DNA of 50,130 bases from Arcobacteraceae bacterium. Its GTDB lineage: Bacteria; Campylobacterota; Campylobacteria; Campylobacterales; Arcobacteraceae. Of this stretch, positions 1-50,130 are shown in pieces. A program made the translations under genes and the position numbers. The DNA lies in NCBI GenBank assembly GCA_028687375.1, contig JAQUAG010000016.1, forward strand, positions 1-50,130, read 5' to 3'. The notes under the pieces are model-generated. The model saw nothing but the letters and a program-made list of their open reading frames with translations, did no database searches and had not been told where the DNA came from. The stretch's first letter is position 1, and each line of letters begins with the position of its first letter.

Positions 1-960
<960 letters not shown>

Positions 961-965
961 AAAAC

Positions 966-994
966 TATAAGAAGAGGATTTATCCCTTCTTATA
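966..994 (+). terminator. Probable terminator of guaB
   Basis: Perfect 9-bp arms, TATAAGAAG at 966-974 and CTTCTTATA at 986-994, lie six bases after the guaB stop codon. An inner GGA/TCC pairing can extend the stem past a bulged A. The following T run is short (ACTTTTAC), so termination strength is uncertain. Confidence 0.6.
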
Positions 995-1066
995 ACTTTT
1001 ACTATCTTATTTCATATTATCTCAAGCTTTTATTTTACTATTCATATTCCATTAATAATTCTATTT

Positions 1067-1072
1067 TATAAT
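1067..1072 (+). promoter_or_regulatory. Candidate -10 box for the cytochrome cluster
   Basis: TATAAT lies 22 bases before the ATG at 1095, downstream of the guaB terminator. The flanking DNA is very AT-rich, as is usual for sigma-70 promoters in Campylobacterota, and no clear -35 is visible. This is inferred from motif and position only. Confidence 0.4.
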
Positions 1073-1094
1073 TTCAACAAATAAGGAGTGAATT

Positions 1095-1508
1095 ATGAAC
1101 AAAATCGTACTTGTATCCTGTTTAGCAGTTTTACCCGCATTTAGTTATGAGCCTTCAAAAGCATTAAATGATTATTTGAGTGAACTTAAAATTGTAGCGA
1201 AAAAAGTGAATCCAAACTTTAAAGAGTTTGATGCCACAAAAGGGAAAGATATATTTTTCACTACAAATATTGTAGATGGGAAAAAAATATCTTGTGTATC
1301 TTGTCATTCTGATAACCTATCAAAATCAGGTCAAAATATAAAAACAAATAAAGTAATCGATCCACTATCACCAAGTGCAAATAAATCAAGACTTTCTGAG
1401 ATAAAAGATATGAAAAAATGGCTTAGAAGAAATTTTAATGATGTTTACAAAAGAGAAGGAACTGCCCAAGAAAAAGGTGATGTTCTCCTATTTATCTCAA
1501 AAAATTAA
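1095..1508 (+). CDS. SHP-like monohaem cytochrome c (DUF1924 family)
   Basis: A secreted c-type cytochrome of 137 residues. Residues 1-17 form a signal peptide and a single haem site CVSCH is at 67-71. The pattern after the haem (G-N-x-K-T-x-K-x-I-x-P-L-S-P-S-A-N, then KKWLRRN and EKGDVLLF) is that of the DUF1924 family, which includes the Rhodobacter sphaeroides haem protein SHP, a cytochrome able to bind O2 or NO. An Asn in the SAN segment (about residue 96) could be the labile distal ligand. From memory, family members usually carry a Cys pair in the RRNC...REC region. Here those positions read RRNF and REG, so the disulfide is absent. The ATG follows a clear AAGGAG. It is the first gene of a cluster with a dihaem cytochrome and a cytochrome b, the expected partners of SHP. 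Confidence 0.8.
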   Translation: MNKIVLVSCLAVLPAFSYEPSKALNDYLSELKIVAKKVNPNFKEFDATKGKDIFFTTNIVDGKKISCVSCHSDNLSKSGQNIKTNKVIDPLSPSANKSRLSEIKDMKKWLRRNFNDVYKREGTAQEKGDVLLFISKN

Positions 1509-1516
1509 AGGAAAAA

Positions 1517-1960
1517 ATGATGAAAAAAATATTTATTAGCCTATCACTTGTTGCTTGCATTTACGCAGATGGATTTTCTATGCCAAAAGCAACAAATCCA
1601 TTGTATCAAAAAGAGTGTGCAAGTTGTCATATGGCTTTTCAACCGTCACTCTTAAATCAAAATTCGTGGACAAAAATGATGTCAAATCTTCCAAATCACT
1701 TTGGAGTAGATGCTTCTTTAGAAAAAGTAGATGAACAAGCTATTAAAAAATATCTAATTGATAATTCAAAAAATAGACTAAAAAATCCAAGCAATGAAAT
1801 TGCTATTACAAAAATGCCTTGGTTTACACATGAGCACAATAGATTTAAAGAGAAAGCAAATAAAAATCCAAAAATAAAAACTCTTTCAAACTGTATGGCT
1901 TGTCATATTCATGCAGATAAAAATGATTATGATGAAGATAATGTTAGAATACCAAAATAA
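1517..1960 (+). CDS. Dihaem cytochrome c (DHC-like)
   Basis: A periplasmic cytochrome of 147 residues with an N-terminal signal peptide (about 1-17) and two haem-binding motifs, CASCH at 34-38 and CMACH at 126-130. The segment between them, including LPNHFGVDASL, matches the dihaem cytochrome c (DHC) family, known in purple bacteria as the electron donor to SHP. The same LPNH(F/Y)G(V/T)DASL segment recurs in the C-terminal domain of the next gene, so the two DHC domains are homologous. It starts 8 bases after the SHP stop, with AAGG five bases before the ATG at 1517; a second ATG follows at once. It probably relays electrons between the membrane cytochrome b and the SHP-like protein. Confidence 0.82.
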   Translation: MMKKIFISLSLVACIYADGFSMPKATNPLYQKECASCHMAFQPSLLNQNSWTKMMSNLPNHFGVDASLEKVDEQAIKKYLIDNSKNRLKNPSNEIAITKMPWFTHEHNRFKEKANKNPKIKTLSNCMACHIHADKNDYDEDNVRIPK

Positions 1961-1984
1961 AATAAACACACCAAAGGGGAAATT

Positions 1985-3103
1985 ATGGATATAAAACAAG
2001 AGTTGCAAAGGGAATTATTTTTTTCAAAAACTATTAGAGTCTACCATTTTTTGTTTGCACTTTTTATAGTCTTAGCATATATTAGTTCAGGGAGTGATTT
2101 ATTTCTCTTACCTCACTCAATTTTTGGTGCTATTGTATTATTGGTAGTATTTCTTAGACTTATTTGGTTCATAGCTGGAGAAAAAGGGGCTAAGTTAAAC
2201 TCATTTGATTTAAACTTTTCATCTTTAAAGAATTATATACTTCACTATTTTAACTTCAAAGATACAAAACCTCGAAATCCAGCAGCCTCTTTTGCAGCAA
2301 TAACTATGTGGATACTTGCAATTGTAAGTGTTGTATCAGGATTTATTTTTATAGGTGCAAAATATGGAAGTGGCTTATTTGGAGGACTTTATAGTTCAGA
2401 TTTTGATATTCACACAATAAAAGAGATTCATGAATTAGCATCAAATTTTCTAATGATTGTTGCTGGTATCCATGTAGTTGGTGTAATAGTAGAAAACTTT
2501 ATCAAAAAAACAAATATTGCAAAAACAATGTTTGATGGAAAACTACATAGTGATGTGAAATTAGAACAACCAAATCAAATTCATAACTCTATAATTTTAA
2601 GTGGTACAATGGGTATTTTGATAATAGGATTTGGTATGTATATTTTTATAAATCCTAAAATGCCACTTTTTGATAGTTCAGCAAATTATATTAATTATAA
2701 GCTAGTTGCCCCAACAATGACACAAGAATGCACAGAATGTCATATGTTTTATCCACCAAATTTAACAAATCAAAAAACCCAACTTGAAATCTTAAAAAAT
2801 CTTCCAAATCACTACGGTACAGATGCTTCACTTGACGATGCTACACTTGTAACTATAACACAAGAAACAATGAATTTAGCACCAATAGAAAGTAGATTTA
2901 GATTTGATAAAGAGACTTTTTTAACAAACAATCAAAGTATCACAAATACAGAAAGATGGAAACATGACCATGAAGAACTTGGTGAGAATTGGTTTAAAGA
3001 GAATAAGATTAAAAAAACAAGTTGTAAAGAGTGTCATACAGGGATAGAAAATGGTTCCATTACCCCTTATGAATTGAATAAATACAGTAGATTACTTTGG
3101 TAA
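1985..3103 (+). CDS. Cytochrome b561-type membrane protein fused to a dihaem cytochrome c domain
   Basis: This 372-residue protein has an N-terminal four-helix cytochrome b561 domain (about 1-180) with helices near 20-35, 43-64, 103-125 and 150-171. Candidate haem b ligands are His21, His44, His149 and His163. A further helix near 203-222 leads to a periplasmic C-terminal domain carrying CTECH (249-253) and CKECH (347-351) and the LPNHYGTDASL segment also found in the preceding dihaem cytochrome. The architecture suggests quinol oxidation in the membrane with direct transfer to a tethered dihaem module, then to the soluble DHC and SHP proteins. It starts 24 bases after the previous stop, behind AGGGGA. 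The physiological acceptor cannot be read from sequence. Confidence 0.83.
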   Translation: MDIKQELQRELFFSKTIRVYHFLFALFIVLAYISSGSDLFLLPHSIFGAIVLLVVFLRLIWFIAGEKGAKLNSFDLNFSSLKNYILHYFNFKDTKPRNPAASFAAITMWILAIVSVVSGFIFIGAKYGSGLFGGLYSSDFDIHTIKEIHELASNFLMIVAGIHVVGVIVENFIKKTNIAKTMFDGKLHSDVKLEQPNQIHNSIILSGTMGILIIGFGMYIFINPKMPLFDSSANYINYKLVAPTMTQECTECHMFYPPNLTNQKTQLEILKNLPNHYGTDASLDDATLVTITQETMNLAPIESRFRFDKETFLTNNQSITNTERWKHDHEELGENWFKENKIKKTSCKECHTGIENGSITPYELNKYSRLLW

Positions 3104-3149
3104 GTTTTAGGTTTTGAGTGATAAAATATTCATATACAAGGAGTACCTA

Positions 3150-4282
3150 ATGATTAAAAAAAGTTATATATATGAAGATGGAAAATGGGACGCTGTAATA
3201 GATGGTTCACTCGATTCACAAAACACTCTTGTGATTTGTTTTGGTAGTACAAATTTTGATGATATCAAAGATGGATTTGAAGAGATTACAAATAACTTTA
3301 AAAACTCTATAATCATTGGATGTTCAACTTCTGGTGAAATTCACAATGATTTACTTTACACATCATCACTTTCAGTGATGGTTATGAAATTTGAAGCTAC
3401 AACATTAATGTTATCTACGGTACATATTGATAATGTAGATAACTCTTTTGTTATTGGGAAAAAATAGCCGATGAACTTACTAAAATAGATTTAAAATCAA
3501 TTTTTGTTTTGAGTGATGGGCTAAATATCAATGGGTCACAACTTACAAAAGGATTTGGTAGCTCACTTTTGGCAGATGTCGTAGTTACTGGTGGACTTGC
3601 GGGAGATGATGCAAATTTTTCTAAAACTTGGGTACTTGTAGATAATAAACCTGTCTCAAATTATATTACCGCAATTGGATTTTATGGAGATAATTTTAAA
3701 GTTGCTTATGGTTCGCAAGGTGGTTGGAAAAAATTTGGAATTGATAGAATGGTAACAGATGCCAAAAATAATATTTTATATAAGCTTGATGACAAACCAG
3801 CACTTGAAGTCTATAAAAAATATTTAGGTGAGAAATCAATTGAACTTCCTGCTTCTGGTCTTTTATACCCACTTATGATTAAAGAGGAAGGTTCAACTGA
3901 ATCAAAAGTAAGAACTATTTTAGCTGTAAATGAGGATGACCAATCTATCACTTTTGCTGGAGATATTCCTAATGGAAGTGAAGTTATGTTTATGAAAGCT
4001 ACTTTTGATGAACTAATAGAAGGTGCATCAGAGGCTGGAAATAGTTTACTTGAGTTCGATTATGAAAATCAAGAAGCTGCTTGTATTGCTATTAGCTGTG
4101 TTGGAAGAAAACTTGTTCTTGGACAAAAAACAGAAGATGAACTTGAAGCTGTTTATAGTATTTTTGGAGACAATGTAGAACAAATAGGATATTACTCGTA
4201 TGGAGAGATATCCCCTTTAAAAGATGGTAGATGTGATTTACACAACCAAACTATGACTTTAACACTTTTTTGGGAAAAATAA
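3150..4282 (+). pseudogene. FIST-domain sensor protein, interrupted by a -1 frameshift in an A tract
   Basis: FIST domains are predicted ligand-binding sensor modules coupled to kinases and cyclases. The 5' part (ATG at 3150, with AAGGAG six bases upstream) encodes the start of FIST-N (VICFGSTNFDD; IIGCSTSGEI) and ends at a TAG at 3465-3467 straight after six A's at 3459-3464. The next frame continues without loss: with one extra A, GKK is followed by IADELTKIDLKSIFVLSDG and then the rest of FIST-N (VTGGLAGDDANF) and FIST-C (EVYKKYLG; GEISPLKDGRCDLHNQTMT), which is complete to 4282. Nothing else is decayed. The break is therefore recent, a sequencing error in a homopolymer, or a slippage-prone (phase-variable) tract. 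The start at 3150 is preferred over a TTG at 3114 that lies upstream of the ribosome site. The downstream kinase has no sensor domain, so this protein is its likely input. Confidence 0.8.
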
Positions 4283-4294
4283 TCGTATTAGCTT

Positions 4295-5266
4295 ATGGAG
4301 ATCAAAAATAAAGTTTTAACAAGACAATTAAAAAAAACAAAGCTAGATGACTGTGAGCATATAGATCAAGATAAATTTTTAAAATTTTTAGCTTTGGTTG
4401 AAGATGCTTATGAAAGTATGGACTCCAATATCTATAGACTTGAAAGAGCTTTGGAGATATCTACAAGTGAACTTAGAAATTTTAATGACACACTAGAAGA
4501 GAGAATCACCTCTGAAGTTGAAAAAAATAGAGATAAAGATCAAAAACTACTCACCCAATCAAGATACGCAGGGATGGGTGAAATGATAGGTAATATTGCA
4601 CACCAGTGGCGACAGCCTCTTTCAGCAATCAGTTCAACAGCAAGTGGAATGACTTTACAAATAGAGCTTGACTTAGCTTCCAAAGAGGATATTCTTAACT
4701 CTTATTCAAAGATTATTGAATTTACAAACTTTTTAACACAAACGATTGATGATTTTAGAGGTTATTTGAAAGAAGATAAAGAGAAAATTTCATTTGATGT
4801 GATAGATACTTTTATGAAAAGTAAAAGTATTATAGAAGCTGTTTACAAAAATAATGACATAGATTTAAATATAAAAGAAGCTAAATTTAGATCTCCTAGT
4901 TTTGGATTTTCAAGTGAATTAGCTCAAGTTTTTCTAAATATTTTAAATAATGCAAAAGATGCTCTTATTGAACATAAAGAGAAAGAACGAAGAGTTTATG
5001 TCGATTTTATTGATGAACCTCTCTATAATACTATAAAAATAATAGATAATGCAGGGGGGATTCCTGAACATATTTTAAATAAAATATTTGACCCATACTT
5101 TACAACAAAACATAAATCACAAGGGACTGGAATAGGTCTTTATATGAGTAAAGATATAGTAGAAAAAAATATGCAAGGGGAATTGAGTGTTAAAAATGTT
5201 CAAGTAACCATTGATAATTTGGAATATAAAGGTGCTTCTTTTACCATCTCTATTCCTAAAAATTAA
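4295..5266 (+). CDS. Soluble histidine kinase (AHQWRQP type), partner of the FIST protein
   Basis: A 323-residue kinase without membrane segments or a recognised sensor domain. Residues 1-88 are largely helical and probably a coiled coil. The HisKA segment has GEMIGNIAHQWRQP with the phospho-acceptor His103. The HATPase domain follows, with N box (NILNNAKDAL), G1 (DNAGGIP), F box (IFDPYFTTK) and G2 (GTGIGLYMSK). The ATG lies 12 bases after the FIST stop in the same frame, with an in-frame TAG just upstream and only a weak ribosome site, so translation is probably coupled to the FIST gene. No response regulator is adjacent; the output is unknown. Confidence 0.9.
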   Translation: MEIKNKVLTRQLKKTKLDDCEHIDQDKFLKFLALVEDAYESMDSNIYRLERALEISTSELRNFNDTLEERITSEVEKNRDKDQKLLTQSRYAGMGEMIGNIAHQWRQPLSAISSTASGMTLQIELDLASKEDILNSYSKIIEFTNFLTQTIDDFRGYLKEDKEKISFDVIDTFMKSKSIIEAVYKNNDIDLNIKEAKFRSPSFGFSSELAQVFLNILNNAKDALIEHKEKERRVYVDFIDEPLYNTIKIIDNAGGIPEHILNKIFDPYFTTKHKSQGTGIGLYMSKDIVEKNMQGELSVKNVQVTIDNLEYKGASFTISIPKN

Positions 5267-5269
5267 ACC

Positions 5270-5440
5270 ATGTGTTTGATTATTAGCTTTTTATTTAGTT
5301 ATCTCTCTTATAGTTTTTTCATTGATGGTGATATTACCAATGCCATTATTAATGGAATTATTGCTATCTTTTTCGTAACACTATTGGGACGAAATATCTA
5401 CAAAAGGAAAAAAGAGAAAGACCATACTTCAATTTCGTAA
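5270..5440 (+). CDS. Small two-helix membrane protein, 56 residues
   Basis: A short frame starting three bases after the kinase stop. It encodes MCLIISFLFSYLSYSFFIDG, a second hydrophobic stretch at about residues 24-42, and a strongly basic tail (NIYKRKKEKDH). Two membrane helices followed by positive charges fit a cytoplasmic C-terminus. No Shine-Dalgarno sequence is visible, so expression would depend on coupling to the kinase. The stop is 6 bases from the end of the convergent gene, and the frame fills nearly all of an otherwise empty interval. I do not recognise a family. Its reality rests on the membrane-protein composition and tight spacing. Confidence 0.6.
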   Translation: MCLIISFLFSYLSYSFFIDGDITNAIINGIIAIFFVTLLGRNIYKRKKEKDHTSIS

Positions 5441-5446
5441 TTTTTA

Positions 5447-5977
5447 CTAAAATTTTGTTTCTATTTGTATTTTTCCACCGTTGATTTTTTTCTCATCTTT
5501 ATCAATAAAAACTTCAGGGCTTATCTTAAGGTCATCCCCTTTTTTTATATCTTTCATATCTTTTTCTAGTGGAATGTTGTTATAGTCTATTTTAGGAATT
5601 ATTTTTGAATAATTTTTTTCATTTTCTGGCAGTACTATTACTATTTTTTTTTCTTTTATTGGTTCTTTTTTTAATTTTGATTTTTCTTGCGTATTGTTAG
5701 TCTCAAGAGTTTTCTCTTTTTCAATGATTTTTTTTGATTGTTGTGAAACTATTTGTTCTTTGTGAAGAAGAAGTTCTTGTAATTTTTGATTTTTAACTTC
5801 TATTGTATTTAGCTGGTTGGTTACTTGAATAAGTGTAGTTTTTAAAGATTGATTTTCATCCCATAAAAGGTATAACCCTAGAAGCAAAGCTCCTAGAAGG
5901 CTATATCTTATAAAAATAGGGATAGGTTTCAAGTTACTTATTGTTGATACTTGTTTGAGTCGCTTTTCCCTTAGCAT
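5447..5977 (-). CDS. Single-pass coiled-coil protein downstream of the SPFH gene
   Basis: A 176-residue protein of unknown function. A basic N-terminus (MLREKRLKQ) precedes one membrane helix at about residues 22-40, then a coiled-coil-like stretch (about 43-95) and a Lys/Glu-rich low-complexity tail. The 5' end overlaps the SPFH gene by 44 bases in another frame, suggesting translational coupling. A TTG at 5932, just after the SPFH stop, is an alternative start that would remove the overlap but has no better ribosome site. Position and topology suggest an inner-membrane accessory of the SPFH protein; this is inference only. Confidence 0.7.
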   Translation of the reverse strand: MLREKRLKQVSTISNLKPIPIFIRYSLLGALLLGLYLLWDENQSLKTTLIQVTNQLNTIEVKNQKLQELLLHKEQIVSQQSKKIIEKEKTLETNNTQEKSKLKKEPIKEKKIVIVLPENEKNYSKIIPKIDYNNIPLEKDMKDIKKGDDLKISPEVFIDKDEKKINGGKIQIETKF

Positions 5978-6992
5978 CTACCCAAATATTTGGTGTACTT
6001 CCACCAGGTGTTAAGAAAATTTGAGCATTTGTATTCACTTTTAATGCTTCATTAAATTTCCCTTGCACTTCTACTTGTTTCAATTGAATAAGTTGAGGTG
6101 ATAAACTTTTTGAAACTAAAATATTTGCCTGTGCTGTTGCTGTTGCTTCAATCATTTTTGCATCAGCTTCCCCCTGTGCTATTGCTTTTGCTTTTTCAGC
6201 TTCTTGTTTTGCTCTTTCAACTTCATTTGTTACCCTTTGAGTCTCTTGTTTTGCAATTTGTACTTTTTCAATTTGCTCTTTGATTTTATCTGGAAGAACT
6301 ATCTCTCTAAGTTGCACAGATAAAAGTGTTACTGGTTTGTTTGGAAGACCATCAATATTTTTTCTCATTTGTTGTTCGATTAGAACAGCTATCTCATTCC
6401 TTTTTGTTGGTAAATCTTCAGCACTATAATTTCCAACAACATTTCGTACGATATCTCTTACAACTGGATTTACGATTTTTTCTTCCCAACTAAGTCCCCA
6501 ATTAGAGATAGTTGCAGGTGCTCCATCAGGCATAAGTCTATACTGAACTGTAAGCTCTATTGAAACAGGTAATCCTCTTGCATCAAGTACTGTAATAGCA
6601 GGATTAACTAAAATTCCAGCATCTCTTGCAGCACCCATATCTTCAACTGATTTATAGTTCATAATTCTTACTTTTGTATCAACAATAAATATTCTTTGAA
6701 TTCCTGGTATAAAAAGGTGAAATCCAGGATAAAGTGGATCTTTTTCATATTTTCCAGCTGTTGATAATATTCCTATCTCTCCAGAATTGATAATTACAAA
6801 TGGTTTTGCAACAAACATAAGTACGATAAAAATAATCGCTCCATAAATTAAACCTGTATTTTTTCCAAAACCTTTAAATTCTGGCATACTAAATGGTGGT
6901 TCATATCCCCCACCATTATTGTCATTATTACTTCCTCCACTATTTTTATTCTGCTGTTGTCTATTTTTAAAATAGTCATTGTCTATTGGCAT
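5934..6992 (-). CDS. SPFH/Band 7 (prohibitin-like) membrane protein
   Basis: A 352-residue member of the stomatin/prohibitin/HflK superfamily. A Gly/Asn-rich cytoplasmic N-terminus (about 10-35) is followed by one membrane helix at about 48-68 and the SPFH domain (INSGEIGILSTAGKYEKDPLYPGFH onward). A long Ala/Glu/Lys helix (about 228-285) then gives the typical oligomerising coiled coil (KQEAEKAKAIAQGEADAK). Such proteins form membrane scaffolds and can regulate the protease FtsH. The start follows AGGGA. It lies downstream of ilvE, an order I recall from Campylobacter jejuni (Cj0269c-Cj0268c). The substrate or partner is not evident beyond the overlapping downstream gene. Confidence 0.88.
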   Translation of the reverse strand: MPIDNDYFKNRQQQNKNSGGSNNDNNGGGYEPPFSMPEFKGFGKNTGLIYGAIIFIVLMFVAKPFVIINSGEIGILSTAGKYEKDPLYPGFHLFIPGIQRIFIVDTKVRIMNYKSVEDMGAARDAGILVNPAITVLDARGLPVSIELTVQYRLMPDGAPATISNWGLSWEEKIVNPVVRDIVRNVVGNYSAEDLPTKRNEIAVLIEQQMRKNIDGLPNKPVTLLSVQLREIVLPDKIKEQIEKVQIAKQETQRVTNEVERAKQEAEKAKAIAQGEADAKMIEATATAQANILVSKSLSPQLIQLKQVEVQGKFNEALKVNTNAQIFLTPGGSTPNIWVDAKGKATQTSINNK

Positions 6993-7038
6993 TTCGTTCC
7001 CTTTTTTTTCTTGATTTTATAAAGTTGTAGATTTTATG

Positions 7039-7073
7039 AAAAAAGACTTCATTTTACTTGAAGCCTTTTTTTT
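7039..7073 (-). terminator. Rho-independent terminator after ilvE
   Basis: On the - strand, GGCTTCA and TGAAGTC (7065-7059 and 7051-7045) form a 7-bp stem with one G-U pair and a 7-base loop, followed by six U's (7044-7039). The + strand reading also has a T run (7066-7073), so it could act in both directions. It separates ilvE from the SPFH gene. Confidence 0.75.
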
Positions 7074-7081
7074 AGTTTGTA

Positions 7082-8002
7082 TTAGTTTATATAAGTTAAA
7101 TGTTTGATATATTTTGGATTTTTTCCAGCAACTGTATCAAAATAAGCTGCTTGAAGTTTTTCAGTTATTGGACCTCTACTACCACATCCAATAATTCTTG
7201 CATCAACTTCTCTAATTGGTGTAACTTCAGCAGCTGTTCCTGTGAAAAATGCTTCATCTGCAATATACACTTCATCTCTTGTCACTCTTCTTCTTACAAC
7301 TTCAATCCCCATATCTTGAGCTAAATCGATAACTGTAGCTTGAGTAATAGATTCAAGTGAAGCATCATTTGGTGGCGAGATTAAAACACCATCTCTAACA
7401 ATAAAGAAACAAGCTCCACTCGCTTCTGCTATATATCCTTGATCATCTCTTAAGAGTGCTTCATCATATCCAGCTTCAACCGCTTCATATTTTGCCATTT
7501 GGCTGTTTAAATAATTTGCAACCGCTTTTGCTTTTCCCATACCTGAAGTATTTGGAGTTCTTGTAAATGAGCTAATTTTAACTCTAACACCTTTTCTAAG
7601 CCCCTCTTCTCCAAGGTATGCTCCCCATTTCCAAGCACTGATACTTACATTTACTGGACAATCTTTGTGGTAAAGTCCCATAACACCATATCCAAGGTAC
7701 ACAAGTGGTCTAATATAAGCACCCTCAGTTAAATTATTTTTAGCCAAAAGTTCCACTTGTGCATCACAAAGTTCTTCTAAACTATATGGCACAGTCATAA
7801 GTGTCATTTTTGAAGAGTTAAGAAGTCTTTGTGTATGCTCTTTTAGTTTAAATATAGCACATCTTCCATCTTCAGTTTTATATGCTTTAGTCCCTTCAAT
7901 AGCACCATTTCCATAATGTAATGTATGTGTTAAAACGTGTACTTTTGCATCATCCCAAGGTGTAAATTCACCATCCATCCATATAAAATCTGATTTATCC
8001 AT
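7082..8002 (-). CDS. ilvE: Branched-chain amino acid aminotransferase
   Basis: Catalyses the last step of leucine, isoleucine and valine synthesis, transferring the amino group from glutamate with PLP. The 306-residue length is standard for fold-type IV aminotransferases. Lys159 in the GKAKAVANY segment aligns with the PLP lysine of E. coli IlvE. Other family features are HYGNGAIEGTKAY near the N-terminus, YIAEASGACFFIV, and FFTGTAAEVTPI near the C-terminus. The ATG follows AAGGA at good spacing, and a TATAAT is about 47 bases upstream. A terminator follows the gene. Confidence 0.96.
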   Translation of the reverse strand: MDKSDFIWMDGEFTPWDDAKVHVLTHTLHYGNGAIEGTKAYKTEDGRCAIFKLKEHTQRLLNSSKMTLMTVPYSLEELCDAQVELLAKNNLTEGAYIRPLVYLGYGVMGLYHKDCPVNVSISAWKWGAYLGEEGLRKGVRVKISSFTRTPNTSGMGKAKAVANYLNSQMAKYEAVEAGYDEALLRDDQGYIAEASGACFFIVRDGVLISPPNDASLESITQATVIDLAQDMGIEVVRRRVTRDEVYIADEAFFTGTAAEVTPIREVDARIIGCGSRGPITEKLQAAYFDTVAGKNPKYIKHLTYIN

Positions 8003-8048
8003 ATAATTATCCTTTTTTATTAATTAATTTTTTCCCAAATAAGGTTGG

Positions 8049-8054
8049 ATTATA
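8049..8054 (-). promoter_or_regulatory. Candidate -10 box of ilvE
   Basis: TATAAT on the - strand, about 47 bases upstream of the ilvE ATG and inside the 88-base gap after the transglutaminase-like gene. The prediction is from motif and location; no -35 is clear. Confidence 0.45.
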
Positions 8055-8090
8055 CTCCATAATTTATCTAATTTTGCTTATTTTAGTTGA

Positions 8091-9521
8091 CTATTTTATC
8101 ACTTCAAAGGTTTTATTTTTGTATTGTGGCATAGTCATTCCAGCATTTGCATTGATATACGTTGGATCACTTACTGTATATCGTTTCCCATCAAATATAA
8201 AACTATCCCCATCAATTTTACTTGAAAAATTCACTGCCGTTGCAAGGTGGTCTTCAAATTTCAAGCCAACAACATCAAGTCCTAAAAGATTTTCAACCAA
8301 ATAGCTAAAAATAATACTCCTATCTTCACAGTCATTATAAGGATAATAAAGTGTTTCTTCTGGGAAAAAAACTTTTTCATACGAAAATTGTTCATCATCT
8401 GTTTTATAAGCAAATGCCGTTTGAACAAAATGTAGTAAAATATTTACAGCTTCTATCTCACTTTTCCCAACAACTAAAGGTTTTAATGAGGATAATAAAC
8501 TACTTCTAATAAAAGGGGATTTTTGTGAATGAAAATAAAGCTGATATTCACTTTGTGGAAATGTTTTATAAAAATCAACTAAATCTTCACTAAAAGAACC
8601 TTTAATAGCATATTCTTTCCCATCCATTTTAAATCTGAAATCTTTTATTTTTTCATTTGTATAAATTTTAAGAGCTTTCGCATTCATATCAAAAGACATA
8701 GAATTTGTAGCACTTGGATAATTCGCTTCATAAGTATATATAGCACTTACATTACTCAACCTTCCAGTTGGAGTCAAAATATAGTATTTCTTTTTATTCA
8801 TATTGAAAAAAGCTATTTGATACAATGATTGTTTTACTGATGACATGAGATAAATATTTTCTTTGCTATATCCAACTTTTGTATCAAATCCCATTTTTAC
8901 AAGGGTAAACCAAGTAAAAATATTTCCTCTATTTTCATCTTTATAAAGTTCATTTCCAACTTTATTTATAAGGAGATACAATCCCCAATCATTAAGATTC
9001 AAAATCTCTTTTTCTTTTTGTATTTGTGTAATAAAAGGTATAAAATCCAATTTACTTAAAACTTCCCAACTATTACTAATCGTTTCATTTGAAATACTTT
9101 GAAGTACAAAATCATATTTTTTATCGATAGCAAAGAGCATCTTTTGATTGTAAAAGTCAACTGCTACGCTTTTATATTTCTCATCAATTTTTGGCATCTC
9201 AAGTTGTATAGGTTCTTTGATAATTGGTTTTTCTTCTATCTTTTGTATCTCAACTATTGGAGATCTTTTGATAATCTCTTTTGGAACTACAACCTCTTTT
9301 TTTACAACTGGAACCTCTTTTGGTTTTGGTTCTTTGTAAGCTGTTGGAGTTAAACTTGTTTTGTAAGCTTCCCAATCTTTTTTAAGCATATCTCTAAACT
9401 CTTCATCGAGTGATTTTTTGTACTGTGTATAGCCTTGATTTTGTTTTTTAAGCCACTCTTCATACTCTCCACCAAAAGAAATTGTCACAAAAAAAGTAAA
9501 AGCTAAAACAATTTTAACCAT
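8091..9521 (-). CDS. Periplasmic transglutaminase-like cysteine protein
   Basis: A 476-residue exported protein with a signal peptide of about 17 residues. Residues 19-54 (EYEEWLKKQNQGYTQYKKSL onward) resemble the N-terminal segment of the lytic transglycosylase encoded next to it. A Pro/Lys/Glu-rich spacer (about 58-112) follows, then a long middle region of unknown fold. The C-terminal transglutaminase-like core has a plausible triad: Cys398 (NDCEDRS), His425 (DHLATAV) and Asp452 (SDPTY). Its start overlaps the transglycosylase stop by one base, indicating coupled translation. It may cleave or crosslink an envelope protein or peptide. No substrate can be named. Confidence 0.78.
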   Translation of the reverse strand: MVKIVLAFTFFVTISFGGEYEEWLKKQNQGYTQYKKSLDEEFRDMLKKDWEAYKTSLTPTAYKEPKPKEVPVVKKEVVVPKEIIKRSPIVEIQKIEEKPIIKEPIQLEMPKIDEKYKSVAVDFYNQKMLFAIDKKYDFVLQSISNETISNSWEVLSKLDFIPFITQIQKEKEILNLNDWGLYLLINKVGNELYKDENRGNIFTWFTLVKMGFDTKVGYSKENIYLMSSVKQSLYQIAFFNMNKKKYYILTPTGRLSNVSAIYTYEANYPSATNSMSFDMNAKALKIYTNEKIKDFRFKMDGKEYAIKGSFSEDLVDFYKTFPQSEYQLYFHSQKSPFIRSSLLSSLKPLVVGKSEIEAVNILLHFVQTAFAYKTDDEQFSYEKVFFPEETLYYPYNDCEDRSIIFSYLVENLLGLDVVGLKFEDHLATAVNFSSKIDGDSFIFDGKRYTVSDPTYINANAGMTMPQYKNKTFEVIK

Positions 9522-10678
9522 TAAAAAGCACCTTTTTTGAGTCTTGCACTATATTCATTAAAACTTTTTCTCACTTTAAATAGATACTTTCTCGTTTCAC
9601 TTGAGGATATATCTTTCATCATCTTTTTATATAAGTCATCACTACTTAGACTATTAATTTCATTGCTTGCTTGAGAGATAGTTTTTGCTCCACTAAAACT
9701 ATTTGCTACAGTTCCTGAACCACCATTATAAGAAGCTATCGTGCAATAGAGTCTATTTTGTGGGTCTTTAATATTTTTTAGATATTTATAATACAAAAGG
9801 TTAAGATAAGTTGCCCCTATTAAAATATTATTGTTTGGCTCAAAAAGATATTCACTATCAAGGAGCTTTTTTTGACCATAAAGAGCATAATAACTATCAA
9901 CTCCAGCCGTTTGAGGAACAATCTGCATCAATCCAAAAGCAGGTACATAACTCTTTGCCAAAGGATTAAAACTACTTTCATTTTCGATAATCGCATAGAT
10001 AAGTGCCTCATCTAGATTTTGTTTTTTTGCTTCCTCTTGGACTTTACCTTTGTACAATTTTGCTTTTACCAACAGTGCATTTGGTGGAAATGGTATCTCA
10101 ATTTTATAAATAAGTTTATCTTTGTATTTCACCTCTTTAAGCTTATCAGCTGTTATCCCATCCTTAATAGTTTGTTCATTTTCTTTACTTATCATATCAC
10201 TAATAAGTTGCTCTTTTGACTGAAGTGGCTCTCTGCCCATCCCTAGTTTTCTTGATATTTTTTGTTCCAAAATATCATTTAAATACCCCTTATTTACATC
10301 ATAAGTGGTCAAATCTTCAAACATTTTAGTAAGCTTCATTTCCGCTTCTTTTCTGTCATTTGCAATCACTTCAAGGTCAATCTTTTGCTTTTGAAAATCG
10401 ACTGCTTTCTTTGAATTATAGTTTCTATCATACTCAACCCATTTAAAATTTGTTGATATATCTGGCGTTGGCCATTTTTTTGTTATTTCACTTTTATACT
10501 CTTTAAATGCCTCATCGTAAGCTTTTTTATAGGTAGCAAAATCATTATCTATATCTTTTTGGTATTTTGTAAATTCATCATTATGAGCTTTGAGATAGTC
10601 TTTAAATTCAGTTCCAAAAAGGGTAATTGAAAGGATTAAAACAAAAAATAGCTTTTTTATGAGATTTGAGGTGGGCAT
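9521..10678 (-). CDS. Lytic murein transglycosylase, MltC-like
   Basis: A periplasmic enzyme expected to cleave the glycan strand of peptidoglycan with 1,6-anhydro product formation. The start at 10678 is chosen because AAGGAG lies five bases upstream; a GTG two codons earlier overlaps that site. A signal sequence occupies about 1-22. Residues 24-200 resemble the MltC N-terminal domain (DUF3393). The SLT catalytic domain starts near 205, with catalytic Glu234 in ENESSFNP, then AFGLMQIVPQTAG and IASYNGGSGTV. No lipobox Cys is seen, unlike E. coli MltC, so it may be soluble or anchored by an uncleaved signal. Neighbours are two lipoproteins upstream and the transglutaminase-like gene downstream. 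Confidence 0.88.
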   Translation of the reverse strand: MPTSNLIKKLFFVLILSITLFGTEFKDYLKAHNDEFTKYQKDIDNDFATYKKAYDEAFKEYKSEITKKWPTPDISTNFKWVEYDRNYNSKKAVDFQKQKIDLEVIANDRKEAEMKLTKMFEDLTTYDVNKGYLNDILEQKISRKLGMGREPLQSKEQLISDMISKENEQTIKDGITADKLKEVKYKDKLIYKIEIPFPPNALLVKAKLYKGKVQEEAKKQNLDEALIYAIIENESSFNPLAKSYVPAFGLMQIVPQTAGVDSYYALYGQKKLLDSEYLFEPNNNILIGATYLNLLYYKYLKNIKDPQNRLYCTIASYNGGSGTVANSFSGAKTISQASNEINSLSSDDLYKKMMKDISSSETRKYLFKVRKSFNEYSARLKKGAF

Positions 10679-10696
10679 ATCCACTCCTTTTAAAGT

Positions 10697-11128
10697 TTAG
10701 TTTTCAACAACCCAAACGCAAATATCCCCATCAGGTTTTGTGTAGTATTCCATCACTTTTGTTGAAACATCAACATTTTGAACCTCTTGAAGTGATGAAG
10801 TTTGGGTTTGTGAAGTTTTAGAAGACTCAGTTATTATTTTTGTATTGTAACTTACAGTTTGTACTTTTGTCTTTTTTTGCATTGCGATTTCATCAATTGC
10901 TCTTTGAAGTGCTAGTTTCTTTTGAGCCACTTCACCATTGATATGTCGTGAAGCACATCCAACTGCTGTTAATTTTCCATTTGCTTCTTTTTGAGGATCA
11001 TCAAGCCAAAGAGGCTCTTTTAATTTTGTTTGCGAAGTTTGTATCACTTTTAAATTGGTATTTTTTGTTTCACTACACCCATTGAAAAACAATACGAAAA
11101 AAGAGATAATTAAAAGATATTTTTTCAT
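10697..11128 (-). CDS. Small lipoprotein, LPP20-like
   Basis: A 143-residue predicted lipoprotein. The signal peptide ends in a lipobox-like FFNGC with acylated Cys18. The body has PLWLDDPQKEANGKLTAVGCA and an ALQRAIDEIA helix, the pattern of LPP20-family proteins (a xxPxW...aVG..A segment, then an Ala-rich helix). The C-terminus ends with CVWVVEN. It lies between a second LPP20-type lipoprotein and the lytic transglycosylase, 18 bases upstream of the latter. Its role is unknown; the context suggests a structural or regulatory envelope partner. Confidence 0.7.
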   Translation of the reverse strand: MKKYLLIISFFVLFFNGCSETKNTNLKVIQTSQTKLKEPLWLDDPQKEANGKLTAVGCASRHINGEVAQKKLALQRAIDEIAMQKKTKVQTVSYNTKIITESSKTSQTQTSSLQEVQNVDVSTKVMEYYTKPDGDICVWVVEN

Positions 11129-11141
11129 TTGATTACTTAAT

Positions 11142-11169
11142 AAAAAAATAAATAGGGTTTCCCCTATTT
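11142..11169 (-). terminator. Terminator or attenuator after the LPP20 lipoprotein gene
   Basis: On the - strand, AAATAGGG and CCCTATTT form an 8-bp stem closed by a GAAA tetraloop (arms 11169-11162 and 11157-11150), followed by a U-rich run to 11142. It begins two bases after the lipoprotein stop. Because three related genes follow on the same strand, it may reduce rather than abolish downstream transcription, giving more of the first lipoprotein. Confidence 0.8.
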
Positions 11170-11170
11170 A

Positions 11171-11782
11171 CTATTTCCCAGCTTTTGAAAGCTCAGCGTC
11201 AAGTTCACCGTTTGCTTTTTCCGCTAAAAACTTTTGATACATCGCTTGGTCGTTTCCAAACGATGTTTTCACAGCTTCATCCATCCCTTTTTTCACTGGC
11301 TCATTTGAGATAGTTACTAAAAGATAAAGTTCACCTGTTTTTGGGCTAGTCCAAGAATCAATTGATTTACTTCCAGCTAAAGTTTCACTTGCTAATTGTT
11401 TTGAAACTTTTGAACTTGATGCATCAAATGTCGCTGCATCTCCACTTCCTGTTGTCCCTTTGTATGATTTGAAAAGATTTGATACTTTGATACTAATTTG
11501 AGCAGCAAGTGCATCTCTTCCATCAGCCATAGCTTCACTTCTTTGCATCGATTTATCATTTCCTGCATTTTTTTTAGCTATCCCAACAGCTGCGATTGCA
11601 CCCTCAACATAAGGATCACAAGTCCATTTTGGAGCTAAAACACCATCTTGTCTACATCTAAAATCCTCAGATTCACCAGCTTGTACTTGTGTTTGTGGTT
11701 TTGGCTCTTCTTTTCCACAACCACTAAATAGTGTAGCTATAACTGCTAAACTTAATGCACTTTTTAAAACTAAATTTTTCAT
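11171..11782 (-). CDS. LPP20-family outer-membrane lipoprotein
   Basis: A 203-residue lipoprotein. The ATG at 11782 is preferred over one two codons upstream because AAGGA lies six bases before it but directly abuts the earlier ATG. The signal peptide ends at LFSGC, with acylated Cys22. The mature part has the LPP20 pattern: an APKWTCDPYVEGAIAAVGIA segment, an Ala-rich helix with GRDALAAQI, and a C-terminal ELYLLVTI strand. The family is named for a Helicobacter pylori surface lipoprotein of unsettled function. It is the first gene of the envelope cluster and has its own downstream hairpin. Confidence 0.85.
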   Translation of the reverse strand: MKNLVLKSALSLAVIATLFSGCGKEEPKPQTQVQAGESEDFRCRQDGVLAPKWTCDPYVEGAIAAVGIAKKNAGNDKSMQRSEAMADGRDALAAQISIKVSNLFKSYKGTTGSGDAATFDASSSKVSKQLASETLAGSKSIDSWTSPKTGELYLLVTISNEPVKKGMDEAVKTSFGNDQAMYQKFLAEKANGELDAELSKAGK

Positions 11783-11831
11783 TTTCATTCCTTATTTTGA
11801 ATTTTCATACCACAATCTTATCAAAATATTC

Positions 11832-13205
11832 TTAATACAATAAAACAATTCCAAGTATAAGTATAAAGGCTAAACTTCCATATTCAAAGATTTTAAGCAG
11901 TTGTTTATGTGATGAACCCTGATTTCTAATATTTTTACTTAAATATGCCGTTACAAATATCACAAAGCTCATCCCAAGGCTCATAAAAATGGCACTCAGA
12001 AATCCAACAAAATAAACTCCAAGTCCTATTGTAAATAAAAATACACTTACAGTCCCAGCACAAGGAACTATCCCTGCACTTACAATAACTCCCAAATCTG
12101 TACTATTTGTCGTGCAACTTCTACATCCACAACTTGAGTGATTTTGATGACTAGGCTTCATTTCTGAAAAACTCATCTTTGTTTTAAAAGTGTATTTTTT
12201 GTAAAGAAGATACAAAGCAATAATGATAATAACAGCTCCACTTATTTTTGTAGCAACTTTTTCTATATCACTAAAAATATTTGCGAAAAGCATATTAAGT
12301 AAAAAATAGATAGTAATAGTCAAAATAAAAGCACTAAAAGTATGAACAACTCCAATAAGTAAAGAGATACTCAAAGCTTTTTTTGTGGAGTGATTTTGAC
12401 TTAAAAAATAAGCCCCCACTAAACTTTTCCCATGACCAGGACCAATAGCGTGAAGCACCCCATAAACAAATGAAAAAAACAAAAGCCAACTATAAGAAAG
12501 AAGTGAATTTGTATCTTTAATATCTTCTATCAAAGCTTTCATCTTATTTTTATACTCTTCAAGAATATCTCCTAGTTTTTCTAAAAAAGTTGGTTTTGAA
12601 TCAGTTTGAATTTGAAGAGATATCTCTTTTTTAGTTGGGACAAAGTCATCAAAAACTATCTCCGCTTTGCTACTATTTATTTTAAGGGATTTTTTCCCAT
12701 CATAATTTTTAAGTATAACATCGCGAACGATAAAATTAAAATTATTTCCCTTATCATAAAAATATATCACTATTTTATATCCCTCTTTTGGGACAATTGG
12801 AAGGATAAAACTGTAGGTAAAATCCATCTCCTTATTTTGAAAAGTAGTATTTGATTCCACATTTTCTATTTTTGCAATATCTTTTTGTGTGATTTTATAC
12901 TCTTTAGGCAAATAAGCTATTTGGGTAAGATAATCAAATCGAGTGAGATATTCGAGTAAACTTTTCTCTATTTCATTCTGTTCATTTTTTTCAAATGAGC
13001 CATTTTTGTTTGTGTCGTATTGTTTCAGAGTTGAAAGAAATTTATCATCAAACTTCCAATTTATCTCTAGTTTTGTATTCTCTTTTTGTGGAGTTATTAT
13101 TGTTTTTATATGGACATTTGGAATATCAAATTTGCATAATGCACACCCAAAAAGAGTTGATTGAAAGATAAAAAAAAGAAAAAAAAGTTTTAAGCTTTTA
13201 GCCAT
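11832..13205 (-). CDS. DUF1007-NicO fusion, ZevA-ZevB-like metal transport protein
   Basis: A 457-residue fusion. The exported N-terminal half (about 20-210) resembles DUF1007 (ZevA-type) and contains CALC (21-24) and a canonical EF-hand-like loop starting at Asp64 (DTNKNGSFEKNE). The C-terminal half is a NicO/ZevB-type membrane protein with about six helices, starting at FSFVYGVLHAIGPGHGKSLVGAYF, with a His/Cys-rich loop (HQNHSSCGCRSC) and SAGIVPCAGT. NicO proteins move Ni, Co or, for ZevAB in Haemophilus, Zn. Its 5' end overlaps znuB by 16 bases, so zinc is the likeliest metal here. Whether it imports or exports cannot be settled from sequence. Confidence 0.82.
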   Translation of the reverse strand: MAKSLKLFFLFFIFQSTLFGCALCKFDIPNVHIKTIITPQKENTKLEINWKFDDKFLSTLKQYDTNKNGSFEKNEQNEIEKSLLEYLTRFDYLTQIAYLPKEYKITQKDIAKIENVESNTTFQNKEMDFTYSFILPIVPKEGYKIVIYFYDKGNNFNFIVRDVILKNYDGKKSLKINSSKAEIVFDDFVPTKKEISLQIQTDSKPTFLEKLGDILEEYKNKMKALIEDIKDTNSLLSYSWLLFFSFVYGVLHAIGPGHGKSLVGAYFLSQNHSTKKALSISLLIGVVHTFSAFILTITIYFLLNMLFANIFSDIEKVATKISGAVIIIIALYLLYKKYTFKTKMSFSEMKPSHQNHSSCGCRSCTTNSTDLGVIVSAGIVPCAGTVSVFLFTIGLGVYFVGFLSAIFMSLGMSFVIFVTAYLSKNIRNQGSSHKQLLKIFEYGSLAFILILGIVLLY

Positions 13206-14014
13206 TTTAATCTTTCTAAAATCAAGAAGAATATGAGTCCAATAGCACTTACAACAATAATACTAGCACCACTTGTAATATCATAAACATAGGAGATAAA
13301 AAGTCCAAAAAGGGTAAAAAAAGAAGATATCAATCCAGAGAATATCATCATTGTTCCCAATGATTTTGAAAACTTTTCTGCTATATAAATAGGAATAGTA
13401 AGCAGTGCAATAACTAAAATAAGCCCGACTACTTTAATAGCCACAACAATTGTAAGCGCTGATAATACAAGGATAAGTGTATAAAAAAATGGCACATTTA
13501 TCCCTCTTAAATTCGCATATTCACTATCATAACTTACAGCTAAAATTTGCTTGTAAAAAAGTGTTATAATCAAACTAATAACAACTAAAAGTGTAGCCAT
13601 ATAGTTTATATCTTCATCACTTACAGCTAAAATAGAACCAAATAGATAGCTCATAAGGTCAACATTGTATCCAGGACTAAGGTCGATTAAAATAATCCCA
13701 ATAGCCATCCCAATAGACCAAATAAGCCCTATAAAAATGTCAATTTTATCCCTTTGATGTAATGTCACAAATGCCATCAAAAGAGCAGCTGCACAAGCAA
13801 AAAGTGAAGCACCAAAAAAAATAGGAAGTCCAAAATAAATAGCAAGTCCAATTCCACCATAAGAAGTATGTGCAATTCCACCTGCTAAAAAAACCATCCG
13901 ATTGACAACGATAAGTGAACCAATAATTCCACTTGCAAAGCTTACAAGTAGTCCAGCAATAAGAGCATTTTGAATAAATTCATAACTTAATGCATCAAAT
14001 AATGTTTCTAACAT
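13190..14014 (-). CDS. znuB: Zinc ABC transporter permease
   Basis: Membrane component of an ABC-3 family metal importer, 274 residues with about eight hydrophobic helices. The start at 14014 overlaps the znuC stop in an ATGTTAG arrangement, typical of coupled translation; a TTG two codons upstream is less likely. Family features include SLIVVNRMVFLAGGIAHTSYGGIGLA and the cytoplasmic coupling region near YANLRGI. The order znuA-znuC-znuB and the His-rich binding protein favour Zn2+ over Mn2+ or Fe2+, though specificity is inferred. Confidence 0.9.
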   Translation of the reverse strand: MLETLFDALSYEFIQNALIAGLLVSFASGIIGSLIVVNRMVFLAGGIAHTSYGGIGLAIYFGLPIFFGASLFACAAALLMAFVTLHQRDKIDIFIGLIWSIGMAIGIILIDLSPGYNVDLMSYLFGSILAVSDEDINYMATLLVVISLIITLFYKQILAVSYDSEYANLRGINVPFFYTLILVLSALTIVVAIKVVGLILVIALLTIPIYIAEKFSKSLGTMMIFSGLISSFFTLFGLFISYVYDITSGASIIVVSAIGLIFFLILERLKWLKA

Positions 14015-14784
14015 CCACAACCTTTTTTATGTTCAACTTTATTTCCAAGCATTTGTAACATCTCAACTTCACAGAAATGTCCACCATCCGCTTTTATAGT
14101 TGTATTAAAATCAACATTGTGAAATGTTAAAACTTTATTTATATGTGCTACTTTTGAAGCATATTTGAGTATGACTGAGATATCATGACTTACTACAATA
14201 ATCGTAATAGAATTATTAAGAATTTTGAGCAAATCATATATCTGCTTTTGACCATCTACATCGATACTTGAAGTTGGTTCATCAAGGAGTAAAATCTTTG
14301 GATTTGCACATAAAGCTCGTGCTATCATCACCCTTTGTCTTTGACCTCCAGAAAGTGATCCGATCTTCATTTGTGCAAACTTTTCCATACCTACTTTGGC
14401 TAGTGAACTCATAGCACAATTGATATCATGTATAGAATACCCTATTTTAAAAAGTTTTTCCCACCATTGTTTCTTTTCATTACTTATATGTCCCATCATC
14501 ACAACATCAATTACTCGTATTGGAAAGTTTGTATTGATATTTGTATTTTGTGGTACATATCCAATATGAGAGAGATTTTTTGATGGAATATTATTATAAA
14601 TTTTAATCTCACCATTTTGAAGATTATTTATCCCAAGAATCAGTTTTAAAAGGGTTGATTTTCCACCACCATTTGGTCCAATGATGGCTAAAAAATCTTT
14701 TTCATATACTGTTAAATTTATATTTTCTAAAACTTTTTGTTTATCATACGAAAATGATACATTTTTGATCTCAACTATAGACAT
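14008..14784 (-). CDS. znuC: Zinc ABC transporter ATP-binding protein
   Basis: ATPase that powers zinc uptake with ZnuB and ZnuA, 258 residues. Walker A is GPNGGGKST (about 36-44), the Q loop is in GYVPQN, the signature is LSGGQRQRV, Walker B is ILLLDEPTS, and the switch His is in VVSHD. The C-terminus carries extra metal-ligand residues (HFCEVEML, then HKKGCGC), which may sense or bind zinc. It is overlapped by znuB and lies about 50 bases downstream of znuA. Confidence 0.93.
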   Translation of the reverse strand: MSIVEIKNVSFSYDKQKVLENINLTVYEKDFLAIIGPNGGGKSTLLKLILGINNLQNGEIKIYNNIPSKNLSHIGYVPQNTNINTNFPIRVIDVVMMGHISNEKKQWWEKLFKIGYSIHDINCAMSSLAKVGMEKFAQMKIGSLSGGQRQRVMIARALCANPKILLLDEPTSSIDVDGQKQIYDLLKILNNSITIIVVSHDISVILKYASKVAHINKVLTFHNVDFNTTIKADGGHFCEVEMLQMLGNKVEHKKGCGC

Positions 14785-14836
14785 TATTCTTCTTTAATTT
14801 TTTTCGTATCATATCTAGTTTTCTTTGAACTTCTAT

Positions 14837-15718
14837 TTATTTTGTATTAGCAATCGCTTTTGCTAAAGAGATAAGGTTTTCACACACTTTTGGATTTAAT
14901 GGACTCACTTTAATCACAGGAACTCCAACCTCTTTTGCTATTTGAGAAGCTACTTTTTCACTAAATTCTGGTGCTGTAAATACCGCTTTTACTTTCTCTT
15001 CTTTTGCTTCAGCTATCAAAAAAGCAATCTGTTTTGGTGTTGGATTTTTCCCACCTGCTTCAATTGCTAACTGCTCTAAATTATACTGTGCAGCAAAATA
15101 TCCCCATGCAGGATGAAACACCATAAATTTACTTTTTGGTTTTGTATTTTTGAGTATCTCTTTGATAGTTTTATCTGTATTATCTAATTTTGCAACAAAC
15201 TTATCATAATTTGCTTTGTAATATTTTTCATTTGTTTTATCTAGACTAACTAAATTTTCAAAAATATTTTTAGCAATTATTTTTCCATTTGCTATACTTG
15301 TCCAAATATGAGGATCAAGCTCATTTTCATGTTCGTGCTCATCAACTTTTGGATGGGATTTAGCTTTTGGCTCATCATGATGATGCCCAACCATAGGAAT
15401 TCTTACAACGCCTACTCCAACATCTACTATTTTCATTTTTTTGTTTTGTGATTGAAATCTTGGTAACCAAGCTCCTTCAAATTCAACACCAATAGAAAAA
15501 TATATATCTGCCTTACTAATATCTTTCATTTGTGATGGTTTTGGTTCATAAGTATGTGGTGAACTTCCAGCTTTGACCATCAAACTCACATTTACTTTAT
15601 CCCCACCAATTGCTTTTACAAAAGTTTCTTGTGGCACAACACTTACAACTGCATTGACATTTCCAAACATCAAATTACTTATACCCATAATCCCTATAAT
15701 TAATATCTTTTTTAGCAT
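14837..15718 (-). CDS. znuA: Zinc-binding periplasmic protein of the ABC importer
   Basis: A 293-residue cluster A-I solute-binding protein that captures zinc in the periplasm. The signal peptide is about 1-22. Metal ligands are visible: His55 (SPHTYEP), His137 (DPHIW), a later His in FHPAWGYF, and the C-terminal acidic residue region. Residues 112-130 form the charged His-rich loop typical of ZnuA (GHHHDEP...HEHE). The gene leads the operon and is preceded by a promoter whose start point coincides with a perfect palindrome, consistent with repression by a metal sensor. Confidence 0.93.
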   Translation of the reverse strand: MLKKILIIGIMGISNLMFGNVNAVVSVVPQETFVKAIGGDKVNVSLMVKAGSSPHTYEPKPSQMKDISKADIYFSIGVEFEGAWLPRFQSQNKKMKIVDVGVGVVRIPMVGHHHDEPKAKSHPKVDEHEHENELDPHIWTSIANGKIIAKNIFENLVSLDKTNEKYYKANYDKFVAKLDNTDKTIKEILKNTKPKSKFMVFHPAWGYFAAQYNLEQLAIEAGGKNPTPKQIAFLIAEAKEEKVKAVFTAPEFSEKVASQIAKEVGVPVIKVSPLNPKVCENLISLAKAIANTK

Positions 15719-15744
15719 AAAAATCCTTTTTCATATTACTTTTT

Positions 15745-15771
15745 CTAATATGCTACTTTGTTGCATATTAG
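15745..15771 (-). promoter_or_regulatory. Perfect palindrome, candidate operator of the zinc operon
   Basis: CTAATATGC (15745-15753) and GCATATTAG (15763-15771) are perfect 9-bp arms around a 9-base spacer. The element begins at about the predicted start of transcription and ends 27 bases before the znuA ATG. It lacks a U tract, so it is not a normal terminator. By position it would block transcription when bound, like a Zur operator. The identity of the regulator is unknown. Confidence 0.65.
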
Positions 15772-15778
15772 GTATTGA

Positions 15779-15784
15779 ATTATA
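15779..15784 (-). promoter_or_regulatory. Candidate -10 box of znuA
   Basis: TATAAT on the - strand within TTTGTATAATTC, 60 bases before the znuA ATG. A start about seven bases downstream would fall at the edge of the palindrome at 15745-15771. Confidence 0.55.
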
Positions 15785-15886
15785 CAAAGAATTTCTTAAA
15801 TGCGACTAAGTTGTTTTTTATGTTTTTGATTTAAAAACGAAATTTTTTCGAATTAGTTAAGATAGCTAAAATCAATAATGAAAAAT

Positions 15887-16225
15887 TCACTGCATAAAAA
15901 CTTGTTTGTTTCTATCTTGCATATCAAAATATTTTATAATTTGTTTTTTATTTGTAGTTATTGAGTACATATAGATAAAATCACTTATCTTTGCTCCATG
16001 TTCGTGTAAGACTTTCACCACTTCAAGATGACTATTTTCAACAGCATAATAAAGAGCAGTATTTCCCTCTTTATCCTCTTCATTGACATTGACTACATAT
16101 TTAAGTAAAAATCGTACTAATTTTATATTTCCACTATGAGCTGCCGACATAAGAGGGGTGATGCCAAATTCATTTTTAATATTAAAATCTGCACCCTCTT
16201 GTTCTAGTCGATAGTATTCTTCCAT
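15887..16225 (-). CDS. Small ankyrin-repeat protein
   Basis: A 112-residue cytosolic protein made almost entirely of ankyrin repeats. Two complete repeats are clear, FGITPLMSAAHSGNIKLVRFL and EGNTALYYAVENSHLEVVKVL, with partial capping repeats at both ends. Ankyrin repeats mediate protein-protein contacts and have no catalytic role. The ATG is two bases from the gltD stop, so it is probably co-transcribed and coupled with glutamate synthase. Whether it binds GltB or GltD is unknown. Confidence 0.82.
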   Translation of the reverse strand: MEEYYRLEQEGADFNIKNEFGITPLMSAAHSGNIKLVRFLLKYVVNVNEEDKEGNTALYYAVENSHLEVVKVLHEHGAKISDFIYMYSITTNKKQIIKYFDMQDRNKQVFMQ

Positions 16226-16227
16226 CT

Positions 16228-17595
16228 CTATTTGTTAAGTAAAACTTTTATAATATTTTCAGCAGCTACTTTTCCATCAGCTGCAGCACGAACTGCCAAG
16301 TCAGCACCTCTTACACCATCACCACCTGCATATATTTTAGGATTTGATGTTTGGTAGTTTGCATTTACCTTGATTCCATTCCATCTGTCTAACTCTAAAT
16401 TTGCATTTTTGATAAAACTTGGTAGTTCTTGATCAAATCCAAGAGCTAAAATAACAATATCTGCTGATTCACTATATTCACTGCCAGCAACTAATACAAC
16501 ACTACTTCTTCCGCTCTCATCAGGTTCACTCATCGCTGTTTGGATAAGAGTTACACCCTTTTCATCAATACCAAGAGGTGATACATTAAATACAAATTGC
16601 ACCCCCTCCTCTTTTGAGTTTTGAACTTCTTTTTTACTTCCAGGCATATTTGCTTCATCTCTTCTGTAAAGACATTTTATAGTTTTAGCACCCTCTCTTA
16701 CACTTGTACGAACACAGTCCATAGCAGTATCTCCACCACCAATAACAACTACATTTTTATCTTTTACATCTATTAAAGTGGTAACTGTTTCTTCAAAATT
16801 TCTTTGTTGAATTCCAGTTAAAAATTCCATTGCTAAATATACATTGCTATTTTTTTCTCCAGAAATTCCTGGATATTTCCCTTTTGTAGAACCTATTCCT
16901 AAAAATATTGCATCATAATTTTGTTCAAGTTCTTCAAATGATTTATCTTTTCCAATTTCACAGTTTGTAAAAAGTTTCATTCCAGCATCACAAAGCCAAT
17001 TTATTCTTCTCTCAACTCTATGTTTATCAAGTTTAAATCCTGGAATTCCATAAGTTAAAAGTCCACCAGCTCGATTTGCTCTTTCATACATATCAACATC
17101 TATTCCAGCTCGTAAAAGAAATGTAGCTGCACTGATTCCAGCTGGTCCACTTCCTACAACTGCAACTTTTTTCCCAATTTTATTTTTAGAAAATTTAGGA
17201 ACCAATCCATTATCAAATCCAGTTTCACTAATATAAGTTTCAACAGCTCCAATTGTAATAGCTCCGTGAGTGTCATTGAGTGTACAATCACCTTCACAAA
17301 GAACATCTTGAGGACAAATTCTTCCCAAAATTTCAGGGAAAGGGGAAGTCTCATTTGAAATATTAAATGCAAGTTCTAAATCATTTTGTGCTGTTTGTTT
17401 TAGCCAAGCTGGGATAATGTTGTGTAATGGACATTTATTATGACAATAAGGGTCACCACAACCAATACATCTATCAGCTTGCTCACTTGCTTTATTTTTA
17501 TCAAATACATTATAGACCTCTTTAAAGTCTTTTATTCTATCCATCACCCCTCTTTTTGAAGGGTTATTTCTATCTATTTTTGTAAAGTTTAACAT
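16228..17595 (-). CDS. gltD: Glutamate synthase small subunit
   Basis: NADPH-oxidising subunit that passes electrons through FAD and iron-sulfur clusters to GltB. The 455-residue protein has the N-terminal cysteine arrays CIGCGDPYCHNKC (Cys43, 46, 51, 55) and CPQDVLCEGDC (Cys94, 100, 104). The FAD-binding GSGPAG lies near residue 148 and the NADPH-binding GGGDTAMDC near 286, and a C-terminal YAGGDGVRGADLAVRA segment completes the fold. It starts two bases after gltB. Confidence 0.95.
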   Translation of the reverse strand: MLNFTKIDRNNPSKRGVMDRIKDFKEVYNVFDKNKASEQADRCIGCGDPYCHNKCPLHNIIPAWLKQTAQNDLELAFNISNETSPFPEILGRICPQDVLCEGDCTLNDTHGAITIGAVETYISETGFDNGLVPKFSKNKIGKKVAVVGSGPAGISAATFLLRAGIDVDMYERANRAGGLLTYGIPGFKLDKHRVERRINWLCDAGMKLFTNCEIGKDKSFEELEQNYDAIFLGIGSTKGKYPGISGEKNSNVYLAMEFLTGIQQRNFEETVTTLIDVKDKNVVVIGGGDTAMDCVRTSVREGAKTIKCLYRRDEANMPGSKKEVQNSKEEGVQFVFNVSPLGIDEKGVTLIQTAMSEPDESGRSSVVLVAGSEYSESADIVILALGFDQELPSFIKNANLELDRWNGIKVNANYQTSNPKIYAGGDGVRGADLAVRAAADGKVAAENIIKVLLNK

Positions 17596-17596
17596 C

Positions 17597-20500
17597 CTAA
17601 TCCCCTTGGTCTGGATTTAATGGTAAAACTTTCATATCTTTAGGTTTTACCATCCAAAAATTTCTAATTTCTGATCTAAAATTATCAACTATCGCACTTG
17701 CTTGTTCTGAATTTGTTTCATTTACATAGTCTTTTAGAGTTTTTTGTAAATAAATTCTTTCTAATTCTGTATCATCTGTATCAATTCTAAGTGCTTCAAT
17801 AAGCTCTTGGTTCATATGATCTATAAATTCTCTATTTTTATCATAGATGAAAGCAAGTCCACCAGTCATTCCAGCACCAAAATTGATACCAGTTTTTCCT
17901 AAAATAACTACAATTCCACCAGTCATATACTCACAAGCACTATCTCCTGTCCCTTCAACTACAGCTATACAACCAGAGTTTCTAACAGCAAATCTTTCAC
18001 CCACGCTAGCTCTTACATAAAGTTTTCCGCCAGTTGCTCCGTAAAGACAAGTATTTCCTGCTCCTGTGTATTCACTTCCTTGAAGATGTGGTTTAACGAT
18101 AATTTTTCCACCATTCATCCCTTTACCAACATAGTCATTTGCTACACCATCAAGATATAAAGAGATCCCTTTACTTAAAAATGCTCCAAAAGATTGCCCT
18201 GAAACACCTTTAAGGTTGTAAGTGATAGTTCCCTCTGGAAGCCCAGCATCTCCATATCTTTTTGCAATTTCCCCTGAAGTTAGTGTTCCAAAACTTCTAT
18301 TTAAGTTTGAAATATTTGCAGATAATTCAATTTTTTTAGAAGGATTTTCAATAGTTGGCAACACTTGTTTTAATAGCTCATGTGATTGTTCACTTTTATC
18401 GTAAGGTGCATTTGTAGAAACTTGACAAGTGTCAACTCCGTCAAGTCTTCTTAAAATATTTTGGAAGTCAAATTTTTTAGCAAATTCATCATCAATAACA
18501 CTTAATAAATCACTTCTTCCAACAATCTCTTCAATTGTTGAGTATCCTAAACTAGCAAGTATCTCTCTTGTATCTTCAGCTAAGAAGTTAAAATAAGCGA
18601 TAAGTCTCTCAACAGAACCACTAAATTTCGCTCTTAAATCCTCATCTTGAGTAGCAACTCCCACACTACACTTATTTGTGTGACAAATTCTTAATATTTT
18701 ACACCCAAGAAGTGTTAAAGCTGATGTTCCAAATGCATAACTTTCAGCACCAAGCATAGTAGCTTTTACGATATCAATACCAGTTTTTAATCCACCATCT
18801 GTTTGAAGATGAACCATCCCTCTTAAATGATTCGCTTTTAAAGCATTGTGTGCTTCAGAAAGTCCCATCTCCCAAGGATTTCCAGTATGTTTAATAGAAG
18901 TAAGTGGTGCAGCACCTGTTCCTCCATCACTACCACTGATGATAATTTTATCAGCATACGCTTTAGCAACACCAGCAGCAATAGTACCTACACCAATAGA
19001 AGATACAAGTTTAACAGCTACTGTTGCCGTTGGATTGATTTGTTTTAGGTCAAAAATAAGTTGAGCTAAATCTTCAATACTATAAATATCATGGTGTGGT
19101 GGTGGCGAAATAAGTGTAACACCTGGTGTTGTATGTCTTAATTTTGCAATCATAGGAGTTACTTTAGATCCTGGTAATTGTCCACCCTCACCTGGTTTTG
19201 CACCTTGAGCTAGTTTGATTTGTAACTCTTCACAGTTTACTAGATATGCAGGTGTTACCCCAAATCTTCCAGATGCAACTTGTTTAATTTTTGAGTTTTT
19301 AATAGTATTAAATCTAGCAGCATCTTCTCCACCCTCTCCACAGTTACTTTGCGCACCAATTGTATTCATAGCAGTTGCAATTGCTTCGTGAGCTTCAATA
19401 GAGATACTTCCACAACTCATAGCTGCACTTGCAAATCTTTTAAATATGCTCTCTTTTGGTTCAACAGCATCTAAAGAGATAGGTTTTTTATCAGATTTGA
19501 ATTCAAAGAAATCTCTGATAAATTTTTTATCTCTCCCCTCTATTAATTTTTTTAATTCTGCAAAATCACTTGCATTTTTGTTATCAACCGCATTTTTATC
19601 ATGCATCGCTTTTGTGATAGCTGGACCATAATCGTGGTATTCTCCACCATCGGTATATTTATAAAAACCACCCATCTCAAGTGGGAACATAGTTTTATCA
19701 TCAAAAAATGCTTTTTTGTGTGATGTTTCAATTTTTGCTTCAATATCATCATAAGTCAAACCACTTAAATCGTTCGATGCATGTGGGAAACAATCTTCAC
19801 AAATCTCATCACTAAGCCCAATAATATCAAATAATGAAGAGTTTCTATAACTAGCCATTGTAGAGATTCCCATTTTTGACATAATTTTTAAAATCCCAGC
19901 ACCAAGAGCTTTTGCACTATTTTTTAATTTATTTTGTAAATCATACGATGATAAATTTTTTCTCTCATTGTATGAAACAATTGAAGCAAAAACCATATAT
20001 GGATAGATTAAAGATGTTCCAAATGCAAATAATACAGCAGAACTATGTGGATCATAAATCTCACTTGTAACTGCGATAATAGACACTTTACTTCTTAATC
20101 CATCTTTTTTCAATTGATTGTTGATATATCCAACAGCCATAGCAATTGGGATAATTTTATATTCGCTTGAAAGTTCTCTATCATCTAAAACTACCACTTT
20201 AACTGCATCATTTACCACTGCATCTTTTACTTGTGCATAAAGGGCAACTAAAGCATCTTTTAGTCCACTTTTAAAAGTAGTTGAAAAAACTTTATTTTTA
20301 AAACAACTTTCGTATCTCTCATGAGTGCTATCTCCAAAAGTAAGAATTGCTTCATATTTCTCTTCCATCAAGATAGGACTTACAAGTTTTAATCTTTTAG
20401 AGTTCTCTTCACTTTCCTCTAAAACATTATAAGTATTTCCAATTCCCGTATTTAAACTCATAACAATTTTTTCTCTATATGGATCAATAGGTGGATTTGT

Positions 20501-22033
20501 TACTTGAGCAAACTTTTGTCTAAAATAATCTGTAAAGTTTCTACTTGATGTTGAAAAACAAGAAAGTGGAGTATCATCACCCATAGATCCAGTTGGTTCT
20601 TTCCCCTCATTTGCCATAGGGATAATCATTTGATCCAGCACTTCATAAGTAATATTTGCATATTTTTGAATATTTGAAATGTTTTCCATTTTATATTTTT
20701 CTACATCTAAAAATGTTTGTTCTACAAATTCTTGGAGATATTTTACATTTTTTGATAGCCATTTTTCATAATTTTGAGTTGATTTTAAATAGTTATTGAT
20801 ATCTGTATTTTTAAGGATTTTCCCATGTTTTAAATCCATAGCAATCATCTCACCACTTTGTAGTCTTCCTCTATCGATAATTTCACTATCATCAATTAAA
20901 ACTGTTCCATACTCACTTGTGATAAATAATCTTTCATCTTTTGTAATAAAATATTTTGATGGTCTTAACCCATTTCTGTCAATTAAACATCCAATATATC
21001 TACCATCTGTTAAAGAAACAGCAGCAGGTCCATCCCATGCTTCAAATCTAATAGAACTATACTCATAAAATGCTCTAAGCTCACTATCCATATAAGGTGC
21101 ATTTTGCCAAGGTGCAGGGACAATCGCTCGTGCTGCTTTAAAGAAGTCCATCCCATTTACGATTAAAAATTCAAACATATTGTCTAAACTTGTACTGTCA
21201 CTCCCAACATTTTGTAAAATTGGGAAAATTCTTTGTAACTCTTCATCTGTAAATACTTTTGATTTTATAGTTTCAGTTTTCACCTCAACATTAAATCTAT
21301 TCGCTTCAATTGAGTTTATCTCTCCATTATGAGCTATCCCTCGAAAAGGTTGAGCAAGTCTCCATTTTGGAAGTGTATTTGTAGAAAATCTTTGGTGAAA
21401 AAGTGCAAATGAAATAGCAAAATCTTTATCATTCAAATCAAGGTAAAATTGTTTGATAGTTGTAGGCATAACAAGCCCTTTGTATGCTATTACCTTACTT
21501 GAAAAAGTTGGAATATAGAAATCTTCCTCATCTCTTAAGTGGTGTTCAGACTCTTTTCTAGCTAAATACATCATCGCATCAAATCTTTTTGAAGATACAA
21601 TACTACTTGGTACAACAAAAATTTGAAGCATTTTAGGTAAAATTGAAAGAGCTTGTTTTCCAAGTGCATTTGTATCAATTGGAACTTCTCTATTAAATAC
21701 AACTTTTAAGTCATTTTTTTCACAATATTGTCTAAAAATAGCAAATTGAGCCTCATCTTTTGCAAACACAAAAGCAACTCCATATAGTTTTGGAAGATCC
21801 ACTCCATTTGCCAAAGCAACTTTTCGCATAAAAGCATCAGGCATTGAAAGTAACAATCCACTTCCATCTCCACTTTTACCATCGGCAGCCACTGCTCCCC
21901 TATGCATCATTCTTTCAAGAGATGTGATAGCATCTTCGAGGTTTTGGTGTGTTGCTTTATTTTTTAAATGTGCAACTAAACCAAACCCACAATTATCTTT
22001 AAAAGAAGTTAATTTATCTAAATTACAACTCAT
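17597..22033 (-). CDS. gltB: Glutamate synthase large subunit
   Basis: Converts glutamine and 2-oxoglutarate to two glutamates in the GOGAT pathway. The protein has 1478 residues, the usual length. The class II amidotransferase domain becomes active when a short propeptide is removed to expose Cys15 (DNCGFGLVA). The central and FMN-binding domains follow, with PGEGGQLPG and the GSDGGTGAAP loop. Three cysteines in GCKILRICHTNKC ligate a 3Fe-4S cluster. The C-terminal beta-helix domain is Gly-rich (GKGMNGGKIIV). A strong AAGGGAAG precedes the ATG. It forms an operon with gltD and the ankyrin gene. Confidence 0.97.
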   Translation of the reverse strand: MSCNLDKLTSFKDNCGFGLVAHLKNKATHQNLEDAITSLERMMHRGAVAADGKSGDGSGLLLSMPDAFMRKVALANGVDLPKLYGVAFVFAKDEAQFAIFRQYCEKNDLKVVFNREVPIDTNALGKQALSILPKMLQIFVVPSSIVSSKRFDAMMYLARKESEHHLRDEEDFYIPTFSSKVIAYKGLVMPTTIKQFYLDLNDKDFAISFALFHQRFSTNTLPKWRLAQPFRGIAHNGEINSIEANRFNVEVKTETIKSKVFTDEELQRIFPILQNVGSDSTSLDNMFEFLIVNGMDFFKAARAIVPAPWQNAPYMDSELRAFYEYSSIRFEAWDGPAAVSLTDGRYIGCLIDRNGLRPSKYFITKDERLFITSEYGTVLIDDSEIIDRGRLQSGEMIAMDLKHGKILKNTDINNYLKSTQNYEKWLSKNVKYLQEFVEQTFLDVEKYKMENISNIQKYANITYEVLDQMIIPMANEGKEPTGSMGDDTPLSCFSTSSRNFTDYFRQKFAQVTNPPIDPYREKIVMSLNTGIGNTYNVLEESEENSKRLKLVSPILMEEKYEAILTFGDSTHERYESCFKNKVFSTTFKSGLKDALVALYAQVKDAVVNDAVKVVVLDDRELSSEYKIIPIAMAVGYINNQLKKDGLRSKVSIIAVTSEIYDPHSSAVLFAFGTSLIYPYMVFASIVSYNERKNLSSYDLQNKLKNSAKALGAGILKIMSKMGISTMASYRNSSLFDIIGLSDEICEDCFPHASNDLSGLTYDDIEAKIETSHKKAFFDDKTMFPLEMGGFYKYTDGGEYHDYGPAITKAMHDKNAVDNKNASDFAELKKLIEGRDKKFIRDFFEFKSDKKPISLDAVEPKESIFKRFASAAMSCGSISIEAHEAIATAMNTIGAQSNCGEGGEDAARFNTIKNSKIKQVASGRFGVTPAYLVNCEELQIKLAQGAKPGEGGQLPGSKVTPMIAKLRHTTPGVTLISPPPHHDIYSIEDLAQLIFDLKQINPTATVAVKLVSSIGVGTIAAGVAKAYADKIIISGSDGGTGAAPLTSIKHTGNPWEMGLSEAHNALKANHLRGMVHLQTDGGLKTGIDIVKATMLGAESYAFGTSALTLLGCKILRICHTNKCSVGVATQDEDLRAKFSGSVERLIAYFNFLAEDTREILASLGYSTIEEIVGRSDLLSVIDDEFAKKFDFQNILRRLDGVDTCQVSTNAPYDKSEQSHELLKQVLPTIENPSKKIELSANISNLNRSFGTLTSGEIAKRYGDAGLPEGTITYNLKGVSGQSFGAFLSKGISLYLDGVANDYVGKGMNGGKIIVKPHLQGSEYTGAGNTCLYGATGGKLYVRASVGERFAVRNSGCIAVVEGTGDSACEYMTGGIVVILGKTGINFGAGMTGGLAFIYDKNREFIDHMNQELIEALRIDTDDTELERIYLQKTLKDYVNETNSEQASAIVDNFRSEIRNFWMVKPKDMKVLPLNPDQGD

Positions 22034-22147
22034 TTGCTTCCCTTTTTTTGTAAATTTTCTACTTACTTAATATTTTTTATAGTCGCGGAATTTACCTTAA
22101 AATCGATTAAATATTGATTAAAAAATAAAAAATCCTCTATTTCCATA

Positions 22148-23284
22148 CTATCTCTTTTTCAATAAAACAATCATAATCAACACAATTAATATAAAACTCC
22201 CAATTGATTCAAAGAAATTTTCAATCCCAATCATCTGTACAATTGGGTAAGTTACTATTGGGGAGAAAAATTGTCCCATAAAAAGTGAACTTGTAAGGTA
22301 ACTTGATGACTTTACTCTTTTTGTATGGTGTGCCTTTGAGAGCATCCAAGCTGTGATATTTGTCATTAAAATACCCCCACCAAATCCCATAATTGGAGAA
22401 GTGATAAAGAAATAATGAACATCACTCACAAATCCAATACAGATAAATCCAACACCAATAATCCCCATCCCAATAAGATAGATAGTTGCAAAATCAAATC
22501 TTTTTTTGAGTTTTGTAAAACTGATAGCTCCAAGTGCATTAAAAACAAATGCAGTTGCTATAATTGAACCTGTCATCGTTCCACTTGCATGAAAAACATT
22601 GATGATAAGAAATGGAATTTGAGTAGGTAAAATATAAAAAATCACCATCAACAAAAAAGCTAAAAAATAAATTGGGATAAGATTACTATTAAGAAGTTCA
22701 TCTTCCTCTTTTGTTTCATCAATTTTTACTTCAAATAAAAACTTAGCTACAAAAAAGGCAATAACCAAACCAACCAAATAGATTCCAAAAGGATATCTCC
22801 AATTAATATCAGAGAGCAATCCACCACCCACAATAAAAAATATCCCACCAATTGACATAAAGGCACTTTGCATTCCCATAAATTTATGTCTGGCTTCATT
22901 TTTAAAATAATCCCCAATAAGTGAAGTGGAAACTATCATAAGTACAGCTATTGAGATACCAAAGAAAAATCTTGAAGCTAATATCTCATAAATTGTTTCA
23001 AGATAAAGTCCTGCACTTCCTGTAAATGCAAAAAATAGTAAAGCGACAACGGCAGAATTTTTCTTCCCAAATCGATAGACCAAATGTCCTAAAAATGGCG
23101 CAAGTAAGGCAATAGCTAAAGATGGCAAAGTTATCATCATTCGTGATAAAAACGCTATATTATCAACATCTTTAAATGCCTCACTCAAAAGTGGTAAAGT
23201 GGTAACAACTGCTACATTTGACATCATTGTCATCATAGCTAGTAAAAGAAGTGTAAATTTTGTTGAAAAACTTATATGTGTCAT
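22148..23284 (-). CDS. Major facilitator superfamily transporter
   Basis: A 378-residue polytopic protein with about 12 hydrophobic helices. The typical MFS motif A variant GHLVYRFGKKN lies between helices 2 and 3 (about residues 65-75), followed by SRFFFGISIAV in helix 4. It resembles drug or metabolite antiporters, but the substrate cannot be told. It starts two bases after the DUF47 gene and probably shares its transcript with the phosphate transporter. Confidence 0.85.
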   Translation of the reverse strand: MTHISFSTKFTLLLLAMMTMMSNVAVVTTLPLLSEAFKDVDNIAFLSRMMITLPSLAIALLAPFLGHLVYRFGKKNSAVVALLFFAFTGSAGLYLETIYEILASRFFFGISIAVLMIVSTSLIGDYFKNEARHKFMGMQSAFMSIGGIFFIVGGGLLSDINWRYPFGIYLVGLVIAFFVAKFLFEVKIDETKEEDELLNSNLIPIYFLAFLLMVIFYILPTQIPFLIINVFHASGTMTGSIIATAFVFNALGAISFTKLKKRFDFATIYLIGMGIIGVGFICIGFVSDVHYFFITSPIMGFGGGILMTNITAWMLSKAHHTKRVKSSSYLTSSLFMGQFFSPIVTYPIVQMIGIENFFESIGSFILIVLIMIVLLKKR

Positions 23285-23286
23285 TT

Positions 23287-23916
23287 TTAGTCCATCTTTA
23301 CTATTATATCTTGAAGTGTGTTTGCTGCATCGTGAAGATGATGCCCTATTTGCTTTAATTGAACCAAAATTTCCCTATGTTTGAACATATATTGTATATC
23401 TTTTGAATGGGAAATTTTTACCATCTCTTTAATATAGTCTTGTGAAATTTTATCGCTAATATGTCTCACCTCATCAGCTAATCTTGATACTTTTGGATGA
23501 TCATTTTTATCTAAAGCTTCAAATCCATCTTTTAATTTTCCACTCCCTTTTTGGATATGATGTAAAATATGTTTGTACTCTTGTAAGCTATCTATTTTAT
23601 AAGCTTTTGTTTCAAGAACAAAATGTTTTACTGAAATTGCTATTCTATCAAGTCCAGTTACTGCTCTATAAATTGATTCCCTATCAATAGGGGTGATAAA
23701 AGCATTTAAAAGTTGATTCATATTTTTTTCTTTTAATAGTTTTGTATTATGAACATCTTGCGTAATAGCTTCACAGGAATTGATTGTTCTTTTTATAAAA
23801 CAGTTATATAAATCGTTTATCATATTATCAATAGCAACTGCTTGTTCTTGCAACATATCGACAAAATTAATCTCATGAGGAACGATATATTTTTGAAATA
23901 GTGATTTTATATTCAT
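23287..23916 (-). CDS. DUF47/PhoU-like phosphate transport accessory protein
   Basis: A 209-residue all-helical cytosolic protein of the DUF47 family, related to PhoU. These proteins are usually encoded beside PiT carriers and are thought to regulate them. The gene lies 9 bases after the PiT gene on the same strand. The acidic and His residues that bind metal in PhoU-like bundles are scattered through it (for example HKREILVQLKQIGHHLHDAANTL near the end). Function is assigned from family and context. Confidence 0.85.
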   Translation of the reverse strand: MNIKSLFQKYIVPHEINFVDMLQEQAVAIDNMINDLYNCFIKRTINSCEAITQDVHNTKLLKEKNMNQLLNAFITPIDRESIYRAVTGLDRIAISVKHFVLETKAYKIDSLQEYKHILHHIQKGSGKLKDGFEALDKNDHPKVSRLADEVRHISDKISQDYIKEMVKISHSKDIQYMFKHREILVQLKQIGHHLHDAANTLQDIIVKMD

Positions 23917-23925
23917 CTTTTTTCC

Positions 23926-24960
23926 TTAACTAAATATTGCAACAAAAAGCATACAATAAAATGCCCCAAGAGCCATTGATATGGGGATATTTGTAAACCA
24001 ATTAGAAACTATTGAAGATGCTACTTTCCATTTAACATGTTTTGGTTTTTCAGCTCCCCCAATCCCTATTAAAGTAGCTGTTACCACTTGTGTTGTTGAA
24101 GTTGGAGCACCTATAGATGTTGCTATTGAATTGATAAATGCTGAACCAATTTGATCTGTAAATGAGTGTAAAAGTTTCACTTTTATTATCCCAAATCCAA
24201 GAGTTTTGATAATACTCCAACCACCAAACATAGTCCCAAGTGTAATAGAACTAGCACACAAAACAATCACCCAAGTTGGTACTGAAAAAGAACTTGTATA
24301 ACCACTTGCAAATAAAATCATAGCGATTATCCCCATCCCTTTTTGAGCATCATTTGCCCCATGAGAAAATCCAAGCCACGAGATACTAAGATATTGACTC
24401 CAGATAAAAAATTTACGATTTCTAATAGTAAGTCTACTAAACAATTTCATAAAAAACTTCATCAACAAAAATCCAATCACCAATCCTGCGATTGGAGATA
24501 TAAAAAGTCCAGCAACTATCTTCATAACACCATCAAGCTCTCCATTTGAAAGGGCAATGATTCCCCAATTTATAGAGTGATTTCCAATCCCATAAAGTCC
24601 AGCTCCCACAAGTCCGCCAATAAGTGAATTTGAAGAGGATGAGGGAAGCCCATATTTCCAAGTAACAAGGTTGTATGTGATAGCAGAAACTATTCCAGCA
24701 AGAACAATACTTTGAGCTTCAAGGATAGGAATTCCTCCTACATCAACAAAATTACCAATCGTATCAGCAACAGTAAGTCCAGCTAAAAAAGGAGCTATAA
24801 ATGTGAAAATAGTAACTATAAGAATTGCTGTAGTTGGCGTCATAGCTCTTGACGCGATTGCCGTTGCAACCATATCTGCAGCATCGTGAAAACCATTTGT
24901 AAAATCAAAAATTGCAACGGCTAAAACTGTTACAACTAATACTACGAAAATTAAATCCAT
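23926..24960 (-). CDS. pit: Inorganic phosphate transporter, PiT family
   Basis: A 344-residue inner-membrane carrier for phosphate, usually as a metal-phosphate with H+. It has the two inverted PiT signatures: FTNGFHDAADMVATAIASRA near the N-terminus and FSHGANDAQKGMG in the middle. About ten hydrophobic helices are visible. It is 15 bases downstream of the diguanylate cyclase gene, with AAGG before its ATG, so some transcription from that gene is likely. It leads the PiT-DUF47-MFS set. Confidence 0.92.
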   Translation of the reverse strand: MDLIFVVLVVTVLAVAIFDFTNGFHDAADMVATAIASRAMTPTTAILIVTIFTFIAPFLAGLTVADTIGNFVDVGGIPILEAQSIVLAGIVSAITYNLVTWKYGLPSSSSNSLIGGLVGAGLYGIGNHSINWGIIALSNGELDGVMKIVAGLFISPIAGLVIGFLLMKFFMKLFSRLTIRNRKFFIWSQYLSISWLGFSHGANDAQKGMGIIAMILFASGYTSSFSVPTWVIVLCASSITLGTMFGGWSIIKTLGFGIIKVKLLHSFTDQIGSAFINSIATSIGAPTSTTQVVTATLIGIGGAEKPKHVKWKVASSIVSNWFTNIPISMALGAFYCMLFVAIFS

Positions 24961-24975
24961 AAAATTAATACCTTT

Positions 24976-26817
24976 TTATGCTTCAAATACCACTAATTTA
25001 TCTCTTCCCGTTTCTTTTGCCTTATAAAGTGCCATATCTGCTTTTTTTATCAAAGATTCAACATCATCACCATCTTCAAATGTGCAAATACCTAAACTAA
25101 TAGTCTTATGTCCAACTTGTTCAAATGTAAAATTTTTAACAGCTAATCTTATTTTTTCAGCTAATATCATTGCTGATTCTGTAGTTGTCTGAGGACAAAT
25201 AAGGATAAATTCTTCTCCCCCATATCTTCCACAAATATCAGATTTTCTACTATTTTGAACAATAAGTTCAACTGTTTGAGATAAAACTAAATCCCCTATT
25301 TGATGTCCATAAGTATCATTTACTAATTTAAAATGATCAATATCTACCATAATAACAGACAATCCATAAGAGTGTCTTTTATGTACTTCCACCTCTATTT
25401 TTATAAACTCATCTATCATCCGTCTGTTATAAATTCCAGTTAATTTATCAATAGAAGCCAATCTCTCCAGCTCTTTTTTTGCAGTGATATCAACACCCAA
25501 AGAGACAAATGATTCAATTGTATTATTTTGATCTAAAGTTGGAATGATATTTTGTTCAAGCCAATATTTTTTTCCATCTTTTCTTTTATTTTTCATCTCT
25601 CCAGCCCAAGTTTTACCATCTAAAATGGTTTTCCACAAATCTTGAAAAATAAGCTTGTCTGCTTGAGGATCTCTTATCATACTCATCTTTTCCCCAATAA
25701 GTTCCTCTTTTGTATATCCAGATACATCTACAAATGCAGAGCTTACATTTATAATCGTACTATCTTTTTTTGTTGTTGCTGATATAATATATTTATCTAT
25801 AATTGAGCCAAAGTCATTGAGCTTATCGTGAGCTTTAAGAAGTGCTTTTTGAAGTTTTATAGGGACCTTTGAGATAATCATCGCAATAATGAAACTCAAG
25901 ATAATTGTCAATAGTAAAACAATCAAAGCTGTTTTCAATTTTTCATGAATTAACTCTTCTTCAAATTTATTTTTTGTTTTCAAAATCATCATAGCATCAT
26001 CATCGTTTTGTAAAATATTTCTAATAGGATAGGAATAAACACCATTTCCTTTTAAGCCATCAGGAAAGTCATCTTTTAACTCCCTTTTAATACCTTTATA
26101 CTTATTAAATGAATACTGACTATTTGGATGCATGATGTAATTTTTATCTTTATCGATTATAAAATGTTCAAATGCTGATGATGTTCCAATAGAAGCAAAT
26201 AAATTATTCGTAAGGAGATTTACTATCACCATCCCTATAAATTGACCATTTTCAAAAAGTGGCATTGCTATTCGTAAAGTTGGTCTATAAGGGATCTCCA
26301 CTTTACCATTTTCAATATTCAAATCCATTTTTGAATGCCAAAGAGTTGGTTCTTTCATCTTTGATACTATTTGAAAATAATCTCGATTAGATTTATCTTG
26401 AAAGTTCTCTTTTGCTACTATAAATGGCTCATCATTTTCTTTTTTTCTATCAATTCGTATAAGCTCTTTTCCATCATTGCATATCACTCTAGCTTGCATA
26501 ATTGTATTTTGAGAACTAGTAACTGCTAAAAATATCTGTTCAAGTTCCTCTTGTTTATTTGGATTTCGAGTTGCAATAAATTCTAAAATAGTTTTATTTT
26601 TAGCTAATGCTTCAACTATATTATCCATATTTTTTATAGATGGCTTCAATATTGAATTGGCTTTGATTTCAAAAACCTCTTTAGCTCCTTTATCCATTCT
26701 TTTATCAATTTCATTTATCTGAAACATATAACTAATAATAGCTCCAAAAGAAGATATAGCAATTCCAAAAAGTATAAAGTAGAGAGTGAAGTATTTATGG
26801 AAATTTTGTTGAGTCAT
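24976..26817 (-). CDS. Membrane diguanylate cyclase with Cache-like sensor and PAS domain
   Basis: Predicted to make c-di-GMP from two GTP. The start at 26817 has AAGG six bases upstream; the frame extends 21 codons further 5', but a TATAAT lies at that end, so the longer form is unlikely. Order in 613 residues: TM helix about 8-32, periplasmic dCache-like domain to about 295, TM helix about 300-325, PAS about 345-455, GGDEF about 455-613. The active-site motif is GGEEF (533-537) and an inhibitory I-site RKSD sits at 524-527, so catalysis and product inhibition both look intact. It lies downstream of a kinase relay on the same strand but has a promoter of its own. Confidence 0.92.
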   Translation of the reverse strand: MTQQNFHKYFTLYFILFGIAISSFGAIISYMFQINEIDKRMDKGAKEVFEIKANSILKPSIKNMDNIVEALAKNKTILEFIATRNPNKQEELEQIFLAVTSSQNTIMQARVICNDGKELIRIDRKKENDEPFIVAKENFQDKSNRDYFQIVSKMKEPTLWHSKMDLNIENGKVEIPYRPTLRIAMPLFENGQFIGMVIVNLLTNNLFASIGTSSAFEHFIIDKDKNYIMHPNSQYSFNKYKGIKRELKDDFPDGLKGNGVYSYPIRNILQNDDDAMMILKTKNKFEEELIHEKLKTALIVLLLTIILSFIIAMIISKVPIKLQKALLKAHDKLNDFGSIIDKYIISATTKKDSTIINVSSAFVDVSGYTKEELIGEKMSMIRDPQADKLIFQDLWKTILDGKTWAGEMKNKRKDGKKYWLEQNIIPTLDQNNTIESFVSLGVDITAKKELERLASIDKLTGIYNRRMIDEFIKIEVEVHKRHSYGLSVIMVDIDHFKLVNDTYGHQIGDLVLSQTVELIVQNSRKSDICGRYGGEEFILICPQTTTESAMILAEKIRLAVKNFTFEQVGHKTISLGICTFEDGDDVESLIKKADMALYKAKETGRDKLVVFEA

Positions 26818-26878
26818 AGTAAGCCTTAAAATAGTAGATTTAAATATATCGATTATTAGTATTTGTAATAAAAATGTC

Positions 26879-26884
26879 ATTATA
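26879..26884 (-). promoter_or_regulatory. Candidate -10 box of the diguanylate cyclase gene
   Basis: TATAAT on the - strand, within AATGTATAATGAC, 61 bases before the chosen ATG at 26817. It makes initiation at the more upstream ATG (26880) implausible. Confidence 0.5.
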
Positions 26885-26953
26885 CATTTTTTAGATAAAA
26901 ATAATTCTATTTAATTTTTGGCTAAAAATATATAAAACGGAAAATATATCTTT

Positions 26954-28795
26954 CTAACAAAAAAGATTTATATGAAACACTGCCCCTTGATATTCTTTGC
27001 TATCATACATAAATGTTGAATTTGAAACTTTTATCTCTCCTCTATGCATTTGTGTAATTATCTTATGTGCCATAGAAAGTCCAAGTCCAGTACCAACACT
27101 TTGATGTTTAGTAGTGAAATATGGCTCGAAAATTCTCTCTACTACAGATGGTTTAATTCCACCTCCATTGTCTTTGATGATAATTTCACAGTGATGATTT
27201 ATAGTTTTTGCTTCTATAAAAATATATTTATCCTCTAAATCTTTATTTTCCATTAATGCATCTTTTGCATTATTTATAATATTAATAAAAGCTTGCATTA
27301 ATTCATTTTCATAACCTTTGATTGTGATATCACAATCAATATGGGAGACAACTTTAATAAAATGATTTTCTAAACTAGAATGCATAATAGAAAGTGTTTT
27401 CTCAAACAACTGTGTTGCTGTAAAGATCTCTTCTATTTGATTTCCTTTGATAAAATTTCTAAAATCTTCTATTGTTTTTGAAAGATAATTTGTTTGTTTA
27501 ACTATATTTTCCATATTAGGAATAATCTCTTCCTCTTTCAAATTGCCAAATTCTTTTTTAAAAGAGATTCCACTTGCTATTGTACTAATAACACTTAAAG
27601 GTTGTCTCCATTGATGAGCAATGTTTCCTATCATCTCCCCCATTGAAGCTAGTTTTGATTGGGATTCTAAAAGTTTATTTGCAGTGATATTTTTGGCAGA
27701 TATAAGAACTCTTTGTCTATCTGGTAGTAAAGATAAACTCATATTAATTGTGATAACTTTACCATGATTCACTAAACAAGATTTTTCAAAGTTTTCGACA
27801 TATCCATTTCTAATAGCAATATCCAAAGCTTTTTTTGTTCTATCTCTATCTTCTGTAACAGTAATCTCTATACAAGATTTTCCAAGCAACTCTTCCCTTC
27901 TAAATCCTGTCATCTCCAAATAGGCATTATTAAAATCCAAAAATCTTGATTCCAAATCAAAAATAGCAATACCATCTTTTGATTTTTTAAAAATAGTCTC
28001 AAACTCCTCTTTTTGTTCCTCAATTAACAAACTTTGCTTGGCTTGCTCCGTAATATCAAGCCCTATAAGGAGAAGATAATCTATTGTGCCATCCTCTTTT
28101 TTTACTAAAGTATTTGACCATTCAAATATTTTTTTAACTCCTTTTTTTGATACCAAACTATTTTGAAAACTTTTTGTTAAAATATTTTGGTCGATATCTT
28201 CACTAAACCAAAGAGCAGTATCTTGATTTTCAATTGGTAAAAATTTTTTCCAGAAATATGGTTCACTTGCTATTTCACTTTGCGAATATTCTACAAAGTC
28301 TTCACCATATTTATTTATTTTTGTCATCACACCATCTTTATTGATAACAGCTATAATTGAATTTGCATTATCTATAATAGTTGAAATAAAGTTTTTTTCT
28401 TTTTTTAGATTTTTTTCAAAAATATATGAATTGATATGATTTCTAACACGAACAACAAGTTCTTTTTGATTAAAAGGTTTTATAATATAATCTTTCGCAC
28501 CATAGTCAAATCCTTTGATTAAACTTTCAGTATCGTTGTCAGCAGTTAGAAAAATAATTGGTATATTTTGTGTTTTAGGATTTGCTTGTAGTTGTTTTGC
28601 TACCTCATAACCATCCATTAAAGGCATATGAATATCCAGTAAAATAAGGTCAAAATCAAATTTACTGATTATCTTTAAAGCATCTTCTCCACTTGTGGAA
28701 ACTTTTATCTGGTAGTCGTGCTTTAAAGTTTGTGCTATAAAGTCAATATTTAATGTTTCATCATCGACAATAAGTATATTGGGTGTTATATTCAT
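26954..28795 (-). CDS. Receiver-PAS-PAS-histidine kinase
   Basis: A 613-residue cytosolic kinase that begins with a receiver domain. The receiver (about 5-120) has the acidic pair Asp11-Asp12, phospho-acceptor Asp54 (LLDIHMP) and Lys106 (IIKP). PAS domains lie at about 135-250 and 265-372. The HisKA domain has GEMIGNIAHQWRQP with His394, and the HATPase (about 490-612) has IINNAKDAL, DNGGGI, FEPYFTTKH and GTGLGL. Its ATG overlaps the stop of the large hybrid kinase (ATGA), and its PAS-PAS block is closely related to one in that kinase. It can receive phosphate through Asp54, so it probably acts after the hybrid kinase. Its own target is not adjacent. Confidence 0.92.
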   Translation of the reverse strand: MNITPNILIVDDETLNIDFIAQTLKHDYQIKVSTSGEDALKIISKFDFDLILLDIHMPLMDGYEVAKQLQANPKTQNIPIIFLTADNDTESLIKGFDYGAKDYIIKPFNQKELVVRVRNHINSYIFEKNLKKEKNFISTIIDNANSIIAVINKDGVMTKINKYGEDFVEYSQSEIASEPYFWKKFLPIENQDTALWFSEDIDQNILTKSFQNSLVSKKGVKKIFEWSNTLVKKEDGTIDYLLLIGLDITEQAKQSLLIEEQKEEFETIFKKSKDGIAIFDLESRFLDFNNAYLEMTGFRREELLGKSCIEITVTEDRDRTKKALDIAIRNGYVENFEKSCLVNHGKVITINMSLSLLPDRQRVLISAKNITANKLLESQSKLASMGEMIGNIAHQWRQPLSVISTIASGISFKKEFGNLKEEEIIPNMENIVKQTNYLSKTIEDFRNFIKGNQIEEIFTATQLFEKTLSIMHSSLENHFIKVVSHIDCDITIKGYENELMQAFINIINNAKDALMENKDLEDKYIFIEAKTINHHCEIIIKDNGGGIKPSVVERIFEPYFTTKHQSVGTGLGLSMAHKIITQMHRGEIKVSNSTFMYDSKEYQGAVFHINLFC

Positions 28796-31700
28796 TCCTC
28801 TTCTTTTCCTCTATGTAAAAGTGTATTTAATAGTTGTTTTAATTTTTCTCTCTTAAGTGTACTAAACGAATCTTTGAGTAAATCTATAGTTTCATCTTTT
28901 ATACCATTTGTTCTTAAAGTATCTAAAAATAATTCAATTTCCCCTTGAGCAATATAATTGTATTCCTCAACATCTAGAATAACCTTCTGTATCATATTAT
29001 CTAATTGCGATGACGAAATGGGTTCCATAGTTTGGTGTTCAACAAGTGGACTAATGATAGTTTCAATATCTCTACAAACTTTTTCTAGTTCTCTCTTTAA
29101 TTGTTCTACATCATTATGGGTAAAGTCTCTAGCGTTTATTTTATTTGCTAAAATATATACTTTTTTGATACGAAGATTACCACTAACACCTTTAAGTTTA
29201 TGGATATACTCTTTAAACTCAACACCATCGTAAGGGAGATTGAAAATACTCAAAGTATCTTGATATTTCTGATTAAATTTTTCATAAGTTGTATAAATTG
29301 TTTGAACATCAGTTTGCAAGTCATTAAATAAACTTTCAATATCAATCCCTTCAATAACAACCAAATCATTATGAAACTTTGTAACTTCTTGTATATCTTC
29401 CGTCTCAAAATACTTAGAAACAATTAAATTAAGCTCTATTTTATCAATAGGTTTTGAAATATGATCATTCATCCCAGCTTCAAGAGTAAGTTCTTTATCC
29501 CTTTGCATAACAGCTGCACTAAGTGCAACAATAGGAATAGATTGATTTAATTTTCTGATTTCTTTACTTGCTTCAAATCCATCCATTACAGGCATTTGTA
29601 AATCCATAAAAATAATATCAAATAGTTGTTGATTAAATTTCTCAATCGCATCTTCTCCATTACAAGCAATAGTAACTATAAACCCAATTTTTTCTAAAAT
29701 TTTTGTAGCTACAAGTTGATTTGTTTCATTATCTTCTACTAAAAGAGCATTTTTTATTCCTTTTAGCCTAAAATGATGTAGCTCTTTAGGTAAATTATTA
29801 TTAAAAATATCATGATGTAAATATTCATCAAAAATCACTTCATATAAAGATGATGGAGTATATGGTTTTTCAAGTACTTTGTGTAAATCTAAGTTATGTA
29901 TATATGCGTTTTCTAATAATTTTTCTTTAGCGTAAGCTGTAACCATAACAATATTTGGTATTTCGATATTTGCAACTTTCAGTTTTTTCAATAATTCAAG
30001 TCCATCAAGCTTAGGCATTTGCCAATCCAAAAGAACATAATCAAATTGTTCTTTTAATAATATTTCAAATGCTTCTTCTCCATCACACGCTACCTTATTT
30101 TGTATTTGCCAAGAGTTAAGAATTCGTGAAAGATAATCTCTTTCAAGTTCATTATCATCAACGATTAAAAATTGAGATTTCACAAATTTATCAAAATTTA
30201 ATTTTTCAGTTTCTACTCTTGTGATAAACCCTAAAGTTAAATTAAATGTAAAAGTAGTTCCAATACCTTCTTCACTTTCCATAGAGATATTTCCACCCAT
30301 AAGCTCAACAAGTTGTTTAGAAATCTTTAGTCCTAAACCAGTCCCTCCATATTTTCTAGTCGTTGAGTTATCTGCTTGTTCAAAAGATTGAAAAAGTTTC
30401 TTTTGATTTTCAGGGGAGATACCTATGCCACTATCTTCAATGATAAATTGTAATTGAACTTTATTTGTATCTCTTGTAAGTAAATTAACTTTGATATTGA
30501 TATATCCTTTGTCTGTAAATTTTACAGCATTTCCTACAAGATTATTCAATATTTGAGCCAATCTTAATGCATCACCAATAAGCATATTTGGAATTGTATG
30601 ATCAATTAAAAATAAAAGTTCAATACTTTTTTCATAAGTTTGATATCCAAAAAGGTCAGCAATATTTCTCATCAAAGAGTTAATATTAAATTCATTATTT
30701 ACAATATCAAGTTTACCAGCTTCTATTTTGCTATAGTCTAAAATGTCATTGATGATATTTAAAAGTGCTTTTGAAGATTTTTTTGATACTTCTAAATAGT
30801 CTCTTTGAACAATATTTAAATTTGTCTCCAAAACTAATTCTGTAAGACCTATGATACCATTAAGTGGTGTTCGTATCTCATGTGACATATTTGCTAAAAA
30901 TTCTGATTTTGCTTTATTAGCTTTTTCAGCACTCTCTTTTGCTTTGTTAAGTTCCTCTTTTTGTTTATGTTGTTTACTTACATCTTTTGTATTTATAAGT
31001 AATCTTTTTTTATCTGGCATAAGTGCAATTGCCATATTGACAATTATAGATTTACCATCTTTTACTATACATGTTTTTTCATAGTTTCGTACAAAACCAT
31101 CCTGCATAACTTTTTGGATAATCTCTTTTGAACGAGGGATATCCTCTTTACTACTTAATGTTATACATGAAGTTTGTAAAAGTTCTTCCCTTGTAAAGCC
31201 TGTCATTTGCAAATATTCTTTATTGAAATCTAAAAATTTTGAATTTAAATCCAATATAGCAATACCATCTTTTGAACTATTAAAGATAGTTTCAAATTCA
31301 TCTTTTTTTTGTTGAATAAGTAGATCTTTTTTCACTTGTTCTGTAATATCAAGTCCTATTGCAACTAAATAATCCATCGTTCCGTTACTATTTTGAACAA
31401 GAGTATTTGACCACTCAAAAAATTTCTCTTCCCCAGATTTTGAAATCCAACCATTTCTAAAACTTTTTGTTAAAATTCCTTTATTTGCATTTTCAATAAT
31501 ATCTACAACTTTATCTTGCATTTCTAGGGGTAAGAATCGTTTCCAAAAATATGGTTCACTCCTTATCTCATCTTGAGAATATTGGGTAAACTCTTCACCA
31601 TATTTATTTATTTTTGTCATAACACCACTGTTATCAATGACTGCAATAATAGAATTTGCATTATCTACAATGGTTGAGATAAAATGTTTTTCTTTTCTAA

Positions 31701-33075
31701 GTTCCTCTTCCATAATTTTTTGAGGAGTAATATCAACAACAACTCCTAATGATTCACCAGTTTCATTAAGTGCTGTCATACTAGCTAGAAGAGTTATATG
31801 TGTACCATCTTTTTTGATTGCAGTTACTTCTCTTGTAAAGGTTCCTTTTGTTTGTAAAGCGACATATCCATCTTTTTCATAAGCAAAATATTCTTCTTCA
31901 AAAGCATACATTATTTTTGAAAGTTTTCCTTGCAATTCCCCTTTTTCATAACCCAACATAGTTTCAAAAACTTCATTTGTCCATAAAAAATGTCTATCTT
32001 TAAGATGGACGAATCCTGTGGTTTCTATTTTTAGAAGTGCTTCTTGTTGGTTTATTAGTACATTTAACTCTTTCTCTTTCTCTTTTTGTTCTGTGATATC
32101 CAATATCACTCCAATAATACCGTTTATCTTACCATTTGCATCGACTATTGAAGCTTTATTAAATATTACATTATGAATATTTCCGTAAGTATCTTGTACA
32201 ATAGATTCATAAACTTGTACAGAATTTTTTTCAAATAACTCTGTATCTTTAGCATAATAAATTTTTGCAAGTTCTGGTGGATTGATATCAAATACACTTT
32301 TCCCTAAAAGTTCCTCTCTTGTTTTCCCTATAAAATTTTCGTAAGCATGATTAAATCCAATATATTTACCATCAATACCTTTATAAAAAACAGGTGATGG
32401 AATAATATGGAGAAGGTGTTCAAAAAATTCTTTTTGTTCGATAATAGGGGCACTTATCTTCTTTGAAAGAAATTTAACAGCAAAGTAGGCAATTAAAGCT
32501 AAAATCGTTGTAAGAATAGTTAGCGTTATAAAAGCATTAAAGATTAATTGATTCAAACTCTCTTCAGATAAAAAAACTCTACTAACACCACTAATTTTAT
32601 TTTCATATCCAGTTTTGTAAGGTATGTCAATTTCAAGTAAATCTATTGGTTTTTTGTCTCTTATTAAAGTAATACTTCTAATTATATATTTATCTGTTTG
32701 CATCACTTTTTTTGCTTCTTCAAATAATTTATCATTGAGTATTTGACCAGCATAACTAGGGGAACTATGTGCTATTATCAGTCCACTTTCATCTTGGATG
32801 ATAATACTATCTATATTTTGGTTTTGCTTTTGTAAATCTTGAACCAACAATCTTGCTTGATATTTTCCTGAAAAACTTACTCTATTAATAGAATTCCCTA
32901 CACTATTTGCAATGATAGAGCCCAATCTATCTTGCTCTTTTTGAATAATAAAATTAAAATAGAATAATGTCGTTAAAAAAATAGTAACAAGCAAAGCAAA
33001 TATTAAAAATCCAAAATAAACAAATAACTTTTTATCTATACGAGATAGATCTCTTTCCTTCTCTTGAATAAGCAC
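28792..33075 (-). CDS. Giant hybrid histidine kinase: sensor, 4 PAS, HisKA, HATPase, 2 receivers, HPt
   Basis: A 1427-residue membrane phosphorelay protein. TM helices at about 18-44 and 181-203 flank a periplasmic domain. Four PAS domains follow (about 215-330, 340-452, 464-580 and 590-699). HisKA carries FLANMSHEIRTPLNG with His732. HATPase has NLVGNAVKFT, DSGIGI and GTGLGL. Receiver 1 has Asp1017 (LLDWQMP), receiver 2 has Asp1158 (FMDLQMP), and an HPt-like domain has His1292 (HKLKGVSGN). All phosphorelay residues are present. The gene lies three bases after a periplasmic binding protein gene, a TorT/TorS- or LuxP/LuxQ-like arrangement, so that protein is its probable ligand detector. Its stop overlaps the start of the receiver kinase by four bases. 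Confidence 0.93.
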   Translation of the reverse strand: MLIQEKERDLSRIDKKLFVYFGFLIFALLVTIFLTTLFYFNFIIQKEQDRLGSIIANSVGNSINRVSFSGKYQARLLVQDLQKQNQNIDSIIIQDESGLIIAHSSPSYAGQILNDKLFEEAKKVMQTDKYIIRSITLIRDKKPIDLLEIDIPYKTGYENKISGVSRVFLSEESLNQLIFNAFITLTILTTILALIAYFAVKFLSKKISAPIIEQKEFFEHLLHIIPSPVFYKGIDGKYIGFNHAYENFIGKTREELLGKSVFDINPPELAKIYYAKDTELFEKNSVQVYESIVQDTYGNIHNVIFNKASIVDANGKINGIIGVILDITEQKEKEKELNVLINQQEALLKIETTGFVHLKDRHFLWTNEVFETMLGYEKGELQGKLSKIMYAFEEEYFAYEKDGYVALQTKGTFTREVTAIKKDGTHITLLASMTALNETGESLGVVVDITPQKIMEEELRKEKHFISTIVDNANSIIAVIDNSGVMTKINKYGEEFTQYSQDEIRSEPYFWKRFLPLEMQDKVVDIIENANKGILTKSFRNGWISKSGEEKFFEWSNTLVQNSNGTMDYLVAIGLDITEQVKKDLLIQQKKDEFETIFNSSKDGIAILDLNSKFLDFNKEYLQMTGFTREELLQTSCITLSSKEDIPRSKEIIQKVMQDGFVRNYEKTCIVKDGKSIIVNMAIALMPDKKRLLINTKDVSKQHKQKEELNKAKESAEKANKAKSEFLANMSHEIRTPLNGIIGLTELVLETNLNIVQRDYLEVSKKSSKALLNIINDILDYSKIEAGKLDIVNNEFNINSLMRNIADLFGYQTYEKSIELLFLIDHTIPNMLIGDALRLAQILNNLVGNAVKFTDKGYINIKVNLLTRDTNKVQLQFIIEDSGIGISPENQKKLFQSFEQADNSTTRKYGGTGLGLKISKQLVELMGGNISMESEEGIGTTFTFNLTLGFITRVETEKLNFDKFVKSQFLIVDDNELERDYLSRILNSWQIQNKVACDGEEAFEILLKEQFDYVLLDWQMPKLDGLELLKKLKVANIEIPNIVMVTAYAKEKLLENAYIHNLDLHKVLEKPYTPSSLYEVIFDEYLHHDIFNNNLPKELHHFRLKGIKNALLVEDNETNQLVATKILEKIGFIVTIACNGEDAIEKFNQQLFDIIFMDLQMPVMDGFEASKEIRKLNQSIPIVALSAAVMQRDKELTLEAGMNDHISKPIDKIELNLIVSKYFETEDIQEVTKFHNDLVVIEGIDIESLFNDLQTDVQTIYTTYEKFNQKYQDTLSIFNLPYDGVEFKEYIHKLKGVSGNLRIKKVYILANKINARDFTHNDVEQLKRELEKVCRDIETIISPLVEHQTMEPISSSQLDNMIQKVILDVEEYNYIAQGEIELFLDTLRTNGIKDETIDLLKDSFSTLKREKLKQLLNTLLHRGKEEE

Positions 33076-33078
33076 TAT

Positions 33079-34107
33079 TTATTTTCCTTTAAGCGTATTG
33101 TCCCAAATAGGTGTTTGGCTATACCATGGCTTTTTAAATTTTTGTGGTATTGGACCTAACCATCCTGGATATAATTTTTGTGTCTCTTTTGTGATTGGAA
33201 ATACAGGAACTAAAATAATTTTTTTTATTTTTTTCCCAAGTAGCTTTTCATAAGCAGTTTGTAAAGCAACAGATCCTATTGGACCACAAAATTGAGCTGA
33301 ATCAATTTTTATTAGTTTATTTTCTTGCAATAATTTTACAGATTTTGGATCACCATCTACTGTTGCAACTGCAATATCCAACCTATTTTCATTTAGAAAT
33401 TCATTTACAACAGAAAGACATCCTCCATCATTTATACAAAAAGTTAAATCCAAAGAACCTTTTTTTGGAAAATCTTTTAAAATAGCCAATCCAACCTCTT
33501 TCCCTTTTTTTGGTTCAACAGCTTCATATCTTTTAACTATTTTATACTTTATTTTATACTTTTCTAATGCATCTATAAAACCATCAACTCTATCTATTGT
33601 AGATGATACATAAGGATATTCTACAAGTGCAATTGAAAGTTGTTTTTTACCTTTAAAAAGATGAGCTACATATTCACCATTTAAAAAACCAGCTTGATAA
33701 TTATCACTTGTAACAAATGACTCTAAAATTCCCTGACTAATATATTGATCATAAGCAATTACAGGAATATGTGCTTTATTCGCTTCTTTTAAAGCAGGTA
33801 TAAGAACAGCATTATCTGTAGGTTGAACAACTATAGCATCTACTTTTTTCGCGATTGCATCTCTGAATTGTTTTAGTTGATTTTCCATTCCAGCTTCACC
33901 ATCACCTGCAACATATTCAATTAAAGTGATTGTTTTTTTATTAGTTTGTTTTGCTTTCTTGTTAATAACTTCAACTTGAGCTTCTACCCCCTTTTTCATA
34001 GCGACTTGACCTTCTATATTCATAGACCAATAGAGTGCAGCAATTTTAAAATCACTAGAAGCAAATAGATTTATTCCTAAAGTAATTAGAATAAGTATTT
34101 TAATCAT
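33079..34107 (-). CDS. Periplasmic sugar-binding-type protein, likely sensor partner
   Basis: A 342-residue exported protein with a signal peptide of about 16 residues and no lipobox. The fold is type I periplasmic binding (Peripla_BP_4, ribose-binding/TorT/LuxP group): ALYWSMNIEGQVAMKKGVEAQ at the first strand-helix, DAIVVQPTDNAVLIPALKEA, HIPVIAYDQYI, and the TVDGDP segment. No ABC permease or ATPase is nearby; a hybrid kinase follows after three bases. It is therefore more likely a ligand-loaded regulator of that kinase than a transport protein. The ligand is unknown. AAGGA lies upstream of the ATG. Confidence 0.85.
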   Translation of the reverse strand: MIKILILITLGINLFASSDFKIAALYWSMNIEGQVAMKKGVEAQVEVINKKAKQTNKKTITLIEYVAGDGEAGMENQLKQFRDAIAKKVDAIVVQPTDNAVLIPALKEANKAHIPVIAYDQYISQGILESFVTSDNYQAGFLNGEYVAHLFKGKKQLSIALVEYPYVSSTIDRVDGFIDALEKYKIKYKIVKRYEAVEPKKGKEVGLAILKDFPKKGSLDLTFCINDGGCLSVVNEFLNENRLDIAVATVDGDPKSVKLLQENKLIKIDSAQFCGPIGSVALQTAYEKLLGKKIKKIILVPVFPITKETQKLYPGWLGPIPQKFKKPWYSQTPIWDNTLKGK

Positions 34108-34136
34108 GTTTATTTTATCCTTTATATAATTTGATT

Positions 34137-34159
34137 ATTATAATTAAGTTTAGCTTAAT
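34137..34159 (-). promoter_or_regulatory. Candidate promoter with inverted repeat ahead of the binding-protein gene
   Basis: TATAAT on the - strand (34142-34137) lies 30 bases before the ATG at 34107. Directly upstream, ATTAAG (34143-34148) and CTTAAT (34154-34159) form 6-bp arms around five bases. The position between -10 and -35 would suit a regulator, but the sequence is so AT-rich that chance cannot be excluded. Confidence 0.35.
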
Positions 34160-34243
34160 AATAACTTATTTTAAAAAGTATTTAAAAAATAAAATAAACT
34201 TATTCCAAAGATACAAGAAATGAACTTAAGAAGCTACTTCAAA

Positions 34244-34897
34244 TCAATATATTTGACCAAAAGAGCCAACTATTTTTCCTATAATTTTTATCTCATTTTT
34301 ATCTACAATTTGTATTGGATATTCTTTATTATCTGAAATAACATCAAGCTTTCCATCTATCCTTTTTTGAATTCTTTTTACAAAAAGTCCATTTTGATTT
34401 GAAAAAGCATAGATTCCATCACGACTTGGATCCGCTTTTGTTGTATCCAAGAAGATAACATTTCCACTATTTAAAGTGGGTTCCATACTATCACCTGTTA
34501 CTTTTATCGCTTCAATATTTTCTATATTTCCTTCACCACCTAACATTTGTGTAAAATAAGCAGGAATTTCAAGTTTTTCATATTCATCATCATTGTGTTC
34601 ACCACCACCACCAGCACTTAATCTCAAAGTTGGAAAATATTTCACCCAATATTTATCTGTACTATCTACTAAACTACTTGGATCTTGCCCATAAAAAAGC
34701 CAATTTATAGAGATTTTTTTAATTGCACAAAAATCAAGAATATTTTGATAAGGTATTTTATTTCTTGTTTTCATAGTTGCGAAATTTGCTTGACTAATCT
34801 CTAATTCATTTGCTATATCTTTATCATATATTTTTTTATTTTGCTCTTCAGAGAGAACTGTTTTTAATTTTTCAATCACTTTTAATATATCAACCAT
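34244..34897 (-). CDS. S24-peptidase repressor (LexA/CI-like)
   Basis: A 217-residue transcriptional regulator. The N-terminus (about 5-70) has a helix-turn-helix (YDKDIANELEISQANFATMK). The C-terminal S24 domain carries catalytic Ser137 (TGDSMEPTL) and Lys174 (LFVKRIQ). An Ala95-Gly96 pair in LSAGGGGE may be the self-cleavage site. Such proteins normally repress until cleaved after DNA damage or other stress. No phage genes are present, so it is either a remnant or a host-adopted regulator. AAAGGA lies seven bases before the ATG. Confidence 0.88.
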   Translation of the reverse strand: MVDILKVIEKLKTVLSEEQNKKIYDKDIANELEISQANFATMKTRNKIPYQNILDFCAIKKISINWLFYGQDPSSLVDSTDKYWVKYFPTLRLSAGGGGEHNDDEYEKLEIPAYFTQMLGGEGNIENIEAIKVTGDSMEPTLNSGNVIFLDTTKADPSRDGIYAFSNQNGLFVKRIQKRIDGKLDVISDNKEYPIQIVDKNEIKIIGKIVGSFGQIY

Positions 34898-34926
34898 ATA
34901 AATTCCTTTAAAATCAATTTTGAAGA

Positions 34927-34932
34927 ATCATA
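34927..34932 (-). promoter_or_regulatory. Candidate -10 box of the S24 repressor gene
   Basis: TATGAT on the - strand, 30 bases before the ATG at 34897, with TTTG just upstream. A TTGACA farther upstream (34948-34943) is only 11 bases away, too close to pair with it normally. Confidence 0.35.
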
Positions 34933-35019
34933 TCACAAAAGTATGTCAATTTGCAATATTATTTTTATTAAATGTCATTTTATGTAATAATTCAAGAAAA
35001 AATTACAAGGATAGATACA

Positions 35020-35115
35020 ATGATAACAATAATACAAAACTTCAATCACAAAATAGACACTTGGTCTTATAAAATAGATATATATCTTTATAAAATAGCC
35101 GACACAATTTTGTAG
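35020..35115 (+). CDS. Possible 31-residue peptide with 7-residue repeats
   Basis: A short frame divergent from the S24 repressor, with AAGG nine bases before the ATG. The product (MITIIQNFNHKIDTWSYKID..., ending IADTIL) contains three copies of a seven-residue unit beginning (H/Y)KI. At DNA level the unit is (C/T)A(C/T)AAAATAG repeated exactly every 21 bases, at 35050, 35071 and 35092. The periodicity fits either a coding heptad or regulator sites two helical turns apart. The frame occupies the middle of a 322-base interval (34898-35219) in which no larger gene is visible. Coding status is uncertain. Confidence 0.3.
   Translation: MITIIQNFNHKIDTWSYKIDIYLYKIADTIL
35047..35100. repeat. Three 21-bp-spaced AAAATAG repeats
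   Basis: AAAATAG occurs at 35050-35056, 35071-35077 and 35092-35098, each preceded by (C/T)A(C/T). The last two copies share a longer core, CTT(A/T)TATAAAATAG-like with small changes. Spacing is exactly 21 bases. They lie between the divergent S24 repressor and oadG. Confidence 0.6.
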
Positions 35116-35126
35116 CACAAATGTAA

Positions 35127-35132
35127 TATAAT
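35127..35132 (+). promoter_or_regulatory. Candidate -10 box of the oad operon
   Basis: TATAAT on the + strand, 88 bases before the oadG ATG. Other AT-rich candidates (TATAAA near 35153) are closer, so the choice is weak. Confidence 0.25.
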
Positions 35133-35219
35133 TATTACTAAAGCAATATTTATATAAAATTCGGGAAAATATAGATTCACAATAGAGTGAAAGTTTATAT
35201 AAAAAACAGGAGGTTATGT

Positions 35220-35459
35220 ATGGGTGAAGTCAATCAGCTTGCTGAAGCTGTTAAGTTTATGTTTATAGGGATGGGGGTTGTTTTTCTTTTTTTGATAGTG
35301 ATGATATATGCACTCAAACTACAAGCTTTTTTAATCTCTAAATTTATAAAAGAGGAAGAGAAAAAAGTTCCAACAAATGAGTGGAAGCCTGTAACTACAG
35401 ACGATAAACAAATCACTGCTGCAATAACCGCTGCAATAATACATCACAATAAAGGGTAA
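35220..35459 (+). CDS. oadG: Oxaloacetate decarboxylase gamma subunit
   Basis: A 79-residue single-pass membrane protein that links the biotin-carrying alpha subunit to the Na+-pumping beta subunit. The start at 35220 follows AGGAGG; a GTG at 35187 in frame lies upstream of this site and is rejected. One helix spans about 11-33 (MFIGMGVVFLFLIVMIYAL), then a charged linker and an Ala-rich end with a His pair (IIHHNKG). Family assignment rests on size, topology and position just before oadA. Confidence 0.85.
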   Translation: MGEVNQLAEAVKFMFIGMGVVFLFLIVMIYALKLQAFLISKFIKEEEKKVPTNEWKPVTTDDKQITAAITAAIIHHNKG

Positions 35460-35468
35460 TTAAAGATT

Positions 35469-37298
35469 ATGGGAAAAAAATATATTGATATCATGGATAC
35501 CACTTTTAGGGATGGTTTCCAATCTGTTTTTGGTGGTAGAGTTTTAATGAATGACTTTTTACCAGCTGTTGAAGCTGCTTCTTATGCTGGAATAAAACAT
35601 TTTGAATTTGGTGGTGGAGCAAGATTCCAATCATTGTTTTTTTATTTACAAGAAAATGCATTTGATATGATGGATAAATTTAGAGCAATAGTTGGACCAG
35701 ATGCAAATCTTCAAACACTTGCACGAGGTATCAATACAGTTATGCTTGATACTGGAAGTAGAGAACTTATAGAACTTCACGCAAAACTTTTTGCAAAACA
35801 TGGAACTACTACTATTAGAAACTTTGATGCTTTAAATGATGTGAGAAATCTTGAATATTCGGCACAATGTATCAAAAAATATGGTTTAAAACATGAGGCT
35901 GTTGTGACTATGATGGATCTACCTCCACATTGTGAAGGTGCTCACGATGTAGCATTTTATGAAAAAACACTTAGAAATATCCTTGATAGTGGTTTACCAT
36001 ATGATTCAATTTGTTTCAAAGATGCAAGTGGAACAGCAAATCCTCATAAAGTTTATGAAACTATTAAAATGGCTAGAAAACTTTTAGGAGATAGTACGCA
36101 TATCAGACTCCATACTCACGAAACAGCAGGGGTGAGTGTATCTGCTTATTTAGCGGCACTTGAAGCTGGTGCTGATGGGATTGATTTGGCTGCAAGCCCT
36201 GTAAGTGGTGGAACATCTCAACCTGATATTTTAACTATGTTGCATGCTACAAAAGGGATGAATTATGACCTTGGTGGACTTACTACAGATAAAGTTTTAC
36301 AATATGAAGAGACTTTAAAAGATTGTTTAAAAGATTATATGATGCCACCTGAAGCTACTCAAGTTTCAACTCTTATCCCTTTTTCACCTATGCCTGGTGG
36401 TGCATTAACTGCTAATACACAAATGATGAGAGATGACAATACTTTAGATAAATTCCCTGAAGTTATAAAAGCGATGCAAGAGGTAGTTGTAAAAGGTGGA
36501 TTTGGAACATCTGTTACACCTGTAAGTCAATTTTATTGGCAACAAGCTTATGCAAATGTGATGTTTGGACCATGGAAGCAAATTGCTCCAGGTTATGGAA
36601 AAATGGTTCTCGGATATTTTGGACAAACTCCTGTAGTTGCTGATTCTGAAATAATAGCACTTGCAAGTGAGAAATTAAAACTTCAAGTAACAAATGAAAA
36701 TCCACTTGATTTAGCTGAAAAAGATCCACGAAAATCTATTAGTGCTTGGAAAGAAAGATTAGAGATTGAAAAATTAGAAGTAACAGAAGAAAATATATTT
36801 ATAGCAGCAGCTTGCGATGAAAAAGGTATTGCATTTTTAAAAGGACAATCACCTTTAAATGTAAGAAAAATTGGTCATGAAGAAAAAGAAGAAAAACAAG
36901 GAGAAATGAAAATGGCAAACGGAAATTATACAGTTGTAGTAGATGGAAAAAAATTTAGTGTTCAAGTTGCAGAAGGTGATATGGAGATAAAAGTAGTTGT
37001 ACCAACTGTTGTGGCACAAGAAACACCAGTAGTTGCAGTTCAACAGCCAGCACCAGTTGCTGCTCCAGTTGCTCAACCTACTAGTGGGACAGCTATCGGT
37101 GCAAGTGTAAATGGAAGTGTTTGGAAAATCCTTGTAAAAGTAGGGGACAAAGTTGAAAAAGGTCAAGTGGTAGCTATTTTAGAGGCAATGAAAATGGAGA
37201 TTGATATTGAATCACCATCAGCTGGTGTCGTGGTCGCATTAAATGTATCACCTAATGATGTAGTTGAAGAGGGACAAACTCTTTTAACAATCAATTAA
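35469..37298 (+). CDS. oadA: Oxaloacetate decarboxylase alpha subunit (biotin carboxyltransferase)
   Basis: A 609-residue protein with an N-terminal carboxyltransferase barrel (DTTFRDGFQSVFGGRV at about 9), metal-binding region with RLHTHETAG, and the conserved PVSGGTSQPD loop. A PycB/OadA domain follows, then an Ala/Pro linker (about 520-535) and a C-terminal biotinyl domain with Lys575 in EAMKMEI. It transfers CO2 from oxaloacetate to biotin, leaving pyruvate. The same protein type can serve as pyruvate carboxylase subunit B, but flanking oadG and oadB support the sodium pump. Confidence 0.93.
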   Translation: MGKKYIDIMDTTFRDGFQSVFGGRVLMNDFLPAVEAASYAGIKHFEFGGGARFQSLFFYLQENAFDMMDKFRAIVGPDANLQTLARGINTVMLDTGSRELIELHAKLFAKHGTTTIRNFDALNDVRNLEYSAQCIKKYGLKHEAVVTMMDLPPHCEGAHDVAFYEKTLRNILDSGLPYDSICFKDASGTANPHKVYETIKMARKLLGDSTHIRLHTHETAGVSVSAYLAALEAGADGIDLAASPVSGGTSQPDILTMLHATKGMNYDLGGLTTDKVLQYEETLKDCLKDYMMPPEATQVSTLIPFSPMPGGALTANTQMMRDDNTLDKFPEVIKAMQEVVVKGGFGTSVTPVSQFYWQQAYANVMFGPWKQIAPGYGKMVLGYFGQTPVVADSEIIALASEKLKLQVTNENPLDLAEKDPRKSISAWKERLEIEKLEVTEENIFIAAACDEKGIAFLKGQSPLNVRKIGHEEKEEKQGEMKMANGNYTVVVDGKKFSVQVAEGDMEIKVVVPTVVAQETPVVAVQQPAPVAAPVAQPTSGTAIGASVNGSVWKILVKVGDKVEKGQVVAILEAMKMEIDIESPSAGVVVALNVSPNDVVEEGQTLLTIN

Positions 37299-37325
37299 TA
37301 GATACAAATCGAGGTTATAAAGATA

Positions 37326-38639
37326 ATGAATAAAAGATTAATAATTTTATTTTTAATGGTATGGTTTGCCTTTTTAAATTTAAATGCTGCTGATACACAT
37401 GTCGCAGTAGATGTCAATAAAACAGAGTATGTCGCAAAAAGTTTTCCAGAACTTTTGTCATCACTCTATCAGTCTACTGGAATAAATGCCCTTATTAATC
37501 CAAAAGATGGAGTGATGACGGCAGAATCAAATCCAAAGTATTCAAGACCTATGACTCATTTTGAGCAAAGTTGGGGAAGAGTTATTATGTTTTTAATAGT
37601 TTTCCTATTATTTTATCTTGCTATTGCAAAGGGTTTTGAACCTTTATTATTGCTACCAATAGCTTTTGGTGGATTATTAGCAAATATCCCACTGGCAGAA
37701 ATGGCAGGACCAAATGGTATGCTTGGAATTATTTATAATATGGGGATCGCAAATGGATTTTTCCCACTTCTTATTTTTATGGGAGTTGGAGCTATGACCG
37801 ATTTTGGTCCTCTTCTTGCAAATCCAAAGACAGCAATTTTAGGTGGTGCAGCTCAATTTGCTATTTTTGGATCATTAGTAGGAGCAGTTGCTTTAGGATT
37901 TGGTTTACAAGATGCAAGTGCTATCGCTATTATTGGTGGTGCTGATGGACCAACCTCTATATTTGTGGCAAATACTTTAGCACCGCAACTACTTGGTGCT
38001 ATTGCTGTTGCAGCTTATAGTTATATGGCACTTGTCCCTGTAATCCAACCACCAATTATGAAAGCATTAACAACAGATGCAGAACGAAGAATAAAAATGC
38101 CAACTTTAAGAAAAGTACATAAATTAGAAAAACTTTTTTTACCTATACTTATCCTTATGATGGCAATTTTAGTTCTTCCTGAATCCGCTCCATTGATCGG
38201 TGCTTTTGCACTTGGAAATTTTGCAAAAGAATCTGGTGTTGTTGAAAGATTAAGTGATACAATGCAAAATTCTCTTATTAATATCATTACTATCTTTTTA
38301 GGTCTTGGTGTTGGTTCAAAACTTGCAGCTGATAAATTTCTTGTTCCTGAAACTTTAGGAATTATGGTTATTGGGCTTATCGCATTTTCACTAGGTACAG
38401 CATCTGGAGTTATCGTTGCTAAAATTATGAATAAATTTAGTTCACCAGAAAATCAAATAAATCCTCTTATTGGGGCAGCTGGTGTAAGTGCTGTTCCTAT
38501 GGCAGCAAGAGTTGTTAGCAAAGTTGGTCAGGAATATGATAGATCAAATATATTATTGATGCATGCAATGGGTCCAAATGTTTCTGGTGTAATTGGTTCA
38601 GCGGTAGCTGCTGGTGTTTTATTATCAATATTCAAATAA
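37326..38639 (+). CDS. oadB: Oxaloacetate decarboxylase beta subunit (Na+ pump)
   Basis: An integral membrane protein of 437 residues that decarboxylates carboxybiotin and exports Na+. The conserved helix and loop [17 protein letters not shown] contains the essential Asp. Other family segments are [15 protein letters not shown] and [14 protein letters not shown] near the C-terminus. The N-terminus is notable: a signal-like stretch (about 1-22) and some 55 polar residues precede the first family helix at about 85. It follows oadA by 27 bases and precedes pckA by 17. Confidence 0.93.
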
Positions 38640-38656
38640 ATTAGGAAAATTAAATT

Positions 38657-40252
38657 ATGTTAGAGATTAAAAATTCATTAGGATTAGCCAGTACTGGTAA
38701 AATTTTTAGAAATACCGATGTAGAAACTTTAATTAATGATGCTGTTTTAAATGAAGGAGCAAAAATTAGTAGTGAAGGTGCTTTAATGATTGATACTGGT
38801 ATTTTTACAGGGAGAAGTCCTAAAGATAAATATTTTGTAAACAATGCTCCATCAAATCAGTATATTGCATGGGGAGATATCAATAAACCTGTAGATGAAT
38901 CGTTATATAGCAAACTTTTGAATATTTCAAAAGAACAATTAAATGGTAAAGATTTATATGTTACAGATGTTTATTGTGGTTCAAGTCTTGATAGTAGAAA
39001 GTCTATTCGATTTGTAACTGAAATTGCATGGCAAGCACATTTTATTCAAAATATGTTTATTATACCATCTGCAATTGAACTTGAAACATTTGCACCAGAA
39101 TTTACAATTTATAATGCTTGTAAAACTACAAATAAAAATTGGAAAGAAGATGGATTAAATTCTGAAGTTTTTGTAGTATTTAATATTGAAGCAAATGAAG
39201 CAATTATTGGTGGAACTTGGTATGCTGGTGAGATGAAAAAAGGTGTTTTTTCAATGATGAATTATTGGCTACCATTACAAAATAAAATGCCGATGCATTG
39301 TTCTGCCAATGTTGGAAAAAATGGTGATACAGCACTTTTCTTTGGACTTTCAGGAACAGGAAAAACAACACTTTCAACAGACCCAAAAAGAGCTTTAATT
39401 GGTGATGATGAACATGGTTGGGATGACAATGGTGTTTTTAATTTTGAAGGTGGTTGCTATGCTAAAGTGATTAACTTAAGTAAAGAAAACGAGCCTGAAA
39501 TTTATGGAGCTATTAAAAAAGGTGCTATTTTAGAAAATGTTGTAGCTGATGAAAATGGGAATATCAATTATGATAGTAGTGAAAAAACTGAAAATACAAG
39601 AGTTTCTTATCCTCTTAATCATATAGAAAATATTCAACCAAATTCAATAGCAGGACATCCTACAAACATCATATTTTTAAGTGCTGACGCATTTGGTGTT
39701 TTGCCACCAGTTAGTAAACTTACAAAAGAGCAAGCTATGTACTATTTTTTAAGTGGATATACAGCTAAAGTTGCTGGAACTGAGCGAGGTGTAACTGAAC
39801 CAACTGCTACTTTTAGCGCTTGTTTTGGTGAAGCATTTTTACCACTTCATCCAACAGTGTATGCTACTTTACTTGGTGAGAAAATTGACAAACACAATGT
39901 GAATGTTTATTTAGTGAATACTGGATGGACTGGGGGAAGTTATGGTATCGGGAAAAGAATGAGTATTAAAAATACAAGAGCTTGTATAAATAGCATTTTG
40001 GATGGTAGTATCAATAATAGTGAATTTGAAACTCTTCCTGTGTTTAATTTAGCAATACCAAAAACACTACAAAATGTCGATACAAATGTCTTAAATCCTA
40101 GAAATAGTTGGGAAAATAAAGACGCTTATGATGCAACTGCTAATAAACTGGCATTTATGTATATTGAAAACTTCAAAAAGTATCTACCAAAAGACAATGA
40201 GGTTAGTACAATACAAAGTTTCGATTTCACATCAGCTGGTCCAAAAATATAA
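38657..40252 (+). CDS. pckA: Phosphoenolpyruvate carboxykinase (ATP)
   Basis: Converts oxaloacetate and ATP to PEP and CO2 in gluconeogenesis. The 531-residue length is typical. Motifs include [12 protein letters not shown] near the N-terminus, the Walker A-like [11 protein letters not shown], the metal-binding GDDEHGWDD, and the late [10 protein letters not shown]. It is the last gene of the oad cluster, so both known fates of oxaloacetate in this operon (decarboxylation to pyruvate and conversion to PEP) are encoded together. Confidence 0.96.
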
Positions 40253-40257
40253 TTTTT

Positions 40258-40276
40258 AACATTTAGTTTAAATGTT
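40258..40276 (+). terminator. Weak hairpin after pckA
   Basis: AACATTTA (40258-40265) and TAAATGTT (40269-40276) pair around three bases, five bases after the pckA stop. Only a loose T-rich stretch follows, so termination is uncertain. Confidence 0.35.
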
Positions 40277-40315
40277 GAGATTATTCTTTTGTATCTGATA
40301 ATAAAAGGATAGAAC

Positions 40316-40822
40316 TTGACAAGTAAACTAAAGCTAAATGATCTCCTAACAGAGATCAAAGAAAACTGTAATGAAATAACTTACCTTAGTATGATTCATC
40401 TCTATGGTAAATTATATGAAATCAAAGAGGAAACTTTAATAGATAAAGAGGAATTTTTTGAGATTCTTAAAAATTATTCTCTATTTTTTAGATATCTTAA
40501 CGATTATGCTGGAACTATTTACAAAAAATACAACTCTTCAATTGAACTTATCTATACAGAAGTATGCTCATTTTATAAATTAGAGTTAGATAATGAATAC
40601 AGATTTCAACATATTTTACGAAAATTGGAAAAACAAACACCCCAACTTTTAATGAGTTTAGCTGATGATGATATCCAAAAACAAACTATTGATAACTTTG
40701 AAGATAAACTATCAACTATTAAAAGCTCTCAATATTATAAGGATAATCAAGAATTACTATTATCAAAAATAGAAAAACTTGAAAAAAATATAGCACTTGT
40801 AAAAAAAGCACTCAATATATAA
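40316..40822 (+). CDS. Unknown helical protein, 168 residues
   Basis: I do not recognise this family. The predicted protein is cytosolic, acidic-basic mixed and helical, with a likely C-terminal coiled coil (about 135-165). It has no membrane segment or signal. The apparent start is TTG at 40316 with AAGGA six bases upstream; no ATG lies nearby in frame. The product begins MTSKLKLNDLLTEIKENC. It stands alone between pckA and the convergent ribB, with which it shares a terminal inverted repeat. Confidence 0.75.
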   Translation: MTSKLKLNDLLTEIKENCNEITYLSMIHLYGKLYEIKEETLIDKEEFFEILKNYSLFFRYLNDYAGTIYKKYNSSIELIYTEVCSFYKLELDNEYRFQHILRKLEKQTPQLLMSLADDDIQKQTIDNFEDKLSTIKSSQYYKDNQELLLSKIEKLEKNIALVKKALNI

Positions 40823-40829
40823 ACCATTT

Positions 40830-40861
40830 TTATAATAGAATAAAAACTTATTCTATTATAA
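40830..40861. terminator. Inverted repeat between convergent genes
   Basis: Perfect 14-bp arms (40830-40843 and 40848-40861) of sequence TTATAATAGAATAA and complement flank a 4-base loop. The ribB stop codon lies inside the right arm. There is no clear U tract on either strand, but the place between two convergent stops suggests a bidirectional transcript-end hairpin. Confidence 0.55.
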
Positions 40862-41876
40862 TTGTCTCTTTGATTTTTAATCCAAATCCATTTAAACCTA
40901 CAAATGAAGTTTTAGTCCCTGAAGTTAGTAATTTTATCTCATTTATATTCAATTTTTTCATAATTTGTGCACCAATTCCAAAATCTTTCATATTCTCTTT
41001 TTTCTCATCGTTTGTTTCTAAAAATACAAGAATACCACCTTTAGATTCTAAAAAGTTAATTGATTTTAACATTGAATTTAGCTTTTGATGATTAAAAAAT
41101 AAATTAATATCTGTATCAATTGTATGAAACTTTACTAATGAAACTGATTGTAGTTCTCCAAATTTAATAACTGTATGATTATTCCCTTTATGATCTTTAA
41201 AAATAATCTTTTCAACTTCTGCATCAAAAAACATCTCTTTTGAAATTGATACTATCTCAACAAGTGATTCATTTGCCATTCTATACTCAACCAAATCAGA
41301 TATATAAACTTGTACCATTTTGTGGTCATTTGCAAATATATCAAGGTCATCTCTTCTAGCCATAGTTCCATCAGCTTTCATAATCTCACATATTACAGAT
41401 TCACCCCTAAGCCCAGCTAACTTACAAAGATCAATACTCCCTTCAGTATGCCCAGTACGAACAAGCACCCCACCCTCTTTGGCAATTAATGGAAAAATAT
41501 GACCTGGTTTTACTAACTCTTCCTCTTTACTAATATTGTTTGCTAAAATTTTTATCGTATCGTCTCTCTCTTTTGCACTTATCCCAGTAGTTGCTTTCGC
41601 ACAATCCACCGAAACTGTAAATGCTGTTTCATACGAAGATGTATTTGACTGTACCATTGGTGTAAGACTCAATCTATTTGCTGTCTCTTTAGTGACAGCA
41701 ACACAAATCAACCCTTTTGCATGTGTTGCCATAAAGTTTACATGCTCAGGTGTACTAAATGCTGCACTATAAACTAAATCACCCTCATTTTCTCTATCTT
41801 CATCATCAAGCATGATGACCATATTACCCTTTTTTATCTCTTCGATTGCTCGCTCTACTCTTGCAAATGAATTCAT
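40848..41876 (-). CDS. ribB: 3,4-dihydroxy-2-butanone 4-phosphate synthase with decayed GTP cyclohydrolase II domain
   Basis: Makes the four-carbon riboflavin precursor from ribulose 5-phosphate. The N-terminal domain (about 1-205) is intact: DDEDRENEGDLV, the ATTGISAKERDDTI segment and RTGHTEGSIDL. The C-terminal part (about 210-342) has the outline of GTP cyclohydrolase II, including DFGIGAQIMKKLNI and GFGLKIKET. It lacks the three zinc-binding cysteines and the catalytic GRG segment, so it should be inactive for that step. The same kind of protein is known in Helicobacter and Campylobacter. A separate ribA is expected elsewhere. Confidence 0.9.
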   Translation of the reverse strand: MNSFARVERAIEEIKKGNMVIMLDDEDRENEGDLVYSAAFSTPEHVNFMATHAKGLICVAVTKETANRLSLTPMVQSNTSSYETAFTVSVDCAKATTGISAKERDDTIKILANNISKEEELVKPGHIFPLIAKEGGVLVRTGHTEGSIDLCKLAGLRGESVICEIMKADGTMARRDDLDIFANDHKMVQVYISDLVEYRMANESLVEIVSISKEMFFDAEVEKIIFKDHKGNNHTVIKFGELQSVSLVKFHTIDTDINLFFNHQKLNSMLKSINFLESKGGILVFLETNDEKKENMKDFGIGAQIMKKLNINEIKLLTSGTKTSFVGLNGFGLKIKETIIIE

Positions 41877-41945
41877 ATTTTAACTCTGCTTTATTATTGA
41901 TTTTTATAAGTATATCAAAAATAATGAAAATTAATCTAAAATGAC

Positions 41946-41974
41946 TTGACAAATGAAAAGTTTTTTACTATAAT
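41946..41974 (+). promoter_or_regulatory. Consensus sigma-70 promoter of the tRNA pair
   Basis: TTGACA at 41946-41951 and TATAAT at 41969-41974 match the bacterial consensus fully, with a 17-base spacer. The predicted start lies about 10 bases before tRNA-Gln. It is the strongest promoter in the window by sequence. Confidence 0.85.
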
Positions 41975-41991
41975 TCCACCACTTAAATGAT

Positions 41992-42066
41992 TGGGGTATA
42001 GCCAAGCGGTAAGGCAACGGTTTTTGGTACCGTCATTCGAAGGTTCGAATCCTTCTACCCCATCCA
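41992..42066 (+). tRNA. tRNA-Gln (anticodon TTG)
   Basis: A full cloverleaf: acceptor TGGGGTA (41992-41998) pairs with TACCCCA (42056-42062), the anticodon loop is TTTTGGT with anticodon TTG, and the T loop is GGTTCGAATCC. Discriminator T is followed by an encoded CCA (42064-42066). It is the first of two tRNAs 7 bases apart. Confidence 0.95.
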
Positions 42067-42073
42067 CTCTTAA

Positions 42074-42150
<77 letters not shown>

Positions 42151-42358
42151 ATCAAAACAATTACTTTAAATCAAAATATTTTTATATCCTTTTTAATTCT
42201 ATATTCTATATATAGCAATACAATCATACTTTAATTTATATAGTCATTCCATCAATCTAGTTTTGTTATTATTTATAATTAATAAAACTACAAAATAATA
42301 ATTTTTCTTAAAGTTTTAATAAGTTAAAATCACAGCTAAAACTAAATAGGGATACTAA
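42151..42358. other. AT-rich spacer before the Sia-like operon
   Basis: No gene is visible. An imperfect inverted repeat has 7-bp outer arms TAGTTTT (42258-42264) and AAAACTA (42284-42290). The operon promoter should lie here, but the DNA is too AT-rich to choose a -10 with confidence. Confidence 0.35.
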
Positions 42359-43300
42359 ATGGAAGATGAAGTTAAAACCTTAAATTATATAAAATCATTT
42401 TTAAGTGACGACTATGTTTCTTTAAAAGAAAATCTAGAACTCCTACTCAAAGAATATGAACGAAAATCAAAGCGGCTCGATACTATTATCAAACGAAGTG
42501 ATAAACAACAACTGCAACTTATCCATCTTAATGAAGAACTTGACTCTTATAAAAATGAGCTTGAGATAAAAGTAGAAGAGGAGATAGCAAACAGAAAAGA
42601 GAAAGAGAAAATGCTATTCCAACAATCTAAGCTTGCTGCTATGGGTGAGATGATGGATGCCGTCGCTCATCAATGGAAACAACCAATCAACATCGTAAAT
42701 ATGCAAGTTGATATGTTAGGTTATGATTTTGAAGATAATCTTATCAATCAAGAATATATTACAGATTTTCAAGAAAAAATATTTTCACAAATTCAACATA
42801 TGACAAGTACTCTTGAAGAGTTTAGAAACTTTTTCAGACCAAGTAAAGAGGTAAAAGAGTTTGATGTGAAAAAGATGATTGATAAAGTTTTACTCCTTGT
42901 AAAAGATGAATTTATGAAAAATCAGATAAAAATAAAAGTAAATGAGATAGAAAATTTCTCTCTATTTGGGATAGAAAATGAATTTAAACATCTCATCTTA
43001 AATATTATCAATAATGCAAAAGATGCTTTTAACGATAACAAAATTGAAAAAAGAGAGATAATCATCAATATTATTGCAAATTCAAAAAGTAAAAAAATAG
43101 AGATATGTGATAATGCAGGTGGGATTCCAAGTCATGTTATTGATGATATTTTTAAAGCAAATGTAACAACAAAAGCTGAAGGGAAAGGGACTGGAATAGG
43201 ACTTTATATGAGTAGTCAAATTGCAACCAAACATCATGGAACACTCATTGTTGAGAATATTGAAAATGGTGCAAAATTTACTTTTGAGCAACTACTGTAA
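42359..43300 (+). CDS. Soluble histidine kinase (AHQWKQP type), first gene of the Sia-like operon
   Basis: A 313-residue kinase with no membrane segment. Residues 28-85 form a probable coiled coil carrying the motif KRSDKQQ (45-51), which recurs in the HD-GYP protein at the end of the operon. HisKA has GEMMDAVAHQWKQP with His104; the HATPase has IINNAKDAF, DNAGGIP and GTGIGLYMS. The F-box region (FKANVTTKAEG) departs from the FDPYFTTK of its relatives. AGGGA precedes the ATG, and the next gene starts directly after the stop. A lone receiver two genes on is the likely phosphate acceptor. Confidence 0.92.
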   Translation: MEDEVKTLNYIKSFLSDDYVSLKENLELLLKEYERKSKRLDTIIKRSDKQQLQLIHLNEELDSYKNELEIKVEEEIANRKEKEKMLFQQSKLAAMGEMMDAVAHQWKQPINIVNMQVDMLGYDFEDNLINQEYITDFQEKIFSQIQHMTSTLEEFRNFFRPSKEVKEFDVKKMIDKVLLLVKDEFMKNQIKIKVNEIENFSLFGIENEFKHLILNIINNAKDAFNDNKIEKREIIINIIANSKSKKIEICDNAGGIPSHVIDDIFKANVTTKAEGKGTGIGLYMSSQIATKHHGTLIVENIENGAKFTFEQLL

Positions 43301-46300
43301 ATGCTAAAAATATTTTTTCTTATTCTAACTTTTGTCTCATTTGCACTAGCAAATCCTAAAGTGCATTATAAAGTATCATACGACCCTGATTATGCACCCT
43401 ATTCTTATAATATCGACAATAAACCAAATGGACTTTTGATTGATCTCTATAAAGAGTGGGGAAAAGCAAATAATATTGAAGTTGAATTTGTAAATGGTAA
43501 AACATGGGACAATGCAATAGCTTTAGCAAAAACTGGGAAAGTTGATTTTTTTTTAGGTACTGAACCTTATGAAAAATGGATGCAAGCTTCTTCCCCTTAT
43601 TACAAAACAAAAACAACACTTTTTTCTTTAAAATCATTTAATGGTTCTATAAATAAAGTTGGAATTATCGGAGAAGATTTTAAAAATGACTTAGTAGCTA
43701 AGTTTAAAAATATTACAATCACCTCTTATGGAACTTATCAAGAGTTAGTCAATGCCATTGTAGAACACAAAGTTGATGCTATTTATGATGATGAGATAGC
43801 TTTAAGTCAATATATCCTAAAACAAAGTAAAAATCATTTAATAAGAAAAATGGATATTCTCACTCAAGTCAAAAGTATGTGTGCTATTTCAAATGATATA
43901 AAAAAAATAGAACTATTTAATAAAGGGTTTTTAAAATTAGAGCAAAAAACTTTAGTAACTCTAGAAAACAATTGGCTTACGGATGAATCTCAGAAATACT
44001 ATACCACTTATGAAAAAGAGATATTTACTAAAAAAGAGAAAGAGTGGATGGATAAAAATCCTATCATTCGTATCGCACTTATGGATTATTGGCCACATGA
44101 TAAAGAAAACAACTCTCTACACACAGAGATTCTTAAACTAATTAATGAAAAAAGTGGTCTTTCTCTAACTCCTATATTTTTTAGTGCTTGGAAAGATGGC
44201 TATGACAAAGCTATAAAAGGGAAAAATCTTTATGGAATCATGGGATTAAGTTGGAGTGAAGAGAGGGAAAAAGAACATTTCTTCTATTCACCTGCTTACA
44301 ACTTTTCACCATGCTATTTAGTCACAAAACAATCAAATACAACCATCAAATCATTAAAAGATTTAGAAGGTAAAACTGTTTATCTTGAAAAAGACAACAT
44401 TACCCATAAAATGTTAGCAGATAAAAATATTAAAATCATAGATATGGCAACTGCTGATGATATGTATGAAGCACTTGAAAAATCAGATAAAGCAGATGGT
44501 TTTCTCTCCTATTTTATCGATGAAGAGAAACTAAATCAACATAATTTAAAGGTTACAGAAACTATCTATGAAAGATATGGAGAAGTTGCAATTGGGATAA
44601 ATCATCAGTATCCTGAGCTAAATTCAATTATCAATAAAGCTTTTAAACTTATTCCAAAAGAAACTCTTGCGCAACTTAGAAATACAAAATGGGATACTAA
44701 AAATGTTGTAATTATTCCACAAGAACAATCTATTCCAAAAGTTTCATTTATAGGACTTTTATCAACTGAAGAAATTTTATTTTTTACACTTATTTTTCTG
44801 TTATTGATATATTTAGTTTATATGATTTTCACAAAAAGTAAAATTCTCAATATAAAATTTAAACTTTTTAATCTTACACTTATTGGTATAGAGTTGGTTG
44901 TTATCATTTTTATTATTTCTGAAGTTACTATTTTAGATAGAACTGAAAATACCCTTGCAAAAGCATATAAAGATCATCATGAGCTTATTAAAATAATAGA
45001 CCATCTTAGACAAAGTTCTGATGATTTAACACATTTTTCAAGAACTTATGCCGTAACTGGTGATAAAGAGTTTGAAAAAAGATACTTTACAACACTTGAT
45101 ATAAGAAATGGGAAAATAGCTAGACCAAAAGATTATGATAATATTTATTGGGATTTAGATGAAAATATCAGAAAAGTACAACATCCAGATGGAAAAAAAG
45201 AAGCTTTAAAAAGTATGATAGAAAAACTCCCTTTTAGTGAGTTTGAAAAAGCGAAATTAAAAGAATCAGAAGATAATTCAAATGAACTTGTAAAACTTGA
45301 AGTAGAAGCTTTTGAAGCAATTAAAAATAATAATAAAGAGTTAGCTATACAGCTCTTACATAGCAATAACTACTATAAAGCAAAAAATAAAATTATGCTT
45401 CCAATTGATGAAGTGTTAACAGCTCTTGACAAAAGAACTAATCAAGAGATAACTATTTTAGAATTAAAAATTAAAAATCAATTTATATATATTTTACTCA
45501 TTAGTATCTTATTTATTATCGCTAATTTGTTAGCATATCTATTATTAAGAAGTAAAGTAACCATACCTATTGAGTATCTAACAAATGCTATTCAAAGATT
45601 CAAAAACAATGAAAAGATAGTTGAAAAAGAGACTTTTTATAATGATGAAATTGGATATATGATAAAAGAATTTTTTGAGATGAAAGAATCTATTGAACAT
45701 CAAAAAAATGACTTAGAACTTTCAAAAAAATCGACAGAACAAATTTTAGCAAATATATTATTCCCATTATTAATTACATCACGGGAAAAAAGAGTAATTG
45801 TTTATGCTAATCAATTTGCATGTGAACTATATGAAAAATCTTATGAAGATATTATTGACTTATCACTCGATAATTTATATACATTATCCAATGGTCCAGC
45901 AGAATTGATAAAAAAACTCACAAATGAGGGAAAAGTTGATAGTATTGAAGAGGAAGTCACTACTCATTCTGGTAAAAGATTCACTGCTTTACTCTCTGTT
46001 ATCCCTTTCACTTATCATGAGGAAGAGTGTTATATAGGGATGACTATTGATATTACAAAACAAAAAGAGATGGAAAATGCATTTCGTTTGATGCACAAAC
46101 AAACAAGAGATAGTATCGAATATGCATCACTTATTCAAACTGCACTTATCCCTGATAATAATCTATTTAGAAAATATTTTGATGAATATTTTGTAATATG
46201 GCATCCAAAAGATATAGTTGGGGGAGATATTTATCTTTTTGAAGAGTTAAGAAATGATGATGAGTGTTTACTTATGGTAATTGACTGTACAGGGCATGGA

Positions 46301-46885
46301 GTCCCTGGTGCCTTTGTAACTATGCTAGTTAAAGCAATCGAGCGACAAATCATCTCTAAAATAAATCACAATGAAGATGAAATAGTAAGTCCAGCAGAAA
46401 TCTTAAGTATCTTTAACAGAAGTATGAAACATCTTTTAAAACAAGAGGATAAAAATAGCATCTCAAATGCAGGGTTTGATGGGCAAATTATCTACTATAA
46501 TAAAAAAGATAAAGTTATAAAATGTGCAAGTGCTAGAAACTCTATTTTTTATCTTCAAGATGATGAAATTATAGAGATAAAAGGGGATAGACACTCTGTT
46601 GGATACAACGATAGCGATGGAGATTTTCCATTTACAGAGCATATTTTGAGCACTTCAAAAGATATCTCTTTATATATCTCAAGTGATGGTTATTGGGATC
46701 AAATGGGTGGAGAAAATGAGAGATCATTTGGTAAAAAAAGATTTAAAAATTTAATTGAAACTATCAAAGATGAATCTATGGCAGAGCAACAAGAGGAGTT
46801 TATCTATACACTACACGATTACCAAGGGGATGTAGATAGACAAGATGATGTTACAGTTATTGCATTTAAAATAAAAGGGGAATAA
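43301..46885 (+). CDS. SiaA-like sensor phosphatase: two solute-binding domains, PAS, SpoIIE/PP2C
   Basis: A 1194-residue membrane protein. Signal peptide about 1-17; two SBP_bac_3-type domains (about 19-232 and 250-468); TM helices near 492-513 and 525-545; an extracytoplasmic helical domain (about 550-725, CHASE3/four-helix-like); a third TM near 729-749; a HAMP-like linker; PAS about 819-930; SpoIIE phosphatase about 945-1192. PP2C metal ligands are present: Asp976 (VGGDIY), Asp995 (DCTGHGVPG), Asp1129 (SSDGYWD) and Asp1182-1183 (RQDDVTV). It should dephosphorylate the SiaC-like protein encoded downstream when the periplasmic domains sense a ligand, perhaps an amino acid. It begins right after the kinase stop. 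Confidence 0.9.
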   Translation: MLKIFFLILTFVSFALANPKVHYKVSYDPDYAPYSYNIDNKPNGLLIDLYKEWGKANNIEVEFVNGKTWDNAIALAKTGKVDFFLGTEPYEKWMQASSPYYKTKTTLFSLKSFNGSINKVGIIGEDFKNDLVAKFKNITITSYGTYQELVNAIVEHKVDAIYDDEIALSQYILKQSKNHLIRKMDILTQVKSMCAISNDIKKIELFNKGFLKLEQKTLVTLENNWLTDESQKYYTTYEKEIFTKKEKEWMDKNPIIRIALMDYWPHDKENNSLHTEILKLINEKSGLSLTPIFFSAWKDGYDKAIKGKNLYGIMGLSWSEEREKEHFFYSPAYNFSPCYLVTKQSNTTIKSLKDLEGKTVYLEKDNITHKMLADKNIKIIDMATADDMYEALEKSDKADGFLSYFIDEEKLNQHNLKVTETIYERYGEVAIGINHQYPELNSIINKAFKLIPKETLAQLRNTKWDTKNVVIIPQEQSIPKVSFIGLLSTEEILFFTLIFLLLIYLVYMIFTKSKILNIKFKLFNLTLIGIELVVIIFIISEVTILDRTENTLAKAYKDHHELIKIIDHLRQSSDDLTHFSRTYAVTGDKEFEKRYFTTLDIRNGKIARPKDYDNIYWDLDENIRKVQHPDGKKEALKSMIEKLPFSEFEKAKLKESEDNSNELVKLEVEAFEAIKNNNKELAIQLLHSNNYYKAKNKIMLPIDEVLTALDKRTNQEITILELKIKNQFIYILLISILFIIANLLAYLLLRSKVTIPIEYLTNAIQRFKNNEKIVEKETFYNDEIGYMIKEFFEMKESIEHQKNDLELSKKSTEQILANILFPLLITSREKRVIVYANQFACELYEKSYEDIIDLSLDNLYTLSNGPAELIKKLTNEGKVDSIEEEVTTHSGKRFTALLSVIPFTYHEEECYIGMTIDITKQKEMENAFRLMHKQTRDSIEYASLIQTALIPDNNLFRKYFDEYFVIWHPKDIVGGDIYLFEELRNDDECLLMVIDCTGHGVPGAFVTMLVKAIERQIISKINHNEDEIVSPAEILSIFNRSMKHLLKQEDKNSISNAGFDGQIIYYNKKDKVIKCASARNSIFYLQDDEIIEIKGDRHSVGYNDSDGDFPFTEHILSTSKDISLYISSDGYWDQMGGENERSFGKKRFKNLIETIKDESMAEQQEEFIYTLHDYQGDVDRQDDVTVIAFKIKGE

Positions 46886-46888
46886 TAT

Positions 46889-47266
46889 ATGTTTAAAATA
46901 TTGGTTGTCGATGATTCTAAATCTGCTAGAAATAGAGTTGTCAAAACACTTGAAGACTCTGAAGTTGCTTGTGAAATTGTTGGTACTGCTGAAGATGGAA
47001 AAGATGGTATAGCTAAATATATTGAACTTAGACCAAATTTAATTATCACAGATATAGAGATGCCAAATATGGATGGAAGAGAATTTATAACAAAACTCAA
47101 ACAACTTAATAATAATTTACCAATCATCGCTATTACATCTATTGTAAATGAAAAGATTAAACAATCACTTATGGCAAATAATTTAGTTTATGTATTACAT
47201 AAACCACTTGACGCTAAACTGTTGCATATCTTACTTAGTAAAATTGCTAAAGAAAATACACTATGA
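46889..47266 (+). CDS. Single-domain response regulator (receiver only)
   Basis: A 125-residue CheY-like protein. Asp8-Asp9, phospho-acceptor Asp55 (IITDIEMPNMDG), Thr83 (AITS) and Lys105 (HKP) are all present. It has no output domain. It lies three bases after the phosphatase gene and its stop overlaps an ATG at 47263. It probably links the operon's histidine kinase to the SiaB/SiaC switch or to the HD-GYP enzyme by direct contact. Confidence 0.93.
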   Translation: MFKILVVDDSKSARNRVVKTLEDSEVACEIVGTAEDGKDGIAKYIELRPNLIITDIEMPNMDGREFITKLKQLNNNLPIIAITSIVNEKIKQSLMANNLVYVLHKPLDAKLLHILLSKIAKENTL

Positions 47267-47280
47267 AAGGAAGTACAAAA

Positions 47281-47820
47281 ATGAATATTTCAAAAATACG
47301 ACAATTAATGGATGATGAGGGAATAGTATTTTCCTTTTCTGGTCTGATTTCCCAATCACTTACAGAATTTATGGTAGAAACAGCTTCAAAACAATTTGCA
47401 GACGATGGATACGATAAAACTATGATAAAAAGTATGTTTTTAATAGCAATCGAACAACTTCAAAATGTTATGAGTTATTCAAAACAAAAACATATCCAAA
47501 CGGGAAATAGATATACAAGCCCAGGTGTATTATTAGTAGGATTTGATGATGAGAAACAAAAATACTATGTGAGTAGTTCAAATGAAATCATTGAAGAGGA
47601 TAAAATCAAAATATCAACTAAAATAGATTTTATCAACTCTCTTGATACTGGGGAACAAAGAAAATATTTAAGAGAAAAACTAAAATCAGCAGAAGATACT
47701 CACGATAGAGGTGCTGGGGTTGGATTTATTGAGATAGCAAAAAGATCAAGTGAAAAACTTGAATACGACTTTGAAGAGTTGGATGGGAAATCATATTTTC
47801 ACATCAAAGCATATATATAA
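47281..47820 (+). CDS. SiaB-family protein kinase (DUF6272)
   Basis: A predicted small GHKL-fold kinase of the SiaB type, which phosphorylates SiaC. The start at 47281 is chosen because AAGGA lies nine bases upstream; an ATG at 47263, overlapping the receiver stop, would add six residues. Conserved features are EGIVFSFSGLISQSL near the N-terminus, EQLQNVMSYSKQ (N-box-like Glu and Asn) and RGAGVGFIEIAKRS (a G-box). The protein ends in HIKAYI. In Pseudomonas the homologue opposes the SiaA phosphatase. It lies between the receiver and SiaC-like genes. Confidence 0.85.
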   Translation: MNISKIRQLMDDEGIVFSFSGLISQSLTEFMVETASKQFADDGYDKTMIKSMFLIAIEQLQNVMSYSKQKHIQTGNRYTSPGVLLVGFDDEKQKYYVSSSNEIIEEDKIKISTKIDFINSLDTGEQRKYLREKLKSAEDTHDRGAGVGFIEIAKRSSEKLEYDFEELDGKSYFHIKAYI

Positions 47821-47838
47821 AAAATAAAAGGATAAAAA

Positions 47839-48219
47839 ATGGAAAACTTACACTTAGAAAAGACAAACTATACACCACAAATTAACTTCGATGCCTCAAA
47901 AGGTCTTTTAGAATTTTTAGGTAAATCATACCCTGAAAATACATTTGATTTTTATAAGCCAGTAAAAGAGTGGCTCAATGAATATGCAAAAACAACAACA
48001 AATGAAAAAACAATCGTAAACTTTGAACTAACATACTTAAACTCTAGTAGTTTAAAAGTTTATTTTGATATCTTTGATACTTTAGAAGAGATGCATAATA
48101 ACGCTAAAGGTGTTGAAATTAATTGGATATATGAAGAAGATGATGATATTATCGAAGAGACTGGGGAAGATTTTGCAGATGATTTTACATCATTAAAAAT
48201 AAATCTAATTTCTAAATAA
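47839..48219 (+). CDS. SiaC-family phosphoswitch protein (DUF1987)
   Basis: A 126-residue protein with the STAS-like DUF1987 fold. The core has the family order: TPQINFDASKGLLEFLGKSYPENTFDFY, then the strand and helix FELTYLNSSSLKVYFDIFDTL. The Ser cluster 69-71 sits where Pseudomonas SiaC carries its regulatory phospho-Thr (T68), so one of these serines is the probable target. The tail is acidic. Unphosphorylated SiaC binds and activates the c-di-GMP enzyme in Pseudomonas. AAAGGA lies nine bases before the ATG and the SiaB-like gene is immediately upstream. Confidence 0.88.
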   Translation: MENLHLEKTNYTPQINFDASKGLLEFLGKSYPENTFDFYKPVKEWLNEYAKTTTNEKTIVNFELTYLNSSSLKVYFDIFDTLEEMHNNAKGVEINWIYEEDDDIIEETGEDFADDFTSLKINLISK

Positions 48220-48234
48220 CATTGGATAAAAAGC

Positions 48235-49041
48235 ATGCATAAAAAAGAAAACAACGAACTAGAGATTATTGGACAAATTGATTCTTTAGAATCTACTTTT
48301 ATTGAAACTATTAAAAATCTAAAACAAGAAATAAAACGGCATGATAAGATTATGGCAAGATCGGATAAGCAACAAAAAAGAGATTATGATGAGCTACAAA
48401 AAAAACTTGAAGAGGTTGAAGCTTTAAAAAAAGAGATAGAAGATACTCAAAAAGAGGTTGTTTTCAAAATGGGTGCAATTGGAGAAAGTAGAAGTAAAGA
48501 GACAGGAAACCATGTAAAAAGAGTCGCTTTATATACTAAACTTCTTGCTATGCATGCTGGAATTGATGAGGAAGAAGCTGAAATATTAAAACAAGCTAGC
48601 CCAATGCACGATATAGGTAAGATTGCTATTCCCGACTCCATTTTAAATAAACCAGGTCGATTTGAAGAAAACGAACGAAAAATAATGGAACAACATGCAC
48701 AACTTGGATATGAAATGCTTATAGGTTCTAGTCGTTCTTTATTGAATGCTGCAGCGATTGTTGCTTATCAACATCATGAAAATTATGATGGTACAGGATA
48801 CCCTAGACAATTAAAAGGGGAAGAAATACATATCTATGGAAGAATCACTGCTATGGTAGATGTCTTTGATGCACTTGGAAGTGATAGATGCTATAAAGAA
48901 GCTTGGGATGATGAAAAGATTTTTAACCTTTTCAAAGAGGAGAGAGGGAAAAAATTTGACCCAAAACTTGTAGATATATTTTTTGAAAATCTTGATGATT
49001 TTCTAGCGATTAGAAACAGTTTAAAGGATGAATTTGAATAA
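48235..49041 (+). CDS. HD-GYP c-di-GMP phosphodiesterase with SiaC-docking-like coiled coil
   Basis: A 268-residue cytosolic enzyme expected to hydrolyse c-di-GMP. Residues 20-75 form a coiled coil with ARSDKQQ (41-47), like the kinase at the start of the operon. The HD-GYP domain (about 78-262) keeps the metal and catalytic residues: His93, His125-Asp126 (HDIGK), His154, His180-His181 and the GYP triad at 188-190 (HHENYDGTGYP). In Sia operons described in Pseudomonas this place is held by a diguanylate cyclase, the opposite activity. It starts 15 bases after the SiaC-like gene. Confidence 0.92.
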   Translation: MHKKENNELEIIGQIDSLESTFIETIKNLKQEIKRHDKIMARSDKQQKRDYDELQKKLEEVEALKKEIEDTQKEVVFKMGAIGESRSKETGNHVKRVALYTKLLAMHAGIDEEEAEILKQASPMHDIGKIAIPDSILNKPGRFEENERKIMEQHAQLGYEMLIGSSRSLLNAAAIVAYQHHENYDGTGYPRQLKGEEIHIYGRITAMVDVFDALGSDRCYKEAWDDEKIFNLFKEERGKKFDPKLVDIFFENLDDFLAIRNSLKDEFE

Positions 49042-49061
49042 AACTTCCGCATTAATTTCCA

Positions 49062-49093
49062 TTTGAGTAGATTTTCTATATAATCTACTTAAA
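49062..49093 (+). terminator. Hairpin after the HD-GYP gene
   Basis: TTTGAGTAGATT (49062-49073) and AATCTACTTAAA (49082-49093) form a 12-bp stem with one G-U pair and an 8-base loop, 20 bases after the stop. No U tract follows, so it may be a transcript-stabilising structure or a weak terminator. Confidence 0.5.
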
Positions 49094-49117
49094 ATATATC
49101 TCAACCTTAGGTCATAA

Positions 49118-50130
49118 ATGAGCACACATTTACTTATACAATTGCTATTCGTCGTTATTTTTACTTTTATTTTTATCAAACTTCTTATAAAATTTGCCCC
49201 AAAACTCAAACTTATAGATATTCCAAATCATAGAAGTGTACACACAAAAGAGATACCAAGAGGTGCTGGAATTGGAATTGTATTTGGACTATTGGGTAGT
49301 GATGTAATATTCTCAGATTATCCACTTTTTGGGAATCTTTCTATTTATGTCGCTGTTTTACTTGTTTTTATGATTGGGATACTTGATGATAGACACGATG
49401 CAAAACCAAAATGGAAATTTGCTATTATCCTTATTTCTGTTTTGATTTTGTATTTTGATGGAATATCTATAAATACACTTGGAAAATTCTTTGGGATGGA
49501 CTTTCATCTTTCTTGGATGGCTTTACCATTCACTTTTTTTGCAGTTGCTGGATTTACAAATGCACTTAATCTAGTGGATGGACTTGATGGGCTTGCAGGT
49601 GGACTTAGCCTTGTTATTTTAACAACACTATGTGCAATTGGCTTTACTTATAATGACCCTTTTATTATCAATCTTTCTTTAGCTTTGATGGTTGGAATTG
49701 GTACATTTCTACTATTTAACTGGGATCCAGCAAAGATTTTCATGGGTGATAGTGGCTCTTTAACAATAGGGTTTCTTATAGCACTTATAGCTATCAAAGC
49801 ACTTCCACATATCCAACCAACATCGGTGCTATTTATAGCTGCTATCCCTATTATGGATACTTTAATAGTAATGATACGAAGACTACGAGCTGGTTATTCA
49901 CCATTTTCACCCGATAAGCTCCACATACACCATATACTTCTAAAATTTTTCAATGGTAATGTAAAGAAAACAGTAATTTTTCTAATAATGCTACAAGTTT
50001 TATACTCTTTAATCGGTCTAAGCTTCTCTGAGTATGAGTACCAAAGATATGCACTCATTTTATTTATCTTAAATACTATGATTTTTTATATGTTATTTAA
50101 TGGGATGATTCACAGACAACATAGGTTTTC
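49118..50130 (+). CDS. WecA/MraY-family polyprenyl-phosphate glycosyl-1-phosphate transferase (3' end outside window)
   Basis: An integral membrane enzyme that loads a sugar phosphate (usually GlcNAc-1-P) onto undecaprenyl phosphate to start O-antigen, capsule or teichoic-type glycan synthesis. The frame is open to the window end; 337 residues are visible. Family motifs are clear: IDIPNHRSVHTKEIPRGAG near the N-terminus, GILDDRHDAKPKWK, NALNLVDGLDGLAGG, FMGDSGS and the HIHH motif (PDKLHIHHILL). About ten hydrophobic helices are seen. AGG lies six bases before the ATG. It is likely the first gene of a new cluster. Confidence 0.93.
   Translation, partial: MSTHLLIQLLFVVIFTFIFIKLLIKFAPKLKLIDIPNHRSVHTKEIPRGAGIGIVFGLLGSDVIFSDYPLFGNLSIYVAVLLVFMIGILDDRHDAKPKWKFAIILISVLILYFDGISINTLGKFFGMDFHLSWMALPFTFFAVAGFTNALNLVDGLDGLAGGLSLVILTTLCAIGFTYNDPFIINLSLALMVGIGTFLLFNWDPAKIFMGDSGSLTIGFLIALIAIKALPHIQPTSVLFIAAIPIMDTLIVMIRRLRAGYSPFSPDKLHIHHILLKFFNGNVKKTVIFLIMLQVLYSLIGLSFSEYEYQRYALILFILNTMIFYMLFNGMIHRQHRF

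Follow-up and report, generated by a model that had tools for sequence, protein, structure and literature searches.

A Sia-type operon with an HD-GYP enzyme and a histidine kinase

Six genes are packed tightly on the forward strand at 42359–49041 of the window (the whole 50,130-nucleotide stretch of Arcobacteraceae contig JAQUAG010000016.1 that was analysed), neighbouring genes being 0 to 18 bp apart or, in one case, overlapping by 4 bp (Table 1). The start of the SiaA-like gene directly abuts the stop codon of the histidine kinase (HK) gene, and the 4-bp overlap joins the genes for the receiver and SiaB. The order given in the initial annotation, HK, SBP-PAS-SpoIIE phosphatase, receiver, SiaB, SiaC and HD-GYP enzyme, was confirmed for all six open reading frames by coordinates and domain profiles. 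This is no chance arrangement, as SiaA, SiaB, SiaC and an enzyme bearing the N-terminal stalk described below recur together in many other loci.

Table 1. Genes, domains and predicted sites of the operon (window coordinates)
Feature	Position	Strand	Basis or remark
Cytosolic histidine kinase (HK), 313 aa, predicted SiaC client	42359..43300	+	DHp/CA domains only
Putative SiaC-docking stalk of HK	42422..42565	+	profile E 1.7e-17
HK stalk motif R39-Q51, RLDTIIKRSDKQQ	42473-42511	+	S47, Q51 = SiaD S82, Q86
SiaA-like phosphatase, 1194 aa, two SBP_bac_3 modules + PAS + SpoIIE/PP2C	43301..46885	+	Pfam/NCBIfam profiles
PAS of SiaA-like phosphatase	about 45770-46060	+	profile match
SpoIIE/PP2C domain of SiaA-like phosphatase	about 46256-46873	+	profile match
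Single-domain receiver, CheY-like (REC)	46889..47266	+	Response_reg 5.9e-23
SiaB-family protein kinase	47263..47820	+	NF038262
SiaC (DUF1987) adaptor	47839..48219	+	PF09345
Predicted SiaC phosphosite Ser69 (T68 of P. aeruginosa SiaC)	48043-48045	+	alignment
HD-GYP c-di-GMP phosphodiesterase, 268 aa, predicted SiaC client	48235..49041	+	HD_5 1.2e-30
Putative SiaC-docking stalk of HD-GYP protein	48286..48435	+	profile E 4.4e-16
HD-GYP stalk motif R35-Q47, RHDKIMARSDKQQ	48337-48375	+	S43, Q47 = SiaD S82, Q86
HD-GYP catalytic domain	about 48487-48969	+	within HD-GYP gene

The SiaA-like protein matches SBP_bac_3 (2.9e-19), PAS_9 (2.8e-9) and SpoIIE (3.4e-17; 63.5 bits against a cut-off of 25), the last of which identifies it as a SiaA-type SpoIIE/PP2C phosphatase; the NCBIfam SiaA model (NF038263, E 4e-69) covers the phosphatase half only (residues 924-1191) and its 233.8 bits lie below the equivalog cut-off of 700. 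SiaB is recognized by NF038262 (129.9 bits, above the cut-off of 85) and SiaC by PF09345 (4e-42; 143.1 against 24.5 bits), and both score below their stricter equivalog cut-offs (69.9 against 225 and 111.6 against 150, respectively). SiaC is single-copy in its own genome, its nearest solved relative is 6kko (P. aeruginosa SiaC, identical in sequence to that in 7e6g), and we found no SiaC relatives in viral contigs. The expected phosphosite region, Y-x-N-[TS]-S, is present as Y66-L-N68-S69-S70, with Ser69 the probable phosphosite. Residues Y65, N67, S/T68, S69, D79, an acidic residue at 110 and D114 are retained across 92 SiaC proteins, the constancy of the NS core being partly a matter of ascertainment because that core belonged to the search pattern. 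Where a SiaABCD system in the strict sense has the GGDEF diguanylate cyclase SiaD as its client, the predicted client adjoining this SiaC is an HD-GYP protein; the operon contains no GGDEF gene, and neither of the two stalk proteins in the genome is a GGDEF protein.

The HD-GYP protein is nearest, by sequence and fold, to 4mcw, an HD-GYP phosphodiesterase with a tri-nuclear metal centre (top fold match, TMq 0.69; 48% identity in a structural alignment of about 199 columns), and differs from it in that a predicted SiaC-docking stalk replaces the N-terminal domain. Its HD, HHE and GYP motifs are intact: H93, H125, D126, H154, H180, H181, D209 and G188-Y189-P190 are invariant among 28 relatives and E89 nearly so. 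Metal-ligand roles, which we take to follow those of 4mcw, were assigned from the alignment. The HK matches HATPase_c (1.2e-13), with HisKA slightly below the Pfam cut-off (22.2 against 26.9 bits), and a domain profile search found no sensor domain. In the predicted models one helix links the stalk of the HK to its DHp region (residues 20-125), and in the HD-GYP protein one helix links stalk and catalytic domain (residues 2-85); such an uninterrupted helix is a plausible signal path in both.

The genome of a genus-mate (G044) lacks SiaC. Its synteny with the window begins at the PEPCK gene, reaches tRNA-Met and ends just before the operon, which fits either gain by transfer at a tRNA or loss in this relative. 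A consensus sigma-70 match at 41946-41974 sits just upstream of a tRNA-Gln/tRNA-Met pair, to which it was assigned, and is not clearly a promoter of the operon. Promoter-like matches overall showed no excess over chance, nor was a terminator found.

A putative docking stalk and a proposed switch with two clients

The first 75 residues of the HK and HD-GYP proteins hold a common segment (KRLDTIIKRSDKQQ in the HK, KRHDKIMARSDKQQ in the HD-GYP protein) with the motif R-x-x-[K/T]-I-x-x-x-S-D-x-x-Q. In 7E6G, SiaC grips the stalk helix of SiaD via R74, K77, V78, S82, D83 and Q86, among others; T68 of SiaC bonds S82 and Q86, and T68 phosphorylation blocks binding (PMC8457831). By alignment, the SiaD contact positions are occupied by R39, I43, S47, D48 and Q51 in the HK and by R35, K38, I39, S43, D44 and Q47 in the HD-GYP protein. 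As the two segments align on the SiaD contact residues, both proteins are predicted SiaC clients, each with a stalk that carries a SiaD-type SiaC-binding motif, and SiaC may bind both stalks physically, possibly with lower affinity than SiaD since each chain has one motif compared with two in SiaD. In enzymes whose catalytic domains are unrelated, the D and Q of the motif are invariant and the S is mostly retained, with A or G at the serine position in a few clients; among stalk kinases, I43, S47, D48 and Q51 equal the catalytic residues in invariance.

We consider it highly probable that the operon encodes a SiaABC-type phospho-switch with two clients, the HD-GYP enzyme and the HK. A ligand on the SBP domains of the SiaA-like membrane phosphatase, the presumed trigger of the switch, would control dephosphorylation of SiaC at Ser69, the residue that SiaB would phosphorylate. 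Unphosphorylated SiaC would then dock on the N-terminal stalk helix of both clients and, by analogy with SiaC on SiaD, stabilize a parallel dimeric coiled coil, so that both enzymes would be reset together; the outputs would be c-di-GMP hydrolysis and a phosphorelay, possibly via the operon's receiver. Docking would, by the same analogy, presumably activate rather than inhibit.

The opposite sign, whereby stalk-bound SiaC keeps the HD-GYP enzyme and/or the HK inactive until SiaC phosphorylation frees them, is possible though on the doubtful side. The suggestions of the initial annotation, that ligand sensing favours dispersal over aggregation or that SiaC acts as an inhibitor, both turn on this sign. 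In three loci (L036, L037, L038) the neighbours of a single SiaC include a stalk-bearing HD-GYP protein as well as a GGDEF protein with a stalk-like region, and as joint activation of the two would amount to a futile cycle, client signs may differ there. However, the motif's last residue, Q, is missing from the GGDEF stalks in these loci, hence docking on them is perhaps weaker or lost, and SiaD, the sole measured case, is activated by SiaC (PMC8457831).

The range of predicted clients and the place of the kinase

To 80 SiaC loci of public genomes we added the Campylobacterota loci, for a set of 92 distinct SiaC genes; the gene runs of 65 of them include a stalk protein. With overlaps counted, this is an HD-GYP protein in 44 cases, an HATPase kinase in 24, a GGDEF protein in six, a class III cyclase in three and a SpoIIE protein in one. 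The stalk occurs beside SiaC on six enzyme classes (HD-GYP, histidine kinase, CheX-type ATPase, GGDEF, class III cyclase and SpoIIE), and Pfam confirmed representative clients, among them proteins that combine HATPase with CheX and a fusion of PAS, cyclase and receiver. The other 27 gene runs yielded no stalk client (contig ends, opposite-strand or more distant clients, or divergent SiaC). The SiaC tree requires the client class to change at least 18 times, which we take as a hint of client swapping, 44 of the 89 inner branches being unsupported.

These counts bear on two earlier proposals. That a Sia-type switch is wired here to an HD-GYP enzyme rather than to a GGDEF cyclase is upheld by the 44 of 92 SiaC genes with a stalk-bearing HD-GYP protein in the same gene run, and the HD-GYP enzyme is a credible SiaC-controlled output. 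That the kinase and receiver form a second input into the switch was not supported, as the HK lacks a sensor domain and bears a putative SiaC-docking stalk, which makes a second output more likely. HK and HD-GYP clients co-occur in eight loci; on a gammaproteobacterial contig (L060) the same six parts are reordered as SiaA, stalk-HK, receiver, SiaC, stalk-HD-GYP and SiaB, and another locus (L049) has the operon's component set without the receiver. In six further loci (L058, L082, L083, L086, L088, L092) an HK 45-49% identical to that of the operon directly follows SiaC and is the sole stalk gene in the run. Together with the invariance of the stalk residues, these arrangements suggest that the HK is probably a second SiaC output rather than an added input.

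Single receivers occur in the gene runs of 15 of the 44 HD-GYP loci, namely in five of the eight with an HK client and in ten of the 36 without one, so that kinase and receiver need not form one added unit; a strict kinase-receiver pairing was rejected on account of those ten. Related receivers adjoin SiaB or SiaC in six loci (L035, L036, L048, L050, L059, L060), and the nearest are 42-45% identical to the operon's over the aligned part. The operon's receiver may take phosphate from the HK. An arrangement in which SiaC controls the HD-GYP enzyme only, with HK and receiver as a separate two-component input acting, for example, on the phosphatase, seems quite unlikely to us: receivers fused to SpoIIE phosphatases (L103, L051, L069, L108) establish that receiver-to-phosphatase input exists in the family, and the receiver gene here lies between SiaA and SiaB, but the HK is sensorless and shares its stalk (E 1.7e-17) with the HD-GYP protein, its close relatives elsewhere, 45-52% identical, are the only stalk genes adjoining SiaC, and receivers occur without a neighbouring HK client.

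Specificity of the stalk and relation to known systems

The stalk profile was built from 32 stalks of SiaC neighbours, none of them a SiaD sequence. Against the PDB (177,635 distinct sequences), its top match was SiaD in 7e6g (E 7.6e-4), where the alignment falls on the proximal SiaC-binding motif and, more weakly, in a second stretch on the distal one; the second match was a designed helical protein (E 0.01). In the operon's own genome exactly two proteins match at E<=1e-3, the HK and HD-GYP proteins of the operon, and the next match is at 0.07. Among 298 Campylobacterota genomes, SiaC scores above cut-off in 13, and a stalk protein is present in 10 of these and in none of the 285 SiaC-negative genomes; in 245 genomes of the order to which a Marinobacterium locus (L040) belongs, the corresponding counts at E<=1e-3 are 14 of 18 and 0 of 227, a weak partial match (E 0.008) in one SiaC-negative genome being disregarded. 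The Fisher p values, 2e-16 and 1e-19 respectively, overstate independence owing to kinship among the genomes. Pooled, a stalk protein occurs in 24 of 31 SiaC-positive and 0 of 512 SiaC-negative genomes. The four stalk-negative SiaC-positive genomes of the L040 order were inspected: one has a SiaD-like GGDEF protein with both motifs, below threshold, one a cyclase with a sub-threshold stalk, and two have no nearby client.

Matches inside SiaC loci are partly circular, as SiaC neighbours supplied the stalks behind the profile, whereas the absence from the 512 SiaC-negative genomes and the retrieval of SiaD are free of this circularity. That the shared segment is a generic dimerizing coiled coil or signalling helix of cytosolic HKs and HD-GYP proteins, unrelated to SiaC, is strongly disfavoured and, in our view, very improbable: the stalk region is helical and charge-rich, and a designed helical protein is its second PDB match, but the stalk is absent from 512 SiaC-negative genomes in which coiled coils must abound, only two proteins of its own genome match at threshold, its key residues persist on unrelated catalytic domains, and the match to SiaD falls precisely where SiaC binds in the crystal.

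The operon resembles SiaABCD of Pseudomonas aeruginosa (PDB 7E6G; eLife 2021 e67289) in its SpoIIE/PP2C phosphatase, SiaB kinase and SiaC adaptor, in the conserved phosphosite region of SiaC and in a client whose N-terminal stalk bears a predicted SiaC-binding motif. It differs in having a predicted HD-GYP client in place of the GGDEF protein, a histidine kinase as predicted second client, an additional receiver, a phosphatase with SBP sensors and, as noted, a single stalk motif per chain. DUF1987 proteins in general have been suggested to modulate adjacent proteins (PMC8457831), and a survey of Campylobacterota (mBio 2022) proposed that a PP2C phosphatase with a periplasmic sensor and an STYK kinase regulate a c-di-GMP turnover enzyme via a STAS protein (PMC9239204); the passages that set out that proposal name neither a docking motif nor a histidine kinase as client. 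A literature search, outside which lay most subscription papers and all preprints, gave the SiaD paper as the sole hit for a wider SiaC docking motif, and no work that takes this motif further than SiaD or lists HKs as clients. The Pseudomonas system, the SiaD motif and the PP2C-STYK-STAS proposal are already published, while the proposed generality of the motif and the predicted HK clients are apparently new within the literature searched.

SiaC has so far been known from one system, in which it activates one diguanylate cyclase. We think it likely that SiaC is instead a general phospho-controlled docking adaptor, with a portable stalk that plugs at least six enzyme classes into one Ser/Thr phospho-switch, and that in operons of this kind one shared pool of SiaC coordinates a second-messenger enzyme together with a two-component kinase. 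Should the docking stalk prove a general rule, the SiaC clients of many environmental bacteria would be readable from sequence, and the point of cross-talk between Ser/Thr phosphorylation, c-di-GMP and two-component signalling would be testable through two stalk residues per client.

The tRNA pair at the operon border

A consensus sigma-70 promoter precedes the tRNA-Gln and tRNA-Met genes found directly upstream of the Sia operon. Synteny shared with genus-mate genome G044 (locus L215) stops immediately past tRNA-Met, such that the Sia operon is located at a tRNA breakpoint.

Coordinates of features in the window and compared loci
Feature	Location
tRNA-Gln + tRNA-Met	window 41992-42150
SiaC + stalk-like GGDEF + stalk-HD-GYP	L036:5202-6726
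SiaC + stalk-like GGDEF + stalk-HD-GYP	L037:7802-9558
SiaC + stalk-like GGDEF + stalk-HD-GYP	L038:10387-12144
SiaA-like phosphatase	L038:323-9073
SiaC fragment (L014/L034)	G149:C1:354932-355075
Stalk ORF	L020:11101-11334 (= L103:11412-11645)

Variant Sia genes

Two loci (L032, L033; genomes G176, G133) carry a strongly divergent SiaC branch adjoined by SiaA and SiaB; we looked there for a client enzyme bearing the stalk (the predicted SiaC-docking N-terminal helix) and found none, and this SiaC may have a partner of another kind. In G149, a fragment of SiaC whose reading frame contains two TAG codons is possibly a decayed copy. SiaC + stalk-HATPase loci from MAGs labelled Bacteroidales (L106), Gammaproteobacteria (L105) and Desulfocapsa (L094) are closely related, although the labels span three phyla, reflecting either recent transfer or mis-binned contigs. 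Flanked by stalk-GGDEF and stalk-HK genes, the 77-aa L020 ORF holds hardly anything beyond the stalk; it may lure SiaC away as a decoy, compete for it, or simply be a remnant. The L038 phosphatase reaches 2916 aa, its SpoIIE domain preceded by approximately seven SBP and six PAS matches.

One SiaC beside opposing enzymes

At L036, L037 and L038, a single SiaC adjoins both a GGDEF protein, whose stalk-like region lacks the final Q, and a stalk-HD-GYP protein. Here, c-di-GMP-making and c-di-GMP-destroying enzymes may be served by a common SiaC adaptor.
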